From the NCBI RefSeq assembly GCF_010509075.1, contig NZ_CP048433.1, positions 1,674,001 to 1,738,000 of the forward strand: a stretch of DNA of 64,000 nt. The letters run 5' to 3'. This stretch comes from Collinsella aerofaciens ATCC 25986. Lineage in GTDB: Bacteria > Actinomycetota > Coriobacteriia > Coriobacteriales > Coriobacteriaceae. A model generated the notes under the pieces. It was given only the letters and a program-made list of their open reading frames with translations. It was not told the DNA's origin and did not search any database. The position numbers and the translations under genes were made by a program. Positions 1-64,000 of this stretch are shown here, in pieces (position 1 is the stretch's first letter; each line of letters starts with the position of its first letter).

Positions 1-121
1 TGAGGCGCAATCGGTCGAGGACCACGGCAAGACCCTCTGCTTCCACGTGTACTGCTACAACCTGCAGCCGCACGTGCAGATCGACTACGCCACCGGCCGC
101 AACCAGGCATCCGGAGACTAG
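1..121 (+). CDS. DNA/RNA non-specific endonuclease, C-terminal fragment (partial at window edge)
   Basis: Reading from base 2 gives a 39-residue tail ending at TAG 119-121. It contains FHVYCYNLQPHVQIDYATG, which resembles the conserved end of secreted DNA/RNA non-specific endonucleases (DNA-entry nuclease type, pattern NVYxYNVQPGxxIDYATG). Only the C-terminus is visible, so the HNH-like catalytic core, the signal peptide and the start cannot be assessed. The family degrades extracellular nucleic acid or takes part in DNA uptake. The gene is followed by a shared bidirectional terminator and faces the EF-G-like gene. The assignment rests on motif memory alone. Confidence 0.55.
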   Translation, partial: EAQSVEDHGKTLCFHVYCYNLQPHVQIDYATGRNQASGD

Positions 122-180
122 TGCCGACCGCACCGCCCGTAACCCAAAAATGATTCGTTTTCCTCCGTCCCCATGGGATC

Positions 181-217
181 AAAAAAGGCCGCCCTGGATT
201 ACCCAGGGCGGCCTTTT
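181..217. terminator. Bidirectional intrinsic terminator
   Basis: A 15-bp perfect stem (183-197 with 203-217) has a 5-nt loop and is A-rich on one side and T-rich on the other. It lies between the nuclease tail (+) and the EF-G-like gene (-), so it can end both transcripts. Confidence 0.85.
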
Positions 218-250
218 CGTCAGCGTCCACATTGCAGGCAACGCCACACG

Positions 251-2326
251 CTACTTGGCGCGGCCCTCCTCATAGCGCTCGACCAGCTTGGCCTGAACGT
301 CATAGGGAACCTGCTCATAGCCAGCGGGCTTCATGGTAAAGTCACCCGTGCCGCGCGTGATAGAGCGCAGGCGCGTCGAGTAATCCGTCAGCTCGGCGAG
401 AGGTGCCTGGGCGATGACCACGGTGTCGCCGCGTTCATCGGTCTCCATGCCCGTCACGCGACCGCGCGATGCCGAGATGTCACCCATCACGGCGCCGGCG
501 TAGCTCTCGGGAATAGTCACCGTGATTTCCTCGATGGGCTCCAGCACCACCGGGTCGGCATCGGCGCATGCCTTGCGCAGGCCGATGCGAGCCGCCGCGC
601 GGAACGCCATCTCGTTGGAGTCGACGCTGTGATACGAGCCGTCGTACACAGCCACGCGAATGCCCGTGAGCGGGTAGCCGGCAATGATGCCGTCCTTCAT
701 GGTCTCCTGGACACCCTTGTCCACGGCGGGGATCAGCGAGCGCGGAATGCGGCCGCCCACGACCTCATCCACAAACTCGTAGCCGTCGCTCGTGCCGTCG
801 GGCCCAATAAGCGGCTCCACGCGCAGCCAGCAGTCGCCGTACTGACCGGCGCCACCGGTCTGCTTCTTGTGGCGACCCTGGGCGCTCGCCGTGCGGCGGA
901 TGGTCTCGCGATACGGAATGCGGATCGGCACGCTCTTGGCCACGACCTTGGTGCGATCCTCCAAACGGTTGAGCAGCACCGAAACCTGCGCCTCACCAAC
1001 GGCGGAGATGATAGTCTGGCCCGTCTCCTCGTCACGATCGATGCTCATGGTCGGATCAGCCTTGCACGCCTTCTCGATAAACGTATAGAGCTTCTCTTCG
1101 TCGCCACGGTTCTCGGCCTCGATGGCAATGCGGTACTGCGAGTTGGGGAACTTAAACGCCGCAGCCTCGACCTTGCCGGTAATCGAGAGCGTATCGCCCG
1201 TCTCGGCCGCCAGCTTGGGCGCCACGATGATGTCGCCGGCATAGGCGTGACCGACCTCGGTCATGTCGCGGCCGCACATCACATACAGGTGGGCCAGACG
1301 ATCGCTCTTGCGGGTACGCGCGTTGATCAGCTCAAGACCCGGCTCAAGCGTACCCGTCAGCACCTTGATAAAGCTGATGCGACCCTGCTGCGGATCGGCC
1401 AGCGTCTTAAACACAAACGCCACCGGACGGTCATCGTCGCTCGAAATCTTGAGCGAATCACCGTCGATGAGCGGCATCTCGCCGTAGTCCGTCGGCGCCG
1501 GGAAGTACGTGGCGATGTCGTCCATCAGCGAGTTGACGCCCTGCTCCTTAATGCAATCGCCCGCAAAGACCGGCACAAAGATGCGCTCGGCAATCGCCTT
1601 CGACAGCAAGCCCTCAAGCTCCTCCTGCGTCAGCGTCTCCTCGCCTTCCAAGTACTTCATCATCAGTTCGTCGTCAGCCTCGGCCACCAGCTCGCACAGA
1701 TGGTCATGGGCCTCCTCGGCCTGGGCACGATACTCCTCGGGAATCTCCGACTCAACGGCTTCGGCGCCGTTGCAATGGCGCGCCTTCATGCGCACCAGGT
1801 CGATGATGCCATCAAAGTCCTCGCCCTCGCCCCAGGGAAGGGTCACGGCGCCCAGTCGCGTGCCAAAGCGCTCCTGCAGCAGGTCCATCGTGGTCGCAAA
1901 GCTGGCCTCGGAGCGCGACAGGCGGTTTACGAACACCGCACGCGCCAAGCGCAGGTCCTCGGCGGCATACCAGAGCTTAACCGTCGTAGGCTGCGGGCCG
2001 GCCTCGGCGTCGACCACAAACAGGGCCGTCTCGCAGACGCTCATCGCGGCAAAGGCGTCGCCGATAAAATCGGGGTAACACGGGGCATCGAGCACATTGA
2101 TGCGCGCGCCCTTCCAGTCGATCGGTGCAATGGTCGTCGAGATGGAAAATGCACGCTTGACCTCTTCGGGGTCATAGTCGAGCGTGGGCTTGGTGCCGTC
2201 GTGGCCGCCCAGGCGGGCGGTCTTGCCAGAAAGGTGGAGCATGGCCTCGGCGAGTGAAGTCTTGCCCACCCCGCCTTGGCCTACGAGCACCACGTTCCTT
2301 ACATTGCCGGTCTTGGGAGCACCCAT
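251..2326 (-). CDS. Elongation factor G-like GTPase (EF-G paralogue)
   Basis: This 691-residue protein has EF-G length and domain order. The P-loop is GQGGVGKT at 16-23, followed by domain II and the EF-G III-V domains (C-terminal part includes GYEFVDEVVGGRIPRSLI). The start is the ATG at 2326, chosen for the AAGGAGGT Shine-Dalgarno 5 nt upstream; the frame stays open further upstream but has no ribosome site there. The G3 motif reads DAPCYPDF (80-87) where EF-G has DTPGHVDF, so the catalytic His is Tyr84 and the switch-II Gly is Cys83. The G4 motif is NRLSR instead of NKxD. It is therefore probably not the housekeeping translocase but a member of the EF-G-like/EF-G2 branch, whose role is unsettled. 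It appears monocistronic. Confidence 0.85.
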   Translation of the reverse strand: MGAPKTGNVRNVVLVGQGGVGKTSLAEAMLHLSGKTARLGGHDGTKPTLDYDPEEVKRAFSISTTIAPIDWKGARINVLDAPCYPDFIGDAFAAMSVCETALFVVDAEAGPQPTTVKLWYAAEDLRLARAVFVNRLSRSEASFATTMDLLQERFGTRLGAVTLPWGEGEDFDGIIDLVRMKARHCNGAEAVESEIPEEYRAQAEEAHDHLCELVAEADDELMMKYLEGEETLTQEELEGLLSKAIAERIFVPVFAGDCIKEQGVNSLMDDIATYFPAPTDYGEMPLIDGDSLKISSDDDRPVAFVFKTLADPQQGRISFIKVLTGTLEPGLELINARTRKSDRLAHLYVMCGRDMTEVGHAYAGDIIVAPKLAAETGDTLSITGKVEAAAFKFPNSQYRIAIEAENRGDEEKLYTFIEKACKADPTMSIDRDEETGQTIISAVGEAQVSVLLNRLEDRTKVVAKSVPIRIPYRETIRRTASAQGRHKKQTGGAGQYGDCWLRVEPLIGPDGTSDGYEFVDEVVGGRIPRSLIPAVDKGVQETMKDGIIAGYPLTGIRVAVYDGSYHSVDSNEMAFRAAARIGLRKACADADPVVLEPIEEITVTIPESYAGAVMGDISASRGRVTGMETDERGDTVVIAQAPLAELTDYSTRLRSITRGTGDFTMKPAGYEQVPYDVQAKLVERYEEGRAK

Positions 2327-2561
2327 GATGACCTCCTTGCAGGGCCGCGCGCATTGCGCGACGCCAACGGGGAGAGTTCGCGGTCGGTGCCATCCCGGGA
2401 GCAGCATGGTCGGCAGCCGAGCCGACTCACCCTCCAAATGTCCTATGCCACCACCCTACCCTCACGGGCGACCGTCCATGCACACCTTTCGGCACACGTA
2501 TGAATACAGGCGGCGAGAGGAAGAGACAAGCTTGTGAGGCGATTATTGAACCCCGCCGATG
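2327..2561. other. Intergenic region upstream of the EF-G-like gene
   Basis: Apart from the Shine-Dalgarno of the EF-G-like gene at 2331-2338, I see no convincing gene, RNA or repeat here. The promoter of the EF-G-like gene should lie in this stretch, but no clear -35/-10 pair was found. Confidence 0.4.
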
Positions 2562-2603
2562 CAAACAAAAAGCCGCCACAGACCGTAAGACCTGCGGCGG
2601 CTT
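2562..2603 (-). terminator. Intrinsic terminator of the amino-acid ABC operon
   Basis: On the minus strand a GC-rich stem (2603-2596 with 2577-2570, extended inward) is followed by a T-rich run. It sits 34 nt after the stop of the ABC ATPase gene. Confidence 0.8.
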
Positions 2604-2636
2604 CGCCTCAATTAATAGTTGAGCAAATACCTGAGC

Positions 2637-3401
2637 CTATCCCTCGATACGGCTCAAAAACTCACGCGTGCGCTGCTCGCGCGGATGGTCGATAACCTGC
2701 TCGGCCGGACCCTCCTCGACAATGCGGCCGCCATCCATAAAGACCACGCGATCGGCAACATCGCGCGCAAACTGCATCGCGTGGGTCACGATCACCATCG
2801 TCATATTCTGCGCGGCAAGGTCTTTAATGACACGCAGCACCTCGGCCGTTAGCTCGGGATCGAGCGCCGAGGTCGGCTCGTCAAAGAACAAGATTTCCGG
2901 GTCGAGCACCAAGGCGCGGGCGATACTCACGCGCTGTTGCTGACCGCCCGAAAGCTCACACGGAACCTTGTTCTCGTTGCCCACAAGCCCCATCTGAGCA
3001 ATCAATTCATGCGCACGAGCTTCCGCCTGCTCGCGCGGGCGCTTAAGAACGCGGATCGGCGCATCGGTGATGTTTTTCATCACGGTATAGTGCGGGAACA
3101 GATTGTAGTTCTGAAACACCAGGCCAAATCGCGAGCGCGCCTGCCTGGGCACATCGCCCTTCGCATAGACCGCGCCCGAACCCGCATCCGTCGCAACGGC
3201 AAGGTCGCCAAACAAGAGCGAGCCTCCGTCGAGCGTCTCGAGCAGCGTGGCACACCGCAGCAGCGTGGACTTGCCGCCACCCGAAGGCCCGATAATCGCC
3301 ACGACCTCTCCACGCTTTACCTCGAGCGAGATATCCTTGAGCACCTCATTGCCGCCAAACGCCTTGCGAGCGTTCGATATATTCATTACCGAATTAATCA
3401 T
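2637..3401 (-). CDS. Polar amino-acid ABC transporter, ATP-binding subunit
   Basis: This 254-residue cytoplasmic ATPase powers the importer encoded by the two genes upstream of it. Visible motifs are Walker A GPSGGGKST, signature LSGGQQQRVSIARAL, Walker B ILFFDEPTSALD and the H-loop IVTHAM. Length and motifs match the GlnQ/HisP/ArtP class. The ATG at 3401 was chosen because it overlaps the permease stop by 8 nt (ATGATTAA), which suggests translational coupling; a later in-frame ATG at 3386 lacks a ribosome site. It is the last gene of the operon and is followed by a terminator. The substrate cannot be deduced from the ATPase. Confidence 0.93.
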   Translation of the reverse strand: MINSVMNISNARKAFGGNEVLKDISLEVKRGEVVAIIGPSGGGKSTLLRCATLLETLDGGSLLFGDLAVATDAGSGAVYAKGDVPRQARSRFGLVFQNYNLFPHYTVMKNITDAPIRVLKRPREQAEARAHELIAQMGLVGNENKVPCELSGGQQQRVSIARALVLDPEILFFDEPTSALDPELTAEVLRVIKDLAAQNMTMVIVTHAMQFARDVADRVVFMDGGRIVEEGPAEQVIDHPREQRTREFLSRIEG

Positions 3402-4047
3402 GGTAGTAATCCAATTTTTTCTCGGCGGCGCCCAGCAGCATCTCGACAACGAAATTAAAGACCCAGTAAATCAGCGCCGCAATCGCAAACGGCACCATGC
3501 TCACCTGCGAGGCGACCAGCGCCTTGGCCGTCGAGAACATCTCACCCACGCCAATGGCAAACGCCAGCGACGTGTCCTTGACCAGCGTGATGATCTCGTT
3601 GCCCATCGCCGGCAGAATACGCTTGGCGACCTGCGGCATCACGATATACAGAAACGTCTGCACGCGCGAATAGCCCAGCACCTCGGCAGCCTCGTATTGA
3701 CCGCGCGGAATGGACTGCAAGCCCGAGCGATAGATCTCGGCAAAGTAACCGGCGTAGTTGATGATGAACGCCACGACGCACGCCGTCCACTTGGAATCGG
3801 GCGTGAGCGAAATGCCAAACACGTAATACGGGGCAAAGTAGATGGCAAACATCTGCAGCATGAGCGGCGTGCCGCGCATGACCGAGATATAGATGCGCGC
3901 AATCCAGCGAAGCGGCGCGATTTTGCTCATGCGCATAAACGCCACGGGAATTCCCAGCGGAATCGACCCGAGCAGCGTCAACACAAACAGCTGCAAACTG
4001 ACCAAGAACCCCTGGCCAAGCATCTGCATCATGACCTGAATAGACAT
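3394..4047 (-). CDS. Polar amino-acid ABC transporter, permease subunit
   Basis: This 217-residue integral membrane protein of the HisM/GlnP family has about five hydrophobic segments. The cytoplasmic EAA loop, which docks on the ATPase, reads EAAEVLGYSRVQTFLYIVMPQ-like in the middle third, and the family signature RGTPLMLQ lies near residue 60. The start ATG at 4047 overlaps the TAA of the binding-protein gene (TAATG), and its 3' end overlaps the ATPase gene by 8 nt. The three genes therefore form a tightly coupled operon. An extra five codons upstream are in frame but lie inside the preceding gene and are less likely. There is one permease gene, so the channel is probably a homodimer. Confidence 0.93.
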   Translation of the reverse strand: MSIQVMMQMLGQGFLVSLQLFVLTLLGSIPLGIPVAFMRMSKIAPLRWIARIYISVMRGTPLMLQMFAIYFAPYYVFGISLTPDSKWTACVVAFIINYAGYFAEIYRSGLQSIPRGQYEAAEVLGYSRVQTFLYIVMPQVAKRILPAMGNEIITLVKDTSLAFAIGVGEMFSTAKALVASQVSMVPFAIAALIYWVFNFVVEMLLGAAEKKLDYYHD

Positions 4048-4907
4048 TACTTGAGCACCCAATTATCGAAAGACAAACCATAGCTTGAATATTTATCGCA
4101 GAGGTCCTTGACCGTGCCGTCCTCGTAGAGCGCCTTGAGCGACTCGGCTACAGCATCGGCCGACTTGGTGTCGCCCTTCTTAAAGCCAACGGCGTAGTGC
4201 TCGCTGGACAGCGGCTCATCAAGCTGCGTATAGGCATCGGGCTTGGCGGCAAGCTGATACTGGGCAATCGAAAGGTCGCACGCCACGGCATCGACCGCGC
4301 CGCTCTCGAGCTGCATAAAGGCCGTGTTGTACTCGCCGATCGTGTCGAGCGTGGCAAACGTCGCTGCCAGATCCTTCTGGTCACCCTCAAGCACGTCCTG
4401 CGCAGCGGAATCAGTCTGGGTAATCACAGTCTTGCCGGCAAGATCGTCCCAGCCCTTGATGCCCGCATCCTTCTTGACCACCAGCACCTGCTCGTTGAGC
4501 ATGTACGGCTCGGAGAACGTGTAGTCGTCCTCACGGCCCTCCATGGTAAAGCCGTTCCAGATACAGTTGATGGCGCCCGAGTTGAGCAGCGTATCCTTGG
4601 CATCCCAGTCGATGGCCTCGTATTTGACCTCCCAGCCCTGCTTATCGGCAACAGCCTTGGCCAGATCGAGATCAAAGCCGGTGTACTCGCCATCGTCGCC
4701 CACAAAGCCGTACGGAGGATAGGACTTATCAAAGCCCACCACGAGCTTCTTGGACTCCGCAGCGCCCTTCACATCCTTGGCCGCGGCAGAGCCAGCAGCG
4801 GAGCCCTTGCCGGCACCACCGCCGCAACCGACAAGACCAAGGCCAAGCACCGTAGCGAGCGAGCCGGCTAGACCAACAAACTGACGACGAGACATATCGG
4901 TGTTCAT
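4047..4907 (-). CDS. Polar amino-acid ABC transporter, substrate-binding lipoprotein
   Basis: This 286-residue extracellular binding protein (SBP family 3) begins with a twin-arginine-like SRRQFVG motif and a hydrophobic stretch, ending in the lipobox LVGC (Cys28), so it is predicted to be lipid-anchored. The mature part has the family 3 hallmarks VVGFDKSYPPYGF and YTGFDLDLAKAVA. The start is the ATG at 4907 behind a GGGGGGAT ribosome site 5 nt upstream. It is the first gene of the operon and is preceded by a good promoter overlapped by an inverted-repeat operator candidate. The substrate is likely a polar amino acid or cystine, but cannot be fixed by eye. Confidence 0.92.
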   Translation of the reverse strand: MNTDMSRRQFVGLAGSLATVLGLGLVGCGGGAGKGSAAGSAAAKDVKGAAESKKLVVGFDKSYPPYGFVGDDGEYTGFDLDLAKAVADKQGWEVKYEAIDWDAKDTLLNSGAINCIWNGFTMEGREDDYTFSEPYMLNEQVLVVKKDAGIKGWDDLAGKTVITQTDSAAQDVLEGDQKDLAATFATLDTIGEYNTAFMQLESGAVDAVACDLSIAQYQLAAKPDAYTQLDEPLSSEHYAVGFKKGDTKSADAVAESLKALYEDGTVKDLCDKYSSYGLSFDNWVLK

Positions 4908-4925
4908 GGTATCCCCCCTTGATGG

Positions 4926-4979
4926 CACTTTAGTTAAGTAAAGTGATTCGTGTAACGTCCAGAATCATACACTTTAGTG
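4926..4979. promoter_or_regulatory. Putative operator with repeated CACTTTA/TAAAGTG half-sites
   Basis: An inverted repeat CACTTTA-6 nt-TAAAGTG lies at 4926-4945. A second dyad, CACTTTAGTG, lies at 4970-4979 inside the -35/-10 spacer of the importer promoter. A dyad in the spacer plus a second site just downstream is the typical layout of a repressor operator. The cognate regulator is not in the window and is unknown. Confidence 0.55.
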
Positions 4980-4992
4980 AGATGGAGTACAA
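4964..4992 (-). promoter_or_regulatory. Sigma-70-type promoter of the amino-acid importer operon
   Basis: On the minus strand TTGTAC (4992-4987), a 17-nt spacer and TATGAT (4969-4964) precede the binding-protein gene. Confidence 0.7.
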
Positions 4993-4998
4993 GGGAGG

Positions 4999-5149
4999 GT
5001 TTGCCCGGCGTGGGCGGGGAGCGGCGCGTAATTAAGTTTCCTGCTCTACAGTCCTGCGCAAGACGGAAAGCACATTAAGTGCTTTCCTTTGCGTGCGGAA
5101 CTCGCGATAAACTTAATTACGCGCCGCTCCCCGCCCACGCCGGGCAAAC
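4999..5149. repeat. 151-bp palindromic element with 41-bp perfect arms (MITE-like)
   Basis: Arms 4999-5039 and 5109-5149 are perfect inverted repeats of 41 nt. The 69-nt centre holds a second hairpin, a 9-bp stem (5065-5073 with 5079-5087) with flanking CGCAA/TTGCG. The element lies between two divergent genes, so it is not a normal terminator. It has no coding capacity and no obvious target duplication. It looks like a non-autonomous mobile or intergenic palindromic repeat. Confidence 0.75.
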
Positions 5150-5256
5150 ATCGTTGGACTTATCACTGACATGAAATAGGCGCTTGTATATCGTCCGCTA
5201 GCTTGGCACGGTACAATGCTTTCAGCTTTCAATTTGTAAATTAGTGGGGTTAATTC

Positions 5257-6705
5257 ATGGCAGAATCTCGTGCGAAGCGTAAGGCTCGTCGTGCTTTGAT
5301 CGAGGCGGCTGAGGGGTCAGAGGAGAAAAAATCTTCTCAGAAATCCAAGTCGTCTCAGGACGCGAAGGGTAAGTCGGCCAAGGGCAAGGCTAAGGCCAAG
5401 CGTCCCGGCTCTCGTCGGAACGAGGATAAGGCATCTCAGACTCGCTCCAAGCGCCCGTATAAGAATCCGGCTCCGTCTGCGCGCAAGGCCGTTGATCCCA
5501 AGTCTCCTTGTTCCATCATGAAAGCTTGCGGTGGGTGTACAGCGCTCAATCGTCCTTATAAGAAGCAGCTCGCCGCCAAGCAGGCTGCTATGGAGGAGCT
5601 TTTTGCTTCGCTTTGTGAGCGTGAAGACATTGCTGTAGATCCTATTCGCGGTATGGGAGTCACCCTGGGCGACCCGGGCAAATATCCTGCGCCGCGCGGT
5701 TTTCGCCATAAGGCCGCCACTCCCTTTGCTCCCGGTAAGGAGGGCGCTGTCCGTTGCGGTTTCTTTGAGCGCGGCACGCACAAGATCGTTGCCGTACCCG
5801 AATGCCCCGTCGAGGCACCGGGCGCCCGTCAGATTCTCAACGGCATCGCACGCGAAGCTGAGCGGCTGCATATTCCCGCCTTTAATGAGGACAAGCATCT
5901 TGGTTTGCTTCGCTATGCCGTCGTCCGCTGCGGTTGGCGTACCGACCAGGTCATGGTTACGCTCGTGACCGCTCAGCGCGACTTGCCGCATGCGCAGGAG
6001 TTCTTTGAGGCTGTCGCCGCACTCAATCCGCACATCGTCACCGTCGCCCAAAACATCAACGGACGTCCCGGCAACGCCATCCTCGGCGAGGAAACCCGCA
6101 TTGTATATGGCGCCGAGTGCATGCGCGACCAGCTGCTCGGCTGCGAGTTCGATATCTCCCCCACCGCGTTCTACCAGACCAACCCGCAGCAGACCGAGCT
6201 GCTCTATCAGCTCGCGATTGACGGCATGGACCTGCAGCAGGGCGACGTACTCATGGATGCCTATTGCGGTAGTGGAACTATCGGCCTGTGCGCAGCCAAA
6301 GCCGCCCAGGACAAGGGCGTCGGTATTATGCTGCTTGGCGTGGAGCGCAACCACGCCGGCATTGCCGACGCACGTCGTAATGCCGAGCTCAACGGCCTCA
6401 CCCGCAGCGCTTGGTTTATGGCCGACGATGCCACCGATTACATCCTGGATGCCGCCGATAACAACGAGCGGGTCGATGTCCTTTCCATCGATCCGCCGCG
6501 CGCCGGCTCTACCCCCGAGTTCCTCGAAGCTGCCTGCGCGCTTAAGCCGCGCCGCATCACCTATATCAGCTGCAACCCCGTGACTCAAGAGCGCGACCTG
6601 CATCAGCTCCTCGACGGAGGCTATCGCCTGCTCAAGATCACGCCCGTCGACATGTTCCCTCACACCGACCACACCGAAACCGTAGCGGTCCTCGAACGCC
6701 GCTAA
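5257..6705 (+). CDS. rlmD: 23S rRNA (uracil-5-)-methyltransferase, RlmD/RumA type
   Basis: This 482-residue TrmA/RlmD-family enzyme transfers a methyl group from AdoMet to C5 of a uracil in RNA. The iron-sulfur cysteines C85-x5-C91-x2-C94 are present, with a plausible fourth in VPECPVEAPG. The AdoMet motif is DAYCGSGTIGL, and the nucleophile motif YISCNPVTQERD lies near the end with DPPRAGS before it. The first ~80 residues are a Lys/Ser/Arg-rich tail in place of the TRAM domain found in many relatives, perhaps serving RNA binding. The start ATG at 5257 follows a GGGG ribosome site. Family membership is secure, but the exact uridine (U747, U1939 or tRNA U54) is not. Confidence 0.85.
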   Translation: MAESRAKRKARRALIEAAEGSEEKKSSQKSKSSQDAKGKSAKGKAKAKRPGSRRNEDKASQTRSKRPYKNPAPSARKAVDPKSPCSIMKACGGCTALNRPYKKQLAAKQAAMEELFASLCEREDIAVDPIRGMGVTLGDPGKYPAPRGFRHKAATPFAPGKEGAVRCGFFERGTHKIVAVPECPVEAPGARQILNGIAREAERLHIPAFNEDKHLGLLRYAVVRCGWRTDQVMVTLVTAQRDLPHAQEFFEAVAALNPHIVTVAQNINGRPGNAILGEETRIVYGAECMRDQLLGCEFDISPTAFYQTNPQQTELLYQLAIDGMDLQQGDVLMDAYCGSGTIGLCAAKAAQDKGVGIMLLGVERNHAGIADARRNAELNGLTRSAWFMADDATDYILDAADNNERVDVLSIDPPRAGSTPEFLEAACALKPRRITYISCNPVTQERDLHQLLDGGYRLLKITPVDMFPHTDHTETVAVLERR

Positions 6706-6720
6706 TCCACCGGCACAAGA

Positions 6721-6750
6721 AAGGGGGCGACCCGCCTGGGCCGCCCCCTT
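6721..6750. terminator. Shared terminator between convergent genes
   Basis: Stem AAGGGGGCG (6721-6729) pairs with CGCCCCCTT (6742-6750) between the convergent rlmD-like and PHP genes. Confidence 0.75.
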
Positions 6751-6770
6751 CGCTTGGTTTATAAACTCCG

Positions 6771-7592
6771 CTACATCCCATTGCGCAGATCGCACACGCC
6801 GGCTGCCGCCATCTCGCGCAGCAGCGTCTCGCGATCGCGCGTCACGATCAGATCCAACGGGAAGTGAATCTCGTCGAGCATCTTGCGAGCGTAATCGAGC
6901 TTACCAATTGCCATGCCAATGTGCGCATCGGTCGAAACGCCAATGCCCACGCCCAGCTCGGCGCAGCGCTCGGCGATCTTGCGGCATACGGCCCAATGCT
7001 CAGTGTCGACACCGTGTTCAAGACTATGGTTGTTGATCTCAATAATCTTGTGCTTGGCCTTAGCTGCCAACAGCACCTCGTCGATATCGAACGGCACGCC
7101 CGAACGCCCCGTGTGGCCCAGCATGAACACCTTGGGGTGCTCCAGGGCATTGATATACATCTCGGTCGTCTGGGCCAGCGTCGCGCCCTCGGCAATCTGC
7201 GGATTATGCACGCTTGCAACCAAATAATCCAAATTACGCGTAACCAAATCGAACAGCGAATGCTGACGGCTGTACGAATCGCCGGCAATATCGAGCGTGA
7301 CAAGAGTGTCCTCGCCAAACAGGCTTCCGTCCAGCGAAACGATATCGGCCTCGGCACCACGCAGCACCAGCACGCCGCTCCAAATGCGCGGCCAGATATC
7401 CTGGTTGATAAAGAACTGGTAACTGCGCAGGTCATTGGGGCAAGCCGTAACCATAGAGCTCAAATGGTCGGCAGATCCGAGCACCTGCAGACCACGCTCT
7501 GCCGCCCAGTACACATTCTCCTCAATGGTCGAATATGCATGCGCAGAGAACATCGTATGGGTATGAATGTCACAAGAAAGCAGGTAGGGCAT
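6771..7592 (-). CDS. PHP-domain metal-dependent hydrolase (YcdX-like)
   Basis: This 273-residue protein starts with the PHP signature DIHTHTMFSAHAYS (ligands His10 and His12), then GSADH, and has later metal-site motifs LGHTGRSG and STDAHIG. PHP proteins of this size and order are trinuclear metal phosphoesterases, such as histidinol-phosphatase-like or YcdX-type phosphatases; the natural substrate of this branch is unclear. Start 7592 is preceded by AAGGAGA at good spacing. The gene is not surrounded by histidine genes, which argues against a dedicated histidinol phosphatase. It is convergent with the RNA methyltransferase and shares its terminator. Confidence 0.8.
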   Translation of the reverse strand: MPYLLSCDIHTHTMFSAHAYSTIEENVYWAAERGLQVLGSADHLSSMVTACPNDLRSYQFFINQDIWPRIWSGVLVLRGAEADIVSLDGSLFGEDTLVTLDIAGDSYSRQHSLFDLVTRNLDYLVASVHNPQIAEGATLAQTTEMYINALEHPKVFMLGHTGRSGVPFDIDEVLLAAKAKHKIIEINNHSLEHGVDTEHWAVCRKIAERCAELGVGIGVSTDAHIGMAIGKLDYARKMLDEIHFPLDLIVTRDRETLLREMAAAGVCDLRNGM

Positions 7593-7729
7593 CAGGTCTC
7601 CTTATCTGGCACGGCCGTCGCTTATATTCATTGTACGCATAGCCTTCGATAGTCGTAAAACCACTCCATCCCAAAGACACAACGTCCATGACAACGGGGT
7701 CCGGCTTAACACCAAACCCCGTTTCACGT

Positions 7730-7745
7730 AAAACATTGTAGGCAG
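7730..7745. promoter_or_regulatory. Degenerate parS-like site
   Basis: CGTTTCACGTAAAACA matches 14 of 16 bases of the parS consensus TGTTTCACGTGAAACA. It is intergenic, downstream of the aminotransferase gene. ParB binding is uncertain. Confidence 0.35.
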
Positions 7746-7757
7746 AGCGCTTTACTT

Positions 7758-8942
7758 TTAACGATACTCGTCCGCCAACTGTTTCCAAGCGGGTAGCGAA
7801 TTGACAATCGTTTCGTAGCTCACGCAATAGCCCAGGCGGAACCAACCCGGCATACCAAAGCTGTCCGAGGGAACCGCAAGCAACTCATACTTCTTTGCGC
7901 GCTCACAGAACGCATTCGCATCGGGCTCCAACGCTTTCACCCATAGGTAGAACGCGCCATCCGGCTCAACATAGGTGTAGCCATACTCCGCTAGTGCGTC
8001 GGTAAGCGCGGTGCGGTTGCGCGCATAGGCCTCGACATCGCTCGGCTCATCGATGCAATCGATGATTACGCGCTGGAAGAGTGCCGGTGCGCATACAAAA
8101 CCCAGCGTACGGGCAGCACCCGCAACAGCCGGCATCAGACGGGCAGCCTGCGGATTGGTGTTGGGAACCAAGATCCACCCCACGCGCTCACCCGGCAGCG
8201 ACAGCGACTTGGAATACGAGTAGCACACGATGGTGTGCTCGTAGATCGAGGGCACCCAAGGCACCTCGGCACCGTACACGATCTCGCGGTACGGCTCATC
8301 CGAGATGAGCATAATCGGATTCTCGGGATCGCGCTGAGCGTTGGCCTCGCGCAGAACATTGGCCAGTCGCGTCAGCGTGTCGCGCGTATACACGGCGCCG
8401 GTCGGGTTATTCGGCGAGTCGATGATGACGGCAGTCGTCTTATCGGTAATCGCCTTGAGCGCGTTGTCCACACTCAGCTGGAACGTATCTTCATTGGCGA
8501 GCGCCTCAACACACGTACAGCCGGCTTTCTCAATCCACACGCGATACTCCGGGAAGTACGGTGCAATGACGATAACCTCATCGCCCGGGTTCGTAACGGC
8601 GTTGAGCGTGCAGGTGAGCGAAGCCGCGGCGCCCACGGTCATAAAGACATCCTTGCCCTCATAACTCGTACCAAAGCGGCGGTTGAGCGACTCAGCCACG
8701 GCGGTACGGCACTGCGGCAGGCCCGGTGCGGGCGTGTATCCGTGCAGCTGGTCACTCGGCAGCTCCAAGGCCTTCTTAATGGACTCCGCCACGGCAGCGG
8801 GCGCCGGAACGCTCGGGTTACCCAGCGAAAAATCGAATACATTTTCCGCACCAATCTGCGCCTTGCGCTCAAGGCCATAGCTAAAAATCTCGCGGATGAT
8901 GGAGCTTTCCGCACCGCGAGCATACATAGTTTCGTTGATCAT
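7758..8942 (-). CDS. Pyridoxal-phosphate-dependent aminotransferase (class I/II)
   Basis: This 394-residue fold-type I aminotransferase shows the classical order: N-terminal FDFSLGNPSVPAP, the cofactor-ring motif SPNNPTGAVY, and the PLP-lysine motif SYSKSLSLPGERVG. The C-terminal substrate Arg lies in WFRLGYCVS. Family members of this type use aspartate, alanine or aromatic amino acids with 2-oxoacids, and the specificity cannot be read here. The start ATG at 8942 is chosen for its AAGGGGA ribosome site; the frame runs 33 codons further upstream without one and would enter the palindromic repeat. It stands alone, separated from ftsH by a terminator and a long hairpin. Confidence 0.88.
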   Translation of the reverse strand: MINETMYARGAESSIIREIFSYGLERKAQIGAENVFDFSLGNPSVPAPAAVAESIKKALELPSDQLHGYTPAPGLPQCRTAVAESLNRRFGTSYEGKDVFMTVGAAASLTCTLNAVTNPGDEVIVIAPYFPEYRVWIEKAGCTCVEALANEDTFQLSVDNALKAITDKTTAVIIDSPNNPTGAVYTRDTLTRLANVLREANAQRDPENPIMLISDEPYREIVYGAEVPWVPSIYEHTIVCYSYSKSLSLPGERVGWILVPNTNPQAARLMPAVAGAARTLGFVCAPALFQRVIIDCIDEPSDVEAYARNRTALTDALAEYGYTYVEPDGAFYLWVKALEPDANAFCERAKKYELLAVPSDSFGMPGWFRLGYCVSYETIVNSLPAWKQLADEYR

Positions 8943-9001
8943 CTGTTCCCCTTTCACATAGGCGCTATTGTACGCTTTAGCCGAGCAAAGCGCCGCAGCA
9001 A

Positions 9002-9063
9002 TGTTGATTGGGGACAGACTTAAATGCGTGAAAACGCTCATTTAAGTCTGCTCCCAATCAACA
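9002..9063. repeat. Palindromic intergenic element (REP-like hairpin)
   Basis: Two 25-nt arms (9002-9026 and 9039-9063) match at 23 of 25 positions when inverted and are separated by 12 nt. The core reads GGGGACAGACTTAAATG. It lies just beyond the ftsH terminator and lacks a U-tract, so it is more likely a REP-type palindrome than a second terminator. Confidence 0.6.
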
Positions 9064-9064
9064 A

Positions 9065-9104
9065 AAAGAAAAAGCCTCCGCAGGTTTCCCCGCAGAGGCT
9101 TTCG
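9065..9104 (-). terminator. ftsH terminator
   Basis: On the minus strand a stem of about 12 bp (AAAGCCTC... with GAGGCTTT) is followed by TTTTTCTTTTT. It lies 10 nt after the ftsH stop. Confidence 0.88.
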
Positions 9105-9113
9105 CCACAAAGG

Positions 9114-11252
<2,139 letters not shown>

Positions 11253-11253
11253 C

Positions 11254-11802
11254 TTACGAATAAACCTCCGGTTTCAAAATGCCCAGATACGGAAGGTTAC
11301 GATAGCGCTCGGCATAGTCGAGGCCGTAGCCCACCACAAAGGCATCGGGGCAATGGGTTCCAACATACTTGGGCGTGATGGCCGAGGTGCGGTCCTCAAC
11401 GTCCTTCCACAGGAAGGCAGCGACCTCCAGCGAAGCGGGCTTGCGGCTCTCGAGGTTCTTCATCAGGTACTTGAGGGTCAGGCCCGAGTCCAGAATGTCC
11501 TCGACGATCAGCACGTCGCGACCACGGATGTCGATATCCAGATCCTTAATGATACGCACGATGCCCGAAGACTTCACACCGTCGCCATAGCTCGAAACAG
11601 CCATGAAATCGATGTTGGTCGGTAGCTCAATCTTGCGCATCAGGTCGCCCATAAAGACAACGGCACCGCGCAGAACCGCGATCAGCACCAGATCCTTACC
11701 CGCGTAGTCGCGAGTGATCTCCTCGCCCAGGCGAGAAACGATGCCGTCGATATCCTCCTGCGTAAACAGAACCTTCTCGATATCCGGATGTTGAGAAGCC
11801 AT
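11254..11802 (-). CDS. hpt: Hypoxanthine phosphoribosyltransferase
   Basis: This 182-residue purine-salvage enzyme makes IMP or GMP from hypoxanthine or guanine and PRPP. The PRPP-binding signature VLIVEDILDSGLTL lies at 97-110, and the flexible-loop region SSYGDGVKSSG is at 70-80. The length is normal. The start ATG at 11802 is preceded by AAAGGG. The gene is cotranscribed with ftsH downstream and lies 148 nt after tilS. The order tilS-hpt-ftsH is conserved in many Gram-positive bacteria, which supports all three calls. Confidence 0.95.
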   Translation of the reverse strand: MASQHPDIEKVLFTQEDIDGIVSRLGEEITRDYAGKDLVLIAVLRGAVVFMGDLMRKIELPTNIDFMAVSSYGDGVKSSGIVRIIKDLDIDIRGRDVLIVEDILDSGLTLKYLMKNLESRKPASLEVAAFLWKDVEDRTSAITPKYVGTHCPDAFVVGYGLDYAERYRNLPYLGILKPEVYS

Positions 11803-11950
11803 GACAACCCTTTCTTGTGCTTAATCGCCCACACACCGCCGTATGGACGCGAACTACACATTCTAGCAGCGCACGGGGTATATTTTCCAGCCCGCGCACC
11901 ATCAGCGCGGGAATACCGTCAACGCCGCACAGAACAGCTGGTGCGAGGGG

Positions 11951-13489
11951 CTAATCCGCGTCAACCACGCGAAGCAGATAAGCCACACGCGTCGCCGCCG
12001 TGCATTTAAAACGTTCGTCCGCGCGAACTCCGGCGACCCACACCACGGCACCTCCCGGCGCCGTCCTCACCACGGGCACGCCGGCGCGCTCGGAAACGGG
12101 AATGCGAGCCTCGCCTAGCAAGTCGGATACCTTCTTGCTTCGGCCACTCATTCCTAACGGGCACATCACGTCTCCCGGTGCGGGACCGTCCACCCACAGG
12201 CGCGCCAATCGCGCCTCTGCAGGGATCTCGCCACGTGAGCCCGCCAGGATCCGCTCACTATCGCTGTCGGCAAAACCCAGGGCAGCCGCGTCTACCAAAG
12301 CTGTCACTTCCCCGGCAGCCGCAAGCTCACGGGCGCGGCGCACGATATCGCATCCCGGCTCAACGGCCATCGGCTCTGCGACCAGCATGCGCCCCCCGCC
12401 CAACGGCAAACGACCGGGTATGGTAATCCAGTCCGCAACCAGCCCCTCACGAGCCGCCGGCGCCTTAAACGCTAGCATGCCAAACTCGACGCGCGCGTCA
12501 ATTCCCGCCGGAAGCGTGACCGAGCCTGTGCCTTCGGCAACGCAGGAAAGGACTCGCTCCACATGTCGCATCTCTGGACGAGCGCCCGGATCGATGCGTT
12601 TGATCGCCAGTCGCACGATGCGCCGCGCGATTACCACCTCGGCCGCAGCAAGGCGTCTGGCATCGAGCACTAGCGCGCCCGCCGCCTCCTTGCGCAGGCA
12701 GCTTCGAAACGCCTGTGCCGACAGCTGGGATAGAAACGCATCTTCGTCACCCAAGATCTCACAGGCGGCGCCAATCGTCTTGCACACGCTCGCATTACGC
12801 TGTGCCACCACTGGCATTACCCGATGGCGCACGTAGTTTCGCAGATACGAGATATCCTCATTGCTCTCGTCTTCACGCCACGGCTGACCATGTACCTGTA
12901 GATAGCCCACGAGCTCGCCATGAGTTAGGTCGAGCAAGGGACGCACCACGATATTCCTCCGGCGAGGAATGCTCGATAGACCAGCGGGCCCCGAACCCTT
13001 AATCGCGTTCATCAAAAACGTTTCCGCGCGATCCGAAGACGTGTGCGCGGTGCAGATACGAGCCGCCGTTCGCGGTGCCCCCGTCTGGGCGCAGAGTTCG
13101 CGAACATACCTCCGCGCCGCGGCATAGCGCACCTCGCGGGCCGCGGCCTCAATATTGCCCGACTCCCCATCAAAATAAGCGTGCTCCACACACAGCGGTA
13201 AACCATATTGCGCGCAGAGCTCACGCACAAAGGCCTCGTCGCCATCGGACGCCTTGCCGCGCAGATGATGGTTTACATGCAGCACATGCAGGCGCTCGCG
13301 AGCAATGGGGGCAACACCGCGTCCGTCTTGGATATCCAGCTTTGATGTGCACGCCATAAGAAGCAGTGCCGTCGAGTCCGCGCCGCCTGATACCATGAGC
13401 ACGACAGGAGCTGCCTGCTGCCTCGTCCGGGTCTCATCGACTGCCCCAGGCACGGCATGGTGTCCGTAATGCTGTGATACCGTTGGCAT
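11951..13489 (-). CDS. tilS: tRNA(Ile)-lysidine synthase TilS
   Basis: This 512-residue enzyme attaches lysine to C34 of the tRNA-Ile CAU anticodon, changing both codon reading and charging. The N-type ATP-pyrophosphatase P-loop SGGADS is at 34-39, followed by HVNHHLRG and the AHTSSDRAETFLMNAIKGSG segment. The C-terminal part carries the TilS-C substrate domain (GDVMCPLGMSGRSKKVSDLL). The start ATG at 13489 has AGGAGGA at ideal distance. About 26 N-terminal residues precede the core fold, slightly longer than usual. It is divergent from the metallo-hydrolase gene across a 48-bp spacer. Confidence 0.93.
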   Translation of the reverse strand: MPTVSQHYGHHAVPGAVDETRTRQQAAPVVLMVSGGADSTALLLMACTSKLDIQDGRGVAPIARERLHVLHVNHHLRGKASDGDEAFVRELCAQYGLPLCVEHAYFDGESGNIEAAAREVRYAAARRYVRELCAQTGAPRTAARICTAHTSSDRAETFLMNAIKGSGPAGLSSIPRRRNIVVRPLLDLTHGELVGYLQVHGQPWREDESNEDISYLRNYVRHRVMPVVAQRNASVCKTIGAACEILGDEDAFLSQLSAQAFRSCLRKEAAGALVLDARRLAAAEVVIARRIVRLAIKRIDPGARPEMRHVERVLSCVAEGTGSVTLPAGIDARVEFGMLAFKAPAAREGLVADWITIPGRLPLGGGRMLVAEPMAVEPGCDIVRRARELAAAGEVTALVDAAALGFADSDSERILAGSRGEIPAEARLARLWVDGPAPGDVMCPLGMSGRSKKVSDLLGEARIPVSERAGVPVVRTAPGGAVVWVAGVRADERFKCTAATRVAYLLRVVDAD

Positions 13490-13537
13490 TCGCTTCCTCC
13501 TTTATTCGTCCGCACCCATTGTATCCTTTGGAATCTT

Positions 13538-14347
13538 ATGTCTTGCCTGCACCTTCATATCCTCGGCAGTGGCTCTAAAGGCAACTGCGCACTCATCGAG
13601 GGCCCGCAGGGGCTCATTATGGTCGATGACGGACTGTCTCGCCGCGAGACATTAAAGCGCATGGCAGAACTGGGGCTCTCGGCAGACAACGTCTCGGCTC
13701 TTCTCATTACTCATGAGCATAGCGATCACATCAAGGGCCTCGATGTCTGGTGCAAGCACTGGCACGGCCCCCTCTTTGCCAGCAGGGGCACTCTTTCGAG
13801 CAAAGAAAATCTTTCGCATCTGCCTGTCGAGGAATTCGATCCCGGTGACACCCTATCCATTGCCGGCATCCACGTGCAAACCTACTCAACGTCACACGAT
13901 GTCATCAATCCAGTCGGCTATCGATTCGACACCCTCGATGATTCCATCGGTTTTGCCACCGACACCGGAGAGCTATCGAGCCAAGCCATGAACACCCTCG
14001 AAGATTGTCGAGTCCTCGCACTCGAAAGCAACCACGATGTGACCATGCTGCGCGAGGGAGAATATCCCCGCTTTCTTCAGGAGCGCATCCTGTCTGCAAG
14101 GGGACACCTCTCCAATGGCCAAGCCGCCGAAGCCGCGCGCGAACTTGTTACCGAACGCACCGAACAGCTCATTGCCATGCATATCAGCCAAGATAACAAT
14201 CGTCCGAGCCTTACCGTCAAAAGCTATGCCAAAGCTCTGACCGCAACCCTGGATGACGAGGTCGGCAGCTCCGCAACCCTTCTCCAAGGATCGCGAAAAC
14301 TCTCGATACGCCCCGCAAGCCAGCATCGGCCAGTAACCATTCAATAG
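13538..14347 (+). CDS. MBL-fold metallo-hydrolase, WalJ/YycJ type
   Basis: This 269-residue metallo-beta-lactamase-fold protein has HILGSGSKGN at the N-terminus, the metal motif THEHSDH (58-64), TSHDVINPVGYRF, ATDTGELS and LESNHD. This pattern is that of the YycJ/WalJ family, reported as 5'-3' exonucleases. In Firmicutes the gene accompanies the walRK operon; here it stands alone, divergent from tilS, and no walRK-like pair adjoins it. The start ATG at 13538 has only a weak GGA ribosome site. It converges on hsp20 with a shared terminator. Confidence 0.82.
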   Translation: MSCLHLHILGSGSKGNCALIEGPQGLIMVDDGLSRRETLKRMAELGLSADNVSALLITHEHSDHIKGLDVWCKHWHGPLFASRGTLSSKENLSHLPVEEFDPGDTLSIAGIHVQTYSTSHDVINPVGYRFDTLDDSIGFATDTGELSSQAMNTLEDCRVLALESNHDVTMLREGEYPRFLQERILSARGHLSNGQAAEAARELVTERTEQLIAMHISQDNNRPSLTVKSYAKALTATLDDEVGSSATLLQGSRKLSIRPASQHRPVTIQ

Positions 14348-14356
14348 ACTGTCCTA

Positions 14357-14402
14357 GACAGCAAAAGGGGCCGAGAATCGCTTCCCAGCCCCTTTTGCTG
14401 TC
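14357..14402. terminator. Bidirectional terminator
   Basis: A 15-bp perfect stem (14357-14371 with 14388-14402) lies between the convergent metallo-hydrolase and hsp20 genes and is followed by TTTTAATA on the plus side. Confidence 0.88.
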
Positions 14403-14429
14403 TTTTAATAGCGCAGAACACCAACGAAG

Positions 14430-14861
14430 TTAGTCGATGGAGATCTTCGTAACGTTCTTCTTCTCGACGATCTTGGGGACCGTAACGGTCAGGATGCCGT
14501 CAGCGTACTTAGCCGAGAGGCCCTCGCTCGAAGCGTCCTTTAGATACACGCCACGCGTCGCGCTGTACGAGCTGAACTCCTTCTGCAGGAAGTTCTTGCC
14601 CTCGTTCTCCTCGTCTTCCTCGACATTCACGCTAATGGACAGACGACCCTCGTTAAGCTCGACATCGATATCGTCCTTGGCGACGCCGGTCAGATAAGCC
14701 TTGACCTCATAGCCGTCGCCCTTATCCTCAACGTCAACGGGAAACGCCTTGGAAGCAATCGAGTTGTTTGCAAGGTCAGTCATATCATCAAACAGATCGA
14801 ACAGCGAGCTAGCAGAAGGACGAACGCCAAAAACCGAACGATAAGGAACCATGCTTGCCAT
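14430..14861 (-). CDS. Small heat-shock protein (Hsp20/alpha-crystallin)
   Basis: This 143-residue holdase chaperone has an alpha-crystallin domain from about 40 to the end, with motifs VKAYLTGVAKDDIDVEL and GILTVTVPK. The N-terminus contains FGVRPSASSLFDLFDDM. The ATG at 14861 is chosen because AAGGAG lies 9 nt upstream; the frame extends 11 codons further without one. It binds unfolded proteins without ATP. The long AT-rich upstream region suggests regulated expression, but I find no clean HAIR or CIRCE operator. Confidence 0.93.
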   Translation of the reverse strand: MASMVPYRSVFGVRPSASSLFDLFDDMTDLANNSIASKAFPVDVEDKGDGYEVKAYLTGVAKDDIDVELNEGRLSISVNVEEDEENEGKNFLQKEFSSYSATRGVYLKDASSEGLSAKYADGILTVTVPKIVEKKNVTKISID

Positions 14862-15138
14862 GTTTACCACTCCTTTTAAGGACTGCCGAGTCATCTTCTA
14901 GGTGACTGGGACTTCTTTTGACGCTCTTATATATGCCCACCCAGTGCTCATATATACATCGACTATAAAGTTTTTTGAGTCTAGTACTATAAGCATATCT
15001 AAGTGTGTTTGACTCAGGTTTTAATAAGGTTAAGGTTCTTTGAACCAGAGCTTAAATAACAAGTATGTTCACAGCTACAAATAGCAAGGGGCTTACAATG
15101 AGCGCGTACACGTTGTTGGTAACGAGCTAAAGGGCATC
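14862..15138. promoter_or_regulatory. AT-rich divergent regulatory region (hsp20 / small membrane protein)
   Basis: This 277-bp spacer is much more AT-rich than its surroundings and must hold both divergent promoters. An inverted pair TGAGTC (14976-14981) and GACTCA (15011-15016) and a hairpin GGTTC-TTT-GAACC (15034-15046) are visible. TTGACT (15009-15014) could be a plus-strand -35, but no strong -10 follows. No perfect CIRCE or HspR box was found. Confidence 0.35.
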
Positions 15139-15606
15139 ATGGACGACCAAAACCAGAACAAAATGTTTATGCCGACGCAGGGGGAAGATACTTCCACGCA
15201 GCCGCCGCGGTTCCATCGCCCCCACATCTCGCAAGAGCCCATTAATGATCCGGAGCCCGAGTATGTGACGAGAAATCGATATCAAACGCTCGAGGATGCC
15301 CAAACGGGACGTAAACATATGGGCGTCGCCTCGGGAGACCCTGTATATCTGAAAGACGCACCATTATCTAAAAACAGCGCAGCTAGTGATGAGCCGATGA
15401 AAGCATCCGCCACTCATCGACAAAGAGGTCCTCGACCAAAGCAAACCTTGACGCATTCGGCTCGCTATCTCGAAACGCCAAAACAGGGAAAATCAATCTT
15501 CGTTTCGACAAGTAAACGACGCAAGCAGCATCGACTGACAATCCTGCTTTTGATCATTGCGGTCATAGCAGTTGCCCTTGTTATTCGATTTATTTTCTTT
15601 AAATAA
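15139..15606 (+). CDS. Small protein with C-terminal membrane anchor, unknown function
   Basis: I do not recognise this 155-residue protein. Residues 1-125 are hydrophilic, rich in Gln, Pro, Thr and Lys, and look largely disordered. A basic SKRRKQHR segment precedes one transmembrane helix (about 131-152), and the protein ends FIFFK, so it is predicted to be tail-anchored with the bulk in the cytoplasm. The start ATG at 15139 is preceded by AAAGGG. It diverges from hsp20 and is followed by the end of rRNA operon 1, whose terminator faces it. No catalytic motif is visible. Confidence 0.65.
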   Translation: MDDQNQNKMFMPTQGEDTSTQPPRFHRPHISQEPINDPEPEYVTRNRYQTLEDAQTGRKHMGVASGDPVYLKDAPLSKNSAASDEPMKASATHRQRGPRPKQTLTHSARYLETPKQGKSIFVSTSKRRKQHRLTILLLIIAVIAVALVIRFIFFK

Positions 15607-15670
15607 AAGCTCAATACCAAAAACGATAAGATCGTCTGGTGTAAATGAGTCATTTACGCCCGGTAAACGC

Positions 15671-15700
15671 AAAAAAGGGGGAGGCCGCGAGGCCTCCCCC
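15671..15700 (-). terminator. Terminator of rRNA operon 1
   Basis: A 10-bp perfect GC-rich stem (15677-15686 with 15691-15700) with loop GCGA is followed on the minus strand by six T residues. Confidence 0.92.
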
Positions 15701-15735
15701 TTCTCAGTTCAAGCGTACGGCTCGGTGCCGTCCAC

Positions 15736-15854
15736 CGGTCAGCGGCGCCCTGGCCTCCCACGGGCCGACCCCGCAGTACTCTCGGCGCGATGGGGCTTAG
15801 CTTCCGGGTTCGGAACGGGACCGGGCGTGCCCCCCATGCTCTGGCCGCTGACCG
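15736..15854 (-). rRNA. rrf: 5S ribosomal RNA (operon 1)
   Basis: On the minus strand the sequence carries the 5S core CCCGTTCCGAACCCGGAAG and GCCGAGAGTACTGCGGGG. The closing helix GGTCAGCGGC pairs with GCCGCTGACC. It follows 23S and precedes the operon terminator. Ends are estimated from the closing helix. Confidence 0.9.
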
Positions 15855-15997
15855 GTGGGCGGCGCCCACCGTTACGGTGTCCTGGGTCTCACTCTACACG
15901 TGCCCTGGGGGCCGCATGGCGCATAGGGGAGGTGACTCGGGGGCATCCTCGTGCCCGGACCGCGCATGAGCGCATGTCCCGCGGGCCGCGAGGTGCG

Positions 15998-20880
<4,883 letters not shown>

Positions 20881-21231
20881 AAATGTATGGGCTTCGAGCC
20901 CGTCCGGTCCTCTCAGTCATTCGCTGATCGGTTCCGTTCGATTCATATGGTTCTAGTATAGGAAAAGGAATTTCTCGGGGCCGCCTCTCGGCGGCCTTGC
21001 GAAAAACAAATCCAAGTTAGACCATTTCAAATGGTTCGATGTCTGCCCGGATGCGACACTTGAAGTGTCCATCCTCGCAGTATCCGGTTCTCAAGGTGCA
21101 CGCCTGCGCTGGTTCCCGGTTCGACCGGGCCGCGCGGCAAGGAGATATATTGCCAGACCGGAGGGGCCCCGGGGGCGGGAATCTGGGCGTACACATTTCC
21201 TACACATATAAGTACTCTCGGCTGGCTGGTT
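20881..21231 (-). promoter_or_regulatory. rRNA operon 1 leader and promoter region
   Basis: The leader holds two perfect 6-bp hairpins with 3-nt loops, ACCATT-TCA-AATGGT (21021-21035) and GACACT-TGA-AGTGTC (21055-21069). It also has CCTTGAGAACCGGATAC on the minus strand (21096-21080). A weak promoter candidate is TTAACC, 17 nt, TATATG (about 21235-21207, minus). Beyond position 21181 the two operons differ completely, so their promoters are not the same sequence. Confidence 0.5.
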
Positions 21232-21267
21232 AAAAACAGGAGGGGACCTCGCATCCGAGATCCCCTC
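21232..21267 (-). terminator. Phosphoglucomutase terminator
   Basis: A 12-bp stem with one mismatch (21240-21251 with 21256-21267) is followed on the minus strand by CTGTTTTT. It lies between the phosphoglucomutase stop and the operon 1 promoter region. Confidence 0.82.
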
Positions 21268-21302
21268 TTTAGCCCATCTATAGCTATAGACTCTTAAATA
21301 CC

Positions 21303-22997
21303 TTATGCCAGCAGCTTGCGACCAGACTCCTCAATCGCGTCAAGTGCGGCATCAGCCTCGGCGGCATCCGCGCCCTTAGCGAAGATGTACAGCTTAATCT
21401 TGGGCTCGGTGCCGGAAGGACGAACAATACCCTTGTTGCCGCCCTCAAGATCGAACTCAATGACGTTAGCCTTCGGCAGGCCGTTCACGCAGGTGTTGTA
21501 ATCCACGACAGCCTCAATCTTGGAACCGGCGAGCTCCGCGGGCGGGTTCTCGCGCAGACCAGCCATGATGCCGGCCATCTTTGCCGCACCCTCAGCGCCC
21601 GGATAGCTCAGCGAAATCGTCTTGTTGTGATAGTAGCCATACTTCTCGTACAGCTCGTGCATCGCATCTGCAAGGTTCTTGCCCTGGAGCTTGTAATACT
21701 GCGCCATCTGGCAAATCAGAAGAGAAGTGCTCACGGCGTCCTTGTCGCGCACGTGGTCACCGGCCAGATAGCCGTAGCTCTCCTCAAAACCGAAGATAAA
21801 GCGATCGACCTCGCCAGCATCGGAAAGAGAAGTAATGATGTCGCCGATGTACTTGAAGCCCGTCAGGCAGCGGCGGAGCTCAAAACCGTACTCGTCGGCC
21901 AGAGCGTCAACCATGGCGGAAGAAACGATAGTAGTGACAGCAACCTTCTTAGTGAGGTCCTCACCGCGAGCAGCGCGGGTCTTGCAGATATAGTCAAGCA
22001 GCAGAACGCCCATCTCATTGCCGGTCAGCAGCAGATAGTCATCGCCATTCTTAACGGCAACGCCAACGCGATCGGCGTCAGGATCGGTTGCAAGCAGCAG
22101 ATCGGGGTGAACCTGCTCGCACAGGTCAATGCCCTTCTGCATGGCCTGACGAATCTCGGGGTTAGGATACGGGCAGGTCGGGAAATCGCCGTTAGGCTCC
22201 TTCTGCTCGGGAACAACCGTGACATCAGTGATGCCAGCGCGCTCGAGCACCGTCGTGACGGGAATGAGGCCAGTGCCGTTGAGCGGAGTGTAGACGAGCT
22301 TAAGCGGAGCGCCAGCGATCTCCTCGGCAGAAAGGTTAGTCACGCCGCGGGCGAGAACGGCGTCGTAATAACGCTCGAGGCACGAATCATCGATCCATTT
22401 GACCAGACCCTGCTCAAGAGCCTCATCGAAGTCCATGGACTTCACGCCGGTGAACGTATCGGTCTCGGCGATAGCCTTAGAAATTGCATCGGCGGCCTCG
22501 CTGGTGATCTGGCAGCCGTCGGGGCCATAGGCCTTATAGCCGTTATAAGGCGCCGGATTATGACTAGCGGTCATGCAAATGCCACCGGAGCACTTAAGGT
22601 CGCGGACGGCCCAGGAGAGCGTCGGCACAGGAGAAATCTTGGGATACACGAGGGCAGTCACGCCGTTTGCTGCAAGAATGGCAGCCGTCGTCTTGACGAA
22701 CAGCTCACCTTTATTGCGGCTATCGCGAGCGATGGCGACCGTCGGATGCTCGAAGGTCGCATTGAGGTAGTCAGCGAATCCCTGGGTCGCACGACCGACC
22801 GTATAGATATTCATACGGTTAGTGCCCGCACCGATAGTGCCGCGAAGGCCGGCAGTACCGAAGGCGAGATCCTGGAAGAAAGCGTCGGTGATGGCGTCCT
22901 CATCACCCTGCTCCTTCATCGTGTTAAGCTCAGCGAGGAGCTCCTCGTCCTTGACATTGGCAATCCAAGTATCAAGCAGCTCATGAACATCTGCCAT
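21303..22997 (-). CDS. pgcA: Phospho-sugar mutase (phosphoglucomutase/phosphomannomutase family)
   Basis: This 564-residue alpha-D-phosphohexomutase interconverts hexose-1- and hexose-6-phosphates and so links glycolysis to cell-envelope sugar synthesis. The catalytic phosphoserine loop is MTASHNP, the metal loop DPDADR, the sugar-binding loop GFEESYG and the phosphate loop RPSGTEPKIK. The length fits the PgcA-type mutases of Gram-positive bacteria. The start ATG at 22997 follows GGAAGGA. It is the only protein gene between the two rRNA operons and is coded in the same direction, so it may receive read-through from operon 2 if that terminator leaks. Confidence 0.93.
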   Translation of the reverse strand: MADVHELLDTWIANVKDEELLAELNTMKEQGDEDAITDAFFQDLAFGTAGLRGTIGAGTNRMNIYTVGRATQGFADYLNATFEHPTVAIARDSRNKGELFVKTTAAILAANGVTALVYPKISPVPTLSWAVRDLKCSGGICMTASHNPAPYNGYKAYGPDGCQITSEAADAISKAIAETDTFTGVKSMDFDEALEQGLVKWIDDSCLERYYDAVLARGVTNLSAEEIAGAPLKLVYTPLNGTGLIPVTTVLERAGITDVTVVPEQKEPNGDFPTCPYPNPEIRQAMQKGIDLCEQVHPDLLLATDPDADRVGVAVKNGDDYLLLTGNEMGVLLLDYICKTRAARGEDLTKKVAVTTIVSSAMVDALADEYGFELRRCLTGFKYIGDIITSLSDAGEVDRFIFGFEESYGYLAGDHVRDKDAVSTSLLICQMAQYYKLQGKNLADAMHELYEKYGYYHNKTISLSYPGAEGAAKMAGIMAGLRENPPAELAGSKIEAVVDYNTCVNGLPKANVIEFDLEGGNKGIVRPSGTEPKIKLYIFAKGADAAEADAALDAIEESGRKLLA

Positions 22998-23178
22998 ATG
23001 AGTCCTTCCGTCACAATCAATAAAACGACACGTGTAAAACAGGACAAGCGCAGCAGTGCGCTAAAGCAAATATTAGTCCATTGAGAACAAAGAACCGACC
23101 AAAGAACGGTGAACGTCTATATTCAGCGGTGGATGATTAAATTGATTTAATTGCAGAAGGAATGTTGCGCGTAAACGC

Positions 23179-23208
23179 AAAAAAAGAGGAGGCCGCGAGG
23201 CCTCCCCC
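23179..23208 (-). terminator. Terminator of rRNA operon 2
   Basis: It is the same hairpin as in operon 1 but with two base changes in the distal arm (23185 and 23187). The stem is therefore slightly weaker, while the A/T tract is one base longer. Confidence 0.88.
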
Positions 23209-23243
23209 TTCTCAGTTCAAGCGTACGGCTCGGTGCCGTCCAC

Positions 23244-23362
23244 CGGTCAGCGGCGCCCTGGCCTCCCACGGGCCGACCCCGCAGTACTCTCGGCGCGATG
23301 GGGCTTAGCTTCCGGGTTCGGAACGGGACCGGGCGTGCCCCCCATGCTCTGGCCGCTGACCG
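23244..23362 (-). rRNA. rrf: 5S ribosomal RNA (operon 2)
   Basis: Identical by eye to the operon 1 copy. The ends are set by the same closing helix. Confidence 0.9.
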
Positions 23363-23505
23363 GTGGGCGGCGCCCACCGTTACGGTGTCCTGGGTCTCAC
23401 TCTACACGTGCCCTGGGGGCCGCATGGCGCATAGGGGAGGTGACTCGGGGGCATCCTCGTGCCCGGACCGCGCATGAGCGCATGTCCCGCGGGCCGCGAG
23501 GTGCG

Positions 23506-28388
<4,883 letters not shown>

Positions 28389-28914
28389 AAATGTATGGGC
28401 TTCGAGCCCGTCCGGTCCTCTCAGTCATTCGCTGATCGGTTCCGTTCGATTCATATGGTTCTAGTATAGGAAAAGGAATTTCTCGGGGCCGCCTCTCGGC
28501 GGCCTTGCGAAAAACAAATCCAAGTTAGACCATTTCAAATGGTTCGATGTCTGCCCGGATGCGACACTTGAAGTGTCCATCCTCGCAGTATCCGGTTCTC
28601 AAGGTGCACGCCCCGCGGCTCATCCGGTTCCACCGGGCCGCGCGGCAAGGAGATATATTGCCAGACCGGAGGGGCCCCGGGGGCGGGAATCGCGCACTCC
28701 ATATTTTGTTCACAAATGAATAGATCCCTCAGTCGCGTCACTGAGGTTAAAACTGAAGCATTGGCTTCTGATATTGGCGATGACCAGCTGTTTTATGAGT
28801 ATTGAGACATCGGTCATCTCTGGAGCGCTACTTTACTCCAAAGGCATCAGCTATTTGTTTCCCATCGGTAAAAGGCGGGTTTTGTTCGCCAAGCGTTCTT
28901 ATATATAGATAGAT
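28389..28914 (-). promoter_or_regulatory. rRNA operon 2 leader and upstream region
   Basis: The leader matches operon 1 to about 28689, apart from a divergent patch at 28609-28628. Upstream the sequence is unrelated and AT-richer. A 7-bp hairpin CCTCAGT-CGCGTC-ACTGAGG lies around 28727-28746. The promoter should be between 28690 and 28900, but I cannot choose one reliably. No gene is visible in 28750-28914. Confidence 0.45.
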
Positions 28915-29003
28915 ACGGGTTCGAACCCGTGCACCGGCAACAAAAAAGACGGCCAACCGAAGTTGACCGTCTCAACAATCTTTGGGTGGGCCGTCAGGGG
29001 TTC
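28915..29003. repeat. Direct repeat copy 1: T-arm palindrome, terminator, truncated tRNA-Lys 3' end
   Basis: These 89 nt recur exactly at 29094-29182. On the plus strand the order is the T-arm-like palindrome ACGGGTTCGAACCCGT, the terminator hairpin of tRNA-Lys, then the tRNA-Lys 3' end, cut in the T-loop after GGGGTTC. Here the T-loop is followed by foreign hairpin sequence instead of the rest of a tRNA. Confidence 0.85.
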
Positions 29004-29093
29004 AGCCTGCTCCGCAGGCGGCCGCTGCGGCGCTTTCGCGCCTTGCGCGCTGCGCTGGCAAACGCTCACGCGTTTACTCAGCTCCGCGCCCCG
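29004..29093. repeat. Hairpin-rich insert between two tRNA-derived T-arm sequences (Lys locus)
   Basis: This GC-rich stretch contains small hairpins GCCTGC-TCC-GCAGGC, GGCGC-TTTC-GCGCC and AAACGC-TCAC-GCGTTT. It is alignable with the insert at 37863-37966 next to tRNA-Gly. It does not encode a protein. Confidence 0.65.
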
Positions 29094-29182
29094 ACGGGTT
29101 CGAACCCGTGCACCGGCAACAAAAAAGACGGCCAACCGAAGTTGACCGTCTCAACAATCTTTGGGTGGGCCGTCAGGGGTTC
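29094..29182. repeat. Direct repeat copy 2, overlapping the intact tRNA-Lys 3' end
   Basis: This second copy of the 89-nt repeat carries the T-arm palindrome and terminator and runs into the 3' end of the complete tRNA-Lys. Confidence 0.85.
29121..29150 (-). terminator. tRNA-Lys terminator
   Basis: On the minus strand GACGGTCAAC pairs with GTTGGCCGTC around the loop TTCG, followed by six T residues, 16 nt after the tRNA. A duplicate copy lies at 28942-28971. Confidence 0.85.
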
Positions 29183-29238
29183 GAACCCTGGACCTTGGGA
29201 TTAAAAGTCCCCTGCTCTGCCAGCTGAGCTAACGGCCC
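29166..29238 (-). tRNA. tRNA-Lys (anticodon TTT)
   Basis: This is a 73-nt cloverleaf with acceptor GGGCCGT/ACGGCCC, D-stem GCTC/GAGC, anticodon loop CTTTTAA and T-arm CAGGG-TTCGAAC-CCCTG, discriminator A. CCA is not encoded. The outermost anticodon-stem pair appears to be a G-A mismatch. Confidence 0.95.
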
Positions 29239-29247
29239 GCGGGTGGC

Positions 29248-29276
29248 ATTGTACCACGGTCTGGGACTATTCCCAA
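29248..29276 (-). promoter_or_regulatory. tRNA-Lys promoter
   Basis: On the minus strand TTGGGA (29276-29271), a 17-nt spacer and TACAAT (29253-29248) lie 9 nt upstream of the tRNA. The -35 lies inside the last codons of the aminopeptidase gene. Confidence 0.65.
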
Positions 29277-30547
29277 CTCCATTGGCCGTTCTGGAAAATC
29301 ACAACTTCACGTCCATCAGGCGTAATGCCCGTAATATCGATGTCGTCCGTGCCGATCATAAAATCGACGTGCGTGCTCGAGACGTTAACACCATGCTCCA
29401 GGAGCTCCTCCTTGGACATGTCGTACCCACCCTCGATGCATTCGGGGAAACCGACACCTAGCGCGAGATGGCAGCTAGCGTTCTCGTCATAGAGCGTATC
29501 GTAGAACAGAACACCACTTTCGCGGATCGGCGTGTTCTTGGAAATGAGCGCGACCTCTCCCAGGTGAGCAGCGCCCTCGTCAGTATCGATGATACTTGCG
29601 AGCGTTGCCTTGCCCACGCGGGCATCGTAGTCCACTACGCGGCCGGCCTTGAACTTAATCCAAAAATCGTCAACCTTGTTACCGTGGTGAATGAGCGGCA
29701 TAGCCGAATACACGATACCGTCGGCACGCATACGATCAGGCGAGGTGAAGACCTCCTCGGTGGGGATGTTGGGGAAGAAGGGGTGTCCATCGGGCGTCTT
29801 ACCCTTGCCGCCGGCCCACTCGTGACCCTTCGTCATGCCAATCGTCAGATCGGTTCCATTTGCCGCGGTGTAATGCAGGCGGTCAAAACGATTGTCGTTC
29901 AGGAAGCGCAGGTTCTTTTCGAACGCCGCGTCATGAAGCTCCCAGTCGCTCTCCGGGTCCTGGCCATCGGCACGAGCGGTGTGCAGAATCGCATTCCACA
30001 GCTTATAGATTGCAACCTCGTCGGCGTCTCCCAGGAACACCTCGTGTGCCCAAGCCACGACCGGAGCGCCGGCGATGCACCACGGATTGATGTTGTAATC
30101 CAGTCCACGGCGGAAAACTTTGCACTGCGTATTCCTCGCCTTGGATGCCGCGGCCGGCTTGGCTGGATCGATGCCCTTGAGGGCCGCAGGATCCGCACCC
30201 TCGATAAAGATAAAGCAGGCACCGTCCTGGGCCAGGGAATCCAGTTGCAGGCGCTTCCACTCGGGCGTCTGCTCAAAATAGCTTTTATCGACATGCTCGT
30301 ACGTGAGCCTCGTCACGGCATCGTCAGCCCAAACAACCGTCACGTGACCAGCGCCGGCGGCATAAGCCTCCGCGACCACCACGCGGGCAAAAGGCGCGCA
30401 CTCGACCGGAGACTGAACGACGACCTCCTGGCCGGGTTTGACGTTTACGCCCTTGCGGACGACCAGGCGCGCGTAGTTTTTAATCTTGGGCTCCAGGGCC
30501 TTCATGCCCTCCAGAGCCTCTTCGACCGTCAGGGCAGCTCGAATCAT
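29267..30547 (-). CDS. M29-family aminopeptidase (AmpS/PepS type)
   Basis: This 426-residue cytoplasmic metallo-aminopeptidase belongs to the thermophilic-aminopeptidase family. It releases N-terminal residues and uses two metal ions. Expected ligands are visible in EEVFTSPDRM, in LFYDTLYDENASCHLALG (Glu and His) and in THVDFMIGTDDIDI (His and Asp). The ATG at 30547 was chosen because GGAG lies 6 nt upstream; an ATG four codons earlier has no ribosome site. The gene is single, and the promoter of tRNA-Lys overlaps its 3' end. Confidence 0.92.
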   Translation of the reverse strand: MIRAALTVEEALEGMKALEPKIKNYARLVVRKGVNVKPGQEVVVQSPVECAPFARVVVAEAYAAGAGHVTVVWADDAVTRLTYEHVDKSYFEQTPEWKRLQLDSLAQDGACFIFIEGADPAALKGIDPAKPAAASKARNTQCKVFRRGLDYNINPWCIAGAPVVAWAHEVFLGDADEVAIYKLWNAILHTARADGQDPESDWELHDAAFEKNLRFLNDNRFDRLHYTAANGTDLTIGMTKGHEWAGGKGKTPDGHPFFPNIPTEEVFTSPDRMRADGIVYSAMPLIHHGNKVDDFWIKFKAGRVVDYDARVGKATLASIIDTDEGAAHLGEVALISKNTPIRESGVLFYDTLYDENASCHLALGVGFPECIEGGYDMSKEELLEHGVNVSSTHVDFMIGTDDIDITGITPDGREVVIFQNGQWSWE

Positions 30548-30570
30548 GTGCCACTCCATCTATCTATAGA

Positions 30571-30606
30571 ACAGTAAAAAGGCGCGCCGCAAAAACGACG
30601 CGCCTT
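30571..30606 (-). terminator. Terminator of the purC / membrane protein operon
   Basis: On the minus strand AAGGCGCG pairs with CGCGCCTT around a T-rich loop, followed by TTTTTAC. Confidence 0.8.
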
Positions 30607-30636
30607 ATATCTTAGCGATAAGTATGAATGCAAACG

Positions 30637-31212
30637 CTACTTCTTCTTGGAGTCCTTCTGGTCCTCCTCGGCAGCCGCGCGCTCAATAAGAGCGTTGAGC
30701 TTGTTCTCGGACATGCCCTCGGCCTGCGCGCGGTACATGTTGCGCAAGGGACGAATACGAGCGAAGTCGTAGATAAAGTCACCTAGGATGATGACATAGG
30801 ACAAAACGATGCCGACCATCTGGACAGGGCTGGACACCATGCCAGCGGGAGCGAAGTACAGCGAGGCCCAAATTGCCACGACGAGCACCATGCCAATGGC
30901 GAGCACAATCCACCAGATGCGACGGCGCTTGGTGTAGTCCTCGTCCTGCTTGAGGAGGATATTCGACACCGTATAGATGCGGTCCTCCTTGGCGCGCTGC
31001 TTGGCCTTGCGGGCGCGCTTCTCCTCTTTAGAGAGGCCCTCGAGGTTCTCGCCCTTCTCGAGCTCTTTGCGGCGTGCCTTAGACGAAGCCGGCACGACGC
31101 GAACGGAGCTCGCTGCTTGGCGGGCGGGCTTAGCAGATGCGGCAGACTTGCGCGCAACCCCGGTAACTTCGTGGGATTGCGTGCGCTTGTTCGTGGCGCT
31201 ACGGGTACTCAC
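30637..31212 (-). CDS. Two-TM membrane protein of unknown function
   Basis: I do not recognise this 191-residue protein. The first ~98 residues are very basic and Ala/Lys-rich (KARRKELEKGENLEGLSKEEK, then ARKAKQRAKEDR) and probably helical or disordered. Two transmembrane helices follow (about 99-120 and 128-150), then a 40-residue charged tail ending DQKDSKKK. The start is a GTG at 31212 directly after the purC TAA, with GGAG 9 nt upstream, so it is translationally linked to purC. Nothing ties it functionally to purine synthesis. Confidence 0.7.
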   Translation of the reverse strand: MSTRSATNKRTQSHEVTGVARKSAASAKPARQAASSVRVVPASSKARRKELEKGENLEGLSKEEKRARKAKQRAKEDRIYTVSNILLKQDEDYTKRRRIWWIVLAIGMVLVVAIWASLYFAPAGMVSSPVQMVGIVLSYVIILGDFIYDFARIRPLRNMYRAQAEGMSENKLNALIERAAAEEDQKDSKKK

Positions 31213-32100
31213 TTATGCGTTCTCCTTCATGCTTGTGAACTGGGAGCCCGTGATGATCTGGAAGGCCTCGCGATAGCGCTCGGACGTGCCATCGATGACC
31301 TCGGCGGGCAGGTGCGGGGTCTCCCCCGTCATATCCCAGTTGGCCTTGAGCCAATTGCGGACGAATTGCTTGTCGTAGCTAGGCTGGATCTTGCCCTCCT
31401 CGTAGCTGGCAGCAGGCCAGAAACGGCTGGAGTCGGGCGTGAGACACTCGTCGATCAGCGTGACCTTGCCATCAATAACACCAAACTCGAACTTGGTGTC
31501 GGCAATGATGATGCCACGGGTCGCGGCGTACTCGGCGGCAGCCTTGTAGATCTTGAGGGAAAGGTCACGAATCTGCGTGGCGATGTCCTCGCCCACGATC
31601 TCGCAGCAACGCTCGAACGAGATGTTCTCGTCGTGGTCACCGATCTCGGCCTTCGTGGACGGCGTGAACAGCGGCTCAGGAAGCTTGGAAGCCTCGGTCA
31701 GGCCCTCAGGCAGCTGGATGCCGCAGACGGTGCCGTTCTCGTCGTAGGTCTTCTTGCCCGAACCGGTCAGATAGCCGCGGACGATGCACTCGATAGGAAT
31801 CGTCTGGGCCTTCTTAACCAGCATGGCGCGGCCAGCGAGGTAGTCACGATACTCAGCAAACTCCTCGGGGAACTCCGCCGGGTCGATGGAAACGAGATGG
31901 TTGGGGACGATGTCGGCAAACTTATCGAACCAGAATGCCGAGATGCGATTGAGTACCTCTCCCTTAAACGGAATCTCGTCGGGAAGAATGAAGTCGAACG
32001 CAGAAATGCGGTCGGTGGCGACCATCAGCAGGTTTTCACCGGCATCGTAAATATCACGAACCTTGCCACGGGAATCCGGACGACGCTCCATCGTTGTCAC
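31213..32100 (-). CDS. purC: SAICAR synthetase (phosphoribosylaminoimidazole-succinocarboxamide synthase)
   Basis: This 295-residue enzyme ligates aspartate to CAIR using ATP in de novo purine synthesis. Family motifs are RGKVRDIYD, ATDRISAFD, IECIVRGYLTGS, DTKFEFG and DECLTPDSSRFW. I chose the GTG at 32100, 8 nt after AAGGAG. A GTG three codons upstream overlaps that ribosome site, and an ATG three codons downstream is too far from it. Its partner for the next step, purB, is 4 kb away on the same strand. It forms a transcript with the membrane protein gene downstream. Confidence 0.95.
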   Translation of the reverse strand: MTTMERRPDSRGKVRDIYDAGENLLMVATDRISAFDFILPDEIPFKGEVLNRISAFWFDKFADIVPNHLVSIDPAEFPEEFAEYRDYLAGRAMLVKKAQTIPIECIVRGYLTGSGKKTYDENGTVCGIQLPEGLTEASKLPEPLFTPSTKAEIGDHDENISFERCCEIVGEDIATQIRDLSLKIYKAAAEYAATRGIIIADTKFEFGVIDGKVTLIDECLTPDSSRFWPAASYEEGKIQPSYDKQFVRNWLKANWDMTGETPHLPAEVIDGTSERYREAFQIITGSQFTSMKENA

Positions 32101-32209
32101 GTGAGTCACTCCTTACCTAAATACGACAGAAATGCGGGTTCTTTCCCGCATGTTTTCGCAAACTCGGAGCGGCAGGGACGCGGCCCCTCCTTCACCGAAT
32201 AGCGAAAAG

Positions 32210-33775
32210 CTAGTGCTCCATTGTAGTAGATGCCGCGTCTGCCGTGTGCTCGCGGGGCAGATGAATTGTAAAAGTCGTACCCTTTCCAAGCTCCGACTCC
32301 ACGGATATGTAGCCATGGTGACGCTCGACGATCTGCTTGGTCACGGCGAGGCCAACGCCCAGGCCGCCAGCTTCGCGGGCGCGGCTGGCATCGGCGCGCC
32401 AAAACCGCCCGAAGATGCGCGACAAATCGTCCTTGGCAATACCGATGCCGGTATCAGAAACGGCAATGCTGACGTGCTTGCGGTCACTGAGCACCGACAC
32501 CACGACCCAACCGCCCTCGGGGGTGTAGCGCATGGCGTTGCTCATGAGGTTGATAACACATTGCGTGATCATGTCGGGATCGGCCTCGACGACATCGTCG
32601 TGACCCTGGGTCTCGTCCGCAAAACGCAGGCGCAGATCGCGGTCGACAAACAGGCGCTCCTGGGCATTAACGATGGAACGCACGAAAGGAACCATGTCCA
32701 CCGGCTCAAGGTTGAGCGGAGCCGTGCTGTTTTCCATGCGCGACAGGTCGAGCATCTGCTGCACCAGACGAGCCAGGCGACGCGTCTCGGAAGCAACGGT
32801 TTCCAAATGCTCATCGTCGGTGGGATACACGCCATCCTGCATGGCCTCGACCGTTGCGAGCATGGCCATAAGCGGCGTGCGAAGCTCGTGTGCAACGTCT
32901 GAGGTCAGGCGCTTCTCGTGTTTCATATCCTTCTCGAGCGAGGTGGCCATCTCATCGAAGGTCTCACCCAGCTGATCGATCTCGTCATCACCGCGCAGCC
33001 CCGTGCGAGCCGACAGGTCGCCGTCACGGATTTGCTTTGCGGTACTGGTGATGCGATGAATCGGTTTGGTGAGCATGCGCGACACGAGCGATCCGATAAC
33101 GACCGAAATGCAGATTGCAACAACCGCGGCGAGGGCCATGGCGTTAAAGGTCTTCTCCCTAAACGCAGAGTCCGCCTTGGTGAGCAGAGCGTCGGAGCCG
33201 ATGGCCCACAGCTTTACCTGTCCGACATGCTCGCCGGAAGACGTTACAATCTCGACGTTAGCAACGCTATCGGAGTCGGTTGGAGCAGACGAGACCGGGC
33301 TATGCGATGCCCTCTTGCCGCTCGTGTCGTCGGTCGTAGCCTGGTTTTCGCGTACATCGGCGGTGGCGCTTGCCGAGGGCCAGGAATCGTCATAAACGAT
33401 CACACCCTTTTTATTGACGACCTGCATGCCCAGATCGTCGGAAACCAAACTCGACGTTGCGACCGTGCGCAGTTCTCCCGCGGTCCAAGAGCCGTTTTCC
33501 TCATATGAGGTCGCCAACTTCTCGGCAGCGGAATTTGCGATTTCGACGATATTGGAGCGTGTGTAATCCGAAAAGACCGTGCCCCACACAACAGAGACAA
33601 CGCCCACCAGCACCAATACCGTCATGAGCGATGTCAGAGCAAAAGCAAGTGCCATGCGCGAGGGATAGCTCATCGTTGGCCGTGAATCGGAACGAGGCGT
33701 GTTCCAACTAGCCTTGGAACCCGCCTCGCTCTCCTGCTTGTGCTTTTGTCCGATTTCAAAGCGCGCAGGTGTCAT
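32210..33775 (-). CDS. Sensor histidine kinase, two-component system
   Basis: This 521-residue membrane kinase has TM1 at about 41-65 and an extracytoplasmic domain of about 140 residues with a Ser/Thr/Asp-rich stretch. TM2 is at about 210-232, then a HAMP domain, the phospho-acceptor box TSDVAHELRTPL, the N-box CVINLMSNAMRYTPEGG, the G1 box DTGIGIAKDD and the G2 box GLGVGLAV. It phosphorylates the OmpR-type regulator encoded 11 nt upstream. The start ATG at 33775 has GGGAAA upstream. The long pre-TM cytoplasmic stretch of ~40 residues is unusual but may be real. The stimulus is unknown; the layout resembles BaeS/CssS-type envelope-stress kinases. Confidence 0.92.
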   Translation of the reverse strand: MTPARFEIGQKHKQESEAGSKASWNTPRSDSRPTMSYPSRMALAFALTSLMTVLVLVGVVSVVWGTVFSDYTRSNIVEIANSAAEKLATSYEENGSWTAGELRTVATSSLVSDDLGMQVVNKKGVIVYDDSWPSASATADVRENQATTDDTSGKRASHSPVSSAPTDSDSVANVEIVTSSGEHVGQVKLWAIGSDALLTKADSAFREKTFNAMALAAVVAICISVVIGSLVSRMLTKPIHRITSTAKQIRDGDLSARTGLRGDDEIDQLGETFDEMATSLEKDMKHEKRLTSDVAHELRTPLMAMLATVEAMQDGVYPTDDEHLETVASETRRLARLVQQMLDLSRMENSTAPLNLEPVDMVPFVRSIVNAQERLFVDRDLRLRFADETQGHDDVVEADPDMITQCVINLMSNAMRYTPEGGWVVVSVLSDRKHVSIAVSDTGIGIAKDDLSRIFGRFWRADASRAREAGGLGVGLAVTKQIVERHHGYISVESELGKGTTFTIHLPREHTADAASTTMEH

Positions 33776-33786
33776 ATGTGATTTCC

Positions 33787-34509
33787 CTATTTCTCGTCCG
33801 ACTTATCGGTCTTGGCCGGAGCCTCGAAGCGATAGCCGACACCATGGACGGTGTAGAGCCACTTGGGCTTCTTGGGATCATCGCCCAGCTTGGCGCGAAG
33901 ATTCTTCACGTGGCTATCGATGGTGCGCTCATAGCCCTCAAAGTCATACCCGAGCACTTTCTCGACCAGCTCCATGCGGTTATACACACGGCCGGGATGG
34001 CGGGCAAGCGTGGTGAGCAGCTTGAACTCGGAAGCCGTCAGATCGACTTCCTTGCCCTCGACCAAGATCTTGTGGCCCGAGATATCGATGACCAGATCGC
34101 CGAAGTCGAGTACCTCGACGGCGGGCTCGTCGGCCTGATGGGCACGGCGGAACAGAGCGCGAACGCGGGCGACGAGCTCGCGCGGCGAGAACGGCTTAAT
34201 CAGATAGTCGTCGGCGCCGAGCTCAAGACCGATAATACGGTCCTCGATCTCGCCCTTAGCCGTCAGCATGATGATGGGGACATCCGAGGTATCGCGAATG
34301 GTGCGGCAAACGCGCTCGCCGGGAATCTTGGGGAGCATAAGGTCGAGCACGACCAGGTCGAACTGATGCTTCTCGAACTCCTCGATCGCGGACTGGCCGT
34401 CGCCGACGCCCACAACCCAGTAGCCTTCGCGCTCGAGATAGGCAGCGACGGCGTCACGGATTGCCTTCTCATCCTCGACCAGCAGAATCTTTTTTGCATC
34501 TGAAGCCAT
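33787..34509 (-). CDS. OmpR/PhoB-family response regulator
   Basis: This 240-residue regulator has a receiver domain (acidic pocket VEDEK, phospho-acceptor Asp in VVLDLMLPK, Lys in YLIKPFSP). A winged-helix DNA-binding domain follows, with ERTIDSHVKNLRAKLGDD and the closing VHGVGYRF. It is the first gene of the two-component operon, 11 nt before the kinase gene. The ATG at 34509 follows a GGGGGG stretch; a TTG seven codons upstream is in frame but less likely. Targets are unknown. Confidence 0.94.
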   Translation of the reverse strand: MASDAKKILLVEDEKAIRDAVAAYLEREGYWVVGVGDGQSAIEEFEKHQFDLVVLDLMLPKIPGERVCRTIRDTSDVPIIMLTAKGEIEDRIIGLELGADDYLIKPFSPRELVARVRALFRRAHQADEPAVEVLDFGDLVIDISGHKILVEGKEVDLTASEFKLLTTLARHPGRVYNRMELVEKVLGYDFEGYERTIDSHVKNLRAKLGDDPKKPKWLYTVHGVGYRFEAPAKTDKSDEK

Positions 34510-34564
34510 AACACGGCCCCCCTGTCTCAATTAGCTAAGAACAAGCCCATTTTAACGCACCTGA

Positions 34565-34603
34565 GCCCGCCGGATGCCGCTATGACGCGGCAGCTCGGCG
34601 GGC
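34565..34603. terminator. Imperfect GC-rich hairpin between operons
   Basis: GCCCGCCG (34565-34572) pairs with CGGCGGGC (34596-34603), with an inner TGCCGC/GCGGCA stem. It lies between the lipoprotein gene and the response regulator gene and has no clear U-tract on either side, so terminator activity is likely but not certain. Confidence 0.5.
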
Positions 34604-34662
34604 GGTACTCACAATTACAACGCGTTTATTCCCCTGTTGGCGCCTTTTTAACCCCTCTAAGC

Positions 34663-35874
34663 TTAAAGAGAGAATAGGCGTGCAGTGACCGTCTCTGGTA
34701 TACCCTGGCTGTTACGCACCGTGGCGTACGTAAGGAATGAGTCCGATTTTCCCGCCGTAGCTGGATAATCGCCATACTCCAAAGCGCGGTCGGGCGACAG
34801 CAGCGAGCCATAGGTCTTGGTAGAGGTGTCGATCAGAAAATGCGACGCCTGTACCTTAACAAGGTATTTATTCTTCTTGCCAGCCGCACATGCGAGCGGC
34901 TCGCGTGACAGAAAGAGGTACGGCCCTCCCTCATTACCGATATACGTGCCCATATTGCCCAGGCTGCCCACGCCACTATAGGCCGCCTCGATAGAAAACA
35001 CGAAGGTATCGCCCATATATACGGCCTCGAAAGGCGAGACTGACGAGGGAAGGACTAGCTGGGCACGCTTGGTGTTGTTGCCGTCGGTCAGATCGATTGC
35101 CGTTATGCCGTAGTAGACGCCCTCGTCGTTGCGGACACGCGGCGAGATGGTCAAAATGCCGTCGCTCGCGCGCGGGGCCGATGCAAAGCGGCCCGTCGAT
35201 TTCCAAATTGTCTCGGCCTTGGATTCATCAAGCGAGCGACGATAGCAAAACGAATCACTACTCGTTTTATTGCCGCCTGCCGAAGGCATTTTATACCAGA
35301 TGACCGATGACCCGAACGCCGTAAACAGGGGCGGATCATAGTCCTTGCCACCTCGATCGAGCTCAACCACGTCGCCAGAGAGCGAAGCGCCCGACAGATT
35401 TTGAGCGTAGAGCTTCCACGATGAATTGGCAAAGTTCATCTCAACCCACGCGAATACGCCGTCGCCGGCACGGACATCGTAGAATGCATATCCCGTGCCC
35501 TCGATAGGATCCTCGATTAATGTGGTAAGCGAGCCATCACCCAGGTTGAGCACACCGAGTGTGTTGGCGTGCAGCGCCGATGCGGGCGCCATCATCGCCG
35601 CGGCGTAATCGCCGTCGCAGTAGTACAGCAGCGTACCCAGAGGCAGCGTCCACGACGCCGCCGGCTCAAGATCGATGTCGACTGCCTCGTACTCATCCGT
35701 AATCGAGATGATCTTGGAATCGTCCTTGATAACCTGCGGCTCGCCGGCGGCATCATCGCTGGTGCCCGTTTTTTTCGAGCATCCGGCAAGCACCGTGGCA
35801 GCGCCCGCGGCAGCCCCACCGAGTACAAAGCCGCGACGCGATATTCCGTTCTTGATGTGATCGGCGATACCCAT
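34663..35874 (-). CDS. Tat-type lipoprotein, possibly beta-propeller
   Basis: This 403-residue protein has the twin-arginine motif SRRGFVLGG and lipobox LAGC (Cys32), so it is predicted to be folded before export and then lipid-anchored outside. The mature part is rich in short repeated beta segments with Trp/Tyr-Ala blocks (for example GVFAWVEMNFANSSWKLYA, SSVIWYK, DTFVFSIEAAYSG), in keeping with a beta-propeller. No catalytic motif is seen. The ATG at 35874 overlaps the TAA of the TSCPD gene (TAATG), so the pair is coupled. The function is unknown. Confidence 0.72.
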   Translation of the reverse strand: MGIADHIKNGISRRGFVLGGAAAGAATVLAGCSKKTGTSDDAAGEPQVIKDDSKIISITDEYEAVDIDLEPAASWTLPLGTLLYYCDGDYAAAMMAPASALHANTLGVLNLGDGSLTTLIEDPIEGTGYAFYDVRAGDGVFAWVEMNFANSSWKLYAQNLSGASLSGDVVELDRGGKDYDPPLFTAFGSSVIWYKMPSAGGNKTSSDSFCYRRSLDESKAETIWKSTGRFASAPRASDGILTISPRVRNDEGVYYGITAIDLTDGNNTKRAQLVLPSSVSPFEAVYMGDTFVFSIEAAYSGVGSLGNMGTYIGNEGGPYLFLSREPLACAAGKKNKYLVKVQASHFLIDTSTKTYGSLLSPDRALEYGDYPATAGKSDSFLTYATVRNSQGIPETVTARLFSL

Positions 35875-36137
35875 TAGGCGATCTCGGTGCGAGCGGCCTC
35901 GATAGCGCGTGTAAGCTGGTCGGCGCAGGAGGTCTTTTTCATACCGCAGGTATTACCGGCGAGAACCTCGATTACGCGATCGGCAGGAGCGCCCTCGACC
36001 AGCTTGGAGATAGCCTTGAGATTGCCGTCGCAGCCGCCGGTAAACTCAACGCCCATCACCTTGTTGCCGTCATCGGAAAGATCAAGGTGAATATTGCGAG
36101 CACACACGCCCTGAGGCTTGTAATCAAACGAAATCAT
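35874..36137 (-). CDS. TSCPD-domain protein (TIGR03905-like)
   Basis: This 87-residue protein carries the TSCPD hallmark as TSCADQL near the C-terminus and three other cysteines (GVCARN, GGCDGN, NTCGMK). TSCPD domains occur alone, as here, or at the C-terminus of adenosylcobalamin-dependent ribonucleotide reductases, where the cysteines are thought to bind metal. The start ATG at 36137 follows GAGGGGAT. It is coupled to the downstream lipoprotein gene by a 1-nt overlap. The role of the stand-alone family is not established. Confidence 0.82.
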   Translation of the reverse strand: MISFDYKPQGVCARNIHLDLSDDGNKVMGVEFTGGCDGNLKAISKLVEGAPADRVIEVLAGNTCGMKKTSCADQLTRAIEAARTEIA

Positions 36138-36201
36138 GCGATCCCCTCTCAGAATGTTATTCGAGACGACTATTATCCCCGTCTTTCCCTAAATGCAACG
36201 A

Positions 36202-36239
36202 GGCGCTTTGCCGGCAACACACATTACCAGCAAAGCGCC
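36202..36239 (-). terminator. Hairpin after purB
   Basis: GGCGCTTTGC (36202-36211) pairs perfectly with GCAAAGCGCC (36230-36239) around an 18-nt loop, 27 nt after the purB stop. The T-content after the stem on the minus strand is weak. Confidence 0.6.
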
Positions 36240-36265
36240 CTAAAAAGCTAACGTTATGCCCGAAC

Positions 36266-37612
36266 CTACTCGAAGCTCAGCTGCTCCAGACGATCAAAGA
36301 CCGTGTCGATACGGGTGAGGAAGTCCCACGGATCAAAGATCTCGTCGAGCTTCTCCTGACTGACGGTGCAGCGCGGGTCGGCCTCGAGACGCTCCTTAAA
36401 GGTGGGGCCGGAGACACAATCCTGTACCTCGTGCCAAGTTGCCATGGCGTTCTCCTGCACAATGGCGTACGCGTCCTCGCGGGTGATGCCCGTGTCGACG
36501 AGGGCGAGCAGCACCTTGGAGGAGAAGATGAGGCCGCGGGTCTTATTGAGGTTGGCCATCATGCGGGCAGGGTACAGCTGCAGGCCGTCGATAACGCGGA
36601 TGAGGCACTGGAACATGTGGTCGAGGGCGATGAAGCTATCGGCCTGGGCGACGCGCTCGGCAGAGGAGTGCGAAATGTCACGCTCGTGCCACAGGGCGAC
36701 GTTATCGAAGGCAACCTGGGCGTTGGACTTCACGACGCGCGACAGACCGCAGACTTTCTCCATGGTGATGGGGTTGCGCTTGTGCGGCATGGCTGAGCTG
36801 CCCTTTTGGCCCTTACGGAACGGCTCCTCGGCCTCGAGCGTATCAGTCTTCTGCAGATTGCGGACCTCGGTAGCGATGCGCTCGCAGGTGGCTGCGGTGG
36901 TGGCGAGAACGCCGGCGAGATAGGCGTGATGGTCGCGGCTGATAACCTGCGTGGACAGCGGGTCGTGAACCAGGCCCAGGTGCTCGCAGACATACTCCTC
37001 GACGAACGGCTCGATGGAGCTGTACGTGCCGACAGCGCCCGAGATGGCACCAAAGGCAACATTCTTGCGGGCGTCCTCAAGACGATCCAGATCGCGCTTG
37101 AGCTCCCAGGCCCAAGAGCCAAACTTCATGCCGAAGGTCATCGGCTCGGCGTGGATGCCATGAGTGCGGCCGGCACAGAGCGTGTTGCGCTCCTCGAAGG
37201 CGCGACGCTTGCAGATCTCGCCGAGCTTCTTGACATCCTCGACGATCAGGTCGCAGGCCTGGGTGAGCTGGTAGCACAGGGCCGTGTCACCCAGATCGGA
37301 GCTGGTCATGCCATAGTGAACCCAGCGGCTGGGCTTGGGGTCGCCCTCGGGAACATCGGCATCGATGTATTCCTTCATGTTGGTCAGGAAGGCAATGACG
37401 TCGTGGCGCGTGACTTCCTCGATCTCATCGACCTTCGCCTTCTCAAAGTTGGCATGGTCGCGGATCCACTGGGCCTCGTCTTTGGAAATACCGATCTTGC
37501 CGAGCTCCGCCTGGGCCTCGCAGGCCAGAACCTCGATCTCCTGCCAAATGGCGTACTTGTTCTCGAGGGAGAAGATGTGTCCCATCTCCGGGCGGGTATA
37601 GCGATCGATCAT
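36266..37612 (-). CDS. purB: Adenylosuccinate lyase
   Basis: This 448-residue tetrameric lyase acts twice in purine synthesis, splitting fumarate from SAICAR (the PurC product) and from adenylosuccinate. The fumarase/aspartase signature GSSAMPHKRNP is present, with TSSDLGDTA near the N-terminus and AGRTHGIHAEP carrying the catalytic His region. The ATG at 37612 (MIDRYTRP) has AAGGAG 8 nt upstream; the open frame continues 22 codons upstream without a ribosome site. It is followed by a hairpin. Confidence 0.96.
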   Translation of the reverse strand: MIDRYTRPEMGHIFSLENKYAIWQEIEVLACEAQAELGKIGISKDEAQWIRDHANFEKAKVDEIEEVTRHDVIAFLTNMKEYIDADVPEGDPKPSRWVHYGMTSSDLGDTALCYQLTQACDLIVEDVKKLGEICKRRAFEERNTLCAGRTHGIHAEPMTFGMKFGSWAWELKRDLDRLEDARKNVAFGAISGAVGTYSSIEPFVEEYVCEHLGLVHDPLSTQVISRDHHAYLAGVLATTAATCERIATEVRNLQKTDTLEAEEPFRKGQKGSSAMPHKRNPITMEKVCGLSRVVKSNAQVAFDNVALWHERDISHSSAERVAQADSFIALDHMFQCLIRVIDGLQLYPARMMANLNKTRGLIFSSKVLLALVDTGITREDAYAIVQENAMATWHEVQDCVSGPTFKERLEADPRCTVSQEKLDEIFDPWDFLTRIDTVFDRLEQLSFE

Positions 37613-37714
37613 AGCGGCTCCTTTTTGGTTATTGGCACGTTGGTCGTAACCCAACCATTGTACCGTGCGCAGGTGCAAGTATGGGCAGTAGGCATTAACC
37701 TAACATTTTGGAAT

Positions 37715-37771
37715 TGGAGCGGGCAACGGGACGTCCGCGCGCCCGCGTCGCGGACGCGCACCGGCTGCGGC
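37715..37771. repeat. Truncated tRNA-Gly 3' end plus hairpin, copy A
   Basis: The first 18 nt (TGGAGCGGGCAACGGGAC) equal the 3' end of the intact tRNA-Gly at 38036-38053. They are followed by a hairpin with a GTC loop and CGCACCGGCTGCGGC. The unit has the same 57-nt length as copy B, but the hairpin stem has a different sequence. Confidence 0.75.
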
Positions 37772-37844
37772 GATCTCCTCGGATTCACGGAGACGATGGG
37801 GAAAACTTTGTTGAATTGGCCGTCCCGAGTTCTCCCGCGCTCGG

Positions 37845-37982
37845 TGGAGCGGGCAACGGGACGTCCGCGTATTTGCTTCGCAAATCCGCACCGGCTGCGG
37901 CCGCCTATCGGCGACCTTGCCTGCTCGCTATAAACGCTTCGCGTTTATTTAACGCTCGCACCCTGTCGGGTTCGAGTCCCGG
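37845..37982. repeat. Truncated tRNA-Gly 3' end, hairpin-rich insert and T-arm palindrome, copy B
   Basis: It starts with the same 18-nt tRNA-Gly fragment (37845-37862). Hairpins ATTTGC-TTC-GCAAAT and TAAACGC-TTC-GCGTTTA follow, and it ends in the T-arm-like sequence CGGGTTCGAGTCCCGG (37967-37982). The insert (37863-37966) aligns with the one at the tRNA-Lys locus. Confidence 0.75.
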
Positions 37983-37992
37983 CACTTTATTG

Positions 37993-38025
37993 AAAAAGGC
38001 ACGGTAACGAAACGTTACCGTGCCT
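37993..38025 (-). terminator. tRNA-Gly terminator
   Basis: AGGCACGGTAACG and its exact complement (37997-38009 with 38013-38025) form a 13-bp stem with a 3-nt loop, followed on the minus strand by TTTTTC. Confidence 0.92.
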
Positions 38026-38038
38026 GAAATTCGAATGG

Positions 38039-38110
38039 AGCGGGCAACGGGACTCGAACCCGCGAGTGTCAGCTTGGGAAGCTGATGCCTTACCACTTGG
38101 CGATGCCCGC
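38039..38110 (-). tRNA. tRNA-Gly (anticodon CCC)
   Basis: This is a 72-nt cloverleaf with acceptor GCGGGCA/TGCCCGC, anticodon stem TCAGC/GCTGA with loop TTCCCAA, and T-arm GCGGG-TTCGAGT-CCCGT. The discriminator base is T, and CCA is not encoded. Confidence 0.95.
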
Positions 38111-38123
38111 ATATGTGGGGGAT

Positions 38124-38153
38124 AGTATAACGCGGTTGTCTTGTTCGATACAA
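38124..38153 (-). promoter_or_regulatory. tRNA-Gly promoter
   Basis: On the minus strand TTGTAT (38153-38148), an 18-nt spacer and TATACT (38129-38124) lie 13 nt upstream of the tRNA. Confidence 0.75.
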
Positions 38154-38407
38154 GGGTGGCGATGCTTGTTTTAGCTGTGGAGATTCGTTTGAAAATCGCG
38201 TCAATTGTGGAGACGAGGACCTATGGCTTCCTGTTCCCCTTATCTTCTACCTGCGCTTTTGCTTGATTGTTGTATTTGAGCTCAATTTGTCAGGAATTGG
38301 GCAAGCTTTTGGTCAGGCTCCGGTACTTACCCGCATGAACCTCGGGGGTAGCCTCATCCTACGCGTCGCAGCCTCCCCGTGCGGCGCACGAGGGATAAGG
38401 AGCAGCC
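38154..38407 (+). promoter_or_regulatory. Upstream region of the adhesin gene
   Basis: This spacer of about 250 nt should hold the adhesin promoter and leader. The last ~65 nt before the ribosome site are GC-rich with several possible short stems (for example CCTCG 38340-38344 with CGAGG 38389-38393), so the leader may be structured. No known riboswitch was recognised. Confidence 0.3.
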
Positions 38408-41400
38408 ATGTCCAACGCACCCACGCACTCTGTCCACAGCGCAATCGCAACAGGTCCGCTGCTCCTGCTCCTCTTCCTGCTTTTCGGCTGCCTGGCACCG
38501 GGAGCCGCATTTGCCGTCGATGGCTACGACCAGCTCGGCTTCCGCACTATTAGCGATGATTGTGGGCCCTTCTTCATCGGCAAGTATGAAGCTCAAGACA
38601 CCTCGATTGCCTACTGCATGAACCAGGAGCGCCCCGGCCCCACCAAACCGGGTGGCCCATGGCTCAACTTTGATCAAGGCTGGGTGTGGCTCGACGACGA
38701 GTTCGCGGCAATCGTTTGTCACGGATATCCCACCACCACGTCGTTTGACGGTTACCATCTTTCACCCGATCGCGCCCGCGCCGCCACCCAGCTTGCCGTA
38801 TGGATGCTCAACGGCACTACCCATGTCGACGGCACCTACTCCTACACGACCGCTCAGGGTAAAACCAAGAGCGGACACTTTACCGCCGACAATGAAGTCG
38901 TGGCGGCTGCGCGGTGGCTCCACGACAGCGCAAAATCAGGAAGCATCAAAGCCGCTCCGCACCGCGCGCGACGCTATCTAGGGGCCGTATCGGGCGGCAG
39001 CAAACGTCAAGACATGCTCTATGTACTGCCGGCGGTCTCTGTTTCCTTCCAAAAGCAGTCTGCTAACACCGTTATTACCAGCGGAAACAATACCTATCAG
39101 TTTACCGGGGCAACATTCGATATTTTTGAGAGCGCCAGCGGCGCGCGTGTCGGCACCATCAAGATGGACAGCAACGGTCGAGCGCAAGCAACACTTCTGC
39201 CCAACACGGCATACTACCTAGTTGAAACGAAGGCGCCGGCCGGCTATGTCCCCCGCCACGATCGTATTGCCTTTACCACGGGGAATGACGGCGGGCGGGT
39301 CGTCATTGATGAACAGCCCGGCACCATCAACCTGCGTATCGTAAAACTCGATGCCGCGACGAATGCCGGCCCCCAGGTGGGATCTTCACTCGCAGGAGCA
39401 GAGTTCACGTGTGTGTCGCAATCAACCCCTGGATGGGCACAAATCCTCACGACCGACGAAAGCGGTCGGGCCGCCCTCGCCGATGTCCCCTTAGGAACCT
39501 TTACCATCTACGAATCAAAAGCCCCCGAGGGCTACCTGCCATCCAACGACAGCTGGACCTATACCGTTGGAGCCGACCAGCTCGGCGATTCAGGCGTGGT
39601 CGAGATCGAATCTCGCGTTTCCGATATCCCCATTGCGTTTAACCTTGAGATTTCCAAATTCAAGGATTACGGCAATAGCGACCAATCCGGCCTGGAGCAG
39701 CCGGCGGGTGGTGTTGTCTTTGAGGTTGTCAGCAACAGCTCTCAGCAGGTTGTTGGCACACTGATCACAAACATCTATGGCTTTGCCTCCACCAAAGATC
39801 AGCCCGAAGCATGGTTCGGCGCAGGCAAGCGACCCGCCGGTGTCCACGGAGCCGTCCCATACGACCGTGCCGGCTACACGGTTCGCGAGGTTCCGGAAAC
39901 CGTCCCCGAGGGTTTTAAACGTGCAGGGGAATGGACCGTCGGGGCCAATCAGATTTCCGACGACGCCGAGCTTCAATATATCGTGGACAACCACGCTCTG
40001 TCGACGCATCTCCAGATTGTAAAACGCGATGCCCAAACAGGCGCTTCTGTTCCCCTAGCCGGATTCACCTTCCAACTCCTCGACAGCAATCACGAACCTG
40101 TCTCACAAACTTGCTGGTATCCAGCACATAACGTAATGGACACCTTTACGACTGACGCGACCGGGACCGTCACACTGCCCGAATCGCTCGTGCCGGGCAC
40201 CTATTATGTACGCGAAACCTCGGCCAAAGAGCCCTATCTTGTCGGCGAAGAGATCGAGGTAAACATACCCGCCGACATGAACCTAACGCCCGTTGCAATC
40301 GCCTCGTATTATGACCACGCCGCGACCGGAAACATCAGGATCGTTAAAACCGATGCCATAGACGGCAGCAGCCTCGCGGGCGCCGTCTTTGAGATCCGTG
40401 CCTCGGGTGATATCGTGCGCCCCGACGGTAGCATTGCCGCGCTCGACGGTGAGACTGTCGCGACCGTCACGACGGATGAAACTGGAGAAGCACGCGCGGG
40501 CAACCTCCCACTGGGATCTGGCACCGCACGCTACGAGGTTGTCGAGACTCAAGCGCCGGCAGGCTTCTTGCTCGATCAGACAACCCATATTGTCGACCTT
40601 ACTTATGCCGACCAGAAAACACCCGTTGTAGAAGCACGGCTTAACGTATCCGACGATTACACCAAGGTTGATATCTCCAAGGTCGATGCAAGCGGTGAGC
40701 AGGAAGTGGAAGGCGCACAGCTCGCCTTATATGGTCCCGATAAAACCGAAATAGACTCCTGGACCTCATCCGACAAGCCACACCGCGTCGAACATCTTGC
40801 ACCCGGCACCTACTCGTTGCGCGAAATGATGTCTCCGCGGACCTATGACCTTGCCGAGGAGATAACGTTTGAAATAAAGGATACGGGAGAAGTCCAATCC
40901 GTCGCGATGAAGGATGCGCCCATCGAGATCAAGGGGCAGGTCGACAAGCGTCAGGAACTTGTCCAACCTATCGAAAAGGGCCTGTTGGCTAACGGCGATG
41001 GTAAAAACCGTGCCGCGATGCAAACCAATACGGATGGGCTTTTCTCCTATACCATCGACGCTCGAAACGATTCAACTACCTGGGTTGATGAGTTCACAAT
41101 TACCGATGATCTTGAGTGTGCCGAGGACGATACGGCGAGATTCGTCTCAGTCGAAACCCCCGTCGCCATCGGCGACCTCAACGGTCTGTGCAACGTGTGG
41201 TATCGCACGACGCCGTTGGACTCGACAGACGTCGATGAACCGGCGAACGCGACACTTGACGATGGACACGAAAATCCTTGGCTTGAGTCCGACGAAGTAA
41301 AAGAGAGCCTTGGTGAGGACTGTCGCCTCGTCGATTACGACGGCTGGCGCCTCTGGAAGGCGGATGTCTCGACCACGGAATCCACCACACTCGAGGCGGA

Positions 41401-41839
41401 AGAGCTCGACCTTACACCCAATACCGTCGTAACGGGCATTCGAATTGAATACGGTGCGGTAGCCGCCGACTTTACGACTCGAAGCGATGCGGATTCTTGG
41501 ACCCGCGATGATCTCAAAGATGAGCACGACGACCTTGACGATGCCAAAGCAATCCTTGGCACAGACGCTCGGGGCGCAATCGTGCACATGCAGGCGACGT
41601 CGGCTTATACGCCCCAAACCGCACTCACCAACAGCGCACGCGTCGATCTTTGCCGCAACGGCGGCGGCGATAAACTTGAGTCACATGACGAGGACCGTGT
41701 CATTCAACGCTGTACCCTACTGCAGGACCTACCGGCAACAGGATCAGTTCCCATCGCCGCTTGCATCACCGCGCTCCTGACCTCGGGTGCCGCAGCCCTA
41801 TGGTTCGCTCGCCTTAGGTCGACCCCAAAGAAGCGCTAG
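38408..41839 (+). CDS. LPXTG-anchored surface adhesin with thioester and SpaA/CnaB-type domains
   Basis: This 1143-residue protein has a signal peptide (about 1-36, ending AFA) and a C-terminal sortase signal LPATG (1108-1112), a hydrophobic helix and a basic tail. Near the N-terminus Cys70 (IAYCMNQ) and Gln128 (TQLAVW) fit a thioester domain able to bind host surfaces covalently. At least six SpaA/CnaB-like modules follow; several have the isopeptide-type pattern with a Lys strand (LRIVKLD, LQIVKRD, IRIVKTD) and a Glu strand (VETKAPAGY, ESKAPEGY, VETQAPAGF). The last 250 residues form a different module rich in Asp. The start ATG at 38408 follows AAGGAG. No sortase or pilin gene adjoins, so it may be anchored by a distant housekeeping sortase. 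Confidence 0.9.
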   Translation: MSNAPTHSVHSAIATGPLLLLLFLLFGCLAPGAAFAVDGYDQLGFRTISDDCGPFFIGKYEAQDTSIAYCMNQERPGPTKPGGPWLNFDQGWVWLDDEFAAIVCHGYPTTTSFDGYHLSPDRARAATQLAVWMLNGTTHVDGTYSYTTAQGKTKSGHFTADNEVVAAARWLHDSAKSGSIKAAPHRARRYLGAVSGGSKRQDMLYVLPAVSVSFQKQSANTVITSGNNTYQFTGATFDIFESASGARVGTIKMDSNGRAQATLLPNTAYYLVETKAPAGYVPRHDRIAFTTGNDGGRVVIDEQPGTINLRIVKLDAATNAGPQVGSSLAGAEFTCVSQSTPGWAQILTTDESGRAALADVPLGTFTIYESKAPEGYLPSNDSWTYTVGADQLGDSGVVEIESRVSDIPIAFNLEISKFKDYGNSDQSGLEQPAGGVVFEVVSNSSQQVVGTLITNIYGFASTKDQPEAWFGAGKRPAGVHGAVPYDRAGYTVREVPETVPEGFKRAGEWTVGANQISDDAELQYIVDNHALSTHLQIVKRDAQTGASVPLAGFTFQLLDSNHEPVSQTCWYPAHNVMDTFTTDATGTVTLPESLVPGTYYVRETSAKEPYLVGEEIEVNIPADMNLTPVAIASYYDHAATGNIRIVKTDAIDGSSLAGAVFEIRASGDIVRPDGSIAALDGETVATVTTDETGEARAGNLPLGSGTARYEVVETQAPAGFLLDQTTHIVDLTYADQKTPVVEARLNVSDDYTKVDISKVDASGEQEVEGAQLALYGPDKTEIDSWTSSDKPHRVEHLAPGTYSLREMMSPRTYDLAEEITFEIKDTGEVQSVAMKDAPIEIKGQVDKRQELVQPIEKGLLANGDGKNRAAMQTNTDGLFSYTIDARNDSTTWVDEFTITDDLECAEDDTARFVSVETPVAIGDLNGLCNVWYRTTPLDSTDVDEPANATLDDGHENPWLESDEVKESLGEDCRLVDYDGWRLWKADVSTTESTTLEAEELDLTPNTVVTGIRIEYGAVAADFTTRSDADSWTRDDLKDEHDDLDDAKAILGTDARGAIVHMQATSAYTPQTALTNSARVDLCRNGGGDKLESHDEDRVIQRCTLLQDLPATGSVPIAACITALLTSGAAALWFARLRSTPKKR

Positions 41840-41848
41840 CGCGATGAA

Positions 41849-41884
41849 AAAGCGGGCGAGCCAGTCCCCTGGCTCGCCCGCTTT
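41849..41884. terminator. Bidirectional terminator
   Basis: A 16-bp stem (41849-41864 with 41869-41884), loop TCCC, lies between the adhesin (+) and the small membrane protein (-), with A and T tracts on the two sides. Confidence 0.88.
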
Positions 41885-41905
41885 CAATCATGTAAATCGC
41901 CGTAT

Positions 41906-42124
41906 CTACTCTGCAGACGAAGATCCACCATCAACGATTGCCTGCTCGGACTCAGGAATCCCATCGGCACCCGTACTCTGTTCTTGCTCCACCTCTTCGC
42001 TGATTGCGGAGGCGGGGGTCGAGCCCTTTGCACCCACGATGTAGGCAGCCCCAAATCCTAACGCAATGGCAATCAAGGTCAAAATCACGTAGACAGGCCA
42101 ATGGCGCTTAATATACGAAAACAC
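41906..42124 (-). CDS. Small single-TM protein, unknown function
   Basis: This 72-residue protein has one transmembrane helix (about 10-31) after a basic N-terminus and a Ser/Glu-rich acidic tail, probably outside the cell. The start is a GTG at 42124 with AAGGAG 5 nt upstream. It lies 21 nt after the stop of the large M28-like membrane protein gene and is surely in its operon, so the two may act together at the membrane. No family was recognised. Confidence 0.65.
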   Translation of the reverse strand: MFSYIKRHWPVYVILTLIAIALGFGAAYIVGAKGSTPASAISEEVEQEQSTGADGIPESEQAIVDGGSSSAE

Positions 42125-42145
42125 GTTGACTCCTTAGAGCTCCGT

Positions 42146-45100
42146 CTACGAACGGCGGATAACCTCGGTCACGACCTCGGATACCGTGGCAATGTTCGTC
42201 GGGTTGACATTGTGGGGCAGGTCGTCCTCGGTACGAGCGCAAGCCAGACGCGTGCCGTCCACGCCGGCGATGGTGAGGGCTCGGCGGCTCGCCTCGAGCG
42301 CGGCATAGGCATCGGTCTTGGCATAGGGCATCTCGAGCGCGCCACAATCGACATGGAACGACTTGCACACCTTGCTGACCAGGTTCATGATGCGGCGATC
42401 GCCCTTGAGCAGCTGCTGTTCGCCCTCGACCGTCACCACCGAAAGCCTACCGGCGCCGACGGATTCAAGATTGATAAAGAATACGCCGCGGAGCTTATCG
42501 CGATGCGAAGCCAAGAAGGCCTTCATGCCGGCGCCATCACAATCCGAGGCGCCCGTTGCCACAAACCAGATATCGTGACCGAGCAGCTCATCATCGCCCA
42601 TAGAGGCGACAGCCGAGAGCATATCTTCGGAAGAAGCGCCATCGGAAGACGTAGCGCCACCCTTCCAGCCATCGTTATCGTCCTCGAAGTTATCCCACGA
42701 ACCGATGCCGCGACCGGACTTTTTGGCATCGTAATCGTCTTCGACGCCCAGCCAGTCACTCATGCTGTCCTGCTCGTTTTTCTTTTTACGACCGAACAGG
42801 CCACCCAGGCCGCGCTTGCGAGACTTGGGTGCCGCCGGGGCGGGAGCCGAAATGGTCTCGATCGGCTGCGCGCCCGACGCAACGGGCATAGGAGGCGCAA
42901 CGGGTGCCGATGTGGGTTCGGGACCCTGGGCAGTAGCAAAGGGGTCGTTGACCTGGGCAGAGGGATCGGGAAGGTCGAACAGCGACGTGCGAGACGCAAC
43001 GTTTGCCTGCTTCATAGACGGCAGCGACGGATCGGGGACCGAAGCCAGCGGAGACGAGGAAGGTGCAGGCGACGGTGCCGACGCCGGATCGGGAACATTC
43101 ATCTGCGGACGCGGCGATGCCTGGGAGGAAATCTGGGCCATAAGGGAATCGACTGTTTCGTCCTGGGTGGGAGCAACATCGGCAACCGTGGCACCGGAAC
43201 CGCTCGGGGTCGGCATGGTGAAAATCTGCGTGGAGTAAGGCCTCGACTCATCCGTCTCGGGAGTCTCGGAAACCGCAGACACTTCCTCCTGCTCGACCTC
43301 GGTCGAATCATCTTGCTCGGCTGCCGCGTACTGCTCTTCGTCAGAGTTGGCCTCGACGGGCTCGTCCTCGGCAGCATCCTGAATTTCGGCAGCATCAATG
43401 GGCTCGTCATCGTCCACCGCGTCGCCCTGCTCATCGGACACAGGAAGGGGCTCGGCAATCGCGGTGCCCTGCTTTTCAAACGTTATCGTGGAATCGAACT
43501 GCGCGGCATCAAACGACATGGTGCTATCGACGTGCTGCTGAGCCTCGAAAGACGTTGTCGCCTCAACAACATCCGCGGACGTCGGTTGCTGGGACTCAAA
43601 GGACGTTGTAGCTTCGGCGGCGTCGACGGGCACGGACTGCATAGCCTCGTTCTGCTCGAACTCTTGCGCCGCGCGCTCACGTGCCGCCTCGGCTGCCTGC
43701 TGCTGAGCGATAGCCTCCTGCTCGGCAGCCTCGCGTGCGGCAGCGCGCTTCTCCTCGAAATCGTCGACAAATTTCTTGCCCTTTGCAAACGCACCCTTAA
43801 AGAAGTTGGAAGCGCTGGCGCCAATCGACGAGAACGCGGATGCAATGTCGGCATGCGGCGTTGCCGCGGGAATCTCGGCCGAGAAATCAGTATCGCTCTC
43901 GTAAGACACGCGCCTCGGTTGTTCAACGTAATCGTCGTCAGACTCGTCCGCAACGTCTTGCGCCGGCGCGGCGGGAGCCAAAATGTCCAATCCTGCCGCG
44001 GGATCGATCGCAGACACCGCCTCGGGCTCGGCAACGGCAGCGGTAACCGCGGCAGACTCATCATCCGCAGTGACAACGGGCGCAGGCTCGGGCTCAAACG
44101 TCGGCTCCTCGCCCTCCTCGTAATCGAGCGTGCAGGACTCGGGAAGCATTCCGAGCGCACGGATGGCATCCGAACCAAAGCGGATGTTGCCGGCGGCGTT
44201 GCGATAGAGCTTGGGCTCGGCCGCGGCAGGCTCCTCCGCCGGCTCAGCAGCGGGAACCTCGTCATTGAACTCTTCGGCCTGGACAGCCTGATTCTGATCC
44301 TCGGGCACGATGGCGCCAATCAGCGTCTCGTCGGCAGACGCACCCTCAAAGCCCTCGATCTGCTCGTCAAAAGCCTCGCCCTGTTCGGGCTCGGTTTGAG
44401 CGTCGGGAGCAATCGGCTGACCGAACTCGTCCTCGGCGTAGGTAGGCTCTTCGTACTCGATGGTGTTGCCGTAGTCGTTTTGCTGCTGGGCCGCGGCATA
44501 CTCCGCCGCCGCGCGCGCCATTTCCTCGGCACGACGTTTCTGCTCCCCAAAATAGGTATCGAACGGAACATCGTCGGGAAACTCGTTCTCGCCCTGGAAG
44601 GGAGCAACGTTGTCCATAACACCGAGCATAGCGGCGACAGAAGACTTGTTGCACACCGCGCCGGACGTATAGGGAAGAATGTGGCGGTTAGAGATGATGT
44701 TTGCCGCGTTGGCAAGTGCAACGAGGGAAGCGAGGATCGCGACAATCCACAGCAGAACCTTGAGCGCGCCGGGGAGCGGCAGGATACGCAGGATGGCAAC
44801 GGCAGCAGGGGCAATCGTGGCAACGGGCAACAGCTTGGCGATGAGCGCACGATACGAAGCATAGGGCTCGCGGGCGAGCAGCTCAGCACGGGGAGAGTCG
44901 TAGTGTGCAACAACGACCACCGGGCGGTTGCGCGGAGACGCGAGCGGGCCCGAGGCCTTGTGGTAGGCGATGACATTTTGGCTCACGCCCGTCTTGCCCA
45001 GGCGCGAAACCACGGGGTGGCCCGTGCGCTCGAGCACGTAAAGAACGGCGCCGACAATGGCCAGCAAGGTGCCGACCAAGCCGATACCGCCGCCGATGCC

Positions 45101-45316
45101 CATCAGCAGGGCGCCGGCAAACGCAAGAATACCGGTAACGGCAAATGCCAATCTACTGGGCGCCGGGGCATTGAACTCCTGAACCTCGGGGTCAAAGCCG
45201 TGGTTGCGGAAGATCTGAGCGATATCCTCGGCAGCCAAGCGCTCTTCTTCGCTGCATGCCGGCGTAATGCCGGTGTTCTGCAGCAGGTGGTTAATATAGT
45301 TCTGGGTGTTCGCCAT
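42146..45316 (-). CDS. Degenerate M28-peptidase-like membrane protein with long disordered insert
   Basis: This 1056-residue protein starts at the ATG at 45316 (GGAG 5 nt upstream). Residues 1-240 look like the first half of an M28 zinc aminopeptidase with two transmembrane blocks inserted (about 57-95 and 157-205). They contain VVVVAHYDS (138-141 region) and LGVMDNV, like the usual HxD and DN motifs. About 650 residues of acidic, Gln/Ala/Pro-rich disordered sequence follow, with repeats such as EATTSFE. From about residue 895 the M28 fold resumes with DIWFVATGASDCDGAGM, FFINLESVGAG and DLPHNVNPTNIATVSEV. The expected Glu-Glu pair (usually GAEExG) reads ASDCDG, so activity is doubtful. A small membrane gene follows. 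Confidence 0.7.
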   Translation of the reverse strand: MANTQNYINHLLQNTGITPACSEEERLAAEDIAQIFRNHGFDPEVQEFNAPAPSRLAFAVTGILAFAGALLMGIGGGIGLVGTLLAIVGAVLYVLERTGHPVVSRLGKTGVSQNVIAYHKASGPLASPRNRPVVVVAHYDSPRAELLAREPYASYRALIAKLLPVATIAPAAVAILRILPLPGALKVLLWIVAILASLVALANAANIISNRHILPYTSGAVCNKSSVAAMLGVMDNVAPFQGENEFPDDVPFDTYFGEQKRRAEEMARAAAEYAAAQQQNDYGNTIEYEEPTYAEDEFGQPIAPDAQTEPEQGEAFDEQIEGFEGASADETLIGAIVPEDQNQAVQAEEFNDEVPAAEPAEEPAAAEPKLYRNAAGNIRFGSDAIRALGMLPESCTLDYEEGEEPTFEPEPAPVVTADDESAAVTAAVAEPEAVSAIDPAAGLDILAPAAPAQDVADESDDDYVEQPRRVSYESDTDFSAEIPAATPHADIASAFSSIGASASNFFKGAFAKGKKFVDDFEEKRAAAREAAEQEAIAQQQAAEAARERAAQEFEQNEAMQSVPVDAAEATTSFESQQPTSADVVEATTSFEAQQHVDSTMSFDAAQFDSTITFEKQGTAIAEPLPVSDEQGDAVDDDEPIDAAEIQDAAEDEPVEANSDEEQYAAAEQDDSTEVEQEEVSAVSETPETDESRPYSTQIFTMPTPSGSGATVADVAPTQDETVDSLMAQISSQASPRPQMNVPDPASAPSPAPSSSPLASVPDPSLPSMKQANVASRTSLFDLPDPSAQVNDPFATAQGPEPTSAPVAPPMPVASGAQPIETISAPAPAAPKSRKRGLGGLFGRKKKNEQDSMSDWLGVEDDYDAKKSGRGIGSWDNFEDDNDGWKGGATSSDGASSEDMLSAVASMGDDELLGHDIWFVATGASDCDGAGMKAFLASHRDKLRGVFFINLESVGAGRLSVVTVEGEQQLLKGDRRIMNLVSKVCKSFHVDCGALEMPYAKTDAYAALEASRRALTIAGVDGTRLACARTEDDLPHNVNPTNIATVSEVVTEVIRRS

Positions 45317-45514
45317 GTGCGCTCCACATCCATAATCCGACAAATAGGCCCAATGCATGCACATTAGAACCGTATATAGTCGAAAGTATACCCCGAGCGA
45401 GCGCAAACGACCGAATTCGGGCCATCTTAACGCCTCGAGCGGACAAGGATATAGCCTAATCTCCATATCGGACTAAAATCATGGCAGCAAACCACCTTCT
45501 CATGCGAGGACTCT

Positions 45515-46537
45515 ATGACGGCAAGCGACGCGACCGCGACAATTAAAAAGGGGAATTCGGAGCCCGGTTTCGATAAAACGGCTCAGCGCATCCTCAATCT
45601 TTTCTTTGTGCTCAACAGCTCCCCCGAACCGCTGACGACCGAGCAGATCGTCTTGGATTCTGACCTGGGATATGGCTCGGGCAATATCGACTCGGATAAG
45701 CGCAAGTTTCGGCGCGATCGTGACAAACTGCTCGAGCGTGGCATCTTAATCAAGGAGGTTCGCCCCGCCGGTGCGCAGGAGACCGAGGAAAGCTCGTGGA
45801 CAATCGACCGCGAGCACACGTTTGCTGCAGGCGGCCTCATCACCGCAGACGACGCCGATATCCTACTCAACGCCATCGACCAGACGCTAGCGGCCGGCTC
45901 TTCCACCTTTGCCGCGCCGCTTGCCGATATTCGCTCCAAAATTGCCTACCTCACCGGCAGGACGACGGTGGACGAAGTACCGATCCGCCGCTCTCCCACC
46001 GTCGATGCGGTATGGAGTGCCTTTGCCGAGCGATGCGCGCTGCGATTTTTATATCAGAACGGACGCGGCGAGCAGAAAGAACGTACCGTCTGTGTCTACG
46101 GCATGTTCGAACGCGAGGGCGTGGCGTACTTCTGCGGCCTCGACAATGTCACCGACGACATCAGGACATTCCGCTGCGACCGTATCGTTCGCGCATGGCG
46201 TCCTTCGAAGGCCTACGCCATCCCTGCGGACTTCAATCTCAACGACTATCTGTTCTTTGAATTCGATTTCGCCGACCGACCGCCCGTTGCAGCCACGTTC
46301 TCGTTCGCCCCTCAGACGCAGATCGATATGATCAACGGCCTCACGCGCGGGCGAGGTGAGCTCACACACACCGATGCGGGATGGATCTGGACCGTTGACG
46401 TGCGCGACCTTGAAGCCGCCGCCTCATTTTGCATGGCCCACGCCATGGACGGCATGAGGCCCATGGCCCCCAAATCGCTCAAGCAGGCGTGGAACCACCT
46501 CATTGAAAGGACGGTGCACGAGTATGCCCGTGCGTAA
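45515..46537 (+). CDS. WYL-domain transcriptional regulator 1
   Basis: This 340-residue regulator has an N-terminal winged-helix region (about 20-85, KTAQRILNLFFVLNSSPEPLT onwards) and a WYL ligand/nucleic-acid sensing domain (about 165-235, CALRFLYQNGRG, then a DNVTDDIRTFRCDRI-type core). A C-terminal WCX-type extension ends the protein. The start ATG at 45515 follows GAGGA. It overlaps the next WYL gene by 14 nt, an arrangement like pafB-pafC of actinobacteria, whose products together activate DNA-damage genes. The neighbouring helicase-nuclease is consistent with such a role, but this is inference. Confidence 0.82.
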   Translation: MTASDATATIKKGNSEPGFDKTAQRILNLFFVLNSSPEPLTTEQIVLDSDLGYGSGNIDSDKRKFRRDRDKLLERGILIKEVRPAGAQETEESSWTIDREHTFAAGGLITADDADILLNAIDQTLAAGSSTFAAPLADIRSKIAYLTGRTTVDEVPIRRSPTVDAVWSAFAERCALRFLYQNGRGEQKERTVCVYGMFEREGVAYFCGLDNVTDDIRTFRCDRIVRAWRPSKAYAIPADFNLNDYLFFEFDFADRPPVAATFSFAPQTQIDMINGLTRGRGELTHTDAGWIWTVDVRDLEAAASFCMAHAMDGMRPMAPKSLKQAWNHLIERTVHEYARA

Positions 46538-47441
46538 ACTCACCAGCGAGCAGAGACTCTCGCGCGGCATCGACATCATGGAGGCCCTCTACGCCGCCGG
46601 CGAGAGCGGCATGACACGAACCGAGATTTGCGGCCGCTTTGACATCACGGGAGTATCGCTCGACGAGATTCTCGAGATCGTCTCGACGCTCGCGGACCGA
46701 GAATCTGGTGCGCGCATCATCTGCGAATGCCACGGCGAGCGTGTGGTCCTCACTGGTGACGCCGGGCGTGTGCTACCGTTGCGCTTGAGTGCAGCCGAGG
46801 GCGCTGTGCTCAACCACGAACTTGAATCGTTGGGGATCGAGCCGCAGACGGCAGCTCGGATTCGACACGCCCTTCTACCCGAAGAGCTCGGCTATAACCA
46901 GCGCGTCTTTGACACCGTCAACCACGGGTCGCACTGGCAGCAGCTGAGCTGTGCCATTCAGGACGGCGTTCGCTGCCGCATCTCATATCGCTCGATGGAC
47001 GATGCACGGCCACGCGAGCGTCTGGTCGACCCCTTGCGCATTACGGCAAACGGCGACCAAACATACCTGATTGCCTGGGACATCACAGTCGATGAGCAGC
47101 GCACCTATCGCATGGATAAAATCGAGGGACTCGCCTTGACGGAAGACTCCGTCGTGCCTCACACACCGGACGTCGCATCCCTCCACGATTCCCTTGCCCG
47201 GACGCAGCGCAGCGCAAAGCTCTTGATGCCATTCGATATGGCGGAGCATCTGGACTGGGCCGGCATCACCCTAATCGAGCGCGGCGGGGCAGACATGGCA
47301 ACGGTAACTGTGCATTACGGCTCCGAGCGTTGGCTACTGAGCCAGGTAATCGAAGCGGGCGGAGCCATCCGCATCTTGGATGACCCCGCCCTGTCAAAGC
47401 GCCTGTTCGATATGGCAAAAACCCTCGTCTGTCCGCTTTAG
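46524..47441 (+). CDS. WYL-domain transcriptional regulator 2
   Basis: This 305-residue regulator starts with a helix-turn-helix region (SRGIDIMEALYAAGESGMT onwards). A WYL domain in its middle holds CRISYRSMDD and TYLIAWDITVDEQRTYRMDKI, and a C-terminal extension follows. I chose the ATG at 46524, overlapping the previous gene by 14 nt; a TTG seven codons upstream is possible. Its stop overlaps the stop of the convergent DinG-like gene, leaving no space for a terminator between them. Confidence 0.82.
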   Translation: MPVRKLTSEQRLSRGIDIMEALYAAGESGMTRTEICGRFDITGVSLDEILEIVSTLADRESGARIICECHGERVVLTGDAGRVLPLRLSAAEGAVLNHELESLGIEPQTAARIRHALLPEELGYNQRVFDTVNHGSHWQQLSCAIQDGVRCRISYRSMDDARPRERLVDPLRITANGDQTYLIAWDITVDEQRTYRMDKIEGLALTEDSVVPHTPDVASLHDSLARTQRSAKLLMPFDMAEHLDWAGITLIERGGADMATVTVHYGSERWLLSQVIEAGGAIRILDDPALSKRLFDMAKTLVCPL

Positions 47442-50332
47442 CGCCGCCGCTCGTGGCGTGCGCGCCACAGTTGCAGATAGTGCCCGATCTGCGCCGATTC
47501 GATGCGCTGGTAGGAGCTCGTGGGCAGCGACGTTAAGAACTTCTTTCCGTAGCCCTTCGTCACCAGGCGCGGGTCGGCCAGAATCAGCACGCCGCAATCG
47601 GTCGACGAGCGGATAAGGCGGCCGGCCGCCTGCTTGACCTCGAGCACCGCCTCGGGCAGCGAATAGCGCGCCCAAGCGCGGTCTTCGCGCAGGTTGCGCT
47701 CGCACGAGAGCGGGTCCGTGGGACTCGAGAACGGCAGCTTGGGAATGATGACGCAGCGCAGCGTCTCGCCGCTGGCGTCGAACCCCTCCCAGAAGGCCTT
47801 AAGCGCAAAAAGCGATGAAGTCGGCTCGTTGATAAACCGATCGCGCAGGCGACGAGGAGATGAGTTGCGCTGCTGGCAGTTGAGCTCCAGACCCGCACGG
47901 GCCATCTTGGGCTCAACGCGGGCGTACAGGTCTTCCATGTCGCGCCGATTGGTGAACAGTGTGAGCACCGATCCGCCCATGGCAAGATGGGCGTCGAACA
48001 GCACGCGCTCGAGCGCCGTAAGATAGCTCTCGCGATCGCGCGGATCGGGGATATCGCCCGCAACGACTACAGCCATGTTCGAATCGAAGTCGTAGCTCGA
48101 GTCCAAGTGCAGCGATGAGGATGTTGAAGCGCCGATGCGATCGAGGCCGACCGCGTGGTTAAAGTGTTCGAAGCTTTTGGACACCGTCATGGTCGCCGAG
48201 GCAAAGATAGCCGTGTGAACCTCGGGCAGCCACTCGGTTGCCAAGGCCTCGCCAATGTCGATGCGCTCTGCGGTCATTGACTCTCCGCCGGCACGCAGCC
48301 TGCGATTGACCTGCAGCGAATACACGTAGTGTTCATCGGTGCCATCAATGATGAGTTTGAGGTTCTCGGCCAGCTCGTGCAGGCGGCGCGAGATATCACC
48401 CAGGTCGACAACAACCTCGGGCTTATCGGCGGCGACGGCTTGCACCAGCGCGTCGACGCTCTTGTCAGCCTGTTCCAATACGTCGATGGCAGCGTAGGCC
48501 GACGGTAAGAAATCATGCCAGTCGTCAGATTCGCGCAGCTCGGGGCCAATCCATAGATTGGCATTGTCATAACCCCCACGGGCACGGCGGCCGAGCTCGC
48601 GAACGCCATCGAACACGTCGGCGATTGCCATGCTCGCGCGCGCAACCGTCGACGTCGCCTTGGCAGTAAGGCCCAGATAGAGCGTAGAGCCCTCGGAGGT
48701 TGCCAAATCACGGGAGACCTGGCTTAGTGCACCGGTGCTCGAGCCACCCAGGCGCTCAAACAGAACGCGTGATTCGTCCGCCGACACCACGCGCGCCCAC
48801 TGACGGCGCGCCTCGCGCTCGATGGAATGGGCCTCGTCGATTACCCAATGACGAATCGGAGGTAAAATCCTGCCCTCGGCCGCGACATTGCGGAACAGCA
48901 GGGAATGGTTGGTGACCACCACGTCGGCATGCGCTGCACGACGGCGAGCGCCGTGGACCAAACATTTATCAGGGAAAAACGGGCAGAGGCGACGAGCACA
49001 CTCGCGCGAGGCCGTCGTAAAGTCGGGGCGGTTGACGCTGCGCCACCGAATGCCGAGCGAGTCGAGGTCGCCATCGGCTGATTGGCAGACGTACGCCATA
49101 ATGACCGCGACCGCCGTGAGCGTGTCCGCCGGATCGCGCTTGGTGGTAATCTCGACCTGGCCGCGGCTCATGCGCTCAAGCTTGCGCAGGCATGGATAGT
49201 GGTCATACCCCTTGAGAGCGCAAAATGACAGACCACCGTCCAGTTGCTCGGCAAGTTTTGGCAGCTCATGGTACATGAGCTGGTCGGCAAGATTGTTCGA
49301 TTTGGTCGCAATACCAACCGTGATGTTGTTACGGCGCGCTGCCTCGGCAAAAGGCACCAGATAGGCCATCGATTTGCCGACGCCCGTGCCCGCCTCAATT
49401 ACACGATGAGTGCCCGTGACCAGCGCATCGCGGACCTCGAGCGCCATCGCGATCTGCTCATCACGCGGCTCGTAGGTGGGATACATGCGATTGACCAGGC
49501 CACCTGGCGCATAGTCTGCCTCAATCTCCTCACGACTCGGCATCTTGAGGACCGGCAGTTCGTCGGCGTCCACCCGATCGTCGGCGCGATCGGCCTTGAG
49601 AACGTCAGCACGAGCGGCGCTGAGAGAGAAGATAGAACCAGGGTTCTGCCCTGCCAAGAATGAGAAGATAGGACGATAGGACCAAGGCACATCCGGATGC
49701 ATGTCGGCTAGGCGCGCCATGAGGCCCTGAGGCAAGTCGGTGAGCGCCACGAGCAACACGCGCCATACGCCACACAGGGCGTCGACGTCGGCATTGGCAC
49801 GGTGTGATACCGAGTCACAGCCAAACAGATCGGCCATAAAAGACAACTTGTGCGATGCCAGGCGCGGAAGCGCGATGCGCGACAGCGCCAGCGAATCGAT
49901 CCAGATATCGCTCACGTTGACGCCGCCTTTGACCGACTCGATAAACGAGCGGTCGAACGTGGCGTTATGTGCGATTACCGGGCAACCACCGACAAAATCG
50001 GCGAGAGCGGCTACGGCCTCAACGGCCGACGGGGCATCTGCCACATCGGCATTTGTAATGCTCGTGAGCTCGGTGATCTCGGCGGGAATCAGCTGCTTGG
50101 GATGCACGAAGGTATCGAAGCGGTCGACGACCTCGCGGCCCGAAAGACGGGCCGCCGAGATCTCGATCAGCTCATTGTCCTGCACCGAAAGACCTGTGGT
50201 CTCGGTATCGAGGACAATCACATCTTCCTCGATAAGGCCGAAGGACTGCGTTTTGGCGCGTTCGGCAAGCGTGGCATAGGAGTCGATGACAAACTGCGGC
50301 GTTCCTGACGAAACCGCGTCCTCGATTAGCAT
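47438..50332 (-). CDS. DinG-like fusion of DEDDh exonuclease and XPD-type iron-sulfur helicase
   Basis: This 964-residue protein begins with a DnaQ-like 3'-5' exonuclease (about 35-210: VLDTETTGLS, AHNATFDRSF, HRANADVDA). An SF2 helicase of the DinG/XPD type follows: Walker A EAGTGVGKS, DEAH box VIDEAHSIE and motif VI AAGRLIRSS. Cysteines in YPCLRKL and CARRLCPFFPDKC are placed to bind a 4Fe-4S cluster. Bacillus DinG has the same exonuclease-helicase order but usually lacks the cluster, while E. coli DinG has the cluster but not the nuclease; here both appear together. It probably works in DNA repair. The start ATG at 50332 overlaps the ddl stop (ATGCTAA), and a weak ribosome site suggests coupling. 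Confidence 0.88.
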   Translation of the reverse strand: MLIEDAVSSGTPQFVIDSYATLAERAKTQSFGLIEEDVIVLDTETTGLSVQDNELIEISAARLSGREVVDRFDTFVHPKQLIPAEITELTSITNADVADAPSAVEAVAALADFVGGCPVIAHNATFDRSFIESVKGGVNVSDIWIDSLALSRIALPRLASHKLSFMADLFGCDSVSHRANADVDALCGVWRVLLVALTDLPQGLMARLADMHPDVPWSYRPIFSFLAGQNPGSIFSLSAARADVLKADRADDRVDADELPVLKMPSREEIEADYAPGGLVNRMYPTYEPRDEQIAMALEVRDALVTGTHRVIEAGTGVGKSMAYLVPFAEAARRNNITVGIATKSNNLADQLMYHELPKLAEQLDGGLSFCALKGYDHYPCLRKLERMSRGQVEITTKRDPADTLTAVAVIMAYVCQSADGDLDSLGIRWRSVNRPDFTTASRECARRLCPFFPDKCLVHGARRRAAHADVVVTNHSLLFRNVAAEGRILPPIRHWVIDEAHSIEREARRQWARVVSADESRVLFERLGGSSTGALSQVSRDLATSEGSTLYLGLTAKATSTVARASMAIADVFDGVRELGRRARGGYDNANLWIGPELRESDDWHDFLPSAYAAIDVLEQADKSVDALVQAVAADKPEVVVDLGDISRRLHELAENLKLIIDGTDEHYVYSLQVNRRLRAGGESMTAERIDIGEALATEWLPEVHTAIFASATMTVSKSFEHFNHAVGLDRIGASTSSSLHLDSSYDFDSNMAVVVAGDIPDPRDRESYLTALERVLFDAHLAMGGSVLTLFTNRRDMEDLYARVEPKMARAGLELNCQQRNSSPRRLRDRFINEPTSSLFALKAFWEGFDASGETLRCVIIPKLPFSSPTDPLSCERNLREDRAWARYSLPEAVLEVKQAAGRLIRSSTDCGVLILADPRLVTKGYGKKFLTSLPTSSYQRIESAQIGHYLQLWRARHERRR

Positions 50333-51291
50333 GCAATGCCCGCTCGACGAAGGCCCATACGAATCAGGCTGTCACAGACCTGCGGGAACGTCATGTCGTC
50401 GGTGTGGCGGATCTCGTCCGGATACAGCGACGTATCGGTCATGCCGGGAATGGTATTGGTCTCGAGGATAACGGGGCCGTCCTCACTCACGATAAAGTCG
50501 CTGCGCGAGATACCCAGGCAACCGAGGGCCTTGTGAGCAGCACAGGCAAGCTCCTGAGCGCGAGCGTAATTCTCGGGTGAAATCTGCGCCGGAATGCGAT
50601 GGATGTCCGTAGGGTCGACATATTTCACGTCCAGATCGTAGAACTCGCAGTCCTCGGGTTTGCGAATCTCGACAATCGGCAGAGCGCGCACGTCGTCCTC
50701 GCCGTACACACCGACGGTGATCTCGGTACCCTCGATGCACTTCTCGACCAGCACTTTGTCGCCGTACGCAAACGCCTTGGCGATTGCCGCGGGCAGCTCG
50801 GAGGGCTCATGGACCAGGGAAATGCCATAGCTGGAACCGTTGACGGCCGGCTTCACAAAGCAGCGCTCGCCACAAACCTCGACGATATGATCGATATCGA
50901 CTTCATCGCCCACCTCGAGCGCGAGGCCGGGGGCAATGGGAATGCCCGCCTTGGCGTACAGGAGCTTAGAGACCTCCTTGTCGGCACCGCAGGCGCTGGC
51001 AAGCACGCCCGAGGCCGTGTAGGGGATACCCAGGGTCTCCATGGCGCCCTGCATGGCGCCATCCTCGCCGCCGGCACCGTGCATGGCGATAAACGCCACG
51101 TCAAAGCCGCCGGTCGCCATGGTTACCATAAAATCATCGGCAGCCGTGTCGATCAGCTCCACCGAAGTGTAGCCGGCCTCCTTCAAGGCAACCACGACGT
51201 TCTTTCCCGAATTGAGCGAGATCTCGCGCTCAGCGGAATGACCGCCCGCCAAGACCGCTACGTGCATGTTCTCTAGGCTTTTACCCGGCAT
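50326..51291 (-). CDS. ddl: D-alanine--D-alanine ligase
   Basis: This 321-residue ATP-grasp enzyme makes the D-Ala-D-Ala terminus of peptidoglycan precursors. Motifs are GGHSAEREISL at the N-terminus, MHGAGGEDG, VNGSSYGIS, EKCIEGTEITVG and the C-terminal RSDFIV with ETNTIPGMT (metal and ATP site). The length is on the short side of the family. The start ATG at 51291 follows GGAGGAG. It is the upstream partner of the DinG-like gene by a 7-nt overlap. Confidence 0.94.
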   Translation of the reverse strand: MPGKSLENMHVAVLAGGHSAEREISLNSGKNVVVALKEAGYTSVELIDTAADDFMVTMATGGFDVAFIAMHGAGGEDGAMQGAMETLGIPYTASGVLASACGADKEVSKLLYAKAGIPIAPGLALEVGDEVDIDHIVEVCGERCFVKPAVNGSSYGISLVHEPSELPAAIAKAFAYGDKVLVEKCIEGTEITVGVYGEDDVRALPIVEIRKPEDCEFYDLDVKYVDPTDIHRIPAQISPENYARAQELACAAHKALGCLGISRSDFIVSEDGPVILETNTIPGMTDTSLYPDEIRHTDDMTFPQVCDSLIRMGLRRAGIAC

Positions 51292-51376
51292 GGGCAGACT
51301 CCTCCTCTATAATTTCTGCAGCTGATACCATATTGTAGCGATACCCTCTACGTTTCCCCAAAATCGAAAGGCTTCC

Positions 51377-52429
51377 ATGAATCCCAGGACTAAATCTCAG
51401 GACATTCGCGACTTGAGCCAAAACGATATTCGCGAGCTCGTGGCCGAGCTTGGCCAGCCCGCCTTCCGCGCGAAGCAGCTCATCGAATGGGTCTTTGAGA
51501 AGAACGTTTGTTCGTTTGACGATATGACCAACCTTCCCAAGGCTTTCCGCGAGCAGCTTAAAGAGGCTTTTGCCTTTGACACGCCGACTGAACTCACCAA
51601 GCAGGTTTCCAAAGATGGCTCTCGCAAGTATCTGCTCGAGTACCACGACGGCGTTTCCGTCGAGACCGTCGGCATGCCCCGTCGTAACAAGCTTTCCGTC
51701 TGCGTTTCCACCCAGGCAGGCTGTGGCATGGGCTGTGCCTTTTGCGCTACCGGTCTCAACGGCCTCAAGCGCTCTCTGACCGCTCAAGAGATCGTCGACC
51801 AGGTACTTCATGTATCCAACGACTTTGGCGAGCGCGCCACGAGCGTTGTCTTCATGGGCCAGGGCGAGCCGTTTGCCAACTACGACGAGGTTCTCAAGGC
51901 GCTGCGAATCCTCAACGACCCCGATGGCATCGGTATCGGCGCTCGTCACCTCACCGTCTCTACCAGCGGCGTTATTCCCGGTATTCGCAAATTTGCCGAC
52001 ATCCCCGAGCAGTTCACGCTTGCCGTTTCCCTGCATTCCGCCATCCAGTCGACGCGCAATAAGCTCATGCCCGGTGTTAAGAAGTACACGCTGTTTCGCC
52101 TTCACGAAGCGCTTCAGCTCTACACCGAGAAGACCGGCCGCCGCCCGACCTATGAGTATGCCATGATCGAAGGCGTCAACGATACGAATCCCGAAATGCA
52201 GGCGCTCTGCGACTTCTGCGAGGGAACGCTGTGCCACGTTAACCTCATTCAGCTTAACGACATCGAGGGTAGCCCGCTCAAGCCGTCGCCTATTCATAAG
52301 GTTGAGGATCTTCAGCGTCGTCTTGAGTCCCGTGGCATCGAGACCACGATTCGTAACTCCCGTGGTAACGATATTGACGCCGCTTGCGGACAGCTGAAGC
52401 AGCGCTTCAAAGTTCAGAAGAACGCATAG
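51377..52429 (+). CDS. rlmN: 23S rRNA (adenine2503-C2)-methyltransferase, dual-specificity RlmN
   Basis: This 350-residue radical-SAM methyltransferase methylates A2503 of 23S rRNA and A37 of some tRNAs. The cluster motif is CGMGCAFC (CxxxCxxC), preceded by CVSTQAG. The catalytic C-terminal cysteine fits DIDAACGQL near the end. The start ATG at 51377 follows AAAGG. It is divergent from ddl and has its own terminator. Confidence 0.96.
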   Translation: MNPRTKSQDIRDLSQNDIRELVAELGQPAFRAKQLIEWVFEKNVCSFDDMTNLPKAFREQLKEAFAFDTPTELTKQVSKDGSRKYLLEYHDGVSVETVGMPRRNKLSVCVSTQAGCGMGCAFCATGLNGLKRSLTAQEIVDQVLHVSNDFGERATSVVFMGQGEPFANYDEVLKALRILNDPDGIGIGARHLTVSTSGVIPGIRKFADIPEQFTLAVSLHSAIQSTRNKLMPGVKKYTLFRLHEALQLYTEKTGRRPTYEYAMIEGVNDTNPEMQALCDFCEGTLCHVNLIQLNDIEGSPLKPSPIHKVEDLQRRLESRGIETTIRNSRGNDIDAACGQLKQRFKVQKNA

Positions 52430-52447
52430 GGGAGTCGCATCCCAAAA

Positions 52448-52463
52448 CGTTTCATGTGAAACA
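52448..52463. promoter_or_regulatory. Degenerate parS-like site
   Basis: CGTTTCATGTGAAACA differs from the parS consensus at 2 of 16 positions. It lies between the rlmN stop and its terminator, 2.1 kb from the three perfect sites. Confidence 0.4.
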
Positions 52464-52466
52464 TCG

Positions 52467-52503
52467 AACGACCCCGGTTACAGAATATGCAACCGGGGTC
52501 GTT
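52467..52503 (+). terminator. rlmN terminator
   Basis: A 13-bp perfect stem (52467-52479 with 52491-52503) is followed by TTTCATTTATT. Confidence 0.88.
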
Positions 52504-52565
52504 TCATTTATTGACCTTAATTTTGAATCAGCTGCTACCTGTCCCATTTTTACGGCCAAAATAAG

Positions 52566-52599
52566 GGGGTCCTTGTCTCATGAATCAGACAAGGACCCC
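52566..52599 (-). terminator. Terminator of the parAB operon
   Basis: A 13-bp perfect stem (52566-52578 with 52587-52599) has a T-rich tract after it on the minus strand, 30 nt after the last gene of the operon. Confidence 0.82.
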
Positions 52600-52628
52600 T
52601 CAAAATATGCTGAGTAATTGTTAGGTAC

Positions 52629-52883
52629 CTAATAGCCTACATTTTCCCATTGGTTGCTGACCCAACCTTGATTAATCTTGGGATTCTTCGTTACCTGAGC
52701 AGTACGCATGGCAACATCTTCTGTCATAACATCCATTTTCTTTTTGGAAGTATCGACGATATCTTGCGCGCTACGAAGCAAACGACCTCGAAGTTCATCG
52801 TCTGTCGCGATCCTATAGCCAGCAAAGGCACCAGCCGCGACAGTCGTCACCAATGCAATCGCTGTTAAAATCTTATTCCTCAT
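52629..52883 (-). CDS. Small YtxH-like membrane protein downstream of parB
   Basis: This 84-residue protein has an N-terminal hydrophobic segment (about 5-22) and a charged, probably helical remainder (RSAQDIVDTSKKKMD). The layout is that of YtxH-like or secreted small proteins, but no motif is diagnostic. The ATG at 52883 lies inside the parB 3' end with AGGAGG upstream and overlaps the parB stop by 11 nt, so it is coupled to parAB. Its link to chromosome segregation is only positional. Confidence 0.65.
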   Translation of the reverse strand: MRNKILTAIALVTTVAAGAFAGYRIATDDELRGRLLRSAQDIVDTSKKKMDVMTEDVAMRTAQVTKNPKINQGWVSNQWENVGY

Positions 52884-53778
52884 CTTGGCCTCCTTGATCA
52901 AACTGAATCATTTCGCCAAGAATACGAGAGAGCTCTTCCTCGTCTTTAAACTCAATCTCAATCTTATTCTTTCCACGCGAGCTCTTCACACGCACGTTGG
53001 TATTAAAAACCTGACGAAGCACGCGGGCAGCCTTTTTAAAAGACTGAGGCGTTGCAGGCCTCGGCGTCTTAGGTGTTTCTCCGGCAGAAAACAACGGAGC
53101 AAGATTTTCTGTCGCTCTTACGGAAAGGCCCTCTGTAACAACTTTCTCTGCAAGTCGAATACGCGCGTCCTCATAGGGAACTGCAAGAATCGCACGTGCA
53201 TGACCAGCAGTAAGTTTGCCCTCAAAAATCATCTGCTGAACTACTTCGGGGAGATCGAGAAGACGCAGCGAGTTTGTAATTGCAGAGCGTGACTTGCTTA
53301 CCGCCTTCGACAATGCCTCCTGGGTCATCCCGCTGGCATCAATGAGTTGGCGATAGCCCTTAGCCTCTTCGACGGGATTCAGATCAGAACGCTGAAGGTT
53401 TTCGATAAGAGCTAGAGCCAGCATCTCTTCATCATTTACCTCTTTAATGATGACTGGCAATTCTTCAAGGCCAGCAAGCTTTGACGCCTGGTAACGACGC
53501 TCACCAGCGATGATCTCATAGCCGTTTCCATGCTTGCGAACCAAAAGCGGCTGCAAAACGCCATGTTCTTGGATTGACTCGCTCAACTCGCGAAGTTCAG
53601 TTTCGTTAAAGTGAATTCGCGGCTGATTAGGGTTGGGAACGATATCCTCAATAGGTAGTTTTGTTTCAGATGCGGCATTTGAAGCCGATGCAGCCGAACC
53701 GCTGGTCTCATACTCGGCCTCTGAGACCAAAGCATTGAGTCCACGTCCCAATCCGCCACGTTTCTTTACACTAGGCAC
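52873..53778 (-). CDS. parB: Chromosome partitioning protein ParB (CTP-dependent clamp)
   Basis: This 301-residue protein binds parS, loads as a CTP-dependent sliding clamp and recruits SMC and ParA. The N-terminal RGGLGRGLNAL box (ParA contact) is followed by the CTP-binding domain with NPNQPR and AGERRYQA. A helix-turn-helix comes next (TQEALSKAVSKSRSAITNSLRLL), then a C-terminal dimer domain. The start is a GTG at 53778, overlapping the parA stop by 8 nt behind GAGGTG. Three perfect parS sites lie 0.8 kb upstream of it. Confidence 0.97.
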   Translation of the reverse strand: MPSVKKRGGLGRGLNALVSEAEYETSGSAASASNAASETKLPIEDIVPNPNQPRIHFNETELRELSESIQEHGVLQPLLVRKHGNGYEIIAGERRYQASKLAGLEELPVIIKEVNDEEMLALALIENLQRSDLNPVEEAKGYRQLIDASGMTQEALSKAVSKSRSAITNSLRLLDLPEVVQQMIFEGKLTAGHARAILAVPYEDARIRLAEKVVTEGLSVRATENLAPLFSAGETPKTPRPATPQSFKKAARVLRQVFNTNVRVKSSRGKNKIEIEFKDEEELSRILGEMIQFDQGGQDEE

Positions 53779-54571
53779 GCTTGATCACCTCTTTTGCAAG
53801 GTTCATATATGCTTTTGCACCCTTATTTTGAGGTGCATAGGTAATTACCGGTTCTCCAAAAGACGGAGCTTCGGAGATTTTAACCGTACGGGGGATTAGC
53901 GTCTTAAACGCCTTATCACCAAAGTACGATTGAACCTCCTCAACAACCTGATTCGATAGTGAAGTACGCGAGTCATACATGGTCATAAGCACTCCATAGG
54001 TGTCTAAGCCCTTGTTCAGACGTGATTTGACCATCTTCATTGACTCAAGCAGCTTTGTAACACCCTCGAGTGCATAATATTCGCACTGGATCGGAATCAA
54101 AACGCTGTCTGCTGCGGTCAAGGCGTTGATAGTAAGCAGGCCGAGCGAAGGAGGACAGTCAATGAAAATAAAATCGAACTCGTCCTGAATCGGCTCAAGC
54201 AAATCTTTGAGACGGGTTTCACGAGCAATTGCGCTTACGAGCTCAATTTCCGCGCCTGCAAGCTGAATTGTAGCCGGAATTACGAATACCTTTTTGCAAT
54301 TTGTATCAAGAACAAGCGATTCTGCCGGCACATCATTCAACAATGCATCATAGATGCAGTGATCAAGGTCTTCTTTTTCAATTCCGAATCCACTGGTGCT
54401 GTTTCCCTGCGGATCAAAATCGACAATCAGTGTCTTACGACCCTGCTCACCCAGTGCTGCTGCAAGGTTTACAGCCGTCGTTGACTTACCGACGCCGCCT
54501 TTTTGATTGATGATTGCAATGATACGCGTGTCTTTTGCGCTCTTAGAACGCTTAACGTCGCGAAATCCCAC
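53771..54571 (-). CDS. parA: Chromosome partitioning ATPase ParA (Soj)
   Basis: This 266-residue ParA/MinD-family ATPase drives origin segregation and in Gram-positive bacteria also modulates DnaA. The deviant Walker A KGGVGKST is at 24-31, with switch motifs VDFDPQGNST and FIDCPPSLGLLT. The start is a GTG at 54571 behind AGGAGGG. The promoter probably overlaps the third parS site upstream. It forms an operon with parB and a small membrane protein gene. Confidence 0.97.
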   Translation of the reverse strand: MGFRDVKRSKSAKDTRIIAIINQKGGVGKSTTAVNLAAALGEQGRKTLIVDFDPQGNSTSGFGIEKEDLDHCIYDALLNDVPAESLVLDTNCKKVFVIPATIQLAGAEIELVSAIARETRLKDLLEPIQDEFDFIFIDCPPSLGLLTINALTAADSVLIPIQCEYYALEGVTKLLESMKMVKSRLNKGLDTYGVLMTMYDSRTSLSNQVVEEVQSYFGDKAFKTLIPRTVKISEAPSFGEPVITYAPQNKGAKAYMNLAKEVIKRA

Positions 54572-54610
54572 GGTCCCTCCTGGTGTGTATTAAAGCTGTC
54601 AAACGGAGGA

Positions 54611-54626
54611 TGTTTCACGTGAAACA
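54611..54626. promoter_or_regulatory. parS site 1
   Basis: A perfect 16-bp palindrome, TGTTTCACGTGAAACA, the bacterial parS consensus, in the parA-rsmG spacer. Confidence 0.95.
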
Positions 54627-54649
54627 TTCCGAATCGATAGCAACTGCTA

Positions 54650-54665
54650 TGTTTCACGTGAAACA
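54650..54665. promoter_or_regulatory. parS site 2
   Basis: A perfect parS palindrome exactly 39 bp from site 1. Confidence 0.95.
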
Positions 54666-54684
54666 CTGCAAGCTGTTAGTATCC

Positions 54685-54713
54685 ATTATGTTTCACGTGA
54701 AACATCTAGGCAA
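54685..54713 (-). promoter_or_regulatory. Candidate parAB promoter overlapping parS site 3
   Basis: On the minus strand TTGCCT (54713-54708), a 17-nt spacer that contains most of parS site 3, and CATAAT (54690-54685). It overlaps the end of rsmG. Confidence 0.4.
54689..54704. promoter_or_regulatory. parS site 3
   Basis: A perfect parS palindrome exactly 39 bp from site 2, ending 2 nt before the rsmG stop codon. Confidence 0.95.
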
Positions 54714-55443
54714 GCGGATTCTTCTTTGCCACGCCATTTGCACGAGGCAATGAAACGGATGCTGGATGACTCTTCTTAAGAACAATGAACTCCCTGTGAC
54801 CCAAGCCTTCAGGCAAATCAATTGCATCATTCAGAAGCAAAGTGAAGCCGCAAATCTTAGCTGCTGACATGCCGGAAGCAAGCTCCTCATCCGAAGGATT
54901 GCCCTTGGTTATAACAAATAGCCCTCCATCCCTCAGGTACGGAGCCGCATACTCAACAAGAATCGGTAGAGGGGCCAGTGCGCGGGCGGTTACAACGGAG
55001 AACTGCTTCTTATGGCTTCGAGCATATTCTTCAAGACGATCATGAACCGCATGAGCATGTTTCAATCCAAGAGCATGGACAAAGGAATTAACCGCATCAA
55101 CCTTCTTGCCAACAGAGTCAATATAAGTAGCTTTACGATGCGTGGTTATGGTTAATGGAATACCAGGGAAGCCCGCACCTGTTCCCATATCGAGCAAAGC
55201 TCCCTCAGGAGCCTTATTGATATAGGGGAGCAAAACAAGTGAGTCGAGGATATGAAGTACGGCAGCATCTTCTACGTTAAGAATACGGGTGAGATTGGTT
55301 GTCTTATTTGTTTCTAGAACCAAATCCAAATGCTGGATACATTTCCTCAGCTCAATATCAGTTACGCTCAAGGAATATTCTTTGCAATAGGAAGTTAGGC
55401 GACTCAACATCTCGTCAGCCTGCTGATCGGTAAGTACAAACAA
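54706..55443 (-). CDS. rsmG: 16S rRNA (guanine527-N7)-methyltransferase RsmG (GidB)
   Basis: This methyltransferase of about 245 residues has AdoMet motif LLDMGTGAGFPGIPL and the RsmG hallmark TARALAPL. It methylates G527 in the 530 loop of 16S rRNA. No ATG or GTG fits the N-terminus. I chose a TTG at 55443, 6 nt after AAAGGAG; the frame remains open upstream, but the ribosome site settles the choice. Its position between jag and parA is typical of origin regions. Confidence 0.92.
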   Translation of the reverse strand: MFVLTDQQADEMLSRLTSYCKEYSLSVTDIELRKCIQHLDLVLETNKTTNLTRILNVEDAAVLHILDSLVLLPYINKAPEGALLDMGTGAGFPGIPLTITTHRKATYIDSVGKKVDAVNSFVHALGLKHAHAVHDRLEEYARSHKKQFSVVTARALAPLPILVEYAAPYLRDGGLFVITKGNPSDEELASGMSAAKICGFTLLLNDAIDLPEGLGHREFIVLKKSHPASVSLPRANGVAKKNPLA

Positions 55444-55489
55444 CAGAAGCTCCTTTCTGACAAAAATCAGCGTATCGAGAACTTTTGAC

Positions 55490-55519
55490 AAAAAAAGGGG
55501 ACGTGGAAACCACGTCCCC
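55490..55519 (-). terminator. Terminator after jag
   Basis: A 10-bp perfect stem (55497-55506 with 55510-55519) with loop AAA is followed on the minus strand by seven T residues. It separates jag from rsmG. Confidence 0.9.
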
Positions 55520-55539
55520 CTAGCATAAGCTCGAGTAGA

Positions 55540-56109
55540 TTATCGAGCAACAATCACCACATGGCGATCAGGGTCAGAACCCTCAGAATGAGTATCGACT
55601 GCATCGTTGCCACGAAGTGCAATGTGAACCAGTCGGCGCTCGTAGGCATTCATGGGCGGAAGCGAAACACTCTTATGAGTGCGGATGGCACGCTCGGCAG
55701 CAGACTGAGCCATGGAGGCGACCTTATCCTGACGGCGACTCTTGTATCCCTCGACGTCCACTACAACCGGATACCTAAAGCCAAGCTTGCGGCTCACCAG
55801 CAAAGAGAACATAACCTGAAGAGCATCAAGAGTGCGACCATGACGGCCAATGAGAACAGCAAGGTCGGGAGCCGTTACATCCAAAATCAGCTCACCCTCG
55901 TCGCCCTCATACTCATCGATAGGAGAGTTGGCGGCATCGAAGTGCGAAAGGATGGAACGCAGGATGGAAATCGCAACATCGGCAATGGTGTCGAGCTCCT
56001 CATCGGTCAGCTCTTCACCAGCCTTGTAGCGCTGTGCAATCTCGGGATAATCGCCCGCGACCTGCGGGGCAACCTCCTCAAGCATATCCTCGATGATCTC
56101 TTCAGACAT
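55540..56109 (-). CDS. jag: Jag/KhpB-family RNA-binding protein (KH and R3H domains)
   Basis: This 189-residue protein has a KH domain (VLIGRHGRTLDALQVMF) and an R3H domain (NAYERRLVHIALRGNDAV) at its C-terminus. The N-terminal Jag_N domain of Firmicutes appears to be replaced by a short acidic region. Relatives bind RNA and influence cell elongation. The ATG at 56109 follows GGAG 6 nt upstream. It is co-directional with yidC, the usual partner, 44 nt away. Confidence 0.92.
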   Translation of the reverse strand: MSEEIIEDMLEEVAPQVAGDYPEIAQRYKAGEELTDEELDTIADVAISILRSILSHFDAANSPIDEYEGDEGELILDVTAPDLAVLIGRHGRTLDALQVMFSLLVSRKLGFRYPVVVDVEGYKSRRQDKVASMAQSAAERAIRTHKSVSLPPMNAYERRLVHIALRGNDAVDTHSEGSDPDRHVVIVAR

Positions 56110-56153
56110 AACGTACTCCAAAAGTTAGGTACCTAAATAAGATTGATATCCCA

Positions 56154-56924
56154 CTACTTCTTCTTGTGCGGGCGCGGCTTCTTCTCGCGACGAGTGACCT
56201 CAACCTGCAGCGGAGCGTTCTTAAGACGCTCCTCCTCATCGGCCTTCGCCTTGTCGATGACCTTCTGCGTCACAAAAATCTGCTGGATAACCTGCCAAGC
56301 AGACGAGACGTCGTAGTACAGCAGAACACCAACGGGAAGGCTCCAGCCCATCCAAAGCATCATGACCGTCATGACAACGGCCATCATACGCATGCTCTGA
56401 GCCTGCTGGCCGGTCTGGTTGCGCGACATATAGAGCTGCGGAATCAGGGTCAGGACGGCAAACAGGATCAGGCAAACCAGCGCAGGCAGTGCAACCATAA
56501 AGCCATCGGCAAAGGAAGCGCTCGGCGTGGTGGTCAGGTCGGGCAGGATGTTGAAGAACGAGAACGTGCCGTCGTTAAAGTACTGCGGCAGGTTGCGCAG
56601 CAATGTAAACAGGGCGAACAGGATAGGCATCTGAATCAGCAGCGGCAGACAGCCAGCCATGGGGTTGAACTTGTTCTCGCTGTAGAACTTCTGCATCTCC
56701 TCGGCCTGACGCTGGGGATCGTCGGCATAGCGCTCCTGGATCTCGAGCATCTTGGGCTGCAGCACCTGCATGCGAGCCGTCGACTTGGTCGACTTGAGCA
56801 TAAGCGGCGTCAGCAGCAGACGGATGATGACCACCAGGATGATGATGGACAGGCCCCAGTCGACCGCAAAGGTCTGGATGAGCTTGAGCAGCTCGAAAAG
56901 GATGTTAACGATCCAATCCCACAT
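56154..56924 (-). CDS. yidC: Membrane protein insertase YidC/Oxa1
   Basis: This 256-residue insertase has the core five-helix Oxa1 topology: an N-terminal helix, a cytoplasmic hairpin (KSTARMQVLQPKMLEIQERY), then helices including CLPLLIQMPILFALF. It ends in a basic tail RREKKPRPHKKK that can contact ribosomes. It lacks the lipobox seen in many Gram-positive YidC proteins. The start ATG at 56924 follows GGAGGA. It belongs to the rpmH-rnpA-yidD-yidC-jag cluster. Confidence 0.96.
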   Translation of the reverse strand: MWDWIVNILFELLKLIQTFAVDWGLSIIILVVIIRLLLTPLMLKSTKSTARMQVLQPKMLEIQERYADDPQRQAEEMQKFYSENKFNPMAGCLPLLIQMPILFALFTLLRNLPQYFNDGTFSFFNILPDLTTTPSASFADGFMVALPALVCLILFAVLTLIPQLYMSRNQTGQQAQSMRMMAVVMTVMMLWMGWSLPVGVLLYYDVSSAWQVIQQIFVTQKVIDKAKADEEERLKNAPLQVEVTRREKKPRPHKKK

Positions 56925-56953
56925 GTAAGTTTTCCTCCGATAGCGAGTGCCCG

Positions 56954-57178
56954 CTAGGGCACAGGGTCATAACCGCCGACGTGCAGGGGATTGCAGCGAG
57001 CGATGCGCCTCACGGCAAGCCAGCAGCCTCTCAAAACACCGTGCTTCTCAATCGCCTGGATGGCGTATTGCGAGCACGTTGGGTAATAAATGCAGGCGTC
57101 AGGCAATAAGGGCGAAATAACCTGTTGATATATGCGAATAGGAGCGATGGCAACACGTCGCAAAACGTGATTGCTCAT
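56954..57178 (-). CDS. yidD: Membrane protein insertion efficiency factor YidD
   Basis: This 74-residue protein has the full family signature: [20 protein letters not shown], then [11 protein letters not shown] and [17 protein letters not shown]. Its start overlaps the rnpA stop (ATGA). It assists YidC-dependent insertion. Confidence 0.96.
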
Positions 57179-57513
57179 CGCTCCTCCCCGGCAACGCCGG
57201 CGCGCTTCATAAGCGAACGCAACGCCTTGTCCATCTCCTGCGGCGAGGAAACCCTCGTCTTGGGAGTTGCAAACAAGATGATGTCATAACCCGCAACGGG
57301 AAATCCGCAGCTGCGGGCGGCCTCGCGCATCACACGCTTAGATCGGTTGCGCACGACGGCACAACCGAGTCGCTTAGCACCAACGAAGGCGACCCTTCCG
57401 GAGTCGCCTTCGCCAACCGATTCACATATGGTCATTCGAATCAGAGGGTGATTGAAACGACGCCCCTGACTGAACACATGCTCGAAATCTTGCCGAGACT
57501 TAATAGTCTTCAT
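57175..57513 (-). CDS. rnpA: Ribonuclease P protein component
   Basis: This 112-residue basic protein has the family signature [11 protein letters not shown] and an N-terminal [11 protein letters not shown] motif. It forms RNase P with the catalytic RNA, which is not in this window, and matures tRNA 5' ends. The ATG at 57513 has no strong ribosome site, so translation may depend on rpmH upstream. Confidence 0.94.
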
Positions 57514-57533
57514 GCGAGATGTGTGTATCGCTG

Positions 57534-57668
57534 CTAGACAGTGAGACGCTTGCGGCCCTTGGCGCGACGACGGGCGAGCACGGCACGACCACCCTTAGTA
57601 GCCATACGGGCACGGAAGCCATGGGTCTTGGCACGCTTACGCTTATTAGGCTGATACGTACGCTTCAT
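57534..57668 (-). CDS. rpmH: 50S ribosomal protein L34
   Basis: This 44-residue protein, [19 protein letters not shown] onwards, is a canonical L34. The ATG at 57668 follows AGGAGGA. It is the first gene of the cluster and lies behind a strong promoter. Confidence 0.98.
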
Positions 57669-57740
57669 CTTAAGTTCCTCCTGCTGCATTTCGAGTGTCC
57701 GCGGGGACGCGGACGCAGATATAGACACGTGAGCTTGAAG

Positions 57741-57770
57741 ATTGTAGGGAAATCAATGTTCAAATGTCAA
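57741..57770 (-). promoter_or_regulatory. rpmH promoter
   Basis: On the minus strand TTGACA (57770-57765), an 18-nt spacer and TACAAT (57746-57741). This is the best sigma-70-type match seen in the window. Confidence 0.85.
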
Positions 57771-57859
57771 GAAATCAAAGGTAAAAGGTTGCGCAGTTCA
57801 CACGGTTCCCCCATAAGCACAACCGAAATTTGCGCCTCACGGCAACCTTTCACGATATT

Positions 57860-58000
57860 TCATCGAGTTTTCAACAGGTCATGTTGGCAATGTTGAGAAC
57901 TTTTCGCCCGTTTTCCAAAGTTTTCAACAAGTTTTGAAAAGTTGTCGAAAGATGAGAAACGTTGCACGGTGAGCTACTATTTGTTCGAAACCTTTTGAAA
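57860..58000. promoter_or_regulatory. Candidate origin segment 1: cluster of DnaA-box-like repeats
   Basis: The rpmH-to-GHKL spacer holds TTTTCAACA twice (57868-57876 and 57921-57929) and near matches in both orientations: TGTTGAGAA at 57891, TTTTCCAAA at 57911 and TTTTGAAAAGTTGTCGAAA at 57932-57950. No exact TTATCCACA is present. The position between rpmH and the dnaA cluster is a typical oriC location. Confidence 0.6.
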
Positions 58001-58013
58001 GATTGCGAGCGGC

Positions 58014-59366
58014 ATGTCTGACGACTTTTACACCATGGTCGATTCCGGAGACCCGGCACCCGACAACGAGCACATCACCGGCGTGCGCGAAGAGCGTGCG
58101 GAAGGCGAGCAGACGACCACGCAGGCGCCAAAAGCCATGTACGCCGCGCGCATCGCCGTCTATGACGACATGCTGTCGACACCGCGGGTGATCGTCATTG
58201 ATCCGCAAGATGTCCGCACGTATTTGGAAGAGACGACCAACACCGTCTACCAGTGCATGAAAGAACAAGGTGGCCATATCTCGCTCATGGTCATCCGCGA
58301 GATTGTCGAAAACTTTATCCACGCACACTTTGCCGAGCCCATCATCTCGATTCTGGACGGCGGAGACACCATCCGCTTTGCTGACCAAGGACCCGGCATC
58401 GACGACAAGGAACGTGCTTTCGACTTTGGCGTTACCAGCGCAAACAGCAAGATGAAGCGCTATATCCGTGGAACCGGAGCAGGGTTTCCCATGGTGCAGG
58501 AGTATTTGGAAAACGCCGGCGGTGCCGTATCCATCGAGGACAACATGGGCAACGGCACCGTGGTTACGGTAAGTCTGAACCCTAAACGCGTGCAGGAAAT
58601 CGAGCGTGCCGGCGGACGCGGCGCTGCCGTGCGGCCCGAGACGGAGCAGCCCACATATCCCCTGCCGGGAGCTTTTGCGCAGCAGCCCATGGCAGCGCAG
58701 CAGATGCAGCCCACCGTGGGACAGATGCAGCAGCCCGGAATGCCTCCTACACAAGAACCCCAGGCGGCATCTATGTCGATGCCGCCAAACATGCCAGAGG
58801 CCATGCCGCTGGCTGATCAGGATGCAGCAGCAATGCAGCAGGCGACGGGGGCGCCGGGTGGCCAGCAAATGGGCTATCAGCCGTACCAACAGGGATATCC
58901 ATATCAGCAGATGTCGCCACTGGGGTATGGCCAGCAGTTCCCGCAGCAGTACCAGCAGGGATATCAGCAGCCGTACCAGCAGATGCCGCAGCAGCAGTAC
59001 AACCCTTGGGCCCAGCAGATGCCTCCGCAGCCTTACCAACAGTGGCCTCAAAGTTTTCAACAGCAAATGCCGCCGATGCAGAGTTCTCAACAACCAGCAG
59101 CTCAAATGATGTATCCTAATGCAGCAAATCAGTATGCGCAGCCACAACCGGACGTGTTCGTAAGCGATCGCGGCAACGCCGCGCTAGGCTATCTGGCGCA
59201 AAATCAAGCGTGCGGTGCAACCGATCTGGCGAGGGCGTTTGGAAACTCGGCCCCCACTTGGTCACGCACGCTCAATGACTTGGCGCAGGCCGGCTTGGTC
59301 ATCAAGCATGGCCAGAAATACCATCTGACCGAACTCGGCGCCGCTCGCGTGCGAGCTCAGAGCTAA
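58014..59366 (+). CDS. GHKL ATPase with Gln/Pro-rich linker and winged helix, upstream of dnaA
   Basis: This 450-residue protein sits between rpmH and dnaA. Residues 85-190 form a GHKL/HATPase domain with N-box REIVENFIHA (Glu96, Asn100), G1 box FADQGPGID (124-128) and G2 box RGTGAGFP (152-159), as in anti-sigma kinases and histidine kinases. No phospho-acceptor His domain is seen. Residues about 210-385 are low complexity, rich in Gln, Pro, Met and Tyr, with PYQQ-like repeats. Residues about 388-450 resemble a MarR-type winged helix (ALGYLAQNQACGATDLARAF, then LAQAGLVIKHGQKYHLTELG). The ATG at 58014 has a weak ribosome site. It lies 15 nt before the dnaA start region and is probably cotranscribed. 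The function is unknown; control of initiation or of dnaA is possible. Confidence 0.75.
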   Translation: MSDDFYTMVDSGDPAPDNEHITGVREERAEGEQTTTQAPKAMYAARIAVYDDMLSTPRVIVIDPQDVRTYLEETTNTVYQCMKEQGGHISLMVIREIVENFIHAHFAEPIISILDGGDTIRFADQGPGIDDKERAFDFGVTSANSKMKRYIRGTGAGFPMVQEYLENAGGAVSIEDNMGNGTVVTVSLNPKRVQEIERAGGRGAAVRPETEQPTYPLPGAFAQQPMAAQQMQPTVGQMQQPGMPPTQEPQAASMSMPPNMPEAMPLADQDAAAMQQATGAPGGQQMGYQPYQQGYPYQQMSPLGYGQQFPQQYQQGYQQPYQQMPQQQYNPWAQQMPPQPYQQWPQSFQQQMPPMQSSQQPAAQMMYPNAANQYAQPQPDVFVSDRGNAALGYLAQNQACGATDLARAFGNSAPTWSRTLNDLAQAGLVIKHGQKYHLTELGAARVRAQS

Positions 59367-59381
59367 AGAACGGGAGAGACA

Positions 59382-61106
59382 GTGGACGAGGAAGCAAGCA
59401 TCATCCTGGGGGATGCCATCGCCTTTTGTCAGCGCGACGGCCAAGATGCACGCCTCATCAACATGCTGGGGCAATCGCGCGCCATAAGCCTGACCGAAGA
59501 TACGCTCACGATCGAGGCCCCCTCGCGCTTTGCCATCGCGCAGCTCAAAAAGCATCAGCCGACTATTGAGGCCTATCTGGAAGAAATCGCCTTTGCACCG
59601 ATTGCGCTCGACATCGTGGCACCGCAAGGCGCCGCGACGGAATCCGCTGCCGCGACGGCGGCCGCCGCGGCTCCCGCTGCTTCCCCGGCGGTGTCGGCCT
59701 CCGCAGGCGACGTGCCGACAATCGAGCACCAGCACAGCGATGTTTCCCGTGAAACCATGGCACCGTTGCCGACCGCGGCGGCGACGCCAGCGAACGCACC
59801 CGTCACGCACATGCCAATCGCTCACGACGCAGCGGCGAGCGCGGATTCGGGCATTGCAATCAAGAACACGCTCTCGGCCGATGATTTTCGTCGCATGATG
59901 AACCAGATGAAGGGCGGAGCGCCGGCTAAATCCACGCAAGCTGCGGCCCCCGCTTCACCCGTGCCAGCACCGACCGTGCCGGCCGAGCAGAATACGGATG
60001 GAGCCCCGCTCGCCGCGAACTCAAAATTTACCTTTGAGAACTTTGTCTACGGCCCCGAGAACAGCCATGCCTATCGCTCGGCACTCAAGTTTGCCGCCCT
60101 CGCGGACGAGCGCGGCACATGCACATCGCTGTTCATCTACGGCAAATCGGGCCTGGGCAAGACGCACCTACTGCTTGCCATCAAAAACGAGCTCGCCGAG
60201 AAGTCGCCCGAGATCAAGGTCAAGTATGCCAACTCCCAGGCATATCTGGACGACCTGATGACCGAGTTCGACCGCCAAAAGAAGAGCAACGCCCCCATCA
60301 TGCAGGCGTACCACGGCGTGGACGTGCTCATCATCGATGACATCCAAAACATCATCGGCAAGCGCGCAAGCGTGGACTACTTTTTCCAGCTCATGGACGA
60401 GTTCATCCGCAACAACAAGAAGGTCGTCATCGCGGCAGACCGCGCCCCCAAGGACCTGAGCATGGACGAGCGTCTGACCAGCCGCTTCAACGCCGGAATG
60501 CTCTGCCTGGTCGCAGAGCCCAGCTACGAGATGAAATACAAGATCTTGCAGCGCTATTACGAGAACACTATCGTCGCCGCTCCCGAGGCAGGCGACGACT
60601 CGCTGCTGGCGGCCTACGGGGGCGACGGCGGGCACCTGACCGACGAGCACTTTAAACACATGGCCGAGGTCTCGGGCACCAACATCCGCGAACTCGAGAG
60701 CTTTTGCGAGCGCTGCGCCGGCGAGGCGGGCGACCGCGAACGCGAGGGCGGGGAGCTCACCTTTGACGATATCGATGCCATCGCCAGCCAGTACTTCGAC
60801 ACATCGGCCAAAAAGATCAACGTCCAGACGGTTCAGTCCGTCATCGAAGAGCAGTACGGCGTAACGCACGAGGAGCTCATCGGCCCGCGTCGCAACGCCA
60901 ATATCGCCAAAGCACGCCATATCGCTATCTACCTGGCCATCGAGATGTGCGAGATGACGACCACGGCGGTGGGCGCCGAATTTGGCAACCGCAACCACTC
61001 GACCGTCAGCACGAGCTACAAAAAGGTCCAGAAGATGATCCAGGAAGACCGCACCGTCACCGAAGACCTTAAGTCGCTGCGCGATAAAATTACACTGCGC
61101 TCGTAG
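59382..61106 (+). CDS. dnaA: Chromosomal replication initiator DnaA
   Basis: This 574-residue initiator has a short domain I (1-80), a long Ala/Pro-rich linker (about 80-212) and an AAA+ core. Walker A is GKSGLGKT at 254-261 and Walker B is VLIIDDIQN. Domain IV carries the signature FGNRNHSTVS (534-543). E. coli has GGRDHTTV there, so the base-contacting Asp is Asn538, the Thr is Ser540, and one Gly is Asn536. The start is a GTG at 59382 behind GGGAGAG, 15 nt after the GHKL gene. A parS-like sequence lies inside the linker-coding region. Confidence 0.95.
   Translation: MDEEASIILGDAIAFCQRDGQDARLINMLGQSRAISLTEDTLTIEAPSRFAIAQLKKHQPTIEAYLEEIAFAPIALDIVAPQGAATESAAATAAAAAPAASPAVSASAGDVPTIEHQHSDVSRETMAPLPTAAATPANAPVTHMPIAHDAAASADSGIAIKNTLSADDFRRMMNQMKGGAPAKSTQAAAPASPVPAPTVPAEQNTDGAPLAANSKFTFENFVYGPENSHAYRSALKFAALADERGTCTSLFIYGKSGLGKTHLLLAIKNELAEKSPEIKVKYANSQAYLDDLMTEFDRQKKSNAPIMQAYHGVDVLIIDDIQNIIGKRASVDYFFQLMDEFIRNNKKVVIAADRAPKDLSMDERLTSRFNAGMLCLVAEPSYEMKYKILQRYYENTIVAAPEAGDDSLLAAYGGDGGHLTDEHFKHMAEVSGTNIRELESFCERCAGEAGDREREGGELTFDDIDAIASQYFDTSAKKINVQTVQSVIEEQYGVTHEELIGPRRNANIAKARHIAIYLAIEMCEMTTTAVGAEFGNRNHSTVSTSYKKVQKMIQEDRTVTEDLKSLRDKITLRS
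59741..59756. promoter_or_regulatory. Degenerate parS-like site inside dnaA
   Basis: TGTTTCCCGTGAAACC matches 14 of 16 parS bases within the part of dnaA that codes for the linker. Confidence 0.35.
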
Positions 61107-61344
61107 GAAAATAGAGACACCTGTTGAAAACTTGTCGAAACCACGGGCATAAGGTGTCTAAAACCCAACCCGCGGTGATGAAAAGTTTTGCGCAGGTTTT
61201 GAACGTGGAAAACCACCCCTGTTGCACACAGGTTGCTGTCGATTCTCTTTTTGGGTCTGACCTGCGTCTTTGTGAGTAATCAACAGTTTCGTCAGTGCTA
61301 TTACTATTATTAAGATATTTATATCTATAGAAAGGTATTAGAAG
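61107..61344. promoter_or_regulatory. Candidate origin segment 2: dnaA-dnaN spacer
   Basis: This 238-bp spacer has TGTTGAAAACTTGTCGAAA at 61122-61140, nearly the same as 57932-57950. It also has several GTTTTG/GGAAAACC box-like repeats and an AT-rich stretch at about 61298-61330 that could be an unwinding element or the dnaN promoter. No exact TTATCCACA is present. Confidence 0.55.
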
Positions 61345-62448
61345 ATGAAGTTCACCGTCAGCCAGAGCTCGCTTACACAAGCCATCGGCGTCGTTATGAA
61401 GGGTGTCGCTTCGGCATCCACCCTCCCCATCCTGTCGGGCGTGCTCGTTAAGGCCCAAGACGGCATCTTGGAATTCCAGACCTCTAACTACACCATCTCG
61501 ATCCGTCATCGCATCGCGGCGCATGTCGAAGAAGAGGGCGAGATGGTTATCCCCTGTAAGATGCTCTCCAATATCACTAAGACCCTCCCCGATGCCCCGG
61601 TCACCTTTGAGCTGTCCGAGCGCCAGGTGCTGATCAGTTGCGAGAAGAGCTCTTTCCGCCTGAACACGCTCGATGCCAATGACTTTCCCGAGTTTCCGGC
61701 CTATGCCATCGAGAGTGCCGTGGAGCTGCCGACTGATATCTTGTCCGAAATGGTCGGGCGCGTATGGCGCGTCACCTCGACCGACAAGGCTCGCCCCATC
61801 CTGGGCGGTGTGCACATGAAAGTCGAGAACAACACCGTGCGCCTGGTGGCGACCGATTCCTTCCGTTTGGCCGTGTGCGATACGCAGGTCGAGACCTCGA
61901 CCCTCGAAGGCTCCTTTGAGCTCAACGTTCCGGCCGACGCCTTTAACGACGCGCTGAACATCATGGCCAGCCAGGCGACCATCATGATCGGGGCTACCGA
62001 CACCCAGGTCGTCTTTGAGGCCGGCAACACCACCTACGTGTCGCGCCGCATCGAGGGCGTGTACCCCAACTACAAGCAGCTCATCCCCGATTCGTGCGTG
62101 ACGAGCGTCAAGATCGACGTCGCCGCCTTTAACGCCGCCCTCAAGCGCGTGGCCGTTATCGCGAGCGCCAACCCCGCCGTCAAGTTCGAGATCGATGTCG
62201 AGAACGGGCAGATGGGCCTGTCCTCCATTTCCAATGACCAGGACCTTGCGCAGGAGACGATCGATGTCGAGGCCGAGGGCGAGTCGGGCACCATCGCCTT
62301 CAACTACCACTACATCTTCGGGTGCCTCAATGCCCTGTCCAAGGAGAAGGAGATCACGCTGGAGCTCAAGAGCTACTCGCAGGCGGGCATCTTCAAGTCC
62401 TACGACAAGATCAACTACCTGTACCTGGTCATGCCGGTCCGCATCTAG
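61345..62448 (+). CDS. dnaN: DNA polymerase III sliding clamp, beta subunit
   Basis: This 367-residue clamp of three repeated domains holds polymerase III on DNA. It begins MKFTVSQSSLTQAIGVV and ends YLVMPVRI; both ends are diagnostic, and the end forms part of the peptide-binding pocket. The start ATG at 61345 follows AAAGG. It lies 10 nt before recF. Confidence 0.97.
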   Translation: MKFTVSQSSLTQAIGVVMKGVASASTLPILSGVLVKAQDGILEFQTSNYTISIRHRIAAHVEEEGEMVIPCKMLSNITKTLPDAPVTFELSERQVLISCEKSSFRLNTLDANDFPEFPAYAIESAVELPTDILSEMVGRVWRVTSTDKARPILGGVHMKVENNTVRLVATDSFRLAVCDTQVETSTLEGSFELNVPADAFNDALNIMASQATIMIGATDTQVVFEAGNTTYVSRRIEGVYPNYKQLIPDSCVTSVKIDVAAFNAALKRVAVIASANPAVKFEIDVENGQMGLSSISNDQDLAQETIDVEAEGESGTIAFNYHYIFGCLNALSKEKEITLELKSYSQAGIFKSYDKINYLYLVMPVRI

Positions 62449-62458
62449 CAACTGCCCT

Positions 62459-63565
62459 ATGACCATGTTCGCCCGCGATCTTTCCGTCGCGCACTACCGC
62501 AGCTTCGATAGCTATCGCCTTGCCCTGGACGAGGGCGTGACGATACTTGCGGGACCCAACGCGGCGGGAAAGACCAATCTCATAGAGGCGCTGCAGCTGC
62601 TGACGAGCGGCGCCTCGTTTAGGCATCCGACCGCAGCCGAGCTCGTCCATGACGGCGTGGGCTCGTGCAAGGTCGAGCTGAGGCTCGAGGGCGACGGCCG
62701 CGTGCTTGATATGGGATTGAGCGCGGAGGACGGTAAACGCTCGTTTAGCCGCAACGGCAAGAGATGCTCTGCCGCCGGTGTGCGCGGGGTTCTGCCGAGC
62801 GTGCTGTTTTGCCCCGACCATCTGGACATGGTTAAGCGAGGCGCCAGTGTGCGCCGCGCCGCCCTCGACGACTTTGGCATGCAACTGAGCGCACGCTATG
62901 CCGATCTTGCGAGCACCTATGGTCGCTGCGTGACCCAGCGTAACGCCTTGCTCAAGGAGGCCTGGTGCTGCCGCGAGATGCTCGGCGCGTGGAACGATTC
63001 GATTGCCCGCGCGGGCGCGGCTCTGCTCGTGCACCGGTTGGCCCTGCTCGACCGGCTGGCGGGCCATGTGCGTACTGCCTACGGGCAAGTGGCGTCCGGT
63101 GAAGCCGCCAACGTGTCCTATGCGTCCACGCTGGGGGATTTGCCCCAGGTCGATGATCGCGAAGAGCTGAAGGGCTGGGCGTACGAGCGCATGCTGGCTG
63201 CCCTTGATGAGCACGCCGACGAGGAAATTCGCCGCGGCGTGACGTTGGTGGGACCGCATCGCGACGAGATTGAGTTTGCTGTGGCGGGTCGCTCCGCCCG
63301 TTCATTTGCCAGCCAAGGTCAGCAGCGAACGTTGGTTCTGGCCTGGAAGGTGGCGGAGGTGGCCGTGGCTCGCGATGTCCTGGGCACCGCCCCACTGCTG
63401 CTTTTGGACGACGTGATGAGCGAACTCGACGGCGAACGCCGCGGTGCTTTCCTGCGGCTGATCGGCGATGATATCCAGACGGTCATAACCACGACCAACC
63501 TGGGGTACTTTACCGATGACCTGCTTGATCGAGCCAAGGTGGTGAGCATGGGTGAGACGTGCTAA
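62459..63565 (+). CDS. recF: DNA replication and repair protein RecF
   Basis: This 368-residue SMC-like ATPase loads RecA at gaps. Walker A is GPNAAGKTN, the signature is SFASQGQQRTL, and Walker B is LLLLDDVMSELD. The ATG at 62459 is 10 nt after dnaN and has no clear ribosome site; another ATG two codons later is equally possible. The gene overlaps the next one by 14 nt. Confidence 0.95.
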   Translation: MTMFARDLSVAHYRSFDSYRLALDEGVTILAGPNAAGKTNLIEALQLLTSGASFRHPTAAELVHDGVGSCKVELRLEGDGRVLDMGLSAEDGKRSFSRNGKRCSAAGVRGVLPSVLFCPDHLDMVKRGASVRRAALDDFGMQLSARYADLASTYGRCVTQRNALLKEAWCCREMLGAWNDSIARAGAALLVHRLALLDRLAGHVRTAYGQVASGEAANVSYASTLGDLPQVDDREELKGWAYERMLAALDEHADEEIRRGVTLVGPHRDEIEFAVAGRSARSFASQGQQRTLVLAWKVAEVAVARDVLGTAPLLLLDDVMSELDGERRGAFLRLIGDDIQTVITTTNLGYFTDDLLDRAKVVSMGETC

Positions 63566-64000
63566 TTACGAGCGCGAGAGCGAAACGGTCGCCTTCAGTG
63601 GCTTTTTGAACGCAGAGCGCCAGCGCATCCTGGCGGCTGCGACCCCTGAGCGCCGTGCGCAGATGGAGGCCGCCGAGGAGTCGCGCGCGGTCTATCGCGC
63701 GTGGAACGCGGTGTGCTCGGGCACGCGCGAGGGGCGGCATGTGACGGGCCTGCGCTACCTGCCCGAGTCCAATGAGCTGCTGGTATATCTCGACTCGCCC
63801 TCGTGGACGCAGGAAATGACGTTGTTGCGCGAGATCATCCGCGCGCGCATGGAGCGCGCCGGTGCGCATGTGGATGGCCTGGTGTTCAAAACCACCGCGC
63901 CCGGTCACACGCCGCCCGCCGCCAAGGAGCGCCTTCGCCCAGCGGCGACCGAGCGCCCGCCGGCCCCACACGCCGACCTCAGCGATGCCGAGCGCACCGA
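63552..64000 (+). CDS. DUF721/DciA-like protein (partial at window edge)
   Basis: About 149 codons are visible before the window ends. A GTG at 63552 opens a frame inside the recF 3' end. The product has AWNAVCSGTREGRHVTGLRY and LLVYLDSPSWTQEMTLLRE, which match the DUF721 pattern (W-x-x-VCG, then VYxDSxxWxxEL). DciA-type DUF721 proteins load the replicative helicase in bacteria that lack DnaC/DnaI, and the gene commonly follows recF in actinobacteria. A Pro/Ala-rich tail follows. Confidence 0.72.
   Translation, partial: MRRANYERESETVAFSGFLNAERQRILAAATPERRAQMEAAEESRAVYRAWNAVCSGTREGRHVTGLRYLPESNELLVYLDSPSWTQEMTLLREIIRARMERAGAHVDGLVFKTTAPGHTPPAAKERLRPAATERPPAPHADLSDAERT

Follow-up and report, generated by a model that had tools for sequence, protein, structure and literature searches.

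An apparently undescribed family of tiny gene-free elements behind tRNA genes of Collinsella and its relatives

We report an apparently undescribed family of tiny gene-free elements that lie behind many tRNA genes of Collinsella and its relatives. The family was recognized in a 64,000-nt stretch of Collinsella aerofaciens ATCC 25986 (contig NZ_CP048433.1, positions 1,674,001 to 1,738,000; the window), in which one locus lies at tRNA-Gly(ccc) and another at tRNA-Lys(ttt). The general order is tRNA, a spacer with the terminator, an inverted copy of the tRNA T-arm (revT), a structured core of ~100 nt and a copy of the tRNA's own 3′ end. On balance, and with slightly better than even confidence, we favor the reading that these are gene-free integrative elements of ~130–190 bp, specific for tRNA and tmRNA genes, that recombine at the T-loop through a tyrosine-type recombinase acting in trans and probably use the core as folded single-stranded DNA (ssDNA). 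An earlier note on this DNA had named the Gly copy as a candidate for an undescribed element family, and that standing has held. In Rfam searches at the gathering threshold and at E values up to 10 no family reached threshold on the element, the tRNA alone passing its gathering score, and no description of the family was found in the open-access literature, a coverage that leaves most subscription journals outside.

Anatomy of the elements in the window and its genome

On the tRNA strand the Gly locus runs from the tRNA through a terminator-like hairpin, revT and a GC-rich core of ~100 nt with four hairpins to an 18-nt tail. Its features are as follows.

38036..38110, minus strand: tRNA-Gly(ccc), the host gene (ARAGORN, Rfam RF00005)
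37997..38025, minus strand: intrinsic-terminator-like hairpin in the spacer of unit B, behind tRNA-Gly (13 pairs, then a T run)
37967..37981, minus strand: revT, the inverted tRNA-Gly T-arm (CGGGACTCGAACCCG on the minus strand; 0/13 mismatches against the reverse complement of its own T-arm)
37863..37966, minus strand: structured core of unit B with hairpins P2–P5 (match of covariance model R1, family covariation)
37930..37948, minus strand: P3 inner hairpin of unit B, cap c(GAA)g on the tRNA-sense strand (sequence, fold)
37893..37921, minus strand: P4 hairpin of unit B, cap c(GATA)g (sequence, fold)
37867..37889, minus strand: P5 hairpin of unit B, cap c(GAA)g (sequence, fold)
37845..37862, minus strand: copy of the 3′ 18 nt of tRNA-Gly after core B (exact repeat)
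37733..37844, minus strand: unit A, a 130-nt variant (82% repeat of the distal part of B)
37715..37732, minus strand: distal copy of the 3′ 18 nt of tRNA-Gly (exact repeat)

The full unit B measures 191 nt (the spacing from 38036 to 37845), and its P2 also uses the last bases of revT. The R1 model match (G000:C1:1711864-1711975, G000 being the genome of the window) corresponds to window positions 37864-37975, the unit B core. Unit A has an unrelated spacer and a sole hairpin of P5 type (37737-37759) adjoining the tail, and is without terminator, inverted T-arm and long hairpin; units of ~130 nt were found again at tRNA-Gly in relatives. The recurrence of the last 18 nt of tRNA-Gly that the earlier note saw at 37715 and 37845 is exact (37715-37732 and 37845-37862). 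Its two 57-nt units do match each other, at 82%, but 57 nt is merely the distal end of a larger element. The stems it described as pairing despite changed letters both pair (B as ATTTGC/GCAAAT with loop TTC on the plus strand, A, with one G-T pair, as a GC-rich stem around a GTC loop), and the blocks it found common to the tRNA-Lys insert and the insert after copy B are present in the sequence. The inverted T-arm, the many kinds of tRNA gene plus tmRNA and the precise presence or absence of units go beyond what had been observed there. Adjoining tRNA-Gly, a 1143-aa protein (38408-41839) with a thioester domain and SpaA-type domains resembles Gram-positive surface pilus or adhesin proteins.

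At the second host gene of the window, the Lys locus (28915-29238), the order of parts is identical.

29164..29238, minus strand: tRNA-Lys(ttt), the host gene (ARAGORN)
29094..29109, minus strand: revT of the Lys element, nearly palindromic (sequence)
29002..29093, minus strand: structured core of the Lys element (sequence, fold)
28984..29001, minus strand: copy of the tRNA-Lys 3′ end after the core (exact repeat)
28915..28983, minus strand: second copy of the tRNA-Lys terminator and revT (equal to the stretch that follows the tRNA at the empty sites of relatives)

The Lys revT differs at 1 of 13 positions from the inverted T-arm and likewise at 1 of 13 from the direct T-arm. Two rRNA operons with equal Rfam scores for 5S, 16S and 23S lie on one strand at 15737-20880 and 23245-28388, and the Lys array stands immediately beside the second.

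A DNA search of the same genome with the Gly stretch gave 15 matches, the query itself included. Recurrence on this scale greatly exceeds chance: nine matches were additional copies, with E values from 4.7e-33 for the best to 3.4e-11 for the weakest, and each of them follows a tRNA or tmRNA gene. The inverted T-arm of the query locus (E 3.8e-4) and the end of its tRNA (E 0.06) gave two more, and the last three had E of at least 0.2. Inspection of the 3′ flanks of all 57 tRNA genes and of the tmRNA gene showed the element at 12 of the former and also at the latter. An own 18-nt tail copy, exact except for one mismatch at Val, lies 158-179 nt downstream with the core between at 12 of the 57 tRNA genes. 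Tail matches at other distances (Ile, Gly-gcc, Asn, Lys-ctt, Glu-ctc) each reflect a second gene for that kind of tRNA and were left uncounted. Behind tRNA-Gln(ttg) (L040) there is a terminator, a revT and a few core bases, and behind tRNA-Gly of genome G012 (L183) a terminator, a revT and a truncated core, in both cases with no second tail; these are remnants, that is, decayed or partly excised elements. At the tmRNA locus of the window's genome (L018:573-1100) the cores are followed by only the first 7-10 nt of the tail, approximately the part able to pair with revT, and then by unrelated spacers; in some other genomes (L077, L083) the tail behind the tmRNA cores is complete.

The tail copies begin at about nt 58/59 and cover the 3′ 18 nt at 12 tRNA genes of this genome. 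Copies of this extent would be made by a retro-element whose reverse transcriptase copied the tRNA 3′ end to A58 (18 nt, the extent familiar from retroviral tRNA primers) and joined it to the core, methylated A58 being a stop for reverse transcriptase. We nevertheless regard this origin as very improbable. The tRNA-Phe gene (L032) ends in CCT and the tRNA-Lys gene (L053) in CCC. The copies that follow their cores have these same ends, where a mature tRNA would have CCA, and continue into the terminator; in some relatives the tRNA-Lys gene does end in CCA. Moreover, the boundary of the copy shifts by several bases, with TTCGAGTC in Leu-caa and CGATTC in Phe.

Distribution, host genes and the coming and going of units

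The proposal of an element family implied further homologues, and these were found by covariance models in 37 of 43 genomes of the genus and, within the class, in 19 of 119 genomes spread over 8 of 68 genera (the genome of the window included in both counts). Six of nine genomes of one distant family of the class carry the element with a shorter core, and in a sample of the phylum searched with stricter filters 8 of 296 genomes did so, all from the same family as the window. An exact pattern of one subfamily matched 13 named records, all Collinsella.

A second covariance model, run over 100 loci, gave 143 matches, 122 of them distinct; 128 of the 143 were in loci brought in by the element search and 15 in loci of the window's genome fetched around tRNA genes. 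A tRNA or tmRNA gene was positioned at most 330 nt upstream on the same strand for 116 of the 122 distinct copies (at most 90 nt for 98 of them), the orientation of the core relative to the tRNA was conserved, and the host genes were of 27 kinds (26 anticodons plus tmRNA). As for the six copies with no called gene, by eye two follow a tmRNA 3′ end, one follows a partial tRNA-Leu and a fourth stands behind an apparent recombinase gene end and a tmRNA terminator; the last two are near contig or locus edges. An own tail followed the core in 89 of the 116 copies, with none recognizable in 27. Past the distal tail, 23 of 87 arrays continued with unrelated sequence and 48 of 87 with repeats at 32/40 or more.

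The inverted T-arm tracks the host gene. Averaged by host-gene kind over 103 distinct rows, revT agreed with the reverse complement of its own T-arm at 13.60 of 17 positions, against 11.61 of 17 when hosts were permuted (maximum 12.26; 0 of 1000 permutations reached the observed value). Hosts with TTCAA had TTGAA in revT in 5 of 5 cases, and hosts with TTCGA had TCGAA in 92 of 98, the other six having neither. Because revT matches its own T-arm it is also complementary to the tail; in single-copy folds this pairing is present for Gly as RNA and absent for Lys, the complementarity itself following from the tracking of the T-arm. The core/tail junction keeps only ~CGA|NTCC and, because the full T-loop is not kept there, would make an unusual attP; a complete T-arm occurs in the unit solely in inverted form.

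Single units are precisely present or absent among close relatives. With the 179-nt Lys unit removed, 220 of 220 bases agreed with the empty site in three comparisons, those of G000 with G009 and with G003 among them. Removal of the 186-nt Phe unit gave 219/220 and 218/220 against empty relatives, and that of the 189-nt Leu-cag unit 216/220 and 209/220. Among 20 close genomes, the Phe site was occupied in 13 (in G030 with a shortened core), empty in 6 and at a contig end in 1; the Lys site was occupied in 14, empty in 4, at a contig end in 1 and followed by other sequence in G020; and the Leu-cag site was occupied in 15, empty in 3, a truncated remnant in 1 (G009) and a locus without the tRNA in 1. 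Occupancy patterns vary between loci. In the G009 remnant (L240) the core breaks off in P3 and gives way to sequence, possibly an insertion sequence, that also occurs near the same tRNA in L243. Tail copies at the Gly locus number 1 to 3 in 19 genomes, and in G003 the locus is divided by an island.

That island belongs to an explanation we consider unlikely, though of some weight, in which the units are ordinary double-stranded att-site remnants of tRNA-targeting islands or phages, with the hairpins as arm-type protein sites and no single-strand role. The T-loop and the T-stem junction are known integrase subsites (PMC4383910), the ~5-kb island in tRNA-Gly of G003 has a 454-aa Pfam phage-integrase protein, and tRNA-Lys of G020 is followed by unrelated sequence with no second tail in 1000 nt. 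However, the tRNA repeat of the G003 island spans 48 nt (at 98%), not 18, and the island stands beside the array, in front of it, instead of ending in one. It was considered as an autonomous partner of the elements and set aside on account of this 48-nt repeat and of its end, which is not in the core. Among phage records the 97-nt core had no match, and a longer query that included tRNA parts matched 35 records, among the matches listed always through those tRNA parts. Viral contigs had no match to two nearly exact patterns, which diverged copies would escape, and a plasmid search gave one match, in a 900-kb Collinsella record. Compensatory changes and the bias in hairpin caps (both below) would also be unexpected for double-stranded protein sites.

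The order of mixed ends at tRNA-Lys bears on how units arrive. In G017 the gene ends in ...ACCC with one type of spacer and the sequence beyond the core in ...ACCA with another. This order fits an incoming element that brings a new 3′ end and displaces the old one, as the rule for tRNA islands predicts, by which the target is regenerated and a fragment displaced (PMC4383910). The reverse order, with ...ACCA beside the tRNA and ...ACCC distal, occurs in G030, G034 and G002; exchange between arrays within the core could yield either. Presence or absence and mixed arrays could also stem from homologous recombination between repeats or cores.

We compared 153 cores from 46 genomes, of which 146 had a core of the same gene kind in another genome. 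The nearest core was of the same kind for 110 of these and of another kind for 36, in a sample in which many host-gene kinds are thin and Lys is well covered. The Lys core of G036 scored 0.91 against Arg-acg of G041 and 0.76 within Lys; Leu-taa of G060, from another genus, scored 0.91 against Gly-ccc of G040, with 0.71 as its counterpart; Arg-cct of G041 scored 0.94 against Gly-ccc of G040; and the Glu and Val cores of the window's genome scored 0.91 against each other, with 0.75 and 0.73 as counterparts. A further case, Leu-cag of G011 with Arg as its nearest core among 100 cores, vanished with more Leu-cag loci in the set of 153. Judging from these similarities, cores descend mostly by locus but now and then change host, in which case tail and revT correspond to the gene at the new site.

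Immobile and ancient tandem duplications of the 3′ ends of tRNA genes, held alike by homologous recombination and with hairpin arms and revT evened out, in the absence of selection, through template switching at inverted repeats, would agree with several of these observations: the repeats past the tail are often near identical (the 48 of 87 arrays above), Gly tail copies range from 1 to 3, 110 of 146 cores are nearest to one of the same gene kind, and template switching makes covariation of arms and tracking of the T-arm cheap. We find such an origin rather improbable, since a common multi-hairpin core at 27 kinds of host gene is hard to obtain without a shared element, and since cores must have moved for similar ones to stand at different tRNAs, as they do, both inside one genome and across genomes, in 36 of 146 cases.

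Fold, covariation and the nature of the folded strand

MAFFT on mixed subfamilies gave no useful consensus, and the model was therefore seeded from seven like copies of the window's genome, aligned by MAFFT on sequence alone, with the structure drawn from single-sequence folds. In this alignment 96.9% of cells were paired and 9 pairs were changed on both sides, against at most 46.7% paired in slid controls. With 57 sequences from many genomes, 93.1% of cells were paired, 34 of 37 pairs were changed on both sides, and cells changed on both sides numbered 319 (shuffled versions, 75.1; slid versions, no more than 72), counts that lean towards structure because the alignment was fitted to the model and that are not of independent events because the copies are related. 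Covariation, which the earlier note had expected of a selected fold, is far above the shuffled and slid controls.

The hairpins are also distinguished by their caps. Read on the tRNA-sense strand, 81 of 120 distinct core hairpins with perfect stems of at least 5, which through common descent are not independent, carry a c(GNA)g or c(GNNA)g cap. Elsewhere in the window, with both strands counted and the rRNA operons excluded, the figure is 4 of 308, and for the spacers preceding the core it is 1 of 30. The rule holds unevenly by helix, applying to 46 of 61 distinct hairpins at P5, 40 of 70 at P4, 20 of 47 at P3 and 15 of 47 at P2, the last figure being a direct recount with 21 matches lacking a readable stem, as P2 was poorly read through the alignment owing to gaps (4 of 56 fit). 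P4 caps closed by C-G were GNYA in 19 cases and GNRA in 8, and an excess of GNYA over GNRA is not the usual preference of RNA. Extra-stable DNA hairpins follow a tetraloop rule d(cGNNAg), and GNA loops of DNA are reportedly treated by Yoshizawa (1997). In DNA, GNA caps form very stable loops (PMC6479982). These extra-stable, DNA-type caps hint at folded ssDNA. G-T pairs made up 57 of 1800 pairs in the element (3.2%; 2.1% without one terminal pair) and 116 of 1778 (6.5%) in the tRNA stems of the same loci.

Several features would suit a structured noncoding RNA produced by read-through from the tRNA promoter, which might, for instance, take part in tRNA processing or titrate a tRNA-binding protein. 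Covariation is strong, the orientation to the tRNA is conserved, GNRA caps, which also suit RNA, occur in 12 of 47 distinct P3 hairpins, the Lys copy folds well as RNA (z −3.98), and the five-arm fold of the Gly copy is its RNA optimum. The optimum for Gly with DNA parameters differs in part, and for Lys neither the RNA nor the DNA optimum closes by pairing of revT with the tail. We judge an RNA of this kind improbable, however: a terminator-like hairpin precedes the core in the window, a search of 37600-38200 gave no sigma-70-like promoter, G-T pairs are scarcer than in tRNA stems, many caps are GNA or GNYA rather than GNRA, and complete units come and go among close relatives. Selection on folded RNA or ssDNA, as the earlier note suggested, is supported; the caps, the rare G-T pairs, the terminator and the missing promoter lean, without settling the matter, to folded ssDNA rather than RNA.

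Proposed mechanism and comparison with known systems

Returning to the integrative reading that we prefer, we infer that the elements are actively gained, and mobilized in trans by a tyrosine recombinase with ssDNA as its substrate. A complete unit would consist of tRNA nt 59-76, the spacer (usually with the tRNA's terminator), revT and the structured core. A tyrosine-type recombinase from the host or another mobile element would join the core/tail junction to the T-loop of a matching tRNA gene, the presumed crossover point at tRNA-Gly, so that the element's own 3′ end completes the tRNA while the previous one comes to lie beyond the inserted unit, at the Gly locus as the distal 18-nt copy (37715..37732). 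Tandem arrays could arise by repeated insertion or unequal exchange, and clean loss by recombination between repeats. The core would probably act as folded ssDNA of the tRNA-sense strand, with revT pairing with the start of the tail (P1) to close the multi-hairpin fold, as the ends of integron attC sites pair; template switching between revT and the T-arm is one conceivable way in which revT could be re-fitted once the host changes. PF00589 has 13 matches in the window's genome, none of them tied to the elements, and neither a circle nor another free form of an element was observed.

Genes for tRNAs are classic landing sites of mobile DNA, and to our knowledge the residents described so far bring their own integrase and use one or a few tRNAs. 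More tentatively, we suggest that the elements form a class of parasite whose folded strand mimics the T-arm/acceptor duplex of the target tRNA and is read by a T-loop-reading recombinase. Such a parasite could enter behind almost any tRNA gene and leave it undamaged, with revT re-fitted for each host, in an integron-like array system that has a tRNA gene as its entry site. If this is true, a gene-free family matched to the T-arms of 26 anticodons plus tmRNA would have uncoupled the use of a site from the enzyme, would provide a second natural case beside attC of recombination on folded DNA, and would account for the repeated tRNA 3′ ends in a major gut genus.

Comparison with known systems places the element beside each in part. 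It shares covarying hairpins with the RNA families of Rfam, none of which reaches its gathering score at the element. A prophage att site would be expected in phage genomes, where the 97-nt core is absent from the records searched. MITEs and the REP elements of RAYT systems are short, gene-free, palindromic and present in many copies, as is the element, which like them is presumably moved in trans; they have fixed terminal repeats and a short target duplication. Unlike them, the element has a strict site behind tRNA genes and ends that follow the host tRNA, and in place of fixed terminal inverted repeats with a short target duplication it has a repeat of at least 18 nt, often including the terminator.

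Integron attC sites have core-box sequences and ends that pair. With integron cassettes and attC as a comparison system (PMC3053210, PMC6393395), the element has in common its arrays, site ends that could in principle pair and a structure kept while sequence varies. Unlike integrons, it uses the T-arm of a tRNA gene rather than attI as its site, has four hairpin arms and carries no cargo gene; where attC has core boxes beside a cargo frame, the element has the T-arm junction given above in a gene-free unit. The complementarity of revT and tail would permit a mode of working like that of attC, a resemblance rather than a demonstrated membership.

With tRNA and tmRNA islands of the Islander type, which use a tyrosine integrase, the element shares insertion in the 3′ part of the gene, a rebuilt tRNA, a displaced fragment, the T-loop subsite and the use of tmRNA. 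A rebuilt tRNA with a displaced fragment is seen in 89 of 116 copies and not in 27, and empty sites occur in relatives at Lys, Phe and Leu-cag. Unlike the islands, the element is only 130-190 bp long, has an inverted T-arm inside and places one core at 27 kinds of gene; between the ends of the units read (130-191 nt) there is no integrase or any other gene, and because it lacks an integrase it falls outside the definition of a genomic island. Island finders are thereby warned that a displaced tRNA fragment is not necessarily the mark of an island.
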